Assembly: GCF_900182955.1 (NCBI RefSeq)
Contig: NZ_FXUL01000020.1
Coordinates: 62,001-126,000 of the forward strand
From: Noviherbaspirillum suwonense
Lineage (GTDB): Bacteria; Pseudomonadota; Gammaproteobacteria; Burkholderiales; Burkholderiaceae_D
Direction: 5' to 3'
DNA: 64,000 nt
Shown: positions 1 through 64,000 of the stretch, piece after piece
Layout of the letters: every line of letters starts with the position of its first letter
How positions within the stretch are numbered: the stretch's first letter is position 1
Program-made: the position numbers and the translations under genes
Notes under the pieces: generated by a model
Seen by the model: only the letters and a program-made list of their open reading frames with translations
The model's database searches: none
Told to the model about the DNA's origin: nothing

Positions 1-34
1 GGACTGCGCCGGCGTTGGTCCTGAAGCTAGCCTA

Positions 35-60
35 GCAAGCAAGCCTTACAGCTTGCTTGC
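35..60. other. Perfect 10-bp stem hairpin downstream of acnA
   Basis: GCAAGCAAGC (35–44) and GCTTGCTTGC (51–60) form a perfect 10-bp stem around a 6-nt loop, 12 bases past the acnA stop. Read in the acnA direction it is not followed by a T-run, so it is not a textbook intrinsic terminator. It may protect the 3' end of the mRNA or act as a weak terminator. Confidence 0.45.
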
Positions 61-72
61 ATCGGCGTCGTC

Positions 73-2781
<2,709 letters not shown>

Positions 2782-2847
2782 GATCTCTCCTTGTTTGTGC
2801 TCTTCGTATGAAAACTGCGGCAGCGCCGGCGGCACCGCGTGCTGTCG

Positions 2848-3405
2848 TTACTGTATGCCCAGGCCAGGCGCGGCCGGCGCGGTCGAGGGCTTCAACTGGT
2901 CGGCGCTCTTGCATTCATTGGCCAGCTGCTGCCCCTTCTTCGAATCCAGCAGGATGCCCTTGGCCGGAATGCCGATCCAGACCATGCCCTGGCGGCGGTT
3001 TTCGAAACGATGCGCGCCAGTGGTGGTCTCGACGCGGGTCAGGCGCAGCAGGCGCTTGTTCCAGCGCAGCGCGATGTGCTTGTCGTCGGCGGCGTTCGAG
3101 AAGATCGTGACCTTGTCGCCCAGCGCGCAGTCGTAGTCGAGGCCGGTCGTGCCGGCGGTGTCCGGCTCGCGGTCTTCCTCGTCCGTGCCGGCGGCTGCCG
3201 CGCCGGCGGCGCCGGCCGTGGCGGCTGCAGCGGCTGCTGCCTTGCCTTTCTTCGTCGCCTTGGCCGGCGCCTTCTTGGCGGCGGTCTTGGTGGCGGCGGT
3301 CTTGCTCGTGGCGGTCTTGCTCTTGCCGGACGTGCTGTCGGTGCCTTGCGCAGACACCGTGATGCAGGCGCCCATCAACAGTAAGGCGGTCAAAAACTTG
3401 CTCAT
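2848..3405 (-). CDS. Secreted protein with Lys/Ala-rich linker and MliC-like lysozyme-inhibitor domain
   Basis: 185 aa. Residues 1–19 form a signal peptide (hydrophobic LLLMGACITVSA, likely cut before QG). Residues about 20–75 are a low-complexity Lys/Ala/Thr linker resembling histone H1-type tails. The C-terminal 90 residues contain DYDCALGDKVTIF, a TTGAHRFE segment, GMVWIGIPAKG and a final Cys (LANEC). This spacing resembles the MliC/PliC inhibitors of c-type lysozyme (Cys pair, SGxxY loop, W-x-G strand), but the match is by eye and the Tyr is replaced by Phe. The start at 3405 follows a GGAGAG site. It lies between the CitE-like gene and acnA, 66 bases upstream of acnA, with no obvious link to carbon metabolism. 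Confidence 0.6.
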   Translation of the reverse strand: MSKFLTALLLMGACITVSAQGTDSTSGKSKTATSKTAATKTAAKKAPAKATKKGKAAAAAAATAGAAGAAAAGTDEEDREPDTAGTTGLDYDCALGDKVTIFSNAADDKHIALRWNKRLLRLTRVETTTGAHRFENRRQGMVWIGIPAKGILLDSKKGQQLANECKSADQLKPSTAPAAPGLGIQ

Positions 3406-3460
3406 TCAATGCTCTCCAAAGTGCGCCGCGGCGTCCGTATCGACGCCGCCGGTCGCGTAT

Positions 3461-4432
3461 TTATAAAAGTGATCCGGCGGCCGCGGGCAGCGGAACGCCG
3501 GAAAGTCTTGCACGCTGCAGGACCGTCCAGTAATAACGATAACTGGCGCGGTCGTGCAGCGCTCCCTGGTATTGCGTCGGCCCCCACTGCGCAGCCTGGG
3601 CTGCGCTCAGGATGGCCGTCGCGGCTGCGACTTCGTCCGCCGGCGGCGCATAGGCCGCCAGGATAGGCTTGATCTGCGACGGATGGATGCTCCACATCCG
3701 GGTGAAACCGAATTCGCCGAAAGCGCGGGCCGCGTCCTGCGCAACCACGCTGGCGTCCCGGATCTCGGTGGTGACATTATGCGATGGGCACTTGCCGTTT
3801 GCATGGCAGGCGGCCGCGACGTCGGCCTTGGCCCGTGCGACCAGCGCATGGGTGAACTGGCCGGGCGAGCGCATTGCGCTGCCGGGAATCGCGCCGTAGT
3901 GGTCGGACACGAAATCCATGATGCCGAAGGACAGGCACTCGACCTGCGGCAGCGCGGCGATCTCGCGCACCGCCGCAAGGGCGCCGTGGGTCTCGATCAG
4001 CACATGGACCGGCAGGGCTTCGCGGCCGGCCTTTTCCGCATGGCCGGCGATCACGGCGAGGCCGTGCTTCACGTCGTCCAGGCTTTCCGCCTTGGGCAGC
4101 ACCAGGTAGGCCAGGCGGCTTGCGGCGGCTGCGCAGATGATCGCGGTGTCGCGCTCGAAAAACGGGCTGTGGATGTCATGCACGCGGGCGCCGATGCGGC
4201 CGTGCCGGTTGTCTTCGCCCATGATCAGCGACGCGACCAGCTGCGCATGGCGTTCTTCGCTGCCGGCGGCGGCGCCGTCCTCGCAGTCGAACGTGATATC
4301 GAAAAGGGGGCCGAGCTCCTGCTGCAGCGCCATGGAACGGCGCATCAGCTTTTCGGAGCCGGCGTAATGATCGCAGGCCGGAATCGAGACCGGCCTGCGC
4401 TTGCCTTGAAAGAGGACTTTGGAGGGATGCAT
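3461..4432 (-). CDS. CitE-like HpcH/HpaI aldolase/citrate lyase beta-subunit family protein
   Basis: 323 aa TIM-barrel lyase of the CitE family. Family features: an early RRPVSIPACDHYAGS segment, an acidic metal-site stretch FDITFDCEDG, a central LIETHGAL segment carrying the metal-binding Glu, and WSIHPSQIKPI near the C terminus, typical of CitE/malyl-CoA lyase-like enzymes. No CitD, CitF or CitC gene is nearby, so it is not part of a fermentative citrate lyase complex. Stand-alone CitE paralogues include L-malyl-CoA and citramalyl-CoA lyases and malyl-CoA thioesterases; the substrate cannot be told here. I chose the start MHPSKVLFQGKRR at 4432; an upstream start would add 22 residues of poor composition. 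It follows mdh after a long hairpin. Confidence 0.8.
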   Translation of the reverse strand: MHPSKVLFQGKRRPVSIPACDHYAGSEKLMRRSMALQQELGPLFDITFDCEDGAAAGSEERHAQLVASLIMGEDNRHGRIGARVHDIHSPFFERDTAIICAAAASRLAYLVLPKAESLDDVKHGLAVIAGHAEKAGREALPVHVLIETHGALAAVREIAALPQVECLSFGIMDFVSDHYGAIPGSAMRSPGQFTHALVARAKADVAAACHANGKCPSHNVTTEIRDASVVAQDAARAFGEFGFTRMWSIHPSQIKPILAAYAPPADEVAAATAILSAAQAAQWGPTQYQGALHDRASYRYYWTVLQRARLSGVPLPAAAGSLL

Positions 4433-4472
4433 GTGCAGCGACGCTTCAGGTGTTGTGCGTTCTTGCTTGCCT

Positions 4473-4525
4473 GGCCCGCCGGCGCCTGCAGCTTGCAATT
4501 TGCAACTTGCAGGCGCCGGCGGGCC
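4473..4525. other. 18-bp perfect inverted repeat between mdh and the CitE-like gene
   Basis: The arms 4473–4490 (GGCCCGCCGGCGCCTGCA) and 4508–4525 are exact reverse complements around a 17-nt loop that itself contains TTGCAA motifs. It begins 13 bases after the mdh stop. No T-run follows on either strand. It could act as a processing or stability element that sets mdh expression above that of the downstream genes, or as a Rho-assisted terminator. Confidence 0.6.
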
Positions 4526-4537
4526 GTGGACGGAGAA

Positions 4538-5527
<990 letters not shown>

Positions 5528-5720
5528 GTTGAATCTCCAAAGTGGTAAAGAAAAGGGCGGGTGACGCCGCCGGCGGCCGTGTTCCGGATGGCCGCCTGAA
5601 TCGACAGAGCGCAATCATACCGTTGAAACTCTGTCACGTCAGCCTGTGCGGCATAATGCCGGTGGAGGAAGCGCGCGAAGCGCATGTTTCCTGCGGTCAG
5701 TGATGGCAATTTGCCACGCG

Positions 5721-5749
5721 AGTGTAGGTCTGCGCCCGACCTCTGTCAA
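5721..5749 (-). promoter_or_regulatory. Predicted sigma-70 promoter of mdh
   Basis: On the minus strand TTGACA (5744–5749) is followed after exactly 17 bases by TACACT (5721–5726), a consensus -35 and a 4/6 -10. The start of transcription would lie near 5714, about 187 bases ahead of the mdh start codon. The palindrome at 5763–5774 sits just upstream of the -35 box. Confidence 0.6.
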
Positions 5750-5762
5750 TGACTATCTTATA

Positions 5763-5774
5763 TCTTATATAAGA
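5763..5774. promoter_or_regulatory. Palindromic operator candidate TCTTATATAAGA
   Basis: A perfect 12-bp palindrome, preceded by an extra half-site (ATCTTA at 5755–5760), lies in an AT-rich island in otherwise GC-rich DNA between divergent mdh and the gntR gene. GntR/HutC dimers bind short AT-rich palindromes of this type, so autoregulation and control of mdh are the natural inference. It is centred about 54 bases upstream of the predicted mdh transcription start. Confidence 0.55.
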
Positions 5775-5834
5775 CACATAATTGAGGCGTTTTTGCTGGA
5801 CGGCAAACCCGTTTTTATGGTGAAATTGATAGTT

Positions 5835-6623
5835 ATGAGTTCAGCGGCCTCCAACCAGTCAAGCAACAACGCGTCCGGCGCCGGATCGGGGGTTGCCATT
5901 ACTGCGTCGCCCACGTTCAGCCCGCTTTACCAACAGATCAAGGCACTGATCACCCAGAGCCTGCAGTCCGGCGAATGGAAGCCGGGCGAACTGATCCCCA
6001 GCGAAGTCGAACTCGCCTCCCGTTTCAAGGTCAGCCAGGGCACCGTGCGCAAGGCCATCGACGAACTGTCGGCCGAGAACCTGGTGGTGCGGCGGCAGGG
6101 CAAGGGCACGTTCGTCGCCACCCATCACGAGGAACGCGCGCACTACCGCTTCCTGCGGCTGATGCCCGACGAAGGGGAGGCGAAGCAGCCCGACAACCGC
6201 GTGGTCGAAGTCAAGCGCATGCGCGCGCCGGCCGAAGTGGCGCGTCTGCTGGACATGAAGTCCGGCGACTCGGTGATCTTCATCCGGCGCGTCCAGTCCT
6301 TCGACGGCGTGCCCACCATCCTCGACGAACTCTGGCTGCCGGGCGCGCTGTTCCGCGGCCTGACCGTCGAGCGACTGGTGGAATACAAGGGTCCGATGTA
6401 CGGCCTGTTCGAGACCGAGTTCGGCACCAGGATGATCCGGGCGACGGAGCGGGTCAGGGCAGTGCTGGCGGAGCCGCAGGTCGGCGAACTGCTGGACGTG
6501 CAGCCCGGCACGCCCCTGCTCAGCGTGGAGCGCGTGTCATTCACCTACGGCGACAAGCCGGTGGAAGTGCGCCGCGGACTCTACCGCACCGATACCCATC
6601 ATTACCATAACGAGTTGAGTTGA
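5835..6623 (+). CDS. GntR/HutC-family transcriptional regulator
   Basis: 262 aa. An N-terminal winged helix-turn-helix (residues about 30–95; PLYQQIKALI, GELIPSEVELASRF, SQGTVRKAIDEL, VVRRQGKGTFV) is followed by a UTRA ligand-binding domain (about 110–255, ending VEVRRGLYRTDTHHY), which defines the HutC subfamily. It is divergent from mdh and directly upstream of sdhCDAB, so it is a good candidate for a regulator of the TCA-cycle cluster; the ligand is unknown. The start is uncertain: ATG 5835 (MSSAASNQ) has GGTGA about 11 bases upstream, while ATG 5817 adds MVKLIV. The AT-rich palindrome at 5763–5774 is its likely operator. Confidence 0.85.
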   Translation: MSSAASNQSSNNASGAGSGVAITASPTFSPLYQQIKALITQSLQSGEWKPGELIPSEVELASRFKVSQGTVRKAIDELSAENLVVRRQGKGTFVATHHEERAHYRFLRLMPDEGEAKQPDNRVVEVKRMRAPAEVARLLDMKSGDSVIFIRRVQSFDGVPTILDELWLPGALFRGLTVERLVEYKGPMYGLFETEFGTRMIRATERVRAVLAEPQVGELLDVQPGTPLLSVERVSFTYGDKPVEVRRGLYRTDTHHYHNELS

Positions 6624-6679
6624 GCACAAGGGGGCTGGCGCGCGATGCCGGTGCAAATTCCGGGTGCGCGGCAGATATA

Positions 6680-6717
6680 TGTGCAGCAAGGCATAATAGC
6701 TATTGGTGTGCTGCACA
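6680..6717. promoter_or_regulatory. Inverted repeat in the sdhC promoter/leader region
   Basis: TGTGCAGCA (6680–6688) and TGCTGCACA (6709–6717) are exact reverse complements separated by 20 bases that include CATAAT, a -10-like hexamer. The element lies 43 bases upstream of the sdhC start codon. It can be read as a two-site operator around the promoter, or as a leader hairpin if transcription starts further upstream. Confidence 0.5.
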
Positions 6718-6760
6718 AAATCGGCGAAAATCGATGATTATTTGTTTGGAGAGGTCATAA

Positions 6761-7171
6761 ATGTCAGAAGCCGCTAAGAAAGTCCGGCCGCAATACAGCA
6801 ACATTCATATCACACAGCTCTACCACTACCGGCTGCCGGCGGCGGGCATCGTGTCCATATTGCACCGCATCAGCGGCGCGCTGATGTTCCTCCTGCTTCC
6901 CTTCACGCTCTACCTGCTCGAACGCAGCCTCACGTCCGAATCGACCTACGAATACCTGCACGGTTTCGCTTCGCAGTGGTTCGTCAAGCTCATCATCCTC
7001 GCGCTGTCCTGGGCTTACCTGCACCACTTTACGGCGGGCATCCGCCACCTGTTCATGGACATGCATTACCTCCTCAGCAAGGAAGGCTCCCGCAACTCGG
7101 CCATCACCGTGCTGGCGATCAGCCTGTTCCTGACCCTTCTGGTGGCATTGAAACTGTTTGGAGTGTTTTAA
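6761..7171 (+). CDS. sdhC: Succinate dehydrogenase cytochrome b556 subunit
   Basis: 136 aa membrane anchor of complex II with three hydrophobic helices (about residues 29–52, 72–91 and 113–134). The SdhC signature is visible as SILHRISGALMF before helix 1 and HHFTAGIRHLFMD around helix 2, which supplies the haem-ligand and quinone-site histidines. The start at 6761 follows GGAG at 6738–6751. It is the first gene of sdhCDAB; sdhD begins 4 bases after its stop, consistent with translational coupling. Confidence 0.95.
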   Translation: MSEAAKKVRPQYSNIHITQLYHYRLPAAGIVSILHRISGALMFLLLPFTLYLLERSLTSESTYEYLHGFASQWFVKLIILALSWAYLHHFTAGIRHLFMDMHYLLSKEGSRNSAITVLAISLFLTLLVALKLFGVF

Positions 7172-7175
7172 GAAA

Positions 7176-7547
7176 ATGGCGATCGAACACAACAACATCG
7201 GCGCCAAGCGCCTAGTCGTAGGCGCGCACTACGGTTTCCGCGACTGGCTGGCGCAGCGCATCACCGCTATCGTGATGGCCCTCTACACGGTCATCCTCCT
7301 GGTCAGCTTCCTGACCAGCAGCGACTTCAGCTACAACGGCTGGGCCGGCCTGTTCGCCCGCCAGTGGTTCAAGATCGCAACCTTCGTCACGCTACTGACG
7401 ATGTTCTATCACGTCTGGGTAGGCATGCGCGACATCTGGATGGACTACGTGAAGTCCGTCATCGTCCGGCTGCTGCTGCAAAGTGCCACCATCTTGTGGC
7501 TGATTGGTTGCGCCGGCTATGCGGCGCAGATTCTCTGGAGAGTGTAA
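7176..7547 (+). CDS. sdhD: Succinate dehydrogenase hydrophobic membrane anchor subunit
   Basis: 123 aa with three transmembrane helices. FYHVWVGMRDIWMDYVK is the SdhD hallmark, with the haem-ligand His and the quinone-site Asp. The start at 7176 (MAIEHNNIGAK) uses GGAGTG inside the end of sdhC. The stop at 7545–7547 is only 2 bases from the GTG start of sdhA. With SdhC it anchors SdhAB in the inner membrane and forms the ubiquinone site. Confidence 0.94.
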   Translation: MAIEHNNIGAKRLVVGAHYGFRDWLAQRITAIVMALYTVILLVSFLTSSDFSYNGWAGLFARQWFKIATFVTLLTMFYHVWVGMRDIWMDYVKSVIVRLLLQSATILWLIGCAGYAAQILWRV

Positions 7548-7549
7548 AA

Positions 7550-9328
7550 GTGGCAGCAATCAAATCTTCCATTCCTTCCCGTCGCTTCGACGTCGTCATC
7601 GTCGGCGCGGGCGGGTCCGGCATGCGCGCATCCCTGCAGCTGGCGGAAGCCGGCCTGAACGTGGCGGTGCTGTCCAAGGTTTTCCCGACCCGTTCGCATA
7701 CGGTCGCGGCGCAGGGCGGCGTCGGCGCGTCCCTGGGCAACATGTCCGAGGACAACTGGTACTGGCACATGTTCGACACCGTCAAGGGTGGCGACTATCT
7801 CGGCGACCAGGACGCCATCGAATTCATGTGCCGCGAGGCGCCCAAGGTCGTCTACGAGCTCGAGCACTTCGGCATGCCGTTCGACCGCAACCCGGACGGC
7901 ACGATTTACCAGCGTCCTTTCGGCGGCCATACCGCGAACTTCGGTGAGAAGCCGGTGCAGCGCGCCTGCGCCGCGGCCGACCGCACCGGCCACGCGATGC
8001 TGCATACGCTGTACCAGCGCAACGTGCGCGCCCGGACCCACTTCTTCGTCGAGTGGATGGCGATCGACCTGATCCGCGACGCCGACGGCGACGTGCTCGG
8101 CGTGGTCGCGCTGGAAATGGAAACCGGCGAAGTGATGATGCTGGAAGCGAAGACCACCATCCTCGCCACCGGCGGCGCCGGCCGCATCTGGGCCGCGTCG
8201 ACCAACGCCTTCATCAACACCGGCGACGGCATGGGCATGGCGGCACGCGCCGGCCTGCCGCTGGAAGACATGGAGTTCTGGCAGTTCCACCCGACCGGCG
8301 TGGCCGGCGCGGGCGTGCTGATCACCGAGGGCGTGCGCGGCGAGGGCGGCATCCTGATCAACAGCAACGGCGAACGCTTCATGGAGCGCTATGCGCCGAC
8401 GCTGAAGGACCTGGCGCCGCGCGACTTCGTGTCCCGTTCGATGGACCAGGAGATCAAGGAAGGCCGCGGCTGCGGTCCCAACAAGGACCACGTGCTGCTG
8501 GACCTGCGCCATATCGGCGCCGAGACCATCCAGAAGCGCCTGCCGTCCATCCTCGAGATCGGCCACAAGTTCGCCAACGTCGACGCGACCAAGGAACCGA
8601 TTCCCGTCGTGCCGACCATCCACTACCAGATGGGCGGCATCCCGACCAATATCTACGGCCAGGTCGTCGCGCCGAAGAACGGCAACCCGAACGAGATCGT
8701 CAACGGTCTGTATGCGGTCGGCGAATGCGCATGCGTGTCGGTCCACGGCGCGAACCGCCTGGGCACCAATTCGCTGCTCGACCTGCTGGTGTTCGGCCGC
8801 GCGGCCGGCAACCACGTGGTGCAGAGCAACCTGAAGCAGCGCAGCAACAAGGACCTGCCGGCGGATGCGGCCGACCTCGCGCTGTCGCGCATGGCGCGGC
8901 TCGAAGCCTCGACCGGCTCCGAGCGGGTGCAGGACGTGGCCAACGCGATCCGCGCATCGATGCAGCATTTCTGCGGCGTGTTCCGCACCGACGAGTTGCT
9001 GCAGGCGGGCTACAAGGAAATCATGGAGCTTGACGAGCGGCGCAAGCATGTGTCGTTCAAGGACAAGTCCAAGGTGTTCAACACCGCGCGCGTCGAGGCG
9101 CTGGAGCTGGACAACCTGATCGAGACGGCGAAGGCGACCATTACATCGGCCGCTGCCCGCAAGGAATCGCGCGGCGCGCATGCGCACCGCGATTTCGAAA
9201 AGAGGGACGACGAAAACTGGATGAAGCACACGCTGTTCTACTCCGAAGGCAACCGCCTCGAGTACAAGCCTGTGATCACCAAGCCGTTGACGGTGGAGAC
9301 GTTCAAGCCTAAAGCACGCACATTCTGA
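7550..9328 (+). CDS. sdhA: Succinate dehydrogenase flavoprotein subunit
   Basis: 592 aa, the usual length. It oxidises succinate to fumarate using covalently bound FAD. Visible features: the dinucleotide fold [20 protein letters not shown] near the N terminus, [10 protein letters not shown] with the His that binds FAD covalently (about residue 49), [15 protein letters not shown] and [14 protein letters not shown] in the active-site region, and [17 protein letters not shown] near residue 400. The start is GTG at 7550 ([10 protein letters not shown]), preceded by GGAGAG; an upstream ATG start would run through sdhD in another frame. FAD attachment requires SdhE, encoded two genes downstream. 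Confidence 0.97.
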
Positions 9329-9342
9329 GAGAACACAACACC

Positions 9343-10053
9343 ATGCCACGCACAGTCAAATTCAAGATTTACCGCTACGATCCGGACAAGGACAAGAAGC
9401 CTTACATGCAGGACCTGACGGTCGAGCTGAAGGACACCGACAAGATGCTGCTGGACGCGCTGCAGCGCATCAAGGCCGACGTCGACGACACGCTGTCGCT
9501 GCGCCGTTCGTGCCGCGAAGGCGTCTGCGGTTCCGACGCGATGAACATCAACGGCAAGAACGGGCTGGCCTGCACGACCAACCTCAACGAGCTGTCGCAG
9601 CCCATCGTGCTGCGTCCGCTGCCGGGCCTGCCGGTCATTCGCGACCTGATCGTCGACATGACCAACTTCTTCAAGCAGTATCACTCGATCAAGCCATTCC
9701 TGATCAACAATACGATACCGCCGGAGAAGGAGCGCCTGCAGTATCCGGCCGAGCGAGAAGAGCTCGATGGCCTGTACGAGTGCATCCTGTGCGCCTGCTG
9801 CTCGACCTCGTGCCCGTCGTTCTGGTGGAACCCGGACAAGTTCGTCGGCCCGGCCGGCCTGCTGCAAGCCTACCGCTTCATCGCGGACAGCCGCGACGAA
9901 GCGACCGGCGAGCGCCTGGACAACCTCGAAGATCCGTACCGCCTGTTCCGCTGCCATTCGATCATGAACTGCGTCGACGTCTGCCCGAAGGGCCTGAGCC
10001 CCAACGCAGCCATCGGCAAGATCAAGGAACTGCTGGTCCGCCGCGCGGTGTAA
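9343..10053 (+). CDS. sdhB: Succinate dehydrogenase iron-sulfur subunit
   Basis: 236 aa electron-transfer subunit of complex II. All three cluster motifs are intact: [11 protein letters not shown] with a downstream LAC for the [2Fe-2S] centre, [13 protein letters not shown] for [4Fe-4S], and [15 protein letters not shown] for [3Fe-4S]. It passes electrons from SdhA to ubiquinone at SdhCD. It starts 14 bases after sdhA with a weak GAGAG site and is followed by sdhE after 85 bases. Confidence 0.97.
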
Positions 10054-10138
10054 CGGGCAGGCCGGGCCTTGACGCCCGGCCTGCCAGCCCGATGCCAGGC
10101 GCATGCCGCGCGCATCGGGCCGTTTGATAGAAGAGCCC

Positions 10139-10408
10139 ATGTCTGCCAACCATCAAAGCGATCCCCACAACCGTGCCCGGCTGCGCTGGCGCAGCCGGCG
10201 CGGGCTGCTGGAAAACGACATCCTGCTTACCCGCTTCCTCGACGAGTTCGAAGAGGCGATGACGGATGAAGAGGTGGATGCCTATACCCGCCTGATGGAC
10301 CTGACCGACAACGACCTGATGGATCTGCTGCTGGCCCGCAAGGAGCCGGCCGGCGAGGTCGACCTGCCGCATGTGCATGCATTGCTGAAGCGCCTGCGGC
10401 AGGCTTGA
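10139..10408 (+). CDS. sdhE: FAD assembly factor SdhE
   Basis: 89 aa member of the SdhE/YgfY family. The hallmark RGLLEND (RGxxE) is present, followed by the helical segment DEEVDAYTRLMDLTDNDLMDLLL. SdhE helps to attach FAD covalently to SdhA, which fits its place between sdhB and gltA. The start at 10139 (MSANHQSD) follows AGAAG; a start 12 codons upstream lacks support. Confidence 0.92.
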   Translation: MSANHQSDPHNRARLRWRSRRGLLENDILLTRFLDEFEEAMTDEEVDAYTRLMDLTDNDLMDLLLARKEPAGEVDLPHVHALLKRLRQA

Positions 10409-10483
10409 TCCGACGCCATCGGCTGGTGCGGTTTTTGTACTAGCATCCCCCTATCGATAAACTGCTCAACAGAAGGAAGAGCC

Positions 10484-11788
10484 ATGACCCAATCTGACAA
10501 CAAAGCCACGCTGTCGTTTTCCGACGGTTCACCCTCGCTGGATTTCCCGATCTACAAGGGCACCATCGGTCCGGACGTCATCGACATTCGCAAGCTCTAT
10601 GGCTCCACGGGCAGCTTTACCTACGACCCGGGCTTCATGTCGACCGCTGCCTGCAACTCGTCGATCACCTACATCGACGGCGACAAGGGCGAACTGCTGT
10701 ATCGCGGCTTCCCGATCGAGCAGCTGGCCGTCAATTGCGATTTCCTCGAGACCTGCTACCTGCTCCTGAACGGCGAACTGCCGAACGCGAAGCAGAAGAA
10801 TGTCTTCGTCGACACCGTGACCAAGCACACGATGGTCCACGAGCAGATGCAATTCTTCTTCCGCGGCTTCCGTCGCGACGCGCACCCGATGTCGGTGCTG
10901 GTCGGCACCGTCGGCGCGCTGGCGTCCTTCTACCATGACTCGCTGGACATCAACGACCCGCATCACCGCGAAGTGTCGGCGATCCGCCTGATCGCCAAGA
11001 TGCCGACGCTGGTCGCGATGGCCTACAAGTATTCGGTCGGGCAGCCTTTCGTCTACCCGCGCAACGACCTGTCGTACAGCGCGAACTTCATGCACATGAT
11101 GTTCTCGACGCCCTGCGAAGAGTACAAGGTCAACGACGTGCTGGTGCGCGCGCTGGACCGCATCCTGATCCTGCATGCGGATCACGAGCAGAATGCGTCG
11201 ACCTCGACCGTCCGCCTGTCCGGTTCGTCCGGCGCCAATCCGTTCGCCTGTATCGCAGCCGGCATCGCCTGCCTGTGGGGCCCGGCGCACGGCGGCGCCA
11301 ACGAGGCGGCGCTCAACATGCTCAAGGAAATCGGTTCGGTCGACAAGATCGGCGAGTTCGTCAAGCAGGTCAAGGACAAGAACTCCGGCGTCAAGCTGAT
11401 GGGCTTCGGTCACCGCGTCTACAAGAACTACGACCCGCGCGCCAAGCTGATGCGCGAAACCTGCCACGAAGTGCTGGCCGAACTGGGCCTGGAAAACGAC
11501 CCGCTGTTCAAGCTGGCGATGGCGCTGGAAAAAGTGGCGCTGGAAGACGAATACTTCGTGTCGCGCAAGCTGTACCCGAACGTCGACTTCTACTCGGGCA
11601 TCGTGCAGTCGGCGCTGGGCATCCCGGTCTCGCTGTTCACCGGCATCTTCGCAATGGCCCGCACCGTGGGCTGGATCGCTCAGTGGAACGAGATGATCTC
11701 CGACCCGGAACAGAAGATCGGCCGTCCGCGCCAGCTGTATGTCGGCGCAACCCGCCGCGACGTGCCGGCAATGGACAAGCGCGCATAA
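10484..11788 (+). CDS. gltA: Citrate synthase (type II)
   Basis: 434 aa hexameric-type citrate synthase (E. coli GltA is 427 aa), condensing oxaloacetate and acetyl-CoA. The catalytic His lies in [14 protein letters not shown], the second His in [15 protein letters not shown], and the catalytic Asp near the [10 protein letters not shown] segment. The start at 10484 is preceded by AAGGAAGAG. It is followed by a strong intrinsic terminator that closes the sdh–gltA unit. Confidence 0.97.
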
Positions 11789-11805
11789 GCGACTTCACGT
11801 TATGC

Positions 11806-11841
11806 AAAAACCCCGGCGCCGCAAGGCCCCGGGGTTTTTTT
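11806..11841 (+). terminator. Intrinsic terminator of the sdh–gltA operon
   Basis: AAAAACCCCGG (11806–11816) pairs with CCGGGGTTTTT (11829–11839), and the T-run continues to 11841. It lies 17 bases after the gltA stop. The A-tract on the left arm could also allow function on the minus strand. Confidence 0.9.
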
Positions 11842-11857
11842 ACGTCACTCAATCGCG

Positions 11858-11958
11858 TAGGGTGCAATAAGCGCCAGCGCATTACACCATCCCGCCGGTG
11901 AGCCGGGCGTTATCCGTTTGCGACCCGCGGTGTGACGCGCTTCGCGTGTTACACCCTA
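11858..11958. repeat. 101-bp palindromic repeat element (MITE/REP-type) between gltA and sucA
   Basis: The element is bounded by TAGGGTG (11858–11864) and CACCCTA (11952–11958), which are inverted copies. The left part (GGTGCAATAAGCGCCAGCG followed by CATTACACC) and the right part (GGTGTGACGCGC, TTC, GCGTGTTACACC) each fold into an imperfect hairpin. The TAGGGTGCAATAAGCG…CGCATTACACC pattern resembles a dispersed non-coding repeat seen between genes in many proteobacteria. It has no coding capacity. With the terminator it fills the 384-bp gltA–sucA gap; a TGCTATCCT extended -10 near 12021–12030 may serve sucA. Confidence 0.6.
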
Positions 11959-12172
11959 TGAATCCGGTGTGGTGCCCCGTGTCGTATCGCGGCGGCAACC
12001 CTGTCGGCGCCATGGCTTCTATGCTATCCTCCTGCACTTGATTCCACTTCGTGGTACAGGTCAAACAGGTCCTTCCCCACAACTTGATGTGCAATCCGCT
12101 AACCGGTCAGGCCGTGTCGCGGAAGGTTAAGCAACCCGCTAATCTCGCGAAACGCGAAGAAAGGTGAGCAAG

Positions 12173-15028
12173 ATGATGCAGCAGTATTTGTCCAATTCCT
12201 ACCTGTTCGGAGGAAACGCACCGTACGTTGAAGAACTGTACGAAGCGTACCTGAACAATCCCGGCTCGGTGCCTGACAACTGGCGCGCGTATTTCGACGC
12301 GATGCAGCACGTGCCTGCCGCCGACGGCACCACCCGTCCCGACGTACCCCACGCTCCCGTCATCGCCTCTTTCGCCGAACGCGCGAAGCAGGGTCCGATC
12401 CGCACCGTCACCGCATCCACCGATGCGGAAATGGGCCGCAAGCGCGTCGCCGCGACGCAGCTGATCGCCGCCTACCGCTTCCTCGGCTCGCGCTGGGCCA
12501 ACCTCGACCCGCTGCAGCGCCAGGAGCGCCCCAGCATTCCCGAACTGGAGCCGAGCTTCTACGGCTTCACCGATGCCGACATGGACATCGTGTTCAACAT
12601 CAGCAATACCTACTTCGGCGCCGAGACCGCGTCGCTGCGCGACCTGCTCAATGCGCTGCGCGACACCTATTGTCGGTCCATCGGTTCCGAGTTCATGTAC
12701 ATCACCGACCCCGGTGAAAAGCGCTGGCTGCAGGAGCGCCTGGAATCGGTCCGCGCGACCCCGACCTTCACCGCGGAGAAGAAGCGCCACATTCTCGAGC
12801 GCCTGACCGCGGCCGAAGGCCTGGAGCGCTACCTGCACACCCGCTACGTCGGCCAGAAGCGCTTCTCGCTGGAAGGCGGCGAGAGCTTCATCGCATCGCT
12901 CGACGAGACCATCCAGCGCGCTGGTGAAAAGGGCGTGCAGGAAATCGTGATCGGCATGGCCCACCGCGGCCGCCTGAACGTGCTGGTCAACATCCTCGGC
13001 AAGATGCCGCAGGAACTGTTCGCCGAGTTCGAAGGCAAGCATGCGGACGACCTGCCGGCCGGCGACGTCAAGTATCACCAGGGCTTCTCGTCCGACGTCA
13101 CCACGCCTGGCGGCCCGGTCCACCTGTCGCTCGCATTCAACCCGTCGCACCTCGAGATCGTCAACCCGGTGGTCGAAGGCTCGGTCAAGGCCCGTATGGA
13201 ACGCCGCGGCGACAAGGACGGCGCGCAGGTCCTGCCTATCCTGGTCCACGGCGACGCCGCATTCGCCGGCCAGGGCGTCGTGATGGAAACGCTGAACCTG
13301 GCGCAGACCCGCGGCTACGGCACCGGCGGCACCGTGCATATCGTCATCAACAACCAGATCGGCTTCACCACGTCCGACCCGCGCGACTCGCGTTCGACGC
13401 TGTACTGCTCGGACGTCGTCAAGATGATCGAGGCGCCGGTGCTGCACGTGAACGCGGACGACCCGGAAGCCGTCGTGTTCGCGACCCAGATCGCGATGGA
13501 CTACCGCGTCGAGTTCAAGAAGGACATCGTCGTCGACATCATCTGCTACCGCAAGCTGGGTCACAACGAGCAGGACACCCCGGCGCTGACGCAGCCGCTG
13601 ATGTACAAGAAGATCGCCAAGCACCCTGGCACCCGCAAGCTGTACGCGGACAAGCTGGCGACCCAGAACACCATCTCCGCCGACACCGGCGACGAGATGG
13701 TCAAGGCCTACCGCGATGCGATGGATGCCGGCCGTCACACGGTGGACCCGGTGATCTCCAACTTCAAGAGCAAGTACGCGGTCGACTGGATGCCGTTCCT
13801 GAACCGCAAGTGGACCGACGCCGCGGACACCGCGGTGCCGCTGGCCGAACTGAAGCGCCTGGCGACCCGCATCACCACGGTGCCGGAAAACTTCAAGCCG
13901 CACTCGCTGGTGGAAAAGGTGCTGGCAGACCGCGCAGCCATGGGCCGCGGCGAGCTCAACCTCGACTGGGGCATGGGCGAGCATCTCGCCTATGCGTCGC
14001 TGGTGTCGTCGGGCTACGCCATCCGCCTGACCGGCCAGGACGCCGGCCGCGGCACCTTCGTGCATCGCCATTCGGTGCTGCATGACCAGAACCGCGAGCG
14101 CTGGGATGCGGGTTCCTATATCCCGCTGCAGAATGTCTCCGACCAGCAGGCCCCGTTCACCGTGATCGACTCGGTGCTGTCGGAAGAAGCGGTGCTGGGC
14201 TTTGAATACGGCTACTCGACCGCCGAGCCGAACACGCTGACGATCTGGGAAGCGCAGTTCGGCGACTTCGCCAACGGCGCGCAGGTCGTGATCGACCAGT
14301 TCATCAGCTCCGGCGAAGTGAAATGGGGCCGTGCATCGGGCCTGGTCATGATGCTGCCGCACGGCTACGAAGGGCAGGGCCCGGAGCACTCGTCGGCACG
14401 CCTCGAGCGCTACTTGCAGCTGTGCGCGGACAACAACATGCAGGTGGTGCAGCCGACGACGGCCGCGCAGATCTTCCACCTGCTGCGCCGCCAGATGATC
14501 CGGCTGTTCAGGAAGCCCCTGGTCATCATGACGCCGAAGTCGCTGCTGCGTAACAAGGATGCGGGTTCGCCGCTGGCCGACCTGGCCAAGGGCTCGTTCC
14601 AGACCGTGATCGGCGAGGTCGACGAGAAGATCGACCCGCGCAAGGTCAAGCGCGTGATCGCCTGCTCGGGCAAGGTGTACTACGACCTGGTCAACGCCCG
14701 CAAGGAGCGCGGCCAGACCGACACCGCCATCATCCGCGTCGAACAGCTGTATCCGTTCCCGCACAAGGCGTTCGCCGCCGAACTGAAGAAGTTCCCGGCC
14801 TACACCGAGGTGGTATGGGCGCAGGACGAGCCGCAGAATCAGGGACCATGGTTCCAGATCCAGCACAACATCTTCGAGAACATCGACGATGGACGCAAGC
14901 TGGCTTATGCAGGCCGCCCGGCCAGCGCATCGCCTGCTGTCGGCTACTACGACAAGCACTATGCGCAGCAGAAAGCCCTGATCGACACGGCCTTCTCGAA
15001 GCTCAAGGGCTTCGTCCTCACCAAATAA
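12173..15028 (+). CDS. sucA: 2-oxoglutarate dehydrogenase E1 component
   Basis: 951 aa thiamine-diphosphate-dependent E1o subunit, decarboxylating 2-oxoglutarate and succinylating the lipoyl group of SucB. Visible features: the N-terminal LFGGNAPYVEELYEAYL docking helix typical of E1o, GMAHRGRLNVLVN, HGDAAFAGQGVVMET, the ThDP/Mg loop region GFTTSDPRDSRSTLYC, and a C-terminal PTTAAQIFHLLRRQ transketolase-like part. ATG 12173 is preferred because AAAGGTG lies 6–7 bases upstream; GTG 12164 would start inside that site. It leads sucA–sucB–lpdA. Confidence 0.96.
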   Translation: MMQQYLSNSYLFGGNAPYVEELYEAYLNNPGSVPDNWRAYFDAMQHVPAADGTTRPDVPHAPVIASFAERAKQGPIRTVTASTDAEMGRKRVAATQLIAAYRFLGSRWANLDPLQRQERPSIPELEPSFYGFTDADMDIVFNISNTYFGAETASLRDLLNALRDTYCRSIGSEFMYITDPGEKRWLQERLESVRATPTFTAEKKRHILERLTAAEGLERYLHTRYVGQKRFSLEGGESFIASLDETIQRAGEKGVQEIVIGMAHRGRLNVLVNILGKMPQELFAEFEGKHADDLPAGDVKYHQGFSSDVTTPGGPVHLSLAFNPSHLEIVNPVVEGSVKARMERRGDKDGAQVLPILVHGDAAFAGQGVVMETLNLAQTRGYGTGGTVHIVINNQIGFTTSDPRDSRSTLYCSDVVKMIEAPVLHVNADDPEAVVFATQIAMDYRVEFKKDIVVDIICYRKLGHNEQDTPALTQPLMYKKIAKHPGTRKLYADKLATQNTISADTGDEMVKAYRDAMDAGRHTVDPVISNFKSKYAVDWMPFLNRKWTDAADTAVPLAELKRLATRITTVPENFKPHSLVEKVLADRAAMGRGELNLDWGMGEHLAYASLVSSGYAIRLTGQDAGRGTFVHRHSVLHDQNRERWDAGSYIPLQNVSDQQAPFTVIDSVLSEEAVLGFEYGYSTAEPNTLTIWEAQFGDFANGAQVVIDQFISSGEVKWGRASGLVMMLPHGYEGQGPEHSSARLERYLQLCADNNMQVVQPTTAAQIFHLLRRQMIRLFRKPLVIMTPKSLLRNKDAGSPLADLAKGSFQTVIGEVDEKIDPRKVKRVIACSGKVYYDLVNARKERGQTDTAIIRVEQLYPFPHKAFAAELKKFPAYTEVVWAQDEPQNQGPWFQIQHNIFENIDDGRKLAYAGRPASASPAVGYYDKHYAQQKALIDTAFSKLKGFVLTK

Positions 15029-15094
15029 GAAAAACCTTTTCGCGCGCCGTCCCCGAGGGGGCGGCGCTGCGCCTATACAGAAACGGAGTAATAC

Positions 15095-16381
15095 ATGGCA
15101 ATTCTCGAAGTCAAGGTTCCCCAGCTGTCGGAGTCGGTCGCCGAAGCGACCCTGCTGCAATGGCACAAGAAGGTCGGCGAAGCCGTCACCCGCGACGAGA
15201 ACCTGATCGATATCGAGACCGACAAGGTCGTCCTCGAACTTCCCGCGCCCGATGCCGGCGTGATCACTGAAATCCTCAAGGCGGACGGCAGCATGGTCGT
15301 CGCCGGCGAGATCATCGCCAAGATCGATACCGAGGCAAGCGCCGGCGCCGTGGCCCCCGCAGCCGCTGCGCCAGCCGCCGCCGCCGCACCCGCTGCCGCG
15401 CCTGCCGCAGACCCGGTCAGCGCTGCCATCGCCGGCCTGGCCGCGAAGGCGTCCTCCGGCGTCGCAATGCCTGCCGCCGCGAAGATGCTCGCTGAAAACA
15501 ACATGGCCGCAGGCGATGTCGCCGGCAGCGGCCGCGACGGCCGTGTGACCAAGGGCGACGTGCTGGGCAAGCTGGAAGCCCGTCCGGCAGCGCCTGCCGC
15601 CGCGCCGGCCGCTCCGGCCGCCGCACCGGCGAAGGCGCCGCTGCCGCAGGTCGCGCCGCCGACCGTCGCCAACCTCGGCGACCGTCCGGAAGAGCGTGTG
15701 CCGATGAGCCGCCTGCGCGCGCGCATCGCCGAGCGCCTGGTGCAGTCGCAGTCGACCAACGCGATCCTGACCACGTTCAACGAAGTCAACATGCAGCCGG
15801 TGATGGACCTGCGGACCAAGTACAAGGACAAGTTCGAGAAGGAGCACGGCGTCAAGCTGGGCTTCATGTCCTTCTTCGTCAAGGCCGCCGTTGCCGCGCT
15901 GAAGAAGTACCCGATCATCAATGCGTCGGTCGATGGCAATGACATCGTCTACCACGGCTACTTCGACATCGGCATCGCTGTCGGTTCGCCGCGCGGCCTG
16001 GTCGTGCCCATCCTGCGCAATGCGGACCAGATGTCGATCGCCGAGATCGAAAAGAAGATCGGCGAATTCGGCACCAAGGCCAAGGACGGCAAGCTGACGC
16101 TGGACGACCTGTCCGGCGGAACCTTCTCGATCTCCAACGGCGGCACGTTCGGCTCGATGCTGTCGACCCCGATCATCAACCCGCCGCAGTCGGCCATCCT
16201 GGGCGTGCATGCGACCAAGGACCGCGCGGTGGTCGAGAACGGCCAGATCGTGATCCGTCCGATGAACTACCTGGCGATGTCCTACGACCACCGGATCATC
16301 GACGGCCGCGAAGCGGTGCTCGGCCTGGTGGCGATGAAGGAAGCGCTGGAAGACCCGGCCCGCCTGCTGCTCGACCTGTAA
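15095..16381 (+). CDS. sucB: Dihydrolipoyllysine succinyltransferase (E2 of 2-oxoglutarate dehydrogenase)
   Basis: 428 aa. One lipoyl domain (residues 1–76, with the lipoylated Lys in ETDKVVLEL at about residue 43), an Ala/Pro-rich flexible linker, a peripheral subunit-binding domain (about 105–155; [24 protein letters not shown]), a second Ala/Pro linker, and the catalytic acyltransferase domain from about 195, with the active-site motif [14 protein letters not shown]2 forms the core of the complex with SucA and Lpd. The start follows GGAG. A terminator-like hairpin separates it from lpdA. Confidence 0.97.
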
Positions 16382-16392
16382 ATAGCGCCGGC

Positions 16393-16425
16393 AAACGATG
16401 GCGGCCACGAGCCGCCATTGTTTTT
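16393..16425 (+). terminator. Terminator-like hairpin between sucB and lpdA
   Basis: AAACGATGGCGGC (16393–16405) pairs with GCCGCCATTGTTT (16411–16423) with one G·T pair and a 5-nt loop, followed by TTTTT. It sits inside an otherwise continuous operon 36 bases before the lpdA start, so partial termination is likely. Confidence 0.75.
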
Positions 16426-16460
16426 ACTGCGCGCATTGACCAAGCAATCCAAGGAATAAT

Positions 16461-17888
<1,428 letters not shown>

Positions 17889-17915
17889 GTCGAACCCGGG
17901 TTACCGGAGAAGACG

Positions 17916-18350
17916 ATGATGACAATGAAGAAGCTGTGCAGGCTGTCGGGCGTGCTGTCGATAACGCTGGCGCTGGGGGCATGCGCGACATCCCCCGTCA
18001 GCAATGACCTCGGCATCGAGACGGCCAGCGCCGGGCAGTTCCTGCCCGGTGCGAACTGCACGGTGCAGTCGGCGGAAGGCAGCTTCGCGGTGGTGACCCC
18101 GGCGACCGTGCCGGTCCGTAATAAGCCCGGCGACTTGCGGGTGGTATGCGACAGGCAGGGTTACCGGACGTCCGAGGTGATCTACCGCGGCCTGGGCTAC
18201 GGTGGCTACAGCGGCTACGGCGGCCCCAGCGTCGGGCTGGGCCTGGGCGGAGGAGGCGGCAATGTCGGCTTCGGCCTTGGCTTCGGGTTTCCGATCGGCG
18301 GCGGCAACAATGCGCCGTCGCGCATCGTGGTCGAGATGACGCCGCTGTAA
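17916..18350 (+). CDS. Glycine-rich lipoprotein of unknown function
   Basis: 144 aa. A lipoprotein signal peptide ends in the lipobox LGAC (Cys at about residue 23). The middle part (about 35–90) has two Cys and a strand-like pattern (NCTVQSAEGSF, VVCDRQGYRTSEV). The C-terminal third is a Gly/Tyr then Gly/Phe-rich tract (about 92–130) before a final RIVVEMTPL strand. I do not recognise a family with a known role; similar small Gly-rich lipoproteins occur in Burkholderiales. The start at 17916 follows GGAGAAG. It begins 27 bases after lpdA but is probably functionally unrelated. Confidence 0.8.
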   Translation: MMTMKKLCRLSGVLSITLALGACATSPVSNDLGIETASAGQFLPGANCTVQSAEGSFAVVTPATVPVRNKPGDLRVVCDRQGYRTSEVIYRGLGYGGYSGYGGPSVGLGLGGGGGNVGFGLGFGFPIGGGNNAPSRIVVEMTPL

Positions 18351-18403
18351 ATTCCGGCGCCGCCGCCGGCGGACCGGACGCTTCGATGGATGTTCGATAC
18401 AAA

Positions 18404-18427
18404 GGGCGAGCTTGGTCTCGCCCATTT
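18404..18427 (+). terminator. Weak intrinsic terminator after the lipoprotein gene
   Basis: GGGCGAG (18404–18410) pairs with CTCGCCC (18417–18423) around CTTGGT, followed by ATTTT. The stem is short and the T-run is four bases, so it is a weak candidate between the lipoprotein gene and zapE. Confidence 0.5.
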
Positions 18428-18464
18428 TCATGGCCGTGCGGCGCATGCCGGGCGGGACGATCAG

Positions 18465-19568
18465 ATGACGGATGTGCGCGAATACTATCAACAGGCCCTG
18501 TCGGAACGCGGTTTTGCCGCCGACGAGGCGCAGCATGCGGCGGTCGAGCGGCTGCAGCGCTGTTACGAGGAATGGGTGCAGTACAAGGCGCAGCGCGCCA
18601 GCGTGTTCAAGCGCCTGATCAGCCGGCCCGAAGTGCCGCGCGGGGTCTACATGTGGGGCGGCGTCGGCCGCGGCAAGTCCTTCCTGATGGACAGCTTCTA
18701 CCTGGTCGTGCCGGTGGTGCGCAAGACCCGGCTGCATTTCCATGAATTCATGCGCGGCGTCCACCGCGAGCTCGACGACCTGAAAGGCGTCGCCAATCCG
18801 CTGGACGAAGTGGCCAAGCGCATCGCCAAGAAATACCGGCTGATCTGCTTCGACGAATTCCACGTCTCCGACATCGCCGACGCGATGATCCTCTACAACC
18901 TGCTCAAGGCCATGTTCGACAACGGCGTCTCGTTCATGATGACCTCGAACTACGAGCCGGACACGCTGTACCCGAACGGCCTGCATCGCGACCGCATGCT
19001 GCCGACCATCGAGCTGCTGAAGGCGCGGCTGGACGTGATGTGCGTCGATGCCGGCATCGACTACCGGAAGCGGGCGCTGGAGCAGGTGGACGCCTATCAC
19101 ACTCCGCTCGGGCCGGATGCCGACCGCGAGATGCGCCATGCGTACACCCGCATTGCCGAGAGCGCCGACGAAGACCCGCTCATCCGGATCGAGGCGCGCG
19201 AGATCCGGGCGCTGCGCCGCGCCGGCGGCGTGATCTGGTTCGACTTCGCGACGCTGTGCGGCGGGCCGCGCTCGCAGAACGATTACCTGGAAATCGCCAG
19301 CCAGTTCCACACCGTGCTGCTGTCGTCCGTGCCGCGGATGTCGGCGGCGATGTCGTCGGAGGCGCGGCGCTTCACCTGGCTGATCGACGTGCTGTACGAT
19401 CACAAGGTCAAGCTGCTGATGTCGGCCGAAGTGCCGGCCGAGGAACTCTATACCGAGGGCATGCTGTCCAACGAATTCCATCGCACGGTGTCGCGCATCA
19501 TCGAGATGCAGTCGCGCGAATACATGGATGCCGACCGGCGCGATGTCATGGAGTCACTGTCCCGATGA
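18465..19568 (+). CDS. zapE: Cell division protein ZapE (AFG1-like ATPase)
   Basis: 367 aa AAA-type ATPase of the AFG1/ZapE family. The Walker A motif GGVGRGKS is at about residues 64–71, Walker B LICFDEFHVSD at about 127–137, followed by the MMTSNYEPDTLYPNGLHRDRMLP segment typical of the family. In E. coli ZapE is linked to late Z-ring function. In many betaproteobacteria the gene lies directly after the odhAB–lpd cluster, as here. The start MTDVREYYQQAL at 18465 is chosen by family alignment; the ribosome site is weak. The 3' end overlaps the next start by 4 bases (ATGA). Confidence 0.93.
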   Translation: MTDVREYYQQALSERGFAADEAQHAAVERLQRCYEEWVQYKAQRASVFKRLISRPEVPRGVYMWGGVGRGKSFLMDSFYLVVPVVRKTRLHFHEFMRGVHRELDDLKGVANPLDEVAKRIAKKYRLICFDEFHVSDIADAMILYNLLKAMFDNGVSFMMTSNYEPDTLYPNGLHRDRMLPTIELLKARLDVMCVDAGIDYRKRALEQVDAYHTPLGPDADREMRHAYTRIAESADEDPLIRIEAREIRALRRAGGVIWFDFATLCGGPRSQNDYLEIASQFHTVLLSSVPRMSAAMSSEARRFTWLIDVLYDHKVKLLMSAEVPAEELYTEGMLSNEFHRTVSRIIEMQSREYMDADRRDVMESLSR

Positions 19569-20308
19569 TCCGATACCTGCCTGCTCCCAATGCTCTGCGC
19601 GCGCTTCTGGCCGCGCTGTTCCTGCTCGCCGTGCCGCCGGCATTCGCCAGCCCGGAAGCGCTGGCGCAAAAATACCCGGCCGGGTCGATTGCGTCGGTCG
19701 AGCAGGCGGACCGGGCCATCGGCGAAGTGCAGGCGGAGCGCAAGGAAGTCGAGGCGCGCTTTGCGGATACCGAGTACGCCTGCTACACGAAGTTTTTCTC
19801 CTCGCCCTGCGTGGACAAGGCGAAGGAGCAGCGGCGCCTGGCGCTGAACCTGATCGGGCCGATCGAGGTGGAGGCCAAGGCCTACAAGCGGCGCGACACG
19901 GTGGCCCGGCGCGACAAGCTGCTCGAGGCCCAGCAGGCAAAAGAGGCGAGCGAGGCGCCGGCCCGCGCCGAGCAGGAAAAGATCAACGAACAGAAGGCCG
20001 CGCAGAAGGCGGCCGATGTCGCCGCCCGCCAGGCCGCGCCGGAGAATGCGCCGACCGGAAGGAAGCCGGCAACGCCGCGGGCCGACAACGCCCCGAAAAC
20101 CGATGGCCGCGACCGCATCGCCGAACACGAGGCGCGGATGGAAAAAGCGCGCCGGCAGGAAGCGGCCGACGCGGAGAAACGGGCGAAGAATATTGCGGAG
20201 TTCGAGCGCAAGCAGCAGGAATCGCTGGAGCGGCAGCGCCGGGTCGTCGAAAAGAAGGCGGAAGCGGACAAGAAGGCGCAGGAGAGGGCGGCCAAGTCCG
20301 GGCCTTGA
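19565..20308 (+). CDS. Exported coiled-coil protein of unknown function
   Basis: 247 aa. A clear signal peptide (residues 1–28, …LLAVPPAFA before SPEA) leads to a mature protein with one likely disulfide (CYTKFFSSPC) and a long Lys/Glu/Ala/Arg-rich helical region from about residue 105 to the end that should form a coiled coil. The start ATG overlaps the zapE stop (ATGA), indicating translational coupling. I see no enzymatic motif; a periplasmic structural or scaffold role is a guess from composition only. Confidence 0.75.
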   Translation: MIRYLPAPNALRALLAALFLLAVPPAFASPEALAQKYPAGSIASVEQADRAIGEVQAERKEVEARFADTEYACYTKFFSSPCVDKAKEQRRLALNLIGPIEVEAKAYKRRDTVARRDKLLEAQQAKEASEAPARAEQEKINEQKAAQKAADVAARQAAPENAPTGRKPATPRADNAPKTDGRDRIAEHEARMEKARRQEAADAEKRAKNIAEFERKQQESLERQRRVVEKKAEADKKAQERAAKSGP

Positions 20309-20418
20309 CGGCCCATTGGTGAAGTTTTTCCCCGGCCGGGACGCGGGACGCGGCGCATCCACGGTGCGCCATGGTCATTCGCTATCCGGAAGCGCCTCCT
20401 GCCGCGAACGGCTGGGAT

Positions 20419-21225
20419 TCAGACCGCCCGCCGTATCCCTTCCGCCTTGTAATCCTTTTTCTCGGGCGGCGGCGCAACCAGCCTCACCAGCGCCAGCGAG
20501 CAGTTATCCGCGCGGCGGCCGGCGCTGCGTTCCCGCGCTTTCGCGATCAGCAGTTCCGAGGCTTCCCGCGGGCTGCGCATGCCGATCGCGGCGCCGAGTT
20601 CGGCATCCGTGAAATAGGGCGACAGTCCGTCCGAACAGAGCAGGAAGCTGTCGCCGGCCTTCAGCCCCGCGTGGCGGCCCGCCGTGACGGTCACATTCGC
20701 GCTGGCCCCGCCCAGCGTGTTGATCAGCAGCCGCGACAGCTTCTCGCCGCCGTGGTCGTCGGGCGACAGGTTGCCGTCGGCAATCAGCTTTTCGCGATAG
20801 GAATGGTCGGTCGTGCGGAAGGCCGGGTTCGGTCCGCTGAACCGGTAGAGGCGGGAGTTGCCCGCATGCGCCCAGTGCGCGACGCCTTCCGGCGTGAGGA
20901 CCAGCGCGACCATCGTGCTCTGCGGGCGTTCGCCGGAAGTGATGCGGACCAGGCTGATCATCGTGTGCGCTTCCTGCGCTATCCCGGCCAGCATGGTGTC
21001 GACGTCGTCGGTCAGCGGGGAAAACTGCTCGAAGACCTGGCGCGCGGTGCGTATCACCTGTTCTGCCGCCTGCTGCCCGCCCATGCCGGCGCCGCGGCCG
21101 TCGGCCAGCACCGCCATCATGTATCCGGCCGCGCGCGGCGCGGCGAACAGGGCTACCCGGTCCTGCTGTTCCTCCCGGTCGCCGATGTGCTGACCGGTCG
21201 CTGCTTCTATCTTGTAGTGGCTCAT
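20419..21225 (-). CDS. PP2C-family serine/threonine phosphatase
   Basis: 268 aa single-domain PPM phosphatase. Metal-ligand motifs are present: an N-terminal GDREEQQDR, ADG at about residues 41–43, LLCSDGLS in the middle, and DNCSLALVRL at the C terminus. Two departures stand out: the usual DGMGG is DGRGA, and the usual GDSR is GNSR. The start at 21225 has a weak AGCGGA site. No Ser/Thr kinase gene is adjacent, so the partner is unknown; stand-alone PP2C proteins of this type are common in Burkholderiales. It is divergent from the DUF465 gene and convergent with the coiled-coil protein gene. Confidence 0.85.
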   Translation of the reverse strand: MSHYKIEAATGQHIGDREEQQDRVALFAAPRAAGYMMAVLADGRGAGMGGQQAAEQVIRTARQVFEQFSPLTDDVDTMLAGIAQEAHTMISLVRITSGERPQSTMVALVLTPEGVAHWAHAGNSRLYRFSGPNPAFRTTDHSYREKLIADGNLSPDDHGGEKLSRLLINTLGGASANVTVTAGRHAGLKAGDSFLLCSDGLSPYFTDAELGAAIGMRSPREASELLIAKARERSAGRRADNCSLALVRLVAPPPEKKDYKAEGIRRAV

Positions 21226-21308
21226 GCGTTCCGCTTGGATTAAACTTGCCGCCTGTCGAGAAATTTACTGAATTATCACATGCATATGTCCTCCAGGAAA
21301 GAATTGCG

Positions 21309-21335
21309 ATGAACAGTATGGAAACATTTCCATGA
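21309..21335 (+). CDS. Putative 8-codon leader peptide coupled to the DUF465 gene
   Basis: AGGAAAG about 8 bases upstream of ATG 21309 is the best ribosome site in this region, but the frame encodes only MNSMETFP before TGA at 21333–21335. That stop overlaps the DUF465 start (ATGA at 21332–21335), the classic arrangement for translational coupling. It could equally be a chance ORF. Confidence 0.35.
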   Translation: MNSMETFP

Positions 21336-21535
21336 GTAAGATTGCTGAAGATATCAAGAAGCGCATCATCGAATTGGAAGTCGAACACCGCGATCTCGAT
21401 TCCGTGATCGACCTGCTCAGCAAGAGCACCCAGCACGAGGAATTGCAGATCCGCCGGCTGAAAAAGCGGCGCCTTCAACTGAAGGACCACATCACGCTGC
21501 TCAGGATGCAGCTGGTTCCCGACATTCCTGCCTGA
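21332..21535 (+). CDS. DUF465 (YdcH-like) small coiled-coil protein
   Basis: 67 aa, almost entirely helical and highly charged. The pattern IIELEVEHRDLDSVIDLL then LQIRRLKKRRLQLKDHI matches the YdcH/DUF465 family, whose function is not established. ATG 21332 is 9 bases after GGAAA. A short upstream reading frame may couple its translation. Confidence 0.8.
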   Translation: MSKIAEDIKKRIIELEVEHRDLDSVIDLLSKSTQHEELQIRRLKKRRLQLKDHITLLRMQLVPDIPA

Positions 21536-21552
21536 CCCGGGGCGGCCTGGCC

Positions 21553-21561
21553 TGTTAAAAT
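21553..21561 (+). promoter_or_regulatory. Extended -10 element upstream of the DinG-type helicase
   Basis: TGTTAAAAT (TGn plus TAAAAT at 21556–21561) is an extended -10 without a good -35. It would start transcription near 21568, giving a leader of about 75 bases. Confidence 0.35.
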
Positions 21562-21641
21562 GACGGTCTATTCCGGACTCTTCCGGCCGGCCTGGCCCGG
21601 CTCACCGGCATGCGCCGCATGCCTTCCACATCGCATCGAAC

Positions 21642-23645
21642 TTGACAGCAGAACTCTCAACAGCAGGCAGCCATGGCGAGCATGACGCCGAGGTCGAACA
21701 ACTTTTCGGCCCGACCGGGCCGCTGGTGGGCGCCGTGCGCGGCTTCCGGCCGAGGATGGCGCAGACCGAGATGGCGAAAGCCATCGCCGACGCGATTCTC
21801 GGCCAGAAAACCCTGATTGCCGAGGCCGGCACCGGCACCGGCAAGACCTTCGCCTACCTGGTGCCGGCGGTGCTCTGGGGCGGCAAGACCATCATCTCCA
21901 CCGGCACCAAGAACCTGCAGGACCAGCTTTTCCTGCGCGACATTCCGACGGTGCGCAAGGCCCTCAACGCGCCGGTCTCGGTGGCGCTGCTGAAGGGCCG
22001 CGCCAATTACCTCTGTCATTTCCACCTCGAGCGCACGCTCCAGAACGGCCGTCTGACGACGCGCCAGGATGTCGGCAACCTCAGGGAAATCTCGCGCTTC
22101 ATCAAGACCACGTCCACCGGCGACAAGGCGGAACTGTCCAGCGTCCCGGAAAATGCGCTGGTATGGAACCTGGTCACGTCGACCCGCGACACCTGCATGG
22201 GCAGCGAGTGCCAGTATTACAACGACTGCTTCGTGATGAAGGCCCGCAAGGAAGCGCAGCAGGCCGACGTGGTGGTGGTCAACCATCACCTGTTCTTCGC
22301 CGACGTCGCACTGAAGGACACCGGCGTGGCCGAACTGCTGCCGTCGGCCAACACCATCATCTTCGACGAGGCGCACCAGTTGCCGGAAACCGCGACGCTG
22401 TTCTTCGGCGACACGGTGTCGACCTCGCAGGTGGTCGAGCTGTGCCGCGACACGCTGGCCGAAGGGCTGTCCCATGCGCGGGACGGCGCCGACTGGAGCC
22501 AGGTGACCGGCGCCACCGAACTGGCGGCCCGCGACCTACGGCTGACCTTTCCGCAGGAGCCGGTCAAGCTGGCCTCGCACCAGATTGCCGCATCCAGCCC
22601 GTTCTACCCGGCGCTGGAAGCGCTGCAGGACGCGCTGGCGGCGATGATCGAAGTGCTGGAAGACCAGGCGCAGCGGGCCGAGACGCTGGAGCAGTGCCGG
22701 GTGAGGGCTGTGGAACTGGCGGCCAGGCTGGGCGCCTGGAGCGCCAGCGGCGAAAAGACCGAAGCCGACCCCGACAAGGTGCTGTGGATCGAGGCCTATG
22801 CGTCATCGCTGCAGCTGCACCAGACGCCGCTGTCGATTGCGCCCATCTTCAGCAAGCAGCGCGAGGGCACGCCGCGCAGCTGGATCTTCGCGTCGGCGAC
22901 GCTGGCCGTGAAAAACGACTTCAACCATTACACCGCGCAGATGGGCATGGCCAACGAGCCGGCGCGCTCGTGGCCGAGCCCGTTCGACTATGCGAGCCAG
23001 GGACTGCTGTACGTGCCGGCCGACATGGCGCAGCCGAATGCGCCCGGCTACACCGACGCGGTGATCGACGCCGCGCTGCCGGTGATCGAGGCCGCCGGCG
23101 GCCGCGCCTTCCTGCTGTGCACGACGATACGCGCGGTCAACCGCGCCGCCGAGCGGCTGCGCGACGAGTTCGAGAAGCGGGGACTGCCGTTTCCGCTGAT
23201 GGTGCAGGGCGAGGCCGGGCGCACCGAGCTGCTGGACCGGTTCCGCGCGGCCGGCAATGCGGTGCTGATCGGCAGCCAGAGTTTCTGGGAAGGGGTGGAC
23301 GTGCGCGGCGAGGCGCTGTCGGTCGTCATCATCGACAAGCTGCCGTTTGCGCCGCCGGACGACCCGGTGCTGGCGGCGCGCATCGCCGCGCTGGAAAAGA
23401 AGGGGCTGAACGGCTTCGTCCATCACCAGCTGCCGTCGGCCATCATCAACCTGAAGCAGGGCGCCGGAAGGCTGATCCGCGACGAGACCGACCGCGGCGT
23501 GCTGATGATCTGCGACACGCGGCTGATCACCAAGCCGTATGGGGGCCGCATCTGGCAAAGCCTGCCGCCGTTTAAAAGGACCCGCGACCTCGCCGAGGTG
23601 CGGGCCTTCTTCGAGACGGAGCCGCTTATTTCTGCGGCTGGATGA
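21642..23645 (+). CDS. DinG/YoaA-family ATP-dependent DNA helicase
   Basis: 667 aa XPD-like superfamily 2 helicase. Motif I is AEAGTGTGKTFAYLVPA (about residues 60–76), motif II is IIFDEAHQLPE (DEAH), motif VI is around QGAGRLIRDETDRG. Four cysteines between motifs Ia and II (NYLCHF, RDTCMGSEC, YNDCF) match the Fe-S cluster of this family. Length and lack of an exonuclease domain fit YoaA/DinG of betaproteobacteria, involved in DNA repair. The only in-frame start before the conserved region is TTG at 21642, without a clear ribosome site, so the N terminus is uncertain. The 3' end overlaps the convergent oxidoreductase gene by 20 bp. Confidence 0.9.
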   Translation: MTAELSTAGSHGEHDAEVEQLFGPTGPLVGAVRGFRPRMAQTEMAKAIADAILGQKTLIAEAGTGTGKTFAYLVPAVLWGGKTIISTGTKNLQDQLFLRDIPTVRKALNAPVSVALLKGRANYLCHFHLERTLQNGRLTTRQDVGNLREISRFIKTTSTGDKAELSSVPENALVWNLVTSTRDTCMGSECQYYNDCFVMKARKEAQQADVVVVNHHLFFADVALKDTGVAELLPSANTIIFDEAHQLPETATLFFGDTVSTSQVVELCRDTLAEGLSHARDGADWSQVTGATELAARDLRLTFPQEPVKLASHQIAASSPFYPALEALQDALAAMIEVLEDQAQRAETLEQCRVRAVELAARLGAWSASGEKTEADPDKVLWIEAYASSLQLHQTPLSIAPIFSKQREGTPRSWIFASATLAVKNDFNHYTAQMGMANEPARSWPSPFDYASQGLLYVPADMAQPNAPGYTDAVIDAALPVIEAAGGRAFLLCTTIRAVNRAAERLRDEFEKRGLPFPLMVQGEAGRTELLDRFRAAGNAVLIGSQSFWEGVDVRGEALSVVIIDKLPFAPPDDPVLAARIAALEKKGLNGFVHHQLPSAIINLKQGAGRLIRDETDRGVLMICDTRLITKPYGGRIWQSLPPFKRTRDLAEVRAFFETEPLISAAG

Positions 23646-24606
23646 CGACCTTGCCGGTGACCTTGCGCGCCGCCATGTCGTTCAGCGCGCTCGGGGTGTC
23701 GGCCAGCGCGTAGCGGCCCGAGATATGCGGCCGGATCTTGCCTTCGGCCAGCCAGCCCATCAGTTCGCGCATGCCGGCCTGGTTGGCCTTCGGCTCGCGC
23801 CGCACGTATTCGCCCCAGAACACGCCGACCAGCGACGCGCCCTTGAGCAGCGTCAGGTTCAGCGGCAGCTTGGGGATCTCGCCGTTGGCGAAGCCGACCA
23901 CGAGGTAGCGGCCGCGCCAGCCGATCGAACGGAATGCCGGTTCGGCATAGATGCCGCCGACTGGATCGTAGATCACGTCCGGGCCCTTGCCGTCGGTCGC
24001 CGCCTTGATCGCTTCCCGCAGGTCCTGGGTGCTGTAGTTGATGGTGGCGTCCGCGCCATGCTGCCTGCAGACTTCCAGCTTTTCGTCCGACGACGCCGCC
24101 GCGATCACGCGTGCGCCCAGCGCCTTGCCGATCTCGATGGCGGCCAGGCCGACGCCGCCCGCCGCGCCCAGCACCAGCATGGTTTCGCCGGCCTTGAGCT
24201 GCGCCCGGTCGACCACCGCATGGTGCGAGGTGCCGTAGGTCAGCGTGATGGCTGCCGCGGTGTCGAAGTCCATCCCGGGCGGCATCGGCATCACTGACTG
24301 CACCGGCACGGCGATCTGCTGCGCAAACGCGCCCTGGCCGACGAAGGCGATCACGCGGTCGCCCGCCTTGTACTGGGTGACGCCTTCGCCGACCGCCATC
24401 ACGGTGCCGGCCAGCTCGCCGCCGGGGGTGAACGGCAGTTCGGGCTTGAACTGGTACTTGTTCTGGATGATCAGCACGTCGGGGAAGTTGACCCCGGCCG
24501 CTTCGACCTTGATCGCCACCTTGCCGGCTTCGGGAACAACGTCAGGCAAGTCCCGCACTACCAATGTGTCGGGCAGGCCCCATGCTTCACAGACGATTGC
24601 TTTCAT
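23626..24606 (-). CDS. NADPH:quinone oxidoreductase family protein (MDR superfamily)
   Basis: 326 aa zinc-independent medium-chain dehydrogenase/reductase. The N-terminal GroES-like part has EAAGVNFPDVLIIQ and PFTPGGELAGTV; the cofactor domain has LGAAGGVGLAAIEIGKALGA at about residues 143–162. These fit the quinone oxidoreductase/QorA-like group; acryloyl-CoA reductase-like members look similar, so the substrate is uncertain. The start at 24606 has a strong GAGGAG site. It is divergent from surE and its 3' end overlaps the helicase gene. Confidence 0.88.
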   Translation of the reverse strand: MKAIVCEAWGLPDTLVVRDLPDVVPEAGKVAIKVEAAGVNFPDVLIIQNKYQFKPELPFTPGGELAGTVMAVGEGVTQYKAGDRVIAFVGQGAFAQQIAVPVQSVMPMPPGMDFDTAAAITLTYGTSHHAVVDRAQLKAGETMLVLGAAGGVGLAAIEIGKALGARVIAAASSDEKLEVCRQHGADATINYSTQDLREAIKAATDGKGPDVIYDPVGGIYAEPAFRSIGWRGRYLVVGFANGEIPKLPLNLTLLKGASLVGVFWGEYVRREPKANQAGMRELMGWLAEGKIRPHISGRYALADTPSALNDMAARKVTGKVVIQPQK

Positions 24607-24709
24607 TATGTCTCCTCAAAATAGAACGGTCGTTTGGTTTTGGGATTATGCCGTAAAAATGGCGGTCCGATAGCGAATTCACCATGAGGGCATCGGGTAG
24701 AATCAGCCT

Positions 24710-25447
24710 ATGAAAATTCTTGTGAGTAACGATGACGGCTACCTGGCCCCCGGCATCGCGGCGCTGGCCGAGGCAATGGCGGGGATTGCGGACATCACCG
24801 TGGTGGCGCCGGACAGCAACCGTTCGGGGTCGTCCAATTCGCTGACGCTGGACCGGCCGCTGCGGGTGTACAGGGCGCAGAACGGCTTCTATTCGGTCAA
24901 TGGCACGCCGTCCGACTGCGTGCATATCGCGCTGACCGGCATCCTCGACGAGCGCCCGGACCTGGTCGTGTCGGGCATCAACCAGGGCCAGAACATGGGC
25001 GACGACACGCTGTATTCCGGCACGGTCGCCGCCGCCACCGAGGGGTTTTTGTTCGGCATCCCCGCCATCGCGTTTTCCCAGGTCGACCACGGCTGGAAGC
25101 ACCTCGACGCCGCCGCCCGGGTGGCCCGCGACATCGTGCTGCGCCGTTTCGACGAGCTGCAGAAGCCCTGGCTGCTCAGCGTCAATATCCCCAACCTGCC
25201 GTACGAGAGCCTCGGCCGCACCGTCCCGACGCGGCTGGGCAAGCGGCACCAGTCCGAGCCGGTGATCCGCGCGACCGACCCGCAGGGCAACGAAATTTTC
25301 TGGATCGGGCCGCCCGGCGCGGCCAAGGACAATAGCGAAGGCACCGACTTCCACGCGACCGCCGCCGGCTGCGTGTCGGTCACGCCGCTGCGCATCGACC
25401 TGACGCATAACGACCAGCTGGCTGCATTGCGGCGCGCGCTGCCATGA
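24710..25447 (+). CDS. surE: 5'/3'-nucleotidase SurE
   Basis: 245 aa stationary-phase survival protein, a metal-dependent nucleotidase. The metal site [11 protein letters not shown] is at residues 7–17, with Asn in [12 protein letters not shown] and the SGTVAAA segment following. It starts the conserved surE–pcm–nlpD–rpoS group. No ribosome site is visible: TAGAAT at 24698–24703 ends 6 bases before the ATG, which would suit a leaderless transcript, but no good -35 supports it. The 3' end overlaps pcm (ATGA). Confidence 0.95.
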
Positions 25448-26244
25448 GCGAGGGCAAGCGCTTCCCGCTGTCGCTCGACTCGCTCGGAAAACAGTCCAAG
25501 TCCGCCCAGGTCGCCACGCCGCAGACCGCGACCCGCAATGTCGCGCTGGGCACAGAACAGCGCGCGCGGCCGGCGTCGGACCAGGCGCGTCCGATGTCCA
25601 TGGTGTCCGACGCGGTGCGCCAGGCCATGGTCGGACGCGTCGCCCGGCAGGGCGTGCGCGACGAAAAGGTGCTGGCGGCGATGCTGGCCGTGCCGCGCCA
25701 CCTGTTCCTCGAACCGGGGCTGGCCAGCCAGGCCTATATCGACGCGTCGCTGCCCATCGGCCACCACCAGACCATCTCCCAGCCCTATATCGTTGCCCGG
25801 ATGATCGAGGTCATGCGGGCCAACCGCAACGGCGGGCTGCTGAACCGCGTGCTGGAAATCGGCACCGGCTGCGGCTACCAGGCGGCGGTGCTGTCGCGGG
25901 TGGCGACCGAGGTCTATTCGGTCGAGCGCATCAAGGCGCTGCATGAGTTGGCAAGGGCCAATCTGCGGCCGATGCGGATACCCAATATCCGCTTGCATTA
26001 TGGAGATGGTATGCTTGGCTTCCCGCGCGTGGCGCCATTCGATGGCATCATACTGGCCGCCGCGGGCATGGAAGTTCCGCAAACGCTGCTTGAACAGCTG
26101 ACAATCGGCGGCCGCCTGGTCGCCCCGGTCGGCGCGCGTCATCAGGTGCTGCAACTGATCGAGCGCGTCGGCAATGACGAATGGAAGACGGCGACGCTGG
26201 AAGATTGCCACTTTGTGCCGCTGCGTCCTGGCACCGCCGGCTGA
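25444..26244 (+). CDS. pcm: Protein-L-isoaspartate O-methyltransferase
   Basis: 266 aa. The catalytic domain starts at about residue 55 ([22 protein letters not shown]) with PRHLFLEP, the substrate-binding [15 protein letters not shown], and the SAM motif [16 protein letters not shown] at about residues 137–152. It transfers a methyl group to isoaspartyl residues for repair of aged proteins. The 50-residue N-terminal extension is low-complexity. The ATG overlaps the surE stop, the usual coupling in this operon. Confidence 0.94.
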
Positions 26245-26272
26245 CCTGCATACCCGAAGAAAAATAGTGAAT

Positions 26273-27286
26273 ATGGTAAGAATGAAGAAGATACGTCTGG
26301 CCTTGATGATCGTAATGGCGGCAAGCCTTGCCGCCTGCAACACCACGCGCACCGTGGCGCCGGTCGTGGAGCGCGCGTCGACCCCGCGCTCCGTCGCGGC
26401 ATCCAAGCCGCGCCCGGCCGAAGCGCCGGCACCGTCCGGCCCCGGCTATTACACCGTGAAGAAAGGCGACACCCTGAACCGCATCGCGCAGGAGTTCAAC
26501 CAGAACTTCCGCGACATCGTCATCTGGAACAACCTGACCAGCCCGAACGACATCAAGGTCGACCAGGTGCTGCGGGTCGCGCCGCCCGACGCGGCCGGCG
26601 CTCCGGCGCCGGGCGCCGCCCAGACCGGCAGCGTCGCCGCGTCGTCCGGCGTCGAGGTGCGGCCGCTGGGCGCGCCATCCGCTTCCCCGACGCCGCCGGC
26701 TGCCGGCACACCCGCCGCGGCGGGCGCCAACAAGACCTGGCCGCACGGCGAGAAGCGGCCGTATTCGGAAAGCGCGCTGGCCGAACTGCAAAAACCGGAC
26801 AATGCGCCGCCGGCGCCGGCGGCGCCGCCCACCCGCACCGGCGAAAAGGCCATCGACAAGCCTGCAGACAAACCGGGCGACAAGCCTGGCGACAAGCCGG
26901 CCGACATCTCCCGCGCGGCCGAGGACGGCCTGGCGTGGATGTGGCCGGCCGAGGGCCGCGTGATCGGCACCTTCGACGGCGGCCGCAAGGGCATCGACAT
27001 CGCCGGCAAGATGGGGCAGCCGGTGCTGGCCGCCGGCGCGGGCACCGTGCTGTACGCCAGCAGCGTGCGCGGCTACGGCAACCTGGTGATCGTCAAGCAC
27101 AGCAGCAACCTGCTCTCGGCCTACGCGCACAACAGGACCATCCTGGTGAAGGAAGGCCAGGCCGTGACCAAGGGGCAGCGTATCGCCGAAATGGGCAATT
27201 CCGACACCGACGCAGTCAAGCTGCACTTTGAGATAAGGCAGCAGGGCAAGCCGGTGGATCCGTCAAAGTTCCTACCTCCCAGATAA
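26273..27286 (+). CDS. nlpD: Murein hydrolase activator NlpD (lipoprotein, LysM + LytM)
   Basis: 337 aa from ATG 26273. Lipobox LAAC follows the hydrophobic stretch LALMIVMAASLAAC. A LysM peptidoglycan-binding domain (YTVKKGDTLNRIAQEF…NDIKVDQVLRV) is followed by a Pro/Ala linker containing KPADKPGDKPGDKPGDKP repeats, then a C-terminal LytM/M23 domain. The catalytic residues are degenerate: GGRKGIDIAG replaces the HxxxD zinc site, as in E. coli NlpD, which activates the amidase AmiC rather than cutting murein itself. GTG 26267 is an alternative start better spaced from GAAGA. In related bacteria the main rpoS promoter lies inside nlpD. Confidence 0.93.
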   Translation: MVRMKKIRLALMIVMAASLAACNTTRTVAPVVERASTPRSVAASKPRPAEAPAPSGPGYYTVKKGDTLNRIAQEFNQNFRDIVIWNNLTSPNDIKVDQVLRVAPPDAAGAPAPGAAQTGSVAASSGVEVRPLGAPSASPTPPAAGTPAAAGANKTWPHGEKRPYSESALAELQKPDNAPPAPAAPPTRTGEKAIDKPADKPGDKPGDKPADISRAAEDGLAWMWPAEGRVIGTFDGGRKGIDIAGKMGQPVLAAGAGTVLYASSVRGYGNLVIVKHSSNLLSAYAHNRTILVKEGQAVTKGQRIAEMGNSDTDAVKLHFEIRQQGKPVDPSKFLPPR

Positions 27287-27292
27287 AATGCG

Positions 27293-28297
27293 ATGAAAAC
27301 CGACCGCCGCGATTCGCCTGAAGATGACGATCTTCCGGAATCACCCCCGGAGGTCGGGCTTGACGATGACGAGGACGCGGCGGAACAGGGTGGCGCCGGC
27401 CATCCGGCCGCGGCCGCGGCCGCGCCGGTCGACGAACTGCGCACGGTGCTGGCGGCCGAGCTGTCGACCGACGCAACCCAGCATTACCTGAACCGGATCG
27501 GCATGCACCCGCTGCTGTCGGCCGACGAGGAACTGCGCTTCGCGACGTTGGCCAAGAGCGGCGAGTTCGCGGCGCGGCAGAAGATGATCGAGCACAACCT
27601 GCGCCTGGTCGTGTCGATCGCCAAGCACTACATCAACCGCGGCGTGGTGCTGCTGGACCTGATCGAGGAGGGCAACCTGGGCCTGATGCGGGCCATCGAC
27701 AAGTTCGAGCCCGAACGCGGCTTCCGCTTTTCGACCTACGCAACCTGGTGGATCAGGCAGAGCATCGAACGCGCGATCATGAACCAGGGCCGCACCGTCC
27801 GGCTTCCGGTGCACGTGGTGCGCGAGCTGAACCAGGTGCTGCGCGCCAAGTACCACCTGGAGGCCCAGCATCATGACGGCAAGGACGCGACCTGCGAGGA
27901 CATCGCGCACCTGCTGGACCGTCCGGTGGACGACGTGCAGGACATCCTTGCGCTGTCCGAGCATGCGGCCTCGCTCGACGCGCCGCTGGACAACGACCCG
28001 CAGGCCAGCCTGCTCGACATGTTGCCCGGCAATACCGACGACGGGCCCGACTCGCAGGCCGAGCATCATGAAATCATGGCGCTGGTGCGCGACTGGCTCG
28101 GGCACATGCCGGAAAAGCAGCGCATCGTCGTGATGCGGCGTTTCGGCCTGGATCACGAGGACCCGGCGACGCTGGAGGAACTGGCGGTCCAGATGGGCGT
28201 GACCCGCGAGCGGGTGCGCCAGATCCAGCAGGAAGCGCTGGTCAAGCTCAAGCGCGCGCTGGCGGCGCGCGGCGTCGGCAGGGACGCCTTGCTCTGA
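27293..28297 (+). CDS. rpoS: RNA polymerase sigma factor RpoS
   Basis: 334 aa group 2 sigma factor, close to the E. coli length of 330. An acidic N-terminal tail ([19 protein letters not shown]) and Ala-rich stretch precede region 1.2 ([21 protein letters not shown]), region 2 ([50 protein letters not shown]) and region 4 with the helix-turn-helix ([20 protein letters not shown]). It directs stationary-phase and general-stress transcription. It starts 6 bases after nlpD with no clear ribosome site, suggesting coupling or regulated translation. Confidence 0.97.
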
Positions 28298-28451
28298 CGC
28301 CCGCTTTCGCAGGCCGCGGCACCGCCGGCTGTTCCTGTCCGATCCGTGCCTGTCGGGTCGGCCCTTGGCCGCAGCGCCGATTGCCGCCATAATCTCACCC
28401 TTCGCGCGGCTGCCGGTCAGGCGGCCGCGCCCTGTCCATCTCTTCCCGCTC

Positions 28452-29813
28452 ATGTCCCAGACACGTATAGAAATCGAATCCCTAGACATGGAAGCCCGGG
28501 GCGTCGGCCACCTGCAGAACGAGGATGGCAGCACCGGCAAGGTCGTGTTCGTCGAGGGCGCGCTGCCCGGCGAACTGGTCAGCTTTCATTCTTTCCGCCG
28601 CAAATCCAAGTGGGAGGCCGCGCACCTGATCGAAGTGCATCGCGAGAGCGCGCTGCGCGTGCGACCGAAATGCGTCTACTTCGGCACCTGCGGCGGCTGC
28701 GCGATGCAGCATATCGAGCCGTCCGCGCAGGTCGCGGCCAAGCAGCGCGTGCTCGAGGACAACCTGAAGCACATAGGCCGTCTGCGGCCGGAAGTGATGC
28801 TCAGGCCGATCCACGGCCCGACCTGGGGCTACCGGTACCGCGCCCGTTTCTCGGTGCGCAACGTGCCCAAGAAGGGCGGCGTGCTGGTCGGCTTCCATGA
28901 AAAGAAGTCGGGCTTCATCACCGACATGCGCTCCTGCGAAGTGGTGCCGGCGCATGTGTCGGCGATGCTGGTGCCGCTGCGCCGGCTGATCGCGTCGCTG
29001 TCCATCATGGAGAAGGTGCCGCAGCTGGAACTGGCGGTTGGCGACGGCCCGGACGGCCTGGTCACCGCGCTGGTGATGCGGCACATGGCGCCGCTCTCGG
29101 ACGCCGACGAAGCCAGCCTGCGCGAATTCGCCGACCTGCACCAGGTGCAGTGGTGGCTGCAGCCGGCAGGCCCGGACAGCGCGTGGCAGTTTTATCCGAC
29201 CGACAGCCGGCTGCTGTACCACCTGCCGGAATTCGGCATCGAGATGCCGTTCAAGCCGACCGACTTCACCCAGGTCAATCACCAGGTCAACCGCACGCTG
29301 GTTGCGCGTGCGATGGCGCTGCTCGACGTCCAGCCGGGCGACCGGGTGGCCGACCTGTTCTGCGGCCTCGGCAATTTCACGCTGCCGATCGCGACCAGGG
29401 CGCGGGAAGTGGTCGGCATCGAGGGCAGCGCGTCGCTGACCGCACGGGCGCTCGAGAATGCCCGCCACAACCACCTGGCCGGCAAGGTCAGCTTCAGCAC
29501 CCGCAACCTGTTCGAGGTGTCGGCGGAAGACCTGCTGGCCTTGGGCAAGTTCGACCGCATGCTGATCGACCCGCCGCGGGATGGCGCCGCGGCAGTCTGC
29601 GCGGCGATGGCCGCGCTGCACGGGAACGCGCCGGAAAGCCTGCCGTCGCGCATCGTCTACGTCTCCTGCAGCCCGTCGACGCTGGCGCGGGACGCCGGCA
29701 TCCTTGTCGGGCAGGCAGGCTATGCGCTGAAGAAGGCGGGGGTGATGAACATGTTCCCGCATACCGCGCACGTCGAATCGATTGCCGTGTTCGAGCGTGC
29801 GGCCAGCGCATGA
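28452..29813 (+). CDS. rlmD: 23S rRNA (uracil(1939)-C(5))-methyltransferase RlmD
   Basis: 453 aa SAM-dependent rRNA methyltransferase. An N-terminal TRAM domain (IESLDMEARGVGHL… LPGELVSF) is followed by [4Fe-4S] cysteines (CVYFGTCGGCAMQH) and the methyltransferase fold with VADLFCGLGNFTLPIA, MLIDPPRDGA and the catalytic Cys in YVSCSPSTLARD. HVESIAVF ends the protein. The start MSQTRIEIESL at 28452 is chosen because the TRAM domain begins there. The stop lies inside the A-tract of the terminator shared with the convergent gene. Confidence 0.94.
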   Translation: MSQTRIEIESLDMEARGVGHLQNEDGSTGKVVFVEGALPGELVSFHSFRRKSKWEAAHLIEVHRESALRVRPKCVYFGTCGGCAMQHIEPSAQVAAKQRVLEDNLKHIGRLRPEVMLRPIHGPTWGYRYRARFSVRNVPKKGGVLVGFHEKKSGFITDMRSCEVVPAHVSAMLVPLRRLIASLSIMEKVPQLELAVGDGPDGLVTALVMRHMAPLSDADEASLREFADLHQVQWWLQPAGPDSAWQFYPTDSRLLYHLPEFGIEMPFKPTDFTQVNHQVNRTLVARAMALLDVQPGDRVADLFCGLGNFTLPIATRAREVVGIEGSASLTARALENARHNHLAGKVSFSTRNLFEVSAEDLLALGKFDRMLIDPPRDGAAAVCAAMAALHGNAPESLPSRIVYVSCSPSTLARDAGILVGQAGYALKKAGVMNMFPHTAHVESIAVFERAASA

Positions 29814-29837
29814 AAAAAGGCCAGCTGGAAGCTGGCC
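29813..29837 (-). terminator. Intrinsic terminator of the Bax inhibitor-1 gene
   Basis: Read on the minus strand, GGCCAGCT, loop TCC, AGCTGGCC is followed by six T (29818–29813). The stem is 8 bp and perfect. It overlaps the last base of rlmD and lies about 50 bases past the minus-strand stop. Confidence 0.85.
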
Positions 29838-29885
29838 CTTGGTGAAACAGTAGCCGCGGCGCACTCGCCGCGGTTCAGAAAGCGC

Positions 29886-30578
29886 CTAGTCGCGGCTGCC
29901 GCCAAAGATGCCCAGCAGGGACAGCAGGTTGGCGAAAATGTTGTACAGGTCCAGGTAGATCGCCAGCGTGGCGGTGATGTAGTTGGTCTCGCCGCCGTTG
30001 ATGACCTGCTGCACGTCGTACAGGATGTAGGCCGAAAAGATGCCGATGGCAAGCACGGAGACCACCAGGTAGAGCGCCGGCAGGTGCAGGAAGATGTTCA
30101 GCACCGATGCCGCCAGGATCACCAGCACGCCGGCGAAAAGGAATTTGCCCATGCCGGAAAAGTCGCGCTTCGACACCGTGGCCACCGTCGCCATCACGCC
30201 GAAGATCGCAGCCGTGCCGCCGAAGGCGGTCATGACCAGCGTGCCGCCGTTGCTGTAGCCCAGCGTCACGCCGATCAGGCGGGACAGCATCAGGCCCATG
30301 AAGAAGGTGAAGGCGAGCAGCACGCCGACGCCGGCCGCCGAATGCTTGGTTTTCTCGATGGCGTAGAAAAAGCCGAAGGCAATCGCGAGGAATACGACGA
30401 AACCCATCATCGGGTTGCCGGCGAACAGGCTGAAGTTCATCCGCACGCCCAGCCATGCGCCGAGCACCGTCGGGATCATGGAAATGGCGAGCAGCCAATA
30501 GGTGTTGCGCAGCACGCGATGCCGGGTAACCGCGACTTCGCCTGCGCTGCCAAAAGCCGTTTGAAATCTGGTGTCCAT
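29886..30578 (-). CDS. Bax inhibitor-1/YccA family integral membrane protein
   Basis: 230 aa with seven hydrophobic helices after an N-terminal cytosolic segment. The family pattern is seen in VLRNTYWLLAISMIPTVLGA, FMGLMLSRLIG, and the C-terminal YNIFANLLSLLGIFGG, with the conserved Asp in YILYDVQQVING. Members such as YccA and YbhL modulate FtsH proteolysis or act as pH-gated calcium leak channels; the specific role is not known here. The start at 30578 follows GGAGAAA. It is divergent from ndk. Confidence 0.92.
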   Translation of the reverse strand: MDTRFQTAFGSAGEVAVTRHRVLRNTYWLLAISMIPTVLGAWLGVRMNFSLFAGNPMMGFVVFLAIAFGFFYAIEKTKHSAAGVGVLLAFTFFMGLMLSRLIGVTLGYSNGGTLVMTAFGGTAAIFGVMATVATVSKRDFSGMGKFLFAGVLVILAASVLNIFLHLPALYLVVSVLAIGIFSAYILYDVQQVINGGETNYITATLAIYLDLYNIFANLLSLLGIFGGSRD

Positions 30579-30702
30579 GCTGGTTTCTCCGCTAGTGGTG
30601 AAAATGGAAAGTGAGGGAAAGCATACCATGTGCCGCACCGGGTGCAAGATGCGTGTGTTGACCCGCTTCATAGGGCACTTCTTCTAGGGGCGGCGGCATT
30701 CG

Positions 30703-30711
30703 TGTTAAAAT
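30703..30711 (+). promoter_or_regulatory. Extended -10 promoter element upstream of ndk
   Basis: TGTTAAAAT (TGn plus TAAAAT at 30706–30711) lies 63 bases ahead of the ndk start codon; transcription would begin near 30718. No good -35 is present. Confidence 0.45.
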
Positions 30712-30774
30712 CACCGGCTAACTGCATTCCACCTCTTCACCTTTAACCCTTTCTTTTCATTGGAGTTTTTAAAT

Positions 30775-31200
30775 ATGGCAATCGAACGCACCCTGTCGAT
30801 CATCAAACCGGACGCAGTCGCAAAAAACGTGATTGGTCAGATTTACACGCGTTTTGAGAACGCTGGCCTGAAAGTCGTCGCTGCCCGCATGATCCACCTG
30901 TCGCGTGCCGACGCCGAGGGTTTCTATGCAGTGCACCGCGAGCGTCCTTTCTTCAAGGACCTGGTCGACTTCATGATCTCGGGCCCGGTGATGGTGCAGG
31001 CGCTGGAAGGCGAAGGCGCGATTGCGAAGAACCGCGACCTGATGGGCGCAACCGATCCGAAGAAGGCAGACAAGGGCACGATCCGCGCCGATTTCGCCGA
31101 CTCGATCGACGCCAACGCAGTCCACGGCTCCGATGCCGCCGAGACCGCCCAGGCTGAAATCGCCTACTTCTTCCCCACCCTGAACGTCTACTCCCGTTAA
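30775..31200 (+). CDS. ndk: Nucleoside diphosphate kinase
   Basis: 141 aa, the standard bacterial length. It transfers the gamma phosphate between nucleoside triphosphates through a phospho-His in NAVHGSDA (about residue 117). [13 protein letters not shown] at the N terminus and the [11 protein letters not shown] segment are typical. The start at 30775 follows GGAG. In many betaproteobacteria ndk leads directly into rlmN, pilW and rodZ, as here. Confidence 0.97.
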
Positions 31201-31259
31201 TTCGTTCAACCCGCGGCGCTGCTCTTCCGGCGCGCCGCGCTTCCTCCGGAATCCACCCG

Positions 31260-32429
31260 ATGACGCAACTCACCAACCTGCTGGACAAAGATCCCGCGCA
31301 ACTCGTCGCCTACTGCGCCGAGCTGGGTGAGAAGCCGTTTCGCGCCAAGCAGCTGCTGCGCTGGATACACCAGTTCGGCGCGAGCGACTTCGATGCCATG
31401 ACCGACCTTGCCAAGTCGCTGCGCGACAAGCTGGCAAGCCGCGCCTTCATCGCGGCGCCCGCCGTCATCAGCGACCATACGTCGACTGACGGCACCCGCA
31501 AGTGGCTGCTCGACGTGGGCGAGGGCAACGCGGTGGAAACCGTGTTCATCCCGGAGGAAAACCGCGGCACGCTCTGCATCTCGACGCAGGCGGGCTGTGC
31601 GGTGAATTGCCGCTTCTGCTCGACCGGCAAGCAGGGTTTCAGCCGCAACCTGACGGTCGGCGAGATCATCGGCCAGTTGTGGATGGCCGAATTCGCGCTG
31701 CGCCAGGCCAAGGGCATCGAACCCGGCCCCAAGGGCGAGCGCCAGATTACCAATGTCGTGATGATGGGCATGGGCGAACCGCTGCTCAATTTCGAGCCTA
31801 CCGTCACTGCGCTCAAGCTGATGCTGGACGACAATGCCTACGGCCTGTCGCGGCGTCGCGTGACCCTGTCCACCAGCGGCGTCGTGCCGATGATGGACAA
31901 GCTGTCCCAGGAATGCCCGGTGGCGCTGGCAGTGTCGGTGCATGCGTCCAATGACGCGCTGCGCGACAGCCTGGTGCCGCTGAACAAGAAATACCCGCTG
32001 CGTGAACTGATGGCAGCCTGCCGCCGCTATCTCGAATTCGCGCCGCGCGACTTCGTCACCTTCGAATACTGCATGCTGGACGGCGTCAACGACAGCGACC
32101 AGCATGCGCGCGAGCTGATTGCGCTGGTGCAGGACGCCAATGCGCCGGTGCCGTGCAAGTTCAACCTGATTCCGTTCAATCCCTTCCCCGAGTCCGGGCT
32201 CAAGCGCTCCAACAACGTGCGCATCAAGGCGTTCGCCAAGGTGCTGATGGACGCCGGCATCGTGACCACGATACGCAAGACCCGCGGCGACGACATCGAC
32301 GCCGCCTGCGGGCAGCTGGCCGGCGAGGTGCAGGACCGCACCCGCGTCCAGGAACGCATGCAGAAAATGGCCGAGTACCAGCAGAAATACGGCAGCGACT
32401 TCGGCCGCATCGTGGAGATTTCCTCGTGA
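31260..32429 (+). CDS. rlmN: Dual-specificity 23S rRNA/tRNA (adenine-C2)-methyltransferase RlmN
   Basis: 389 aa radical-SAM enzyme. The cluster motif CxxxCxxC appears as CAVNCRFC (about residues 113–120), followed by [11 protein letters not shown] and [12 protein letters not shown]-terminal [14 protein letters not shown] carries the second catalytic Cys. It methylates A2503 of 23S rRNA and A37 of some tRNAs. The stop overlaps the GTG start of pilW by 4 bases (GTGA). Confidence 0.96.
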
Positions 32430-33220
32430 CGGCTGGGCTGCGGCCCCGGCTCCTGATCGCGCTACTCGTCATGCTGCTGGCGGGCTGCGCCGGCACCGGC
32501 CAGAATCCGCCGGCGGACGACCTGCGCAACAGCGCCGACCAGAGCGAACTGCAGCGCCGCGCCCAGATCAGGCTGCAGCTGGCGGTCGGCTACTACGGCC
32601 AGGGCCAGCTCGCCACCGCGCTCGATGAAGTCAAGCAGGCGCTGCAGATCGACCCCAACCTCGCCGACGCCCACGGCGTGCGCGCGCTGATCCACATGGA
32701 CATGGGCGATGCGCAGCTTGCCGAGGAAAGTTTTCAGCGCGCGATGAAGCTTGCGCCCGGCAATCCCGACTTCGCCAACAACTATGGCTGGTTCCTGTGC
32801 GAGAACGGCCGCGAGCGCGACTCGCTGGCCTACTTCGAAACCGCGCTCAGGAGCCGCGCCTACACGTCGCCGGCCAAGGCGCTGAACAATGCCGGCGTCT
32901 GCAGCATGCGCCTCGACGACATGGCCGGCGCGGAGCGTTATTTCAACCGGGCGTTCCAGGCCGATCCCGGCAATGGCGACGCCAACCTCAACCTGTCCCG
33001 GCTGTATTACCGGCGCGCCGATTACCAGCGCGCCCGGTTTTACGTAAACCGGGTGCTTCATGCCGAAAACTCCGGCGCCGCCGTGCTGTGGATGGCCATC
33101 AAGGTCGAGCGCAAACTGGGCGACCAGAACGCCGCCTCATCGCTGTCCAACCAGCTGCGCCGCCGATTTCCGGATTCCCGTGAATATGCTGCCCTGACGC
33201 GCGGGGCCTACGATGAGTGA
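32426..33220 (+). CDS. pilW: Type IV pilus biogenesis/stability lipoprotein PilW (PilF), TPR protein
   Basis: 264 aa starting at GTG 32426, which overlaps the rlmN stop. A lipoprotein signal ([15 protein letters not shown], lipobox LAGC) is followed by about five tetratricopeptide repeats (for example [40 protein letters not shown]). PilF/PilW is the pilotin that helps to assemble the PilQ secretin. GGAG at 32413–32416 supports the GTG. It overlaps rodZ by 8 bases. Confidence 0.9.
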
Positions 33221-34196
33221 TTTATCCATGACCGAACCGACGGACTATGCGGGGCAGCAGGACCCGGCCGAATATGGCCAGCCAACGCCGGGCGTGCAAC
33301 TGGCAATGCGCCGCCAGGAATTCAACTGGACTGTCGAGCAGGTCGCCAGCCAGCTCAACCTGGCGCCGCGCCAGATCCTTGCGATGGAAGCCGACGATTA
33401 CGGCGCATTGCCCGGCATGGCGGTCGCGCGCGGCTTCATCCGTTCCTATGCCAAGCTGCTGAAGCTCGACTCCGCGCCGATGCTCGCGCAGATCGCCAAG
33501 GCGCCAGGCAGCGCCGAGCAGGCGATCCCGCTGCGCCGCGCCATTCCCAGCACCACGTTCCAGCCGCACCGCGGCGCCGGCCGCGCAAGGTCGGGTGGCC
33601 TGTCCAAGCTGCTGCTGGCAGCGGGCGTGGTGATCGTCGCGGCGCTGGCGGCCGTTGCGTACAGCCAGCGCGAACAGCTTGCGGGCTATCTGCCCGCGTC
33701 GCTTTCCCGGCTGCTGGAACACGCGCCGTCCACTGCGCCGGTTGCCGGCGAGCAGGCGGACGGCCGGGTCGTCGACACCGACGTCGCGCCGCCGCTGCAT
33801 CGGTCCGAGTCCGCGCAGCAGGCGCCGGTGGCAGCGCCTGCGCCGCCCGGCATGACGCCTGAATTGTCGGTGCCGCCAACGGTCGCCAGTGGGGCTGGCG
33901 CGGTCGGAGCGACCGGTGCTGCCGCTGCCGCCGGGACAAGCGCCGCCGCAGCCCAGTCGGCCAATACGCTGGTGCTGACCATGCGGCAGGATTCATGGGT
34001 CGAAGTCAAGCGTGCCGACAACACCACGGTGACGTCCCGCGTCCTGCGCGCGGGCAGCACCGAGACCTTCGAGATCACCGGCCCGCTGACGGTGACGGTG
34101 GGCAATGCGCGCGGCGTCGATGCGACGGTGCGCGGCAAGCCGCTCGATGTCGCGGGAACGACGCGCAACAACGTGGCCCGTATCAGCGTCAAGTAA
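33213..34196 (+). CDS. rodZ: RodZ-family helix-turn-helix membrane protein
   Basis: 327 aa. A cytoplasmic HTH_25 domain (about residues 28–95; [36 protein letters not shown]), a transmembrane helix ([19 protein letters not shown], about 130–150), an Ala/Pro-rich periplasmic linker, and a C-terminal DUF4115 beta domain ([15 protein letters not shown]… [17 protein letters not shown]). RodZ links MreB to the cell-wall elongation machinery. The gene overlaps the pilW end and precedes ispG, a conserved order. Confidence 0.9.
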
Positions 34197-34276
34197 GCAG
34201 CAACATGCAGATCGATGCGGAGCGGGTGAGGGCAGGCCTTGACCGCGCTCCGGTCGGCACAGGAAGGAATTTCGCG

Positions 34277-35578
<1,302 letters not shown>

Positions 35579-35583
35579 AAACC

Positions 35584-36939
35584 ATGTCAGATAACAAGAA
35601 ACCTGAAAAAATCGTCGGCGTCAAAGGGATGAACGACATCCTGCCGGCCGATGCGCCGTTGTGGGAACTGTTCGAGAACACGGTCCAGACCGTGCTCAAG
35701 AGCTATGGCTTCCAGCAGATACGCACGCCCATCGTCGAGCCGACGCCGCTGTTCGCGCGCGGCCTCGGCGCCGTCACCGACATCGTCGAAAAGGAAATGT
35801 ATTCCTTCACCGACTCGATGAACGGCGACGAACTGACGCTGCGCCCGGAAAGCACCGCCGGCGTCGTGCGCGCCGCGCTGGAACACAACCTGACCTACGA
35901 CGGCCCGAAACGGCTCTGGTACCAGGGCCCGATGTTCCGCCACGAACGGCCGCAGCGCGGCCGCTACCGGCAGTTCCACCAGGTCGGCGCCGAGGCGATC
36001 GGCTTTGCCGGCCCGGACATCGACGCCGAGCTGATCATGCTGTGCCAGCGCCTGTGGGATGACCTCGGGCTCGACAGCATCCGGCTCGAGATCAACTCGA
36101 TCGGCGACGCCGACGAGCGCGCCCGCCACCGCACCGACCTGATCGCCTATTTCGAGCAGCACCGCGACCAGCTCGACGCCGATGCGCTGCGCCGGCTGCA
36201 TGCCAATCCGCTGCGCATCCTCGACACCAAGAACCCGGCCATGCAGGCGCTGGTCAATGCCGCGCCCAAGCTGCTCGACTACCTCGGCGAGGAATCGCGG
36301 GCGCACTTCGACGGCGTCGAGAACATCCTGCGCCACAGCAATATCCCTTACACCGTCAACCCGCGCCTAGTGCGCGGCATGGACTATTACAACCGCACCG
36401 TGTTCGAATGGGTGACCGATCAGCTCGGTTCGCAGGGCACGGTCTGCGGCGGCGGCCGGTATGATCCGCTGGTCGAGATGTTCGGCGGCAAGCCGACGCC
36501 GGCCTGCGGCTTCGCGATCGGCGTCGAACGGCTGCTGGAGCTGATGAAGGCGTCCGGCGAGCAATTCACGCCCAACCAGTGCGACGTCTACCTGGTCCAC
36601 CAGGGCGATGAAGCGCAGCTGCAGGCTTTCGTGCTCGGCGAGCGCCTGCGCGACGCCGGGCTGGACGTGGTGCTGCATTGCGCCACCGCGGCCGGTCCCG
36701 GCAGCTTCAAGTCGCAGATGAAGCGGGCCGACGCCAGCGGCGCGGCCTTTGCCGTCATCATCGGCGAGGACGAGGTGTCCAGCCATACCGCCAGCGTCAA
36801 GACGCTGCGCGGCGCCGACGGCGAGAGCCAGCAGCGCTCGGTGGAATTCGATTCGGTGGCCGAATACCTGGTCGATCAGATCATCGGCGCCGGCCACGAC
36901 GACGGACACGACCACGGTCATGTCCATTACAAACACTAG
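35584..36939 (+). CDS. hisS: Histidine–tRNA ligase with His-rich C-terminal tail
   Basis: 451 aa class II synthetase. Motif 2 is in [24 protein letters not shown], the histidine-specific signatures are [15 protein letters not shown] and [15 protein letters not shown], and motif 3 is [14 protein letters not shown]. The anticodon-binding domain follows from about residue 335. The protein ends [15 protein letters not shown], a His/Asp tail of 15 residues that E. coli HisS (424 aa) lacks. It starts 5 bases after ispG. Confidence 0.96.
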
Positions 36940-36978
36940 AAATATCAGCAACGACATTGGAAATGGGACGGCGCAAGC

Positions 36979-37623
36979 ATGGCATACGATCTTGAAGAGC
37001 AGGAACAGATAGAAACCCTGAAAAGCTGGTGGAATCGCTACGGCAACCTGGTGACCTGGCTGCTGATCGCTGCGCTGGCAGCCTTTTCGGGCTGGTCCGC
37101 CTGGAATTACTACCAGCGCAACCAGGCGGCCCAGGCCGGCCAGCTGTATGACGAGATCGGCCGGGCGGTCATCGCCAAGGATAATGAGCGGGTGATGCGC
37201 GGCGCGGCCGACATGCGGGACAAGTTCGCCCGCACCGCCTATGCCGAAATGGCCGCGCTGATGGCCGCGAAGGTGGCGTTCGACGCCAACGACCTGAACG
37301 GCGCCAAGGCCCAGCTGCAGTGGGTGGTCGACAATGGCCGCGACGACGAGTACCGCGCGCTGGCCCGCATCCGGCTGGCCGGCGTTCTGCTCGACGAGAA
37401 AGCCTACGAAGAAGGACTGAAAGTGCTGTCGGCCGACGTGCCCGCCGCCTTTGCCGGCGCCGTGGCCGACCGTCGCGGCGACCTGCTGATGGCGCAGAAC
37501 AAGATCGCCGAGGCGCGCACCGCCTACCAGGAGGCGCTGCAGAAGTCCGACGCCAAGAGTCCCGGCCGGCAACTGATCCAGCTGAAACTCGACGCCATCG
37601 GCGGCGCCAACCCGGCCGCCTGA
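36979..37623 (+). CDS. yfgM: YfgM-family TPR membrane protein (SecYEG-associated)
   Basis: 214 aa. A short cytosolic N terminus (DLEEQEQIETLKSWWNRYGN) precedes one transmembrane helix (LVTWLLIAALAAFSGWSAW, about 24–42) and a periplasmic tetratricopeptide domain (AALMAAKVAFDANDLNGAKAQL; LLMAQNKIAEARTAYQEAL). The DUF2133/YfgM family in E. coli associates with SecYEG and PpiD. The hisS–yfgM–bamB–der order is the same as in E. coli. Confidence 0.9.
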   Translation: MAYDLEEQEQIETLKSWWNRYGNLVTWLLIAALAAFSGWSAWNYYQRNQAAQAGQLYDEIGRAVIAKDNERVMRGAADMRDKFARTAYAEMAALMAAKVAFDANDLNGAKAQLQWVVDNGRDDEYRALARIRLAGVLLDEKAYEEGLKVLSADVPAAFAGAVADRRGDLLMAQNKIAEARTAYQEALQKSDAKSPGRQLIQLKLDAIGGANPAA

Positions 37624-37658
37624 GCCTGTTCACCGCACAAGTATAAAAAGGGAAAACA

Positions 37659-38819
37659 ATGCAAATTGCAGCAAAGGCCGCATCCGTAGGCATCGCGCTG
37701 GCCGTCCTCGGCGGCTGTTCGACCCTGCAGTCGCTTAACCCGTTCGCCAGCAAGCCGGCGCCGCGCAATCCGCCTGCCGCGCTGGTCGATATCAAGCCGT
37801 CGATGAACGTGCGCACTGCCTGGTCCGTCAACATCGGCAAGGCCGGCACTGCATTGTTCAACCCCGCTCTGGTCCAGGGCAGCGTGTTCGTCGCTGCCGC
37901 CGACGGCACGATAGCCCGGCTCGACGCGGCGAACGGCAACCAGCTCTGGCGCATCAACGCCGGCGTGCCGCTGACCGCGGGCGTCGGCGCCGACGCCGGC
38001 ACGGTCGCCGTGGGCGCGGCCGGCGGCGTGCTGCTGGCCTACAGCGCGGACGGCAAGCAGCGCTGGAAGGCGCAGGCGTCGAGCGAGATTCTTGGCGCGC
38101 CGGCCGTGGCGCAGGGCCTGGTCATCGTGCGCAGCATCGACAACCGGATCGCCGCATTCGACGCCGACAGCGGCGTGCGCCGCTGGCAGCTGCAGCGCGC
38201 CGCGCCGGCGCTGGCATTGCGCAGTGCGCCGGGCATCGCCGTCGACGCGACGTCGGCCTATGTCGGCATGCCGGGCGGACGCATGGTCGCGCTGACGCTG
38301 TCCAACGGCGGCCCGCGCTGGGAAGTGGCGGTCGGCGACCCGCGCGGCGCGACCGAACTCGAGCGCATCGCCGACGTGTCGGGCATCCCGGTGATGGTGG
38401 GCCGCGAAGTCTGCGCGGTCGCTTACCAGGGCCGCATCGGCTGCGTGGACGCGAGCAGCGGCTCCACCCGCTGGGCCAAGGAATTTTCCAGCGAAGTCGG
38501 CCTCGGCGCCGACGACAATCATGTTTATGGCGCGGACGAACGCGGCAACGTCAACGCATTCACCTATGATGCGGGTGTCGGCGTCTGGCGCAACAATACG
38601 CTGGCCAACCGCCGCCTCTCGACCCCGGTGGCAGTGGGACGCACGGTCGCGGTGGGCGACTACCAGGGTTACATGCATTTCCTCTCGCGCGAGGACGGCG
38701 CGACGCTCGCGCGGGCCGCCAGCGACGGCAGCCAGGTCATCGGAACGCCGGTCGTGAACGGCAATACGGTTATTTTTCAAACACAAGCAGGTATAGTGGC
38801 CGCATTGACGGCCGAGTAA
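37659..38819 (+). CDS. bamB: Outer membrane protein assembly factor BamB
   Basis: 386 aa lipoprotein (lipobox LGGC in [12 protein letters not shown]) with an eight-bladed beta-propeller of PQQ-like repeats; examples are [54 protein letters not shown] and [18 protein letters not shown]. BamB is an accessory subunit of the BAM complex in the outer membrane. AAAGGGAAAAC precedes the ATG. It is followed by der after 7 bases. Confidence 0.95.
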
Positions 38820-38826
38820 GAAAGTC

Positions 38827-40167
38827 ATGAAGCCGGTTATCGCATTAGTAGGTCGACCCAACGTCGGCAAATCCACGCTCTTCAATCGCCTGACGCGTTC
38901 GCGTGATGCCCTTGTTGCCGACCTGCCAGGTCTGACCCGCGACCGGCATTACGGCGAAGGCCGTATCGGCGAACGGCCTTTCCTGGTCATCGACACCGGC
39001 GGTTTCGAGCCCGTGGCGAAGGAGGGCATCATGTTCGAGATGGCGAAGCAGACCAAGCAGGCGGTCGCCGAAGCCGACATGGTGATCTTCATCGTCGACG
39101 GCCGCCAGGGGCTGACGCCGCACGACAAGACGATCACCGACTTCCTGCGCCGCTCCGGCAGGCCGGTGATGCTGGTGATCAACAAGTCCGAAGGGATGCA
39201 GTACACCGCGGTCACCGCCGAATTCTATGAACTCGGGCTGGGCGACCCGTACGTGATCTCGGCCGCCCACGGCGACGGCGTGATGGACCTGGTCGACGAA
39301 GCGCTCGACCTCGCGACCGCGCAGCAGACGGAGGTCGAGGAAACTGCGGACGAACAGGACCGCGGCATCCGCATCGCCATCGTCGGCCGGCCGAACGTCG
39401 GCAAGTCGACGCTGGTCAACACGCTGCTCGGCGAAGACCGCGTGATCGCTTTCGACATGCCCGGCACGACCCGCGACTCGATCGAGATCCCGTTCGAGCG
39501 CGACGGCCGCAAGTATTCGCTGATCGACACCGCCGGCATCCGCAAGCGCGGCAAGGTGTTCGAGGCGATCGAGAAATTCTCGGTGGTCAAGACGCTGCAG
39601 TCGATTTCCGAGGCCAACGTGGTCATCCTGCTGCTGGACGCGCAGCAGGATATCTCGGAACAGGATGCGCACATCGCCGGCTTCATCCTCGAAAGCGGCC
39701 GGGCGCTGGTGGTCGCCATCAACAAGTGGGACGGCCTGACCAGCGACCGCCGCGACGAGATCAAGATCGACCTCGACCGCAAGCTCAGCTTCCTGTCCTT
39801 CGCCAAGTTCCATTTCATCTCGGCGCTGAAGTCCACCGGCATCGCGCCAATGATGAAATCGGTCGACAGCGCCTATGCCGCGGCCACCGCCAACCTGCCG
39901 ACGCCCAAGCTGACCCGGGCGCTCGAGGAAGCGGTCGAACACCAGCAGCCTCGCCGCAAGGGCTCGATCCGTCCCAAGCTGCGCTATGCGCACCAGGGCG
40001 GCCAGAACCCGCCGGTCATCGTCATTCACGGCAATGCGCTGGAAGCGATCGACGCCAATTACAAGCGCTACCTGGAGAAGCACTTCCGCGAAACTTTTTC
40101 GCTGGTCGGCACTCCACTGCGTATAGAACTCCGGTCCGGCAAGAACCCTTTTGCGAAAAGCGGATAA
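38827..40167 (+). CDS. der: Ribosome biogenesis GTPase Der
   Basis: 446 aa with two tandem G domains and a KH-like C-terminal domain. G1 motifs [12 protein letters not shown] (residues about 8–19) and [12 protein letters not shown] (about 187–198); G3 motifs DTGGFEP and [10 protein letters not shown]4 motifs INKSE and INKWD. The tail after about 350 carries the KH-like fold ([25 protein letters not shown]). Der is required for 50S subunit maturation. Confidence 0.97.
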
Positions 40168-40302
40168 AGGCGCGGGTAGGGCGCTCATTCGTTTGGCAAT
40201 ACCGCGGAAAATCGATTACATTCAAGCTGCGTGCCACTGGCGTACCTTGAATCTGGTCGAGTCGCCTCCAACTCCTCATCACAACAACACAATGGAGCTT
40301 CC

Positions 40303-40539
40303 ATGAGCAATAAAGGGCAACTATTACAAGACCCCTTCCTCAACGCCTTGCGCAAAGAGCACGTTCCTGTTTCCATTTATCTGGTCAACGGCATCAAACT
40401 CCAGGGTCACATCGAATCGTTCGACCAGTATGTCGTTCTGCTGCGCAACACCGTCACGCAGATGGTCTACAAGCATGCCATTTCGACTGTCGTGCCCGCA
40501 CGCGCAGTCAATCTCAACCTGGAGTCGGACGCTGAATAA
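40303..40539 (+). CDS. hfq: RNA chaperone Hfq
   Basis: 78 aa. Sm1 motif ([31 protein letters not shown]) and Sm2 motif ([12 protein letters not shown]) are complete, including the distal-face and U-binding residues YKH. The C-terminal tail is short ([11 protein letters not shown]), as in many betaproteobacteria and unlike the long E. coli tail. The start at 40303 follows GGAG. It precedes hflX–hflK–hflC, the canonical order. Confidence 0.97.
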
Positions 40540-40577
40540 CGCTGCGCACCCCTATCCGCCGCCGGGCGGTCGCTGAG

Positions 40578-41726
40578 ATGCGCGCGGCTCTCGTCGGCGT
40601 CGACTTTGGCAAGGGGGATTTTGCTGCCAGTCTCGACGAACTCGGCCTGTTGTCCAGTTCGGCTGGCGCCGAACCCATCCTGACCATCCTTGGCAAGCGT
40701 TCCAGTCCCGATCCCGCCCTGTATGTCGGCTCCGGCAAGGCGCAGGAAATTGCGCAGGCTGTGGAAGACGAGCATCTCGACATCGTCGTGTTCAACCATG
40801 CGCTGTCGCCGGCCCAGCAGAGGAACCTCGAGCGCGTGCTCAAGGTGCGCGTGGTCGACCGCACCAGCCTGATCCTGGACATCTTCGCGCAGCGCGCGCA
40901 GAGCCACGAGGGCAAGGTGCAGGTCGAACTGGCCCAGCTGCAGCATCTCGCCACCCGCCTGATCCGCGGCTGGACCCACCTCGAACGGCAAAAAGGCGGT
41001 ATCGGCCTGCGCGGCCCGGGTGAAACCCAGCTCGAGACCGACCGCCGCCTGATAGGCGAACGCGTCAAGGGCCTGCGCGCCAAGCTGAAGAAGCTGCAGC
41101 GCCAGCACGAGACCCAGCGCCGGGCGCGCGGACGCAGCAACATGCTGTCGGTGTCGCTGGTCGGCTATACCAATGCCGGCAAGTCCACGCTGTTCAACGC
41201 GATGACCAAGGCGCAGGTATATGCGGCGGACCAGCTGTTCGCGACGCTGGACACGACGTCGCGCCGGGTTTACCTGGGCGACGTCGGCAGCGTGGTGATT
41301 TCGGACACCGTCGGTTTCATCCGCGAATTGCCGCACCAGCTGGTGGCGGCCTTCCGCGCGACGCTCGAAGAGACGATCCATGCCGACGTGCTGCTGCACG
41401 TGGTCGACGCGTCCAGCCCGACGCGGCTCGAGCAGGTGGAGCAGGTCAATGCCGTGCTGAAAGAGATCGGCGCCGACCACATCCCGCAGATTCTCATCTG
41501 GAACAAGATCGATGCGGCAGGGCTGGAGCCGGCGGTCGAACGTGATGAATATGATAAAATCCGCCGGGTTTTCATCAGCGCCCAGACCGGCGAAGGGGTC
41601 GACCTGTTGCGGGAGGCAATTGCCGAATTCGCTGCAAAAGAGCATGCATCGCAGACCAGTGAACAGCCGTCGGCCGACGCCGACGACATGCGTTTCACGG
41701 CTTTCGATCAGCATACAAATCTATAA
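40578..41726 (+). CDS. hflX: GTPase HflX
   Basis: 382 aa ribosome-associated GTPase. The HflX N-terminal domain includes YVGSGKAQEIAQ and NLERVLKVRVVDRT, followed by GGIGLRGPGETQLETDRR and the G domain: GYTNAGKSTLFNAM (G1), LFATLDTTSRR (G2), DTVGFIRELPHQLV (G3), NKIDA (G4). It splits stalled or hibernating ribosomes in well-studied species. It starts 38 bases after hfq. Confidence 0.95.
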   Translation: MRAALVGVDFGKGDFAASLDELGLLSSSAGAEPILTILGKRSSPDPALYVGSGKAQEIAQAVEDEHLDIVVFNHALSPAQQRNLERVLKVRVVDRTSLILDIFAQRAQSHEGKVQVELAQLQHLATRLIRGWTHLERQKGGIGLRGPGETQLETDRRLIGERVKGLRAKLKKLQRQHETQRRARGRSNMLSVSLVGYTNAGKSTLFNAMTKAQVYAADQLFATLDTTSRRVYLGDVGSVVISDTVGFIRELPHQLVAAFRATLEETIHADVLLHVVDASSPTRLEQVEQVNAVLKEIGADHIPQILIWNKIDAAGLEPAVERDEYDKIRRVFISAQTGEGVDLLREAIAEFAAKEHASQTSEQPSADADDMRFTAFDQHTNL

Positions 41727-41749
41727 CTTTTACGCCGGATTGCGACAGC

Positions 41750-43045
41750 ATGCCTGTACCATTTTTGAAAAGAATCGGCCTTAAATTCTCGCTGAACGAT
41801 CCCCGCTGGGGACGCGGCCCGGAAAACGGCGAACAGCCGCAGAACCAGGACAGCAAGCGGCCCAGCGACGGCCCGCCCGACCTCGACCAGCTGTGGCGCG
41901 ACTTCAACCAGCGCATCAACCGGCTGTTCGGCAAGCGCGGCGGTGGCGGGGGCGGCGGCGGCGAGGGCGGCGGCATGATGCCCGACATGCGCGGCGCTAG
42001 CATCGGCGCCGGCATCATCGCGGCGATCGTCGCGTTCCTGTGGCTGATCAGCGGCTTCTTCATCGTGCAGGAAGGCCAGACCGGCGTCGTGATGACCTTC
42101 GGGCGCTACAGCCACATGACGCCCGCGGGTTTCAACTGGCGCTGGCCGTCGCCGATCCAGACGCACGAAATCGTCAACGTTTCCACCGTCCGCACGGTCG
42201 AAGTCGGTTACCGCTCCACGGTGCGCAACAAGGTCGGCCGCGAATCGCTGATGCTGACCGATGACGAAAACATCATCGATATCCAGTTTGCCGTGCAATA
42301 CAAGCTCAAGAATGCGTCCGAGTGGGTATTCAACATGCGCGACCAGGAAGAGACCGTCAAGCAGGTTGCCGAGACCGCCATCCGCGAAGTCGTCGGCAAG
42401 AGCAAGATGGACTTCGTGCTGTACGAGGGCCGCGAAAAGGTGGCTTTCGAGGTCGGCCAGCTGATGCAGCAGATCGTCGACCGCTACAAGGCCGGCGTGC
42501 AGATCACCAATGTGACGATGCAGGGCGTGCAACCGCCCGAGCAGGTGCAGGCTGCGTTCGACGATGCGGTCAAGGCCGGACAGGACCGCGAACGGCTGAA
42601 GAACGAAGGCCAGGCGTATGCGAACGACGTGGTGCCCAAGGCGCGCGGCGCCGCATCGCGGCTGGCGCAGGAATCCGAAGGCTACCGCGCGCGCATCATC
42701 GCCAACGCGGAAGGCGAGGCGGCGCGCTTCAAGCAGGTGCTGGTCGAGTACCAGAAAGCGCCGGCCGTGACCCGGGACCGTATGTATCTTGATGTCATGC
42801 AACAGATCTTTTCCAACACCACCAAGCTCATGGTCGATTCGCGTTCCGGTAACAACCTGATGTACCTGCCGCTGGACAAGCTGATTTCGCAGTCGGCTGC
42901 CGACACTTCCGCAGCGCGTTCCGGCGCGCCGGCGACAATGCCGCCGCCCGTGACGGTCGAGCCGACGCCCAACCTCGAATTGCCGCGCGCAAACGATGCG
43001 CGCAGCCGCGAAAGCCGCAACAGCCGTGACAGGGAGACCCGCTGA
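41750..43045 (+). CDS. hflK: FtsH protease modulator HflK
   Basis: 431 aa SPFH/prohibitin-family membrane protein. A Pro/Gly-rich N terminus with an eight-glycine tract (about residues 64–71) precedes one transmembrane helix (about 84–105; GIIAAIVAFLWLISGFFIV) and the periplasmic SPFH domain (VQEGQTGVVMTFGRY, MTPAGFNWRWPSP, DDENIIDIQFAVQYKL), then a long helix. With HflC it forms a cage around FtsH and restrains its proteolysis of membrane proteins. The stop shares one base with the hflC start (TGATG). Confidence 0.94.
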   Translation: MPVPFLKRIGLKFSLNDPRWGRGPENGEQPQNQDSKRPSDGPPDLDQLWRDFNQRINRLFGKRGGGGGGGGEGGGMMPDMRGASIGAGIIAAIVAFLWLISGFFIVQEGQTGVVMTFGRYSHMTPAGFNWRWPSPIQTHEIVNVSTVRTVEVGYRSTVRNKVGRESLMLTDDENIIDIQFAVQYKLKNASEWVFNMRDQEETVKQVAETAIREVVGKSKMDFVLYEGREKVAFEVGQLMQQIVDRYKAGVQITNVTMQGVQPPEQVQAAFDDAVKAGQDRERLKNEGQAYANDVVPKARGAASRLAQESEGYRARIIANAEGEAARFKQVLVEYQKAPAVTRDRMYLDVMQQIFSNTTKLMVDSRSGNNLMYLPLDKLISQSAADTSAARSGAPATMPPPVTVEPTPNLELPRANDARSRESRNSRDRETR

Positions 43046-43929
43046 TGAGCCGCACCTTTACCATGCTCGTGCTGGGACTGATAGCGCTGTCCCTGCTGTT
43101 TTCCACGCTGTTCGTCGTCGACCAGCGCCAGTACGCGATCGTGTTCGCGCTGGGTGAAGTCAAGAAGGTGATCAATGAGCCCGGCCTGCATTTCAAGCTG
43201 CCGCCGCCTTTCCAGAACGTGGTGTTCCTCGACAAGCGCATCCTGACGCTGGACACGCCGGAAGCCGACCGTTTCATCACGGCCGAGAAAAAGAACATCC
43301 TGGTCGATGCCTTCGTCAAATGGCGCATCACCGACCCGCGTCTCTATTTTGTCAGCTTCGGCGGCGACGAGCGGCGTGCGCAGGACCGGATGGCGCAGAT
43401 CATCAAGGCCGCGCTGAACGAGGAAATCACCAAGCGGACCGTGCGCGAAGTGATCTCGGGCGAGCGCGGCAAGGTGATGGACGCCATCCGCAACAAGGTG
43501 TCGGAAGAGGCGCGCCAGATCGGCGGCGAAATCATCGACGTGCGGCTGAAGCGGGTCGACTACGTCGAGCAGATCAATGCATCGGTCTACGAGCGGATGA
43601 AGTCGGAGCGGGCGCGGGTGGCCAACGAACTGCGCTCGACCGGCGCCGCCGAATCGGAAAAGATCCGCGCCGACGCCGACCGCCAGCGCACCGTCATCCT
43701 GGCGGAAGCCTACCGTGACGCCGAGAGCATCCGCGGTGACGGCGACGCGAAGGCGTCGCAGGTGTACGCAGAGGCGTTCGGGCAAAACCCCGAGTTCTTC
43801 AAGTTCTACCGCAGCCTCGAGGCCTATCGCAACAGCTTCCGCAACCGCAGCGATTTGCTGGTTCTGGACCCGAATTCCGAGTTCTTCCGCTATTTCCGCA
43901 GTGCCGACGGTGCTACCGCCAAAAAGTAA
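43045..43929 (+). CDS. hflC: FtsH protease modulator HflC
   Basis: 294 aa partner of HflK. An N-terminal transmembrane helix (MLVLGLIALSLLFSTLFVV) is followed by the SPFH domain (DQRQYAIVFALGEVK, EPGLHFKLPPPFQNV, VDAFVKWRITDPRLYF) and a helical tail. The TGATG overlap with hflK implies coupled, near-equal synthesis. No DUF2065 gene follows, although one is found here in many relatives. Confidence 0.95.
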   Translation: MSRTFTMLVLGLIALSLLFSTLFVVDQRQYAIVFALGEVKKVINEPGLHFKLPPPFQNVVFLDKRILTLDTPEADRFITAEKKNILVDAFVKWRITDPRLYFVSFGGDERRAQDRMAQIIKAALNEEITKRTVREVISGERGKVMDAIRNKVSEEARQIGGEIIDVRLKRVDYVEQINASVYERMKSERARVANELRSTGAAESEKIRADADRQRTVILAEAYRDAESIRGDGDAKASQVYAEAFGQNPEFFKFYRSLEAYRNSFRNRSDLLVLDPNSEFFRYFRSADGATAKK

Positions 43930-44129
43930 CACTGGCATGAATTGTTAAGCTCGGTGACAATACTGCCTTTGGCTTGGCCGGCCCTGCGCCGGCGCCAGCC
44001 CGCAAGGGCCGGCAGGCACTGACATCGCAACCCCGACAGCTACAACGCCGACGCCGAGTGATCGGATCGTCGGCCTTGTCATGTGGGTCAATATCGTTTT
44101 CATCTTTTCTGAGCATTACGCCATCTTTC
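43930..44129. other. 200-bp non-coding gap between hflC and hisZ
   Basis: I see no gene. A GC-rich hairpin (CCGGCCCT at 43978–43985 with AGGGCCGG at 44005–44012) lies about 50 bases after hflC without a T-run and may contribute to termination. The hisZ promoter should lie here, but no convincing -35/-10 pair stands out. Confidence 0.4.
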
Positions 44130-46597
<2,468 letters not shown>

Positions 46598-46620
46598 GTC
46601 AGCAAGGAAGGAATAGCACT

Positions 46621-47157
46621 ATGCCGGTATCAACGGACAAGGACCTCTGGGTCTCCTGGGATGAATATCACCATGCGATCGAATCGCTGGCGCTGATGGT
46701 GCACGAGTCGGGCTGGCGCTTCGACCACGTGCTGTGCCTGGCGCGCGGCGGGATGCGTCCCGGCGACATTTTCTCGCGCATCTTCGACGTGCCCCTGGCC
46801 ATCCTGTCGACCAGTTCGTACCGGGAGGAAGAGGGCACCGTGCGTGGCAGCCTCGACATCGCCAAGTACATCACGATGACCCGCGGCTCGCTGTCGGGCC
46901 GCGTGCTGCTGGTCGACGACCTGGTCGATTCCGGCGTGACGCTGGAGCAGGTGCAGTCGCACCTGCGCACCAATTTCCCGGCGGTGACCGAGGTCCGGTC
47001 GGCCGTGATCTGGTGCAAGGCATGTTCTTCGGTGCGGCCGGATTTCTACCTGCAGTACCTGGAGTCGAATCCGTGGATTCACCAGCCGTTCGAGGAATAC
47101 GACGGCCTGCGTCCGCACCAGTTGGCGGCGTGGATGAAGAAGGGTGAAAGCAAGTAG
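46621..47157 (+). CDS. Purine-type phosphoribosyltransferase family protein
   Basis: 178 aa type I phosphoribosyltransferase. The PRPP-binding loop is VLLVDDLVDSGVTLEQV (about residues 97–113), and VLCLARGGMRPGDIFSR forms the pyrophosphate-side loop. It resembles xanthine/hypoxanthine salvage enzymes (COG2236 type); the base specificity cannot be fixed from sequence by eye. AAGGAAGGA precedes the start. Its position directly after purA supports a purine role. Two terminators follow. Confidence 0.88.
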   Translation: MPVSTDKDLWVSWDEYHHAIESLALMVHESGWRFDHVLCLARGGMRPGDIFSRIFDVPLAILSTSSYREEEGTVRGSLDIAKYITMTRGSLSGRVLLVDDLVDSGVTLEQVQSHLRTNFPAVTEVRSAVIWCKACSSVRPDFYLQYLESNPWIHQPFEEYDGLRPHQLAAWMKKGESK

Positions 47158-47178
47158 GGTTGCTTGGCTCGAAGGAGG

Positions 47179-47204
47179 ATGCCGGCGTTGCCGGCATTTT
47201 TTTT
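47179..47204 (+). terminator. Intrinsic terminator after the phosphoribosyltransferase gene
   Basis: ATGCCGGC (47179–47186), loop GTT, GCCGGCAT (47190–47197) and eight T (47197–47204). It closes the purA-end transcription unit. Confidence 0.92.
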
Positions 47205-47257
47205 GGCTGATCTGAAATGAATGACCCGCGGAGCCGGATCATTCAGGGTTTGGTCAG

Positions 47258-47293
47258 AGGTTTGATTGATTCATCAATCAAACCTTTGTTTTT
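47258..47293 (+). terminator. Second intrinsic terminator, abutting the repeat array
   Basis: AGGTTTGATTGA (47258–47269) pairs perfectly with TCAATCAAACCT (47274–47285), followed by TTGTTTTT. Its T-run merges into the decayed first repeat unit. A further imperfect stem (TGAATGA…TCATTCA, about 47218–47246) lies between the two terminators. Confidence 0.85.
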
Positions 47294-47441
47294 GACGGAG
47301 GGGGCTCGGTCACGTTCCGCGACCCCGCCTGTCCCTGCAGGGCCAGGCTTTCGAGTCCCTCCCGCAAAGCGCGCAGGCGCTTTGCTCGTGGGCGCCAAAA
47401 CGCAAAAGGCCGGTTGCGAAAGCAACCGGCCTTTCTTGTTT
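47287..47441 (-). repeat. Repeat unit 1 (class A, decayed)
   Basis: The tRNA-distal unit. Its tRNA-end copy is eroded to ACGGAGGG (47295–47302), its 22-bp palindrome has one change (GCCTGTCCC), and its hairpin loop is GAAA on the plus strand, the reverse of units 2–3. Confidence 0.85.
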
Positions 47442-47751
47442 TGGTGCCCACGGAGGGAGCTCGGTCACGTTCCGCGACCCCGCCTGGCCCTGCAGGGCCA
47501 GGCTTTCAATTCCCTCCCGCAAAGCGCGCAGGCGCTTTGCTCGTGGGCGCCAAAACGCAAAAGGCCGGTTGCTTTCGCAACCGGCCTTTCTTGTTTTGGT
47601 GCCCACGGAGGGAGCTCGGTCACGTTCCGCGACCCCGCCTGGCCCTGCAGGGCCAGGCTTTCAATTCCCTCCCGCAAAGCGCGCAGGCGCTTTGCTCGTG
47701 GGCGCCAAAACGCAAAAGGCCGGTTGCTTTCGCAACCGGCCTTTCTTGTTT
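47442..47751 (-). repeat. Repeat units 2–3 (class B, identical to each other)
   Basis: Two 155-bp units that appear identical. They are distinguished by TTCAATTCCC in place of TTCGAGTCCC, by CCAAAACGC before the hairpin and by hairpin loop TTTC (GAAA in the tRNA sense). Confidence 0.88.
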
Positions 47752-48213
47752 TGGTGCCCACGGAGGGAGCTCGGTCACGTTCCGCGACCCCGCCTGGCCC
47801 TGCAGGGCCAGGCTTTCGAGTCCCTCCCGCAAAGCGCGCAGGCGCTTTGCTCGTGGGCGCCAAATGCAAAAGGCCGGTTGCTTGCGCAACCGGCCTTTCT
47901 TGTTTTGGTGCCCACGGAGGGAGCTCGGTCACGTTCCGCGACCCCGCCTGGCCCTGCAGGGCCAGGCTTTCGAGTCCCTCCCGCAAAGCGCGCAGGCGCT
48001 TTGCTCGTGGGCGCCAAATGCAAAAGGCCGGTTGCTTGCGCAACCGGCCTTTCTTGTTTTGGTGCCCACGGAGGGAGCTCGGTCACGTTCCGCGACCCCG
48101 CCTGGCCCTGCAGGGCCAGGCTTTCGAGTCCCTCCCGCAAAGCGCGCAGGCGCTTTGCTCGTGGGCGCCAAATGCAAAAGGCCGGTTGCTTGCGCAACCG
48201 GCCTTTCTTGTTT
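47752..48213 (-). repeat. Repeat units 4–6 (class C, identical to each other)
   Basis: Three 154-bp units that appear identical and lie next to the tRNA. They have TTCGAGTCCC, CCAAATGC before the hairpin and hairpin loop TTGC (GCAA in the tRNA sense). Confidence 0.9.
48173..48206 (-). terminator. Bidirectional terminator-type hairpin directly after tRNA-Leu
   Basis: AAAGGCCGGTTGC (48177–48189) and GCAACCGGCCTTT (48194–48206) form a 13-bp perfect stem. In the tRNA direction the loop is GCAA and the tail is TTTTGCATTT; in the plus direction the tail is TTTCTTGTTTT. It begins 8 bases past the encoded CCA and recurs in all six repeat units. Confidence 0.75.
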
Positions 48214-48298
48214 TGGTGCCCACGGAGGGACTCGAACCCCCACACCTTGCGGCACATGGACCTGAACCATGCGCGTCTACCAATTCCGCCACGTGGGC
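48214..48298 (-). tRNA. tRNA-Leu (anticodon CAG)
   Basis: 85 nt with encoded CCA. Acceptor stem GCCCACG/CGTGGGC; D-arm with GGCGGAATTGGTAGACGC, typical of leucine tRNAs; anticodon stem CATGG/CCATG with loop TTCAGGT giving anticodon CAG; a long variable arm (class II, TGCCGCAAGGTGTGG region); T-loop TTCGAGT. It reads CUG, the main leucine codon in this genome. The 5' end is 48298; a strong sigma-70 promoter lies upstream and the repeat array lies directly downstream. Confidence 0.97.
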
Positions 48299-48342
48299 TT
48301 CGCTGATCGCCTTTACTGCTGCGGCGTTCGCGGAGAGCCAGA

Positions 48343-48371
48343 ACTATATAGAACATCGGCAGTGTGGTCAA
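48343..48371 (-). promoter_or_regulatory. Sigma-70 promoter of tRNA-Leu
   Basis: On the minus strand TTGACC (48366–48371), a 17-base spacer, and TATAGT (48343–48348). Transcription would start near 48336, giving a leader of roughly 38 nt for RNase P to remove. Confidence 0.75.
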
Positions 48372-48541
48372 TGCCTGGCCGACATGAATTGTCATCGCGT
48401 GCTGATGCATGGCAGGAAGCCGATCCTGGATCGAAAACCCATATTTACATTGGGCGCATGGAAACATACACTCGAAGTTACAAGAGGGACAAGCGCGGCA
48501 AGACGCCGGCCGCGTCTTCAGCCATGTAACCGGGAGCAACG

Positions 48542-48964
48542 ATGGTCAAGGTACTTGTCGCAATCCGTCCTGAGGATGCGGGCGTGATGCGCCGCGTGTT
48601 CGGCGACGAGTTTGATGTGATCAGTTGCGCGACGCTGGCGGAGGCGCAGGCGGTGCTGGACGGGCTGGGCGGCGAACCTCTTGCGATGATTGCCTGCGGC
48701 GTGCATTTCGATGACGGCCGCATGTTCGACCTGCTGAAGCTGGTCAAGGCCGATCCGCAATTCTCCGATATCCCGTTCTGGGGCATCCTGCGCGATGAAG
48801 GCATGCTGTCCAGCGCGATCACGCGCGGCATACGGACGGCAATGAAGAGCATGGGCGCGAGCGGCCTGTTCAACCTGTCGCAGCTCGATCCGGGAAGCGA
48901 CGAGGAGCAGGCCTACCTGAACCTGCGCAGCGCGATCCGGCAGTCGCTGGCGAACGGCGGCTGA
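48542..48964 (+). CDS. Receiver-like (pseudo-response-regulator) protein
   Basis: 140 aa. The N terminus MVKVLVAIRPEDAGVMRRVF and the alternation of strands and helices suggest a CheY-like fold. The strand-3 position that should carry the phosphorylated Asp reads MIACGVHFDDGRMFDLLKLV, with Cys/Gly instead, and the usual acidic pair after strand 1 (IRPED) is weak. It has no output domain. A role in signalling without phosphorylation is possible but unproved. A GGGAG site precedes the start. A 243-bp gap separates it from tRNA-Leu. Confidence 0.7.
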   Translation: MVKVLVAIRPEDAGVMRRVFGDEFDVISCATLAEAQAVLDGLGGEPLAMIACGVHFDDGRMFDLLKLVKADPQFSDIPFWGILRDEGMLSSAITRGIRTAMKSMGASGLFNLSQLDPGSDEEQAYLNLRSAIRQSLANGG

Positions 48965-48989
48965 CGCCCCCGCCGGCGATGCGGGTCCG

Positions 48990-50042
48990 CTAGCCGTGCG
49001 ACACGCCCTTGTGGGTGCCGTACATGTCATGCGCGGTGGTGTTAGCCGAGCCCGTCAATAACGGCTGTCCGGGGGCGGACGCGGCGGCGGCCTGCCGTAT
49101 CGCCAGCACCACGTCGTCCGGCGCCTCGTGATGCAGCATGTGTCCCTTGCCCTCGACGACATGCAGCCTGCTCATCCGAAGCGCCTTGTGCAGCCGCATG
49201 GTCTGCGCCTTGGTGCTGACCAGCCTGTCGCTGGCGCCCGCCAGCAGCGTCACGGGTACCTTGAGCCGCTCGAACTGCGGCGCCAGTTCGCTGGCCGCCG
49301 ACTGCATCATCGCCGTCTCGCTGGCGCTGGCGTAGAGTGTGCCGGGGCGCAGCGACATCCATACCGGATAGCCGGACGCGAACGGCTCGGGCGTTGCCGG
49401 CGGGCCGAACACGCGGCGCTTGATCAGTGGCCACATCATGCGTCCGAGCACCGGGGAGACCGTATGGCGAAGGAAGGTGCCGACATAAGGGATGGCCGGC
49501 ATCGACAGCAGCGGTACGTCCAGCCGCAGCGACGGATAGTAATAGCCGGACATCAGCACCAGGCCGCGTATCGCGTTCGGGTGCATCACGCCCATCCACA
49601 AGGCGATCAGCGTGCCCCAGGAGTGGCCGACGATGACCGGGTCTTCGACATGCAGCCGCAGCAGCGCGCGGCGCAGCAGCGCGGCCTGCGAGCGCGGGTC
49701 GAAGTTGCGGAAATCGGGGCGGTCGCTGTGGCCATAGCCGGGGCGGTCGAACACGATCACGCGGTTGGTTTCAGCCAGCTTGTCGACGATCCCGCTCAAC
49801 TCGAAATCCTGGATCATGCTGCCGTTGCCGTGCACCAGCACGACCGCCGGCCCCTGGCCGCGGTCGATATAGTGCAGGCGCACCCGGTCGATGTCGATGA
49901 ATTCGCCTTCCGGCGGATTGTCGCGCTCGGCCTGGCGCGTGCGGACTTTCGCGTACAGCGCGGACGCCGCCAGGGTTGCAGCCGTGGCCAGCGCAACGCC
50001 GCCGGCACGGATCAGGATGTCTTTGTTTTTTAAATTGGGCAT
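48990..50042 (-). CDS. Membrane-anchored alpha/beta hydrolase
   Basis: 350 aa. An N-terminal hydrophobic helix (about residues 10–31) is followed by the alpha/beta hydrolase fold: oxyanion-region VLVHGNGSMIQDF, FDRPGYGHSDRP, nucleophile elbow VGHSWGTLIAL (Ser near residue 142), Asp in AGASDRLV and His in GKGHMLHHE. The substrate is unknown; close families include haloalkane dehalogenase-like and lipase-like esterases. The ribosome site is weak. It lies upstream-facing to treZ with no clear functional link. Confidence 0.85.
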   Translation of the reverse strand: MPNLKNKDILIRAGGVALATAATLAASALYAKVRTRQAERDNPPEGEFIDIDRVRLHYIDRGQGPAVVLVHGNGSMIQDFELSGIVDKLAETNRVIVFDRPGYGHSDRPDFRNFDPRSQAALLRRALLRLHVEDPVIVGHSWGTLIALWMGVMHPNAIRGLVLMSGYYYPSLRLDVPLLSMPAIPYVGTFLRHTVSPVLGRMMWPLIKRRVFGPPATPEPFASGYPVWMSLRPGTLYASASETAMMQSAASELAPQFERLKVPVTLLAGASDRLVSTKAQTMRLHKALRMSRLHVVEGKGHMLHHEAPDDVVLAIRQAAAASAPGQPLLTGSANTTAHDMYGTHKGVSHG

Positions 50043-50134
50043 CTGGCAGTGAGTTAAAAAGTCGAAGAATGTCCGTGTGACAGTTGCGGTTAAGACAAGT
50101 TCCGGCCGCTTCCGGCCATTGCCCGGAGCGCGTC

Positions 50135-51970
50135 CTACGCCTGCGGCGCCTCGGGCGGCATCATCAGCGCGATCAGGCCGTCTCCCGGCAACACGCCTTC
50201 ACGCAGCCCGAACAATGCGCCGGGGGTTTCAAACAACAGGTGTTCCTCGCCTGGACCGGTATCTGGACGATAAGGCACCGGGCTGTCGAGCAGGTTGACT
50301 GCGATCATCAAAAGGCTGCCATCGCCCAGGCGCCAGCGCGCTTCGACCGCATGGCTGCCCAGCACGCGCGCACGGTCGGCCGTGCAGCCGGCCAGCCGCG
50401 GGATCACGTGCGCGTGGCGCGCCGCCAGCAGCGAGCGGGTCCAGGCCAGCCAGCGGCGGCGGTTGGCGCTGAGGTCGCCGTCGCTCACCGTGGTCGGGAT
50501 CGAGGCCTCGAAGGTCCCGGCGTCGTTGGGGTCGGGTATGGCGGCGCGGCGCTCGGGGTCCTCGAACTCGGCAAAGGCGGCGAACTCGCTGCGCCGGCCC
50601 TCGCGCACCGCCTGCGCCAGCGCCTCGTCCTTGTAATCGGTGAAATAGCGGAACGGCTCGGTCGCGCCGACCGGCTCGCCCATGAACAGCAGCGGGATCT
50701 GCGGCGACAGCAGCAGCAGCGCCATCGCGGCGCGCAGTGCGGCCGGGCGCGCCAGCGTCGTCAGGCGTTCGCCGAAAGCGCGGTTGCCGATCTGGTCATG
50801 GTTCTGCAGGAACAGCACGAAGGACGACGGCGGCAGGTGCCCGCTGGGCGTGCCGCGCGGGGTTCCCATCCGGTGCGGCGACGGCTCGCCCTGGTAGATG
50901 AAGCCCTGTTCGAGGCAGCGGCACAGCTTGGCGGCGGTGTCCTCCGCATAATCGGTGTAGTAGCCGGAAGTCTCGCCGGTCAGCAGCACGTGCAGCGCAT
51001 GGTGGCCATCGTCGTTCCACTGGGCGTTGAAGGAGGAGGGCATCAGGTGCGCCGCATTGTCCTCGTGCTCCATCACCAGGTGCACATGGCGGCCCGGCCT
51101 GATCCGGGCGCGGATGTCGGCCGCCAGCTCGGGCAGCCATTCCTGCTCCTTGATCGCATGCAGCGCATCCATCCGCAGTCCGTCGATATGGAATTCATTG
51201 ATCCAGTAGAGCGCGTTCTGGACGAAGAACTCCTTGACCTCCGGCCGCCGGAAGTCGATCGCCGCGCCCCACGGCGTGCTCAGGTCGTCGCGGAAGAAGG
51301 TGCGCGCATAGGTGTTCAGGTAATTGCCGTCCGGGCCGAAATGGTTGTAGACCACGTCGAGGAACACCTGCATGTCCAGCGCATGCGCGGTGTCGATCAG
51401 CGCCTTGAGCTGGTCGGGCGTGCCATAGGACGCTTCGGGCGCGAATTGCAGCACGCCGTCGTAGCCCCAGTTGCGGTTGCCCGGAAATGCCGCGATCGGC
51501 ATCAGTTCGATGGCGGTGATGCCGAGCCGGGCCAGCGAGGGCAGCATGTCGAGCACGCCGGCAAAGCCGCCGCAGGCGCCGACATGCATTTCGTAGAACA
51601 CCGTTTCTTCCCAGCGCCTGCCGCTCCAGTGCGCGTCGCGCCACTGGTAGCTGTTCGGGTCCATCACGAGGCTGGGGCCGTGGGCGTCGCTTTGCTGCGC
51701 GCGCGATGCCGGGTCCGGGACCTCGAGGTCGCCATCCAGCCGGAACAGGTAGGGGGTGCCGGCGCCGCACTTCACATACGCTTCGAACCAGCCGTTTGCG
51801 AGCTGGCGCATCGGCTCGACGGCCGCGCCGCCGTTGATGACGACATCGACCCGCTGCGCATTCGGCGCCCACAGGCGGAAACAGGTCAGCCCGGGCGCGA
51901 CCAGAGACGTCCCGTAGGTGGTGGCCGGTATGTCGGCGATGGTGAGGCCGGGGAGGTCTATTGAGTGCAT
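50135..51970 (-). CDS. treZ: Malto-oligosyltrehalose trehalohydrolase
   Basis: 611 aa GH13 enzyme that releases trehalose from malto-oligosyltrehalose. An N-terminal CBM48-like domain (FRLWAPNAQRVDVVI… LFRLDGDLEVPDPASRAQ) leads to the barrel: DVVYNHFGPDGNYL, nucleophile in DGLRMDALHAI, acid/base in HLVMEHEDNAAHL, and FLQNHDQIGNRAFGERL. The start MHSIDLPGL at 51970 has a good AAGGAA site. The usual partner treY, and glgX or treS, are absent on both sides, so the pathway partner must be elsewhere or the gene is an orphan. Confidence 0.92.
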   Translation of the reverse strand: MHSIDLPGLTIADIPATTYGTSLVAPGLTCFRLWAPNAQRVDVVINGGAAVEPMRQLANGWFEAYVKCGAGTPYLFRLDGDLEVPDPASRAQQSDAHGPSLVMDPNSYQWRDAHWSGRRWEETVFYEMHVGACGGFAGVLDMLPSLARLGITAIELMPIAAFPGNRNWGYDGVLQFAPEASYGTPDQLKALIDTAHALDMQVFLDVVYNHFGPDGNYLNTYARTFFRDDLSTPWGAAIDFRRPEVKEFFVQNALYWINEFHIDGLRMDALHAIKEQEWLPELAADIRARIRPGRHVHLVMEHEDNAAHLMPSSFNAQWNDDGHHALHVLLTGETSGYYTDYAEDTAAKLCRCLEQGFIYQGEPSPHRMGTPRGTPSGHLPPSSFVLFLQNHDQIGNRAFGERLTTLARPAALRAAMALLLLSPQIPLLFMGEPVGATEPFRYFTDYKDEALAQAVREGRRSEFAAFAEFEDPERRAAIPDPNDAGTFEASIPTTVSDGDLSANRRRWLAWTRSLLAARHAHVIPRLAGCTADRARVLGSHAVEARWRLGDGSLLMIAVNLLDSPVPYRPDTGPGEEHLLFETPGALFGLREGVLPGDGLIALMMPPEAPQA

Positions 51971-52011
51971 GTCATTCCTTCGGTGTCTGCATGTTGGTTG
52001 TCGGGTCGCGT

Positions 52012-53178
52012 TCATTCCAGCGCCGAGGCGCGCAGCCCCGCCACCGAGATTGCCACGCAGACCAGCGCGATGAAGCCGATTGCCGCCTGCATGCCGGTGC
52101 GGTGCGCGATGGCGCCGATCAGCGGCGGTCCCAGCAGGCTGCCGCTATAGCTGAGCGTGGCCACGCCCGCGAGCGCGGTCGGGCCATGGCGGCCGCCAGC
52201 GCTGAATACGAATGGAAATACGGCGGCCAGGCCGGCGCCGGCGATCGCAAAGCCGGCAAGGGTCAGCGCCAGTCCGGGGGCCGCCGCGGCCACGGACAGG
52301 CCAGCCGCGGCCAGCATGGCGCCGCTGCCGACGACGCGGCGCGCGCCGTAGCGGTCCTTGAGCCGGTCGCACACCAGCCGCGCCGCCAGCATCGTGCCGG
52401 TGAAGCCGGCGAAGGCCAGCGGCGCGACGCCGTCGGCGGCATGCAGGATGTCCTTCAGGTAGACGCCGCTCCAGTCGCCGATCGAGCCTTCGGCCATCGC
52501 GCCGCAGAAGCCGATGGCGCCCAGCATGGCCAGCGGGCCATGCGGCAGCGCGTACAGCGGCGAAGGCGCGGAGTCGTCGCGCCTGTCGTCCGGCAACCAG
52601 CGGCCGTTGACCAGCAGGAGCAACGACATCGGCACGACCAGCATCAGGTAATGCGCAAGCACCGGCACCTGGGCGCCGGCGGCCAGGCTGCCGAGCAGCG
52701 CGCCGGCCAGCGCGCCGGCGCAGAACCAGGCATGCAGCATCGACATGATCGAGCGGCCGGCAGCCTTTTCGGTCACGGCGCCGAGCGCGTTGATCGCGAC
52801 GTCGAAGCAGCTGGTCGATGCGCCGAACAGGAATGCCGCCGCCGTCAGCCACGCCAGGCTGGGCGACAGCGCAATGGCCGGCAGCGACAGCATCATCGCC
52901 AGGCCGGCGCAGAAGGACGCGCGGCGCGCGCCGAGCCGGCGTATCAGGCCGGCGGCAAGCGGGAAGGACAGCACGGCGCCGGCGCCGCCGCCCAGCAGCG
53001 CAATGCTGAGTTCGGCCGCGTTGAGCTGCAGGGCGTCGCGCACCGTGGGAACGCGCGCGGCCCAGCTCGCGTAGACCAGGCCGAGCAGGCAGAAATTGAG
53101 CGGATTGGCGATGAGGCGCGCCCATCTGGCCGCCGACGCAGCGAGCGGCAGGCCGCAGGCGTATTCAAGACGTGACAT
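52012..53178 (-). CDS. MFS transporter (YbjJ/FucP-like)
   Basis: 388 aa with about 12 hydrophobic helices. The pattern YASWAARVPTVRDALQLNAAEL at the N terminus, a charged loop after helix 2–3 (GLIRRLGARRAS), and ATLSYSGSLLGPPLIG near helix 10 match the YbjJ-like group of major facilitator proteins, whose substrates are mostly unknown. The start is placed at ATG 53178 (MSRLEYACG); a TTG 7 codons upstream is possible. It lies 42 bases upstream of treZ and may be co-transcribed with it, so sugar export or import is conceivable. Confidence 0.85.
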   Translation of the reverse strand: MSRLEYACGLPLAASAARWARLIANPLNFCLLGLVYASWAARVPTVRDALQLNAAELSIALLGGGAGAVLSFPLAAGLIRRLGARRASFCAGLAMMLSLPAIALSPSLAWLTAAAFLFGASTSCFDVAINALGAVTEKAAGRSIMSMLHAWFCAGALAGALLGSLAAGAQVPVLAHYLMLVVPMSLLLLVNGRWLPDDRRDDSAPSPLYALPHGPLAMLGAIGFCGAMAEGSIGDWSGVYLKDILHAADGVAPLAFAGFTGTMLAARLVCDRLKDRYGARRVVGSGAMLAAAGLSVAAAAPGLALTLAGFAIAGAGLAAVFPFVFSAGGRHGPTALAGVATLSYSGSLLGPPLIGAIAHRTGMQAAIGFIALVCVAISVAGLRASALE

Positions 53179-53401
53179 GCGGTAATGGCTTCGCAGCAAA
53201 TTGATTCAAGTTGTAACAAAGATTTTAGGCAAGCAGGCCGCAGGCAGGTAGCGTTGATGCGGGCAGGCTTGACCGTTTTCGTATGAGACGCACGCTTTTA
53301 TCCATTGCAGCCACGGAATTTTGTTGATTTTTGTACATAAATTCCGTAGAGCATCAAAAACGGCGCTATCATTCTTTCTTCTTATCAATAATGGTGGTGT
53401 C

Positions 53402-54283
53402 ATGATCAGACTCGCGGTGGTAGCGCTTTTGCTCGGCGTCTCGATTTCGGCCGGCGCGATGTCGCTCGGCTCGCGGCATGCGTTGCTGGTGGATGAAAAC
53501 ACCGGCGCGGTGCTGCTGGAAAAAAACGCCAATGACATCGTGCCGATTGCGTCGCTGACCAAGCTGATGACCGCGATGGTGGTGCTGGACGCCCGGCTCG
53601 ACATGCAGCAGGCCATCACCATCACCGACGACGATGTCGACGTGCTCAAGCACAGCTCGTCCCGCGTGCCGGTCGGCGCGACCTTCACCCGCGGCACGCT
53701 GCTGGAACTGGCGCTGATGTCCTCCGATAACCGGGCCGCATTCGCGCTGGCCCGCACCTATCCGGGCAGCCTCGACGCATTCCGCCTGGCGGTGCGCAAC
53801 AAGGCGTTGGAACTGGGCATGCGCCGCACCAACATCGAGGAGCCCACCGGCCTGTCGCCGCATAACACCTCGACCGCGACCGACCTCGCCCGGCTGGTCA
53901 TCGCGGCCGGCCGCTATCCGGAGATCGAGCGCCTGACCACCGCGTCGGCCGACATGATCGAAGTCGAGGGCTCGGCAACCCATTACCGCAATACCAACCG
54001 CCTGGTCGGCAACAGCGCCTGGGATATCCGGCTGTCGAAGACCGGCTTCACCCGGGAAGCAGGGCGCTGCCTCGTGATGCGGGTGCAGGCGGCCGGCCGT
54101 TCGGCCGTGATGATCCTGCTGAATGCCCGAGAGAGCGTGGCCCGCACCGCCGACGCGGTCACCATGCACCGGATGCTGCGCGGCGAGCCGATCATGGAAG
54201 CGTCGGTCGCGCCCAAGCGCAAGGCGACGCGTTCGGCCAAGCCGGCGCGTCATGGCAACCGGGCGATGGTTGCGCAACTCTGA
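53402..54283 (+). CDS. pbpG: D-alanyl-D-alanine endopeptidase (PBP7 type)
   Basis: 293 aa low-molecular-weight penicillin-binding protein. A signal peptide (MIRLAVVALLLGVSISAGA) is followed by the three active-site motifs SLTK (Ser near residue 60), SDN (about 112) and KTG (about 213). Size and the absence of a C-terminal amphipathic anchor match PbpG, which cuts cross-links in peptidoglycan. The C terminus is Arg/Lys-rich. The start at 53402 follows GGTGGTG. Confidence 0.9.
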   Translation: MIRLAVVALLLGVSISAGAMSLGSRHALLVDENTGAVLLEKNANDIVPIASLTKLMTAMVVLDARLDMQQAITITDDDVDVLKHSSSRVPVGATFTRGTLLELALMSSDNRAAFALARTYPGSLDAFRLAVRNKALELGMRRTNIEEPTGLSPHNTSTATDLARLVIAAGRYPEIERLTTASADMIEVEGSATHYRNTNRLVGNSAWDIRLSKTGFTREAGRCLVMRVQAAGRSAVMILLNARESVARTADAVTMHRMLRGEPIMEASVAPKRKATRSAKPARHGNRAMVAQL

Positions 54284-54358
54284 GCCTGCGCAACGCCGCT
54301 TGATAGCGCTTGATGCCGCTTGACCGCGCCTGGCGCCCACCGGCGCCGATTCCCCGCG

Positions 54359-55183
54359 CTATTCCTTGAAGTAGACCACCTGGTGGCTGGTCGCCACCAG
54401 CACGCCGCCCGGCGTCCAGACTTCCGCGCTCTGGTCGAAAAATCCCTTGCTGTACCGTAGCGCCCGCGCCGCTCCCAGCAGCGGCGCGTCGCCATGCGCC
54501 TGCAGCTGCGCGGCGTCGGCGTGGAAATAGGTGGTCAGCGCGACGGTGCCGGCCGGCGTCCATGTCGGCCGGCGCAGCAGGATGCGCGGATAGAATGCGT
54601 CGCAGATCGCGGCCAGCGACAGGAAATCCAACGGCCGCGGCGGCTGGTCCCGTATCCATAGCCGGGTCTCCGATGGGTGGCCGCCGGCATCCTGCGGCGT
54701 CTCGCCCGGCATGCCGCTGATGAAGCGCATTTCGTAGCAGGCGGTCCATGCGGCCCGCGGATGCGCCGGCGACTGCGCCACCTGCGCCGGCGGCGGCGCC
54801 AGCGGGAAGTCGGCGTCGGTCTCGTTCCAGGTGTCGCGGCGCACGGCGGTGATCGCCGTCGCAAATGCCGGCGACTGTCCATCCTGCTGTAGTTCGACCA
54901 TCCAGTGCTGGGTGCTGCGGTTGGTCCGCATCACCCTCGCGGTCACCGAAAACGGGCCGTCGGCAATCGGCGCGGCGAAGTTGACGGTCAGCGTCAGCGG
55001 GTCGCCGAGGCGCTCGGGGTGCAGCATCACCGCATTGAGCAGGGTCGCGCCGATGGCGCCGCCGAACGGCCCGACCATGTTGGCGTAGGCGGTGCTGGTG
55101 TGGCCGGCATACGCGTTGCCGCCTTGCGGGGTCAGCGCGACGGCGGCGTCGAATACGTGGCCGGAGGAAGAGATGTCCTGCAT
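54359..55183 (-). CDS. Acyl-CoA thioesterase, double hot-dog (4HBT_3-like)
   Basis: 274 aa with two hot-dog halves (N-terminal about 1–115, GPFGGAIGATLLNAV; C-terminal about 165–274, ALTTYFHADAAQL and a final VATSHQVVYFKE). The layout matches TesB-like/4HBT_3 thioesterases acting on acyl-CoA. AAGGAC precedes the start. The substrate is unknown. It is convergent with pbpG. Confidence 0.85.
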   Translation of the reverse strand: MQDISSSGHVFDAAVALTPQGGNAYAGHTSTAYANMVGPFGGAIGATLLNAVMLHPERLGDPLTLTVNFAAPIADGPFSVTARVMRTNRSTQHWMVELQQDGQSPAFATAITAVRRDTWNETDADFPLAPPPAQVAQSPAHPRAAWTACYEMRFISGMPGETPQDAGGHPSETRLWIRDQPPRPLDFLSLAAICDAFYPRILLRRPTWTPAGTVALTTYFHADAAQLQAHGDAPLLGAARALRYSKGFFDQSAEVWTPGGVLVATSHQVVYFKE

Positions 55184-55389
55184 GGAAGTCCTTTTTCGAA
55201 TGAGCGGTTGGCTGTCATTCTAAGTGCGGCGGGACGGCGCTGCATGCGCATAAGGAGAGGGGCGCGGGTCACCGGCCGCGCCATGCCATTCGTCTGGGAT
55301 CAACCGGCGCCGATCGGCCCGAAGAGGCAAGGGCAAGGCCGCTGCGCGAGCGCCGGGCCATGCCCGGCTCCGACCTGCGCGGCAGGGGC

Positions 55390-57519
55390 TTACGCCGCCT
55401 GCCGCAGGTCGATGGAGAGGCGCAGCGTACGCTCGAAGTCCGCAGCCGGCAGCGGCCGGCTGCTCAGGTAGCCCTGGTACTGGTCGCAGCCCAGCATGCG
55501 CAGGAAGTCCAGCTGCTCGTTGGTCTCGACGCCCTCGGCGATCACTTTCAGGCGCAGGCTGTGGGCCAGCGCGATGACGGACTTGACGATGGCGGCGTCG
55601 TCGGCGTTGCTGCTGATGTCGCGCACGAACGAGCGGTCTATCTTCAGCGTGTCGAGCTGGAACTGCTTCAGGTAGCTGAGGCTGGAATAGCCGGTGCCGA
55701 AGTCGTCCACCGAGATATGGATGCCCTGCGCATGCAGCCGCTCCAGCGTCAGCGCCGCATCGGCCGGGTTGTGCATGACGACGCTCTCGGTCACCTCGAG
55801 TTCGAGGCAGGAGGCGTCCATGCCGGTTTCGACGAGCAGGGCGGCGACGAATTCAGGCAGGTTGGGCTGGCGGAACTGGTAGGCCGACAGGTTCACAGCC
55901 ACCCGCATCCGCGGCAGGCCCGACAGCTGCCAGGCGCGGTTCTGGCGGCAGGCCTCATGCAGCACCCAGGCGCCAAGCGGGATGATCATGCCGGTTTCTT
56001 CCGCGATCGGGATGAACTCGTTCGGCGGCACCAGCCCGCGCTCCGGGCTGCGCCAGCGCACCAGCGCTTCCATCGCATGCACATCGCCGGTCGCCATGTC
56101 GACCTTGGGCTGGTAATGCAGCTCGAACTCCTTCAGCTCTAGCGCGCGCCGCAGGTCGCGTTCCAGCGCCAGGCGCTTGCCGGCGGCGGCATTCATCTCG
56201 GGCGTGAAGAACTGGTAATTGCCGCGGCCCATTTTCTTGGCGTGATACATCGCGCTGTCGGCGTTGCTCATCAGCTCGCGCAGGCTGGCGCCGTCGTCCG
56301 GGTACATGCTGATGCCGATGCTGACCGACACCTTCTGCTCCTGGCCCTCGACGTCGAGCGGCGCCGCCAGCGTGTCGAGCAGCTTCTGCGCGATCGTGGC
56401 CGCGACGGTGGGCTCGGAGATGGCGCCCAGCAGCACGACGAATTCATCGCCGCCGAGCCGGGCCACCGTGTCCTCGGCGCGCACCGCCTGCTGCAGGCGC
56501 TCGGCCATGGCCTGCAGCAGCTTGTCGCCATAGTGGTGGCCGAGGCTGTCGTTGATGGTCTTAAACCTGTCGAGATCGAGGAACATCAGCGCAAACGGCT
56601 TGCCCGAACGCTCGCCGACCGCGATGGCCTGCATGATGCGGTCCTCGAGCAGGCTGCGGTTGGGCAGCTTCGTCAGGCTGTCGTGCAGCGCCAGGTGATG
56701 CAGCTGCTTGTTGGCATGGCTGAGCGAGCGCACCAGCACCGCGGTGCGCGCGGCCAGCCGCGAATCGACCACCGACAGCAGCAGCGTGATGGTGAGCAGC
56801 GAGACCGAAGCGAGTCCGACCACCACCGCCAGCCAGTCATTGTCCACGCCGCCCTTGACCATGCAGATGCTGGCCGCGTCGAAGCGCGCGGCTTCCATCC
56901 CGGTGTAGTGCATCGCGATGACCGCCAGTCCCATCAGGACGGCCGCGCCGACCCGCTTCAGCTGGGCCAGCGTCGAATCCCCGGTGCGCAGCGTAAAGGC
57001 CAGCCACAGCGCCGCGATCGACGCAACCACGGCAATCGCGACCGACGCGGCGAAACGGATCGGGTCGTACTCGATGGCCGGAAACATCCGCAGCGCATAC
57101 ATGCCCATGTAGTGCATGCCGCAGATGCCCAGGCCCATCAGCACGCCGCCTCCCAGCAGGTGCCGCGTGGTCAGGGTCTTGCGGGTGACCATGAACAGCG
57201 CGAACGCGGAAACCGCGATCGCCGCGAGCAGCGACAGCAGCGTGATGCCGAGGTCGTAGCTGATGCGGATCGGCAGGCTGAAGGCCAGCATGCCGATGAA
57301 ATGCATGGACCAGATGCCGACGCCCATCGCGACCGCGCCGCCGGCGAGCCAGCCGAGGCTGGTGCGGCCTTCGGTGTGGGTGACGCGGCTGGTCAGGGTG
57401 AGCGCTGTGTAGGCCGCCATCATTGCGACAAACACCGAGAGGAGGACGAAACCCGCGTGGTAGCTGCCGTTGAGATAGGCCGATGGATTCATGGCTGGAT
57501 AGGTATCATTGAATAACAT
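55390..57519 (-). CDS. MHYT–GGDEF–EAL cyclic-di-GMP signalling membrane protein
   Basis: 709 aa. Seven N-terminal helices contain three MHYT-type motifs (WSMHFIGM, CGMHYMGM, IAMHYTGM), a sensor thought to bind copper and respond to gases. The GGDEF domain (about residues 275–435) keeps RLGGDEFVVLL, so diguanylate cyclase activity is plausible; the EAL domain (about 450–700) keeps MEALVRWRSP and DDFGTGYSSLSYLK, so phosphodiesterase activity is also plausible. Which dominates cannot be told. The start at 57519 lacks a clear ribosome site; ATG 57492 (MNPSAYLNG) is equally likely. Confidence 0.92.
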   Translation of the reverse strand: MLFNDTYPAMNPSAYLNGSYHAGFVLLSVFVAMMAAYTALTLTSRVTHTEGRTSLGWLAGGAVAMGVGIWSMHFIGMLAFSLPIRISYDLGITLLSLLAAIAVSAFALFMVTRKTLTTRHLLGGGVLMGLGICGMHYMGMYALRMFPAIEYDPIRFAASVAIAVVASIAALWLAFTLRTGDSTLAQLKRVGAAVLMGLAVIAMHYTGMEAARFDAASICMVKGGVDNDWLAVVVGLASVSLLTITLLLSVVDSRLAARTAVLVRSLSHANKQLHHLALHDSLTKLPNRSLLEDRIMQAIAVGERSGKPFALMFLDLDRFKTINDSLGHHYGDKLLQAMAERLQQAVRAEDTVARLGGDEFVVLLGAISEPTVAATIAQKLLDTLAAPLDVEGQEQKVSVSIGISMYPDDGASLRELMSNADSAMYHAKKMGRGNYQFFTPEMNAAAGKRLALERDLRRALELKEFELHYQPKVDMATGDVHAMEALVRWRSPERGLVPPNEFIPIAEETGMIIPLGAWVLHEACRQNRAWQLSGLPRMRVAVNLSAYQFRQPNLPEFVAALLVETGMDASCLELEVTESVVMHNPADAALTLERLHAQGIHISVDDFGTGYSSLSYLKQFQLDTLKIDRSFVRDISSNADDAAIVKSVIALAHSLRLKVIAEGVETNEQLDFLRMLGCDQYQGYLSSRPLPAADFERTLRLSIDLRQAA

Positions 57520-57682
57520 GATTTATCGGCAGCACCGTTTGTTTCTTGAGGGGCAATGGCAGGCGCGATGCAATTTTCCCGGGAAGGCCGACCCGCTCCT
57601 CCCGGCCGTTTTTCCCCGCGCGTGACGCCGGCCGCGGCAGCCCCGCAGAATTGCTCCCAAAGCGCCGGTTTTTGCATCCTTC

Positions 57683-57691
57683 TGTTATAGA
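57683..57691 (+). promoter_or_regulatory. Extended -10 upstream of the FAD monooxygenase cluster
   Basis: TGTTATAGA (TGn plus TATAGA at 57686–57691) lies about 70 bases ahead of the monooxygenase start in a 244-bp gap. No good -35 is seen. A weak stem (GGCCG…CGGCC, then TTTTT) is near 57577–57606. Confidence 0.35.
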
Positions 57692-57763
57692 ATCAGGCCG
57701 GACAACCGCCCGGTGCGGCGGCGCGCCGGCCTTGCCCGGCGCGACTATGCGGGAGACATGCAC

Positions 57764-59020
57764 ATGAAAATCACGATCGCCGGCGCCGGCATAGGCGGAC
57801 TGGCATTGGCGCTGATGCTGCACAAGCGCGGCGTCGAGGTCGAGCTATGGGAGGCGGTGCAGGACATCAAGCCGCTGGGCGTGGGCATCAACCTGCTGCC
57901 GCATGCGGTCAAGGAGCTGGGCGAACTGGGGCTGGAGGACACGCTGGCCGACATCGGCATCAAGACCTCGCAGCTGGCCTATTACAACCGGCATGGGCAG
58001 CAGATATGGATAGAGCCGCGCGGCCGCGCCGCCGGCTATGACTGGCCGCAGTTCTCCATCCATCGCGGCGCGCTGCAGGTCGCGCTGCTGCGCGCGGCGA
58101 TTGAGCGCCTCGGCCCGCAGCGGGTGCATGCCGGGCATGCATTCGAATCCTTCGAGCAGGATGCCGACGGCGTCGTCGCCCGGATGCGCCGCCGCAGCGA
58201 CGGCGCGCTGGTCGAGACCCGCGGCAGCATGCTGGTCGGCGCCGACGGCATCCATTCGGCATTGCGCCGGCTGCTGCACCCGGTCGGCGACGAGCCGCGC
58301 TTTTCCGGCCGCATGCTGTGGCGCGCGATCACGGAGAGCGTGCCTTTCATGGATGGCCGCTCGATGTTCATGGCCGGCTACCAGGACCAGAAGTTCGTCG
58401 CCTACCCGATCTCCGAGCCGCTGCGCCGCCAGGGCCGGTCGCTGATCAACTGGATCGCCGAGCTGCGCGTGCCGGACGGCGCGCCGCCCGCCACCGACTG
58501 GAACAAGCGGGTCGACAGGTCGGTCTTTGCGCCCGCGTTCGACAGCTGGAAATGGGACTGGATCGACATACCGGCGCTTATCGAGGGCGCGGCCACGATC
58601 TATGAATTTCCGCTGGTGGACCGCGACCCGCTGCCGCGCTGGACCGTCGGACGGGTCACGCTGCTCGGCGACGCCGCGCACCCGATGTACCCGATCGGCT
58701 CCAACGGCAGCGCCCAGGCCATCCTCGATGCGCGCTACCTGGCCGACTGCATCGCCGACTGCGCCGCGCGCGGCGGCGACCTGCTGTATGCGCTGAAGGA
58801 GTACGAGGCCGAGCGGCTGCCGCGCACCGCCGGCATCGTGCTGCGCAACCGGCTCAACGGCCCCGAGCAGGTGATGCAGATCGCCGAGGAAAGGGCGCCG
58901 AACGGCTTCGCCAATATCGACGACGTGATCCCGTTCGCCGAGCGCGACGAGATTTCGCAGCGCTACAAGCGGCTGGCAGGCTTCGACCGGCAGTCGCTGG
59001 CGGACGCGGCCAGGCGCTGA
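57764..59020 (+). CDS. FAD-dependent aromatic monooxygenase-like protein
   Basis: 418 aa group A flavoprotein monooxygenase. It has the FAD fold IAGAGIGGLALALMLHKRG, the DG motif GADGIHSALRR at about residue 160–170, and the GD motif LLGDAAHPMYPIGSNG at about residue 300–315. The family includes salicylate and 3-hydroxybenzoate hydroxylases; the substrate is not fixed. ATG 57764 is 8 bases from GGGAG and preferred over 57758. It starts a run of four plus-strand genes with catabolic character. Confidence 0.88.
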   Translation: MKITIAGAGIGGLALALMLHKRGVEVELWEAVQDIKPLGVGINLLPHAVKELGELGLEDTLADIGIKTSQLAYYNRHGQQIWIEPRGRAAGYDWPQFSIHRGALQVALLRAAIERLGPQRVHAGHAFESFEQDADGVVARMRRRSDGALVETRGSMLVGADGIHSALRRLLHPVGDEPRFSGRMLWRAITESVPFMDGRSMFMAGYQDQKFVAYPISEPLRRQGRSLINWIAELRVPDGAPPATDWNKRVDRSVFAPAFDSWKWDWIDIPALIEGAATIYEFPLVDRDPLPRWTVGRVTLLGDAAHPMYPIGSNGSAQAILDARYLADCIADCAARGGDLLYALKEYEAERLPRTAGIVLRNRLNGPEQVMQIAEERAPNGFANIDDVIPFAERDEISQRYKRLAGFDRQSLADAARR

Positions 59021-59048
59021 ACAACAACAATACGAACAGGGAAGACCG

Positions 59049-59483
59049 ATGGCAATCTGGAAGAAGGCATTCACGCTGGACGATCTGAAGGCGCTTCATG
59101 TCGACACCGCCGAGGGGCACCTGGGCATCGAGTTCACCGCCATCGGCGACGACTGGCTGGCCGCCCGCATGCCGGTCGACGCGCGCACGGTGCAGCCCTT
59201 CGGCATACTGCATGGCGGCGCCTCGGTGCTGCTGGCCGAATCGGTGGGCAGCTGCGCCGCCAACCTGTGCGTCGACCAGCAGCGTTTCTACTGCGTCGGC
59301 CTCGACATCAACGCCAACCATGTGCGCGGGGCCAGGCGCGGCTGGGTCACCGGCACCGCGCGGCCGCTGCACCTTGGAAAGTCCACCCACGTCTGGCAGA
59401 TCCACATTACCGACGAGGCCGACGCGCTGGTCTGCGTGTCGCGCCTGACCATGTCGGTGCTGGGCCGGCCGGACCGCGACTAG
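59049..59483 (+). CDS. PaaI/YdiI-type hot-dog thioesterase
   Basis: 144 aa single hot-dog domain. The signature LHGGASVLLAESVGS (about residues 56–70) matches the 1,4-dihydroxy-2-naphthoyl-CoA/hydroxybenzoyl-CoA thioesterase group. GGGAAGA precedes the start. Between a monooxygenase and a feruloyl-CoA synthetase, an aryl-CoA thioesterase role is a reasonable inference. Confidence 0.87.
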   Translation: MAIWKKAFTLDDLKALHVDTAEGHLGIEFTAIGDDWLAARMPVDARTVQPFGILHGGASVLLAESVGSCAANLCVDQQRFYCVGLDINANHVRGARRGWVTGTARPLHLGKSTHVWQIHITDEADALVCVSRLTMSVLGRPDRD

Positions 59484-59548
59484 GCAGTCGTTCGCCTTCA
59501 TAAAAATATACATCCATAAAAAACACCACAACCAACGAGGAGACAAGC

Positions 59549-60694
59549 ATGACCCCATCACAACGGATCGCCGCCGCGATTGCACTCTGTTTCGCCGCCG
59601 CGCCCGCCTGGGCCGATATCAACGTCGGCATCTCGGTCTCGGCCACCGGGCCGGCCGCGTCGCTGGGCATCCCGGAGAAGAACACCGCGGCCCTGCTGCC
59701 GACCAGCGTCGCCGGGCAGAAGATCAACTACATCGTGCTGGACGATGCCACCAACCCGACCGAAGCGAACAAGAACGCCCGCAAGTTCGTGACCGAGAAC
59801 AGCGCCGACATCATCTTCGGCTCGTCGGCGGTGCCCACCGCGCTGGCGATTGCCGAAGTCGCGACCGAGACCAAGACGCCGCAGATCGCGCTGGCCCCGG
59901 TCGAGCTGCCGGAAGCCCGCAAGGCCTGGGTCTTCGTCGTCCCGCAGCACAATGCGGTGATGGCCTCGGCGCTGGCGCAGCACATGAAGTCGTCCGGCGT
60001 GAAGACGCTGGGCTTCATCGGCTTCGCGGACGGCTACGGCGAGGGCTGGGCGCGCGAGATGACCAAGGCCGCCGAGGCCGCCGGCATCAAGGTGGTCGCC
60101 AGCGAACGCTACAACCGCACCGACACCAGCGTCACCGGCCAGGTCGTCAAGCTGGTGTCGGCCAACCCGGACGCGATCCTGGTCGCCGGCTCGGGCACGC
60201 CGGCGGCGCTGCCGCAGACGGCGCTGGTGGACCGCAACTACAAGGGCAAGATCTACCAGACGCATGGCGCGGCGAACAAGGAGTTCGTCCGTGTCGGCGG
60301 CAAGGCGGTCGAGGGCGCGGTGCTGCCGGTCGGACCGGTGGTCGTGGCGTCGCAGCTGCCGGATAGCCATCCGTCGAAGAAAGTCGGGGTCGACTACACC
60401 CGGCTGTACGAGGAAAAATACGGCGCCGGCTCGGTGTCGTCGTTCGGCGCGCACATGTGGGATGCCTACAAGCTGTTCGAGGCGGCGGTGCCGGTCGCGC
60501 TGAAAGCCGGCCAGCCGGGCACGCCGGCGTTCCGCCAGGCGCTGCGCGACGCGATCGAGTCGGGCAAGGAAGTGGTGGGCACGCATGGCGTCTTCAACAT
60601 GAGCGCGACCGACCATTACGGCCACGACGAGCGCGCGCGCGTGCTGGTGCGCATCGAGAAGGGCGACTGGAAGCTGATCGGCGACAGCAAGTAG
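59549..60694 (+). CDS. Branched-chain amino acid-type ABC transporter substrate-binding protein
   Basis: 381 aa periplasmic type I binding protein. A signal peptide (AAAIALCFAAAPAWA, residues about 8–22) is followed by the LivK-like fold: NVGISVSATGPAASLGIPEKN, LDDATNPTEANKNARKF, IGFADGYGEGW. Members near aromatic-acid genes often bind aromatic carboxylates. GAGGAG precedes the start. No permease or ATPase genes are in the cluster, so it must use components encoded elsewhere. Confidence 0.92.
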   Translation: MTPSQRIAAAIALCFAAAPAWADINVGISVSATGPAASLGIPEKNTAALLPTSVAGQKINYIVLDDATNPTEANKNARKFVTENSADIIFGSSAVPTALAIAEVATETKTPQIALAPVELPEARKAWVFVVPQHNAVMASALAQHMKSSGVKTLGFIGFADGYGEGWAREMTKAAEAAGIKVVASERYNRTDTSVTGQVVKLVSANPDAILVAGSGTPAALPQTALVDRNYKGKIYQTHGAANKEFVRVGGKAVEGAVLPVGPVVVASQLPDSHPSKKVGVDYTRLYEEKYGAGSVSSFGAHMWDAYKLFEAAVPVALKAGQPGTPAFRQALRDAIESGKEVVGTHGVFNMSATDHYGHDERARVLVRIEKGDWKLIGDSK

Positions 60695-60705
60695 GGAGGA
60701 AGCCC

Positions 60706-62568
60706 ATGGCATCCATCGAACGCGACCCGGCGGCGCTGTTCGCCGTGCCGGAAGTGCTGATCTCGCGCCGCGCAGACAACACGATGCTGCTGTCGTCCCC
60801 GCAGCCGCTCGCGCCTTACCGGCGCTGCATCGGCGAGGACCTCGAGCATTGGGCCGACGCCGCGCCGCAGCGGGTGTTCCTGGCCGAGCGCGCAGCGGGC
60901 GGCGCCTGGCGCGAAGTGCGCTACGGCGAGGCGCGCGACGCGGTGCGCCGCATCGCCGCCAGCCTGCTGCGGATGCGGCTGCCGCCGGGAAGGCCGGTGG
61001 CGGTCTTGTCCGAAAACAGTGTCGAGCATGCGCTGCTGATGCTGGCCTGCCTGCATGCGGGCATACCGTATGCGGCCGTGTCGCCGGCGTATTCGCTGAT
61101 GTCGCAGGACCATGCGAAGCTGCGCGCGCTGGTGTCGCGGCTGCAGCCCGGCGTGCTGTATGCCGCATCGGCCGCGCGCTATGCGGCGGCGCTGGCTGCC
61201 ATCGATGGCCTGCATGATGCGTTGCTGGTGGCGTCGGATGCGCCTGGCCTGCCGGCAGGCGCGCTGCCTTTTTCAGGCCTGCTGGCGGCGGAAGACGGGC
61301 AGGCGGTGCAGTCAGCGTTCGACGCGGTCGGGCCGGACACGGTCGCGAAGATCCTGTTCACGTCGGGCTCGATCAGCGATCCCAAGGGCGTCATCAATAC
61401 CCAGCGCATGCTGTGCGCGTCGCAGCAGGCCAAGGCGCAGCTGTGGCCCTTCCTGGCGCAGACGCCGCCGGTCATCGTCGACTGGCTGCCCTGGAACCAC
61501 ACGTTCGGCGGCAACCATAACTTCAACCTGGTGCTGCGCCATGGCGGCACGCTCTATATCGACGGCGGCAAGCCCGCGCCGGGCCTGTTCGACGCCAGCG
61601 TCGCCAACCTGCGCGACATCGCGCCGACGCTGTACTTCAACGTGCCGCGCGGCTTCGACATGCTGGTCGGCGCATTGCGGGCCGACAGCGGGCTGCGCCG
61701 CAACTTTTTTTCACGGCTGCAGGTGATGTTCTATGCCGGATCGGCGCTGCCGCAGAACCTGTGGGAGGACCTGACCGAACTGGCGCTGCAGGAGACCGGG
61801 CAGGCGGTGCCCATGGTGACCGCCTGGGGTTCGACCGAGACCTCGCCGCTGGCCACCGACTGCCATTACCAGGCGCCGCGCTCGGGCGTCATCGGCCTGC
61901 CGGCGCCCGGCGTCGAGCTCAAGCTGCTGCCGGCCGGCGACAAGCTGGAGATCCGCGTGCGCGGACCGAATGTCACGCCGGGCTACCTGGGCCAGCCCGA
62001 CCTTACCGCGAAGGCATTCGACGAAGAGGGTTATTACCGGATAGGCGACGCGGTGCGCTTCGCCGACGCCGCCCGGCCCGAGGCCGGCCTGGTGTTCGAC
62101 GGCCGCGTGGCCGAGGACTTCAAGCTCTCCAGCGGCACCTGGGTCAACGTCGGCGCGGTGCGGATCAAGGGCATCGAGCTGCTGGCGCCGGTGGCGCAGG
62201 ACATCGTGGTCACCGGGCATGACGGCGATGAAGTCGGCTTCCTGGTGTTTGCCAACGTGCCGGCCTGCCGCACGCTCGCCGGCTTGCCGGCCGACGCGCC
62301 GGCGGCCGAGGCATTGGCCCATGCGTCGGTCCGCGAGCATGTGCGGCAGGGCCTGCTGGCGATGAAGGCGCTGGGCGGCGGCAGTTCCACCTACGCGTCG
62401 CTGGCCTTGCTGATGGCCGAGCCGCCCTCGGTCGACGCGGGCGAGATCACCGACAAGGGCTATATCAACCAGTCGGCGGTGCTGGCGCGGCGTGCGTCGC
62501 TGGTGGCGCAACTGGCGGGCAAGGGCGCCGACGTGATCAGCGGCAGCGCAGGCCCGGCCGGGCGCTGA
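60706..62568 (+). CDS. Feruloyl-CoA synthetase-like AMP-forming ligase
   Basis: 620 aa ANL-superfamily ligase. It has the nucleotide loop TSGSISDPKGV (about residue 220–230), DWLPWNHTFGGNHNFN, AWGSTETSP and the C-terminal region GEITDKGYINQSAVLARRA. Length and the WNHTFGGNHN motif resemble feruloyl-CoA synthetase (FerA/Fcs), which activates ferulate, p-coumarate or caffeate. No enoyl-CoA hydratase/aldolase (Ech) or vanillin dehydrogenase gene is next to it. The start at 60706 follows GGGAGGA, 12 bases after the binding protein gene. Confidence 0.85.
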   Translation: MASIERDPAALFAVPEVLISRRADNTMLLSSPQPLAPYRRCIGEDLEHWADAAPQRVFLAERAAGGAWREVRYGEARDAVRRIAASLLRMRLPPGRPVAVLSENSVEHALLMLACLHAGIPYAAVSPAYSLMSQDHAKLRALVSRLQPGVLYAASAARYAAALAAIDGLHDALLVASDAPGLPAGALPFSGLLAAEDGQAVQSAFDAVGPDTVAKILFTSGSISDPKGVINTQRMLCASQQAKAQLWPFLAQTPPVIVDWLPWNHTFGGNHNFNLVLRHGGTLYIDGGKPAPGLFDASVANLRDIAPTLYFNVPRGFDMLVGALRADSGLRRNFFSRLQVMFYAGSALPQNLWEDLTELALQETGQAVPMVTAWGSTETSPLATDCHYQAPRSGVIGLPAPGVELKLLPAGDKLEIRVRGPNVTPGYLGQPDLTAKAFDEEGYYRIGDAVRFADAARPEAGLVFDGRVAEDFKLSSGTWVNVGAVRIKGIELLAPVAQDIVVTGHDGDEVGFLVFANVPACRTLAGLPADAPAAEALAHASVREHVRQGLLAMKALGGGSSTYASLALLMAEPPSVDAGEITDKGYINQSAVLARRASLVAQLAGKGADVISGSAGPAGR

Positions 62569-62606
62569 GAGGCCGGGCTGGGCCCTGATTTTCCCGCGAC
62601 GGGGAT

Positions 62607-62647
62607 GCAGGGAGGCGAAGCCGGGAAAACCGGCCCGCGCTCCCTGC
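62607..62647. other. Hairpin between convergent ligase and maeB genes
   Basis: GCAGGGAG (62607–62614) pairs with CTCCCTGC (62640–62647), and an inner GCCGGG/CCGGCC-type stem encloses AAAA. No T-run follows on either strand. A shared, probably Rho-assisted, transcription end is the simplest reading. Confidence 0.45.
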
Positions 62648-62672
62648 CTGCCGGCGCCCGCTGCGGCCTGCC

Positions 62673-64000
62673 TTACCTTGCCTGAATCAGCGCATTCGCA
62701 CCCGCCACCGCGACCGCGGTCATGTTGACGATGCGCCGCGAGGTCGCGGCCGGCGTCAGGATATGCACCGGCTTGGCCGCGCCCAGCAAAATGGGCCCGA
62801 CCGTCACGCCCTGGCCGCCGGTGATCTTCAGCAGGTTGAACGCAATGTTGGCCGCATCCAGCGTTGGCATTACCAGCAGGTTGGCGCTGCCGGCGAGGCT
62901 GGTGCCGGGCAGGAAATGCCGCCGGACCTCTTCCGACAGCGCCGCGTCGCCCTGCAGCTCGCCTTCGACTTCCAGGTCCGGCGCGGCGGCCGCGACCAGT
63001 TCATGGGCGCGGCGCATCTTCTTCGCCGACGGCCTGGTCGACGAGCCGAACATCGAGTGCGACAGCATCGCGACCTTGGGCTGCAGGCCGAAGCGCTCGA
63101 CTTCCTTCGCGGCCAGCAGCGTGATCGCGGCCAGTTCCTCGGCGCTGGGGTCGTCGTTGACATAGGTGTCGGTGATGAACAGCGTAAACTTGTCCAGCAT
63201 CAGCGCATTGAGCGTCGCGAATACCGACGCGCCCGGCGCCAGGCCGATCACGTCCCGCACATGCTCGAGGTGATGCTCGAAGCGGCCGACGGTGCCGCAC
63301 AGCATCGCGTCGGCGTCGCCCATGTGCATCAGCATCGCGCCGATCAGCGTGTTGGAACGGCGCAGCGCCGCCTTGGCCATGTCGGGCGTGACGCCGTCGC
63401 GGCCGCGCAGCGCATGGTAGGCCTCGTGATAGGCGCGGTAGCGGCGGTCGTCTTCCGGGTTGATCAGGTCGAAGTCGGTATCCGCCTTCAGCCGCAGCCC
63501 GGCCTTCTCGATGCGCATCGCGATCACGTGCGGACGGCCGACCAGGATGGGGCGCGCCAGCCCCTCGTCGACCACGGTCTGGACCGCGCGCAGCACGTTT
63601 TCCTGCTCGCCCTCGGTGTAGACCACGCGCCCCGGCGCCGACCTGGCGGCCGAGAACACCGGCTTCATGATCAGGCCGGTGTGGTAGACCAGCTGGTTCA
63701 GTTGCTGCCGGTAGGCTTCCATGTCGGTGATCGGGCGCGTCGCCACGCCGGATTCGGCGGCCGCCTTCGCCACCGCCGGCGCAATCTTCTCGATCAGGCG
63801 CTGGTCGAAAGGCTTGGGAATGATGTATTCCGGGCCGAAGCTCAGGTCCTGCCCGGCATAGGCGGCGGCCACCGCGTCATTGGTCTCGGCTTCGGCAAGC
63901 TCGGCAATGGCCCGCACGCAGGCCAGCTTCATTTCCTCGGTGATCTTGGTCGCGCCGCAGTCCAGCGCGCCGCGGAAGATGTAGGGAAAGCACAGCACGT
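62673..64000 (-). CDS. maeB: NADP-dependent malic enzyme, 3' part (5' end beyond window)
   Basis: The last 442 or so residues of a hybrid malic enzyme of about 760 aa. The visible part begins inside the NAD(P)-binding domain (VLCFPYIFRGALDCGATKI, EMKLACVRAIAELA) and continues through a complete phosphotransacetylase-like C-terminal domain (GRPHVIAMRIEKAGL, GDADAMLCGTVGRFEHHL, SGSANLLVMPTLDAANI-type segment), which is regulatory in MaeB. The enzyme decarboxylates malate to pyruvate. No start is available. Confidence 0.93.
   Translation of the reverse strand, partial: VLCFPYIFRGALDCGATKITEEMKLACVRAIAELAEAETNDAVAAAYAGQDLSFGPEYIIPKPFDQRLIEKIAPAVAKAAAESGVATRPITDMEAYRQQLNQLVYHTGLIMKPVFSAARSAPGRVVYTEGEQENVLRAVQTVVDEGLARPILVGRPHVIAMRIEKAGLRLKADTDFDLINPEDDRRYRAYHEAYHALRGRDGVTPDMAKAALRRSNTLIGAMLMHMGDADAMLCGTVGRFEHHLEHVRDVIGLAPGASVFATLNALMLDKFTLFITDTYVNDDPSAEELAAITLLAAKEVERFGLQPKVAMLSHSMFGSSTRPSAKKMRRAHELVAAAAPDLEVEGELQGDAALSEEVRRHFLPGTSLAGSANLLVMPTLDAANIAFNLLKITGGQGVTVGPILLGAAKPVHILTPAATSRRIVNMTAVAVAGANALIQAR

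Follow-up and report, generated by a model that had tools for sequence, protein, structure and literature searches.

Within the window, the whole 64,000-nt stretch of Noviherbaspirillum suwonense DNA analysed here, ARAGORN found a single tRNA gene, tRNA-Leu(CAG). A tandem array lay between this gene and a convergent gene whose sequence suggested a putative phosphoribosyltransferase-like product (Table 1). The array unit (~150 bp) was gene-free and too small for an integrase gene, and none of the units was detected by ARAGORN as a tRNA gene. Every unit comprised a terminator together with one split inverted and one direct copy of the tRNA end, the most distal unit being incomplete. The directly repeated segment started at what we take to be C56 in standard tRNA numbering. 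In the tRNA sense, the features followed each other in the order of tRNA, terminator (with the minus-strand tail TTTTGCATTT), TGGCGCCCACG, A, H1, G, GGAGGGACTCGAA, H2, H3 and direct copy. Measured against the reference unit at 47914–48067, the three tRNA-proximal units were 100% identical, the next two 97% and the most distal one 95%; that is, the tandem units were most alike next to the tRNA and their identity dropped with distance from it. An Rfam search of positions 46000–50000 returned, beyond the tRNA, sub-threshold matches only (ar35, P26, MIR1862, STnc390, and mascRNA).

Table 1. Features of the tRNA-Leu(CAG) gene and the tandem array behind it (positions in the window).
Feature	Position	Strand	Source or remark
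tRNA-Leu(CAG)	48214–48298	-	ARAGORN, Rfam tRNA
tRNA 3' end, C56 to CCA; directly repeated segment of the units	48214–48234	-	
T1, terminator hairpin separating the tRNA from the first element	48177–48206		+ strand only in scan
Complement of acceptor strand and CCA, TGGCGCCCACG	48160–48170	-	10/11; + strand, CGTGGGCGCCA
H1, 9-bp palindrome with CTGC loop at the acceptor/T-stem junction	48137–48158	-	core of the 24-bp insert
Complement of T-stem and T-loop, GGAGGGACTCGAA	48123–48135	-	+ strand, TTCGAGTCCCTCC
H2, 22-bp palindrome, GCCTGGCCCTGCAGGGCCAGGC	48100–48121	-	
H3, GGTCGCGGAACGTGACC	48081–48097	-	
tRNA 3' end, direct copy, CGAG-C-TCCCTCCGTGGGCACCA	48060–48081	-	one extra C
Tandem array, 6.1 units of 154/155 bp each	47295–48234	-	
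Unit 1, element core	48099–48170	-	model match
Unit 2, element core	47945–48016	-	model match
Unit 3, element core	47791–47862	-	model match
Unit 4, element core	47636–47707	-	model match
Unit 5, element core	47481–47552	-	model match
Unit 6, element core	47326–47397	-	model match

The initial annotation had described, on the plus strand, an inverted tRNA 3' end split into TTCGAGTCCCTCC and CGTGGGCGCCA by a 24-bp insert (48136–48159), and its letters and coordinates proved exact. Compared with tRNA-Leu(CAG), the inverted copy matched at 12/12 positions in the T-arm and 10/11 in the acceptor/CCA part. This sum of 22 (over 11 + 13 letters) was not reached in any of 20,000 random 154-nt draws from the window, those at the array being skipped; their maximum was 20. 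The insert is itself the hairpin H1, and what had been taken as a single feature recurred in all six array units. The feature is real and recurrent.

A covariance model built from 13 elements matched 82 of 145 genomes of the family (E ≤ 0.001), and the matches were found behind tRNA-Leu, -Ser, -Asp, and -Glu. At E ≤ 0.01, there were 135 matches in 97 sources, which comprised the window and 96 fetched loci, part of them overlapping. With each array unit counted separately, the nearest tRNA in front was Leu-CAG (39), Asp (20), Ser-GGA (18), Glu (15), Ser-TGA (10), Ser-CGA (10), Ser-GCT (6), or Leu-GAG (1), and 16 matches had none. The latter were located in 11 regions, which were fetched at length: tRNA-Ser was found farther upstream in seven (L254, L255, L256, L257, L258, L261, and L262), a tRNA-Ser 3'-end fragment and a hairpin stood immediately before the element in three (L259, L260, and L264), and a group II intron lay in front in L263. 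One match of this kind was an opposite-strand match on a palindrome of L114. Group II intron sequence preceded the element in L263 (16260–16529, Rfam), in L257 (~15100) and in L056 (~2000, the same place as in L263); in the last two, a domain-V-like end was recognized by eye. Tandem units existed in 20 of 96 locus-strands (part of the loci overlapping), and direct copies of the tRNA end were found behind Leu, Asp, Glu, and several Ser tRNAs. This architecture, which recurred at several tRNA isotypes, is at odds with the earlier suggestion that the inverted copy is simply a relic of an inverted duplication.

In the genome of N. suwonense itself, the confident matches were the array, a single-copy element behind a second tRNA-Leu(CAG) and one element behind tRNA-Asp. 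All of these matches stood behind tRNAs. A dispersed REP-type repeat was considered and found unsupported. At the level of the order, the model matched 21 of 399 genomes, eight from the same family and 13 from other families (the tRNA context was inspected in part of the 13), and at the level of the class it matched one of 369, which was the genome of N. suwonense. Both searches scored 12–13 candidates per genome, which limited their sensitivity, and absence in them is weak evidence. A pattern search across the phylum matched three of 299 genomes. Two of these matches were probably due to chance, because the reversed pattern also matched two genomes once each; the genome of N. suwonense was missed because of its extra C. 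No exact match to a 22-nt pattern around H3 was found in viral contigs, and unit 1 had no blast match among phages and plasmids. Among the open-access papers listed in literature searches, we recognized none that describes tRNA-matched mirror copies.

The arms of the element matched the tRNA in front of them. From the 135 matches, 119 with a tRNA were reduced to 83 that were first in the locus, within 100 nt and had at least 7/9 H1 pairs, and 81 of these were distinct. Against their own tRNA, these 81 elements matched on average at 8.72/11 positions in the acceptor part and 11.02/12 in the T-arm. The maxima over 2000 permutations were 6.89 and 9.86, respectively, and none of them reached the observed match. 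The match was specific even within an isotype, with 8.61 + 11.00 for the own tRNA vs. 7.45 + 9.94 for the variant tRNAs.

The direct copy was lost (12/19 or less) in 40 of 90 elements and kept in 50. The arms of the elements without it matched the tRNA at 9.5/11 + 11.5/12, compared with 7.9 + 10.5 in the elements that kept it, and the same ranking was observed when Asp, Glu, Leu, and Ser were considered separately. These means retained L135 and L149, two rows without the copy that scored low as the hairpin finder had misplaced H1. The arms matched at least as well after loss of the direct copy, and therefore their partner is the tRNA gene or the tRNA rather than the direct copy. The loss of the copy in these 40 elements also weakened the proposal of an obligatory tRNA-like, CCA-bearing RNA encoded by the element.

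Whether the hairpins are kept as DNA or as RNA was approached through their changes. Among 13 sequences, H1 and H2 showed 45 double-sided changed cells and no single-sided one. A helix that works as RNA in the tRNA sense should tolerate G.U and not A.C, and mismatches were therefore counted by strand in H1, H2 and terminator stems, all chosen by one rule, a minimum of Watson–Crick pairs. H1 contained 6 GT, 7 AC and 9 other mismatches (60 distinct hairpins, 540 pairs), and H2 contained 9, 14, and 25 (79 distinct), so the combined GT:AC count of 15:21 displayed no bias to G.U. In contrast, the terminator stems of the same loci had 15 GT, 0 AC and 4 other mismatches (47 distinct). The terminators differed from H1 and H2 together with a Fisher p of 8e-5 and from H1 alone with p = 0.0014, related sequences being treated as independent. 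H1 and H2 are DNA-type palindromes. The place of H1 was fixed, and its loop was CTGC in 48 of the 60 distinct hairpins. In H3, one G.T pair was kept in all 10 aligned Leu elements, which could mean recognition of RNA or of a single strand. This strand test of G.T vs. A.C mismatches provides a simple means to tell DNA-level from RNA-level palindromes.

These data bear on the possibility that the element gives rise to a processed, rtT-like small RNA, in which the inverted arm and the direct copy form a tRNA-like acceptor/T helix ending in CCA, the tRNA 3'-end enzymes cut it and a by-product RNA is released. The fold predicted for the RNA of one unit contains such a helix (108 nt, -74.0 kcal/mol), the G.T pair retained in H3 is consistent with it, and in Escherichia coli the annotated ncRNA rttR has the CCACCA of the direct copy as its 3' end, the plan being similar in the RtT relatives. 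However, 83 of 88 distinct spacers of at least 15 nt contained a terminator-like hairpin with a T run ahead of the element (three rows with shorter spacers, L128 twice and L136, were omitted because they have no room for a terminator), H1 and H2 lacked a wobble signature, and the arms were still matched where the direct copy had been lost. On balance, we consider this explanation fairly unlikely.

The element was patchy in its occurrence. At the convergent tRNA-Leu(CAG)/phosphoribosyltransferase site, examined in the best 30 of 127 matching genomes, it was present in three of 20 loci and absent in 17, and the 10 further loci had no such tRNA. In the 17 sites without the element, the flanks had diverged too far to display the exact junction. 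Locus L343 resembled a decayed remnant of the element.

The initial annotation had further raised the possibility that, in a read-through RNA, pairing with the inverted arm traps the tRNA acceptor and T-arm and thereby controls maturation of the tRNA. The pairing potential on which this was based held up: the minimum-energy fold predicted for the read-through RNA (200 nt, -130.3 kcal/mol) was the proposed one, in which the tRNA 3' end pairs with the element, and the arms track the tRNA itself across species. The T-arm mismatches (22 GT, 5 AC) also leaned in the direction expected of RNA. However, this excess fell to 7 vs. 3 when tRNA-Asp was excluded, and the acceptor part was opposite in direction (20 GT, 33 AC). 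The intervening terminator, the intact tRNAs at the 17 syntenic sites without the element and the missing wobble signature in H1 and H2, which the terminators of the same loci do possess, likewise left the maturation switch poorly supported. A switch on tRNA maturation is thus unlikely, indeed the trapping of the tRNA by read-through RNA seems to us very improbable. The element is of more interest as a class.

Larger insertions were also observed at tRNA 3' ends. Loci L256, L258, L261, and L262 contained islands of 6.5 to 15.9 kb at the 3' ends of tRNA-Ser, and a tRNA-end fragment was left in front of each displaced element. In L254 (G161:C93:1-20000), a 7-kb insert (9641–16628) was located between two elements behind tRNA-Ser(GCT). 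It encoded an AbiEii-type nucleotidyltransferase (PF08843, E = 6e-29) beside a 203-aa ORF whose match to DUF6088 fell short of the curated cut-off, and two adjoining ORFs had no Pfam match. That the element might form the end of cassettes carrying genes was considered and rejected for L256, L258, L261, L262, L259, L260, and L264, because the tRNA-end fragment and terminator directly precede the element in those seven loci.

The 22-nt pattern around H3 matched 43 stretches in public genomes. The organisms with this pattern included Pandoraea, Herbaspirillum, Noviherbaspirillum, Massilia, Paucimonas, Pelomonas, and Roseateles; nine stretches were labelled Candidatus Saccharibacteria, and three of like form appeared under other labels. 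In seven of these nine, the pattern was located 145–156 nt behind a tRNA (His, Met, Pro, Val, Trp, Met, and Lys), and no tRNA was found in front of the other two. By eye, the direct copy in L186, L207, L218, and L220 was identical to the last 20 nt of the tRNA. The remaining core was unlike that of the Burkholderiales. Three of 239 sampled Saccharibacteria genomes were matched, including the query genome. Over the element in seven Saccharibacteria loci, Rfam gave no known family, only weak matches of miRNA type.

Some of these contigs carried further features. Sub-threshold Rfam matches were observed to a type III hammerhead ribozyme in L206 (5052–5106) and to two c-di-GMP-II riboswitches in L186 (6982–7557), both being contigs of Saccharibacteria MAGs. 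In L221 (~4800–5000), a tRNA-Trp-like T-loop was broken by an insert of the Saccharibacteria form, after which another tRNA start followed. The contig of L184, which carries an element of this form, bears the label of a Rhodoglobus MAG and was possibly mis-binned.

Another explanation is that the element arose neutrally, as a by-product of snap-back synthesis in which the tRNA end was copied in reverse from the terminator hairpin; repeated template switching would then maintain perfect palindromes. The inverted copy does begin directly behind the terminator, and the double-sided changes, which lack wobble intermediates, agree with templated correction. Nevertheless, the fixed place of H1, its prevailing CTGC loop and a hairpin pattern common to two phyla are more than would be expected of such a process, and the terminator-proximal part was less conserved (79%) than the distal T-arm (92%). 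We regard this origin as distinctly unlikely.

The explanation that we favor, and which we hold to be about evenly balanced between right and wrong, is that the element is an RtT-like palindromic DNA element anchored to tRNAs, an accessory passenger that grows by tRNA-end recombination and not a maturation switch. Recombination through the repeated segment of the tRNA end would bring the element to tRNA 3' ends and raise its copy number there, and new units would arise adjoining the tRNA. The palindromes and the tRNA-matching arms would be maintained at the DNA level and not by RNA pairing; templated correction of the palindromes, a DNA-binding recombinase or the two together may be responsible. 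We infer that the element may be mobile, and likewise how its arms may come to fit each tRNA. Ordinary homologous recombination would suffice for tandem growth without a mobile element. Further points against this reading are the G.T pair kept in H3, the lean of the T-arm mismatches to G.T, the lack of matches among viral contigs, phages and plasmids, and the description of the E. coli rtT as an RNA product. As a tentative and rather doubtful extension, these could be gene-free minimal mobile elements at tRNA 3' ends, with a guide-like tail complement rewritten for each host tRNA, that link the Burkholderiales, the gammaproteobacterial RtT and the Saccharibacteria. The rule of a straight and a mirror copy of the tail covers six tRNA isotypes in Proteobacteria (Leu, Ser, Asp, and Glu; Gln and Tyr among RtT), and the hairpin of the Leu form occurs with tRNA-end copies behind further tRNAs in Saccharibacteria. 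With this rule, the origin and role of these trailers become testable.

Among known systems, REP/BIME sequences are likewise small palindromic units, and some members of BIME clusters are similar to rtT according to a passage in PMC2965389. The element differs from them in that its confident matches in the N. suwonense genome each stood behind a tRNA. As in genomic islands at tRNA 3' ends, whose inserted DNA is bordered by a direct repeat of the tRNA 3' end, the array units have such repeats at both ends, a feature of tRNA-integrating mobile elements that was lost in the 40 of 90 elements mentioned above. However, the element is only ~150 bp in size and has no genes, unlike such islands.

The closest likeness is to RtT. 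E. coli K-12 possesses three 178-bp rtT repeats (RF00391) behind tyrV, in each of which the tRNA-Tyr end is copied directly and the T-stem is copied in inverted orientation, GGGGAAGGATGAGAAG. Passages in two papers describe the E. coli rtT as a real RNA product and RtT as an RNA by-product of tRNA operons (PMC4986893; PMC2965389), and in a passage of another its copy number varies in Salmonella Paratyphi A (PMC2658671). In the class, RtT was matched in 22 of 185 genomes at E ≤ 1e-5, 11 of them above the curated cut-off (gathering cut-off of 45 bits). From 31 matches, 30 loci were fetched, L288 and L307 being one array. Among them, 27 were directly behind a tRNA, namely Ser (13), Gln (7), Tyr (6), or Glu (1). 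The T-arm complement of RtT averaged 9.96/12, compared with a mean of 9.00 and a maximum of 9.44 in 1000 permutations, and the direct copy averaged 17.2/19, compared with 13.7 and 15.1, respectively, and reached at least 17/19 in 21 of 27 loci. The RtT loci therefore resemble the tRNA in front of them, and the tRNA-matched plan is also that of RtT, more clearly in the direct than in the inverted copy.

Both RtT and the element in the window form tandem units behind a tRNA, each closing with a direct copy of the tRNA 3' end including CCA, and in both an inverted T-stem copy, able to pair with the direct copy, stands ahead of a hairpin core. The E. coli rtT motif GAYGAGAA was also found in 12 of 81 Burkholderiales elements. 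The element is distinguished from RtT by its inverted arm split by H1, a different core and the terminator in front. The RF00391 model, which gave three matches in the E. coli control, gave no match at E ≤ 1 in positions 46000–50000 of the window and none in the N. suwonense genome, and the element is therefore a new variant within the RtT-like elements.
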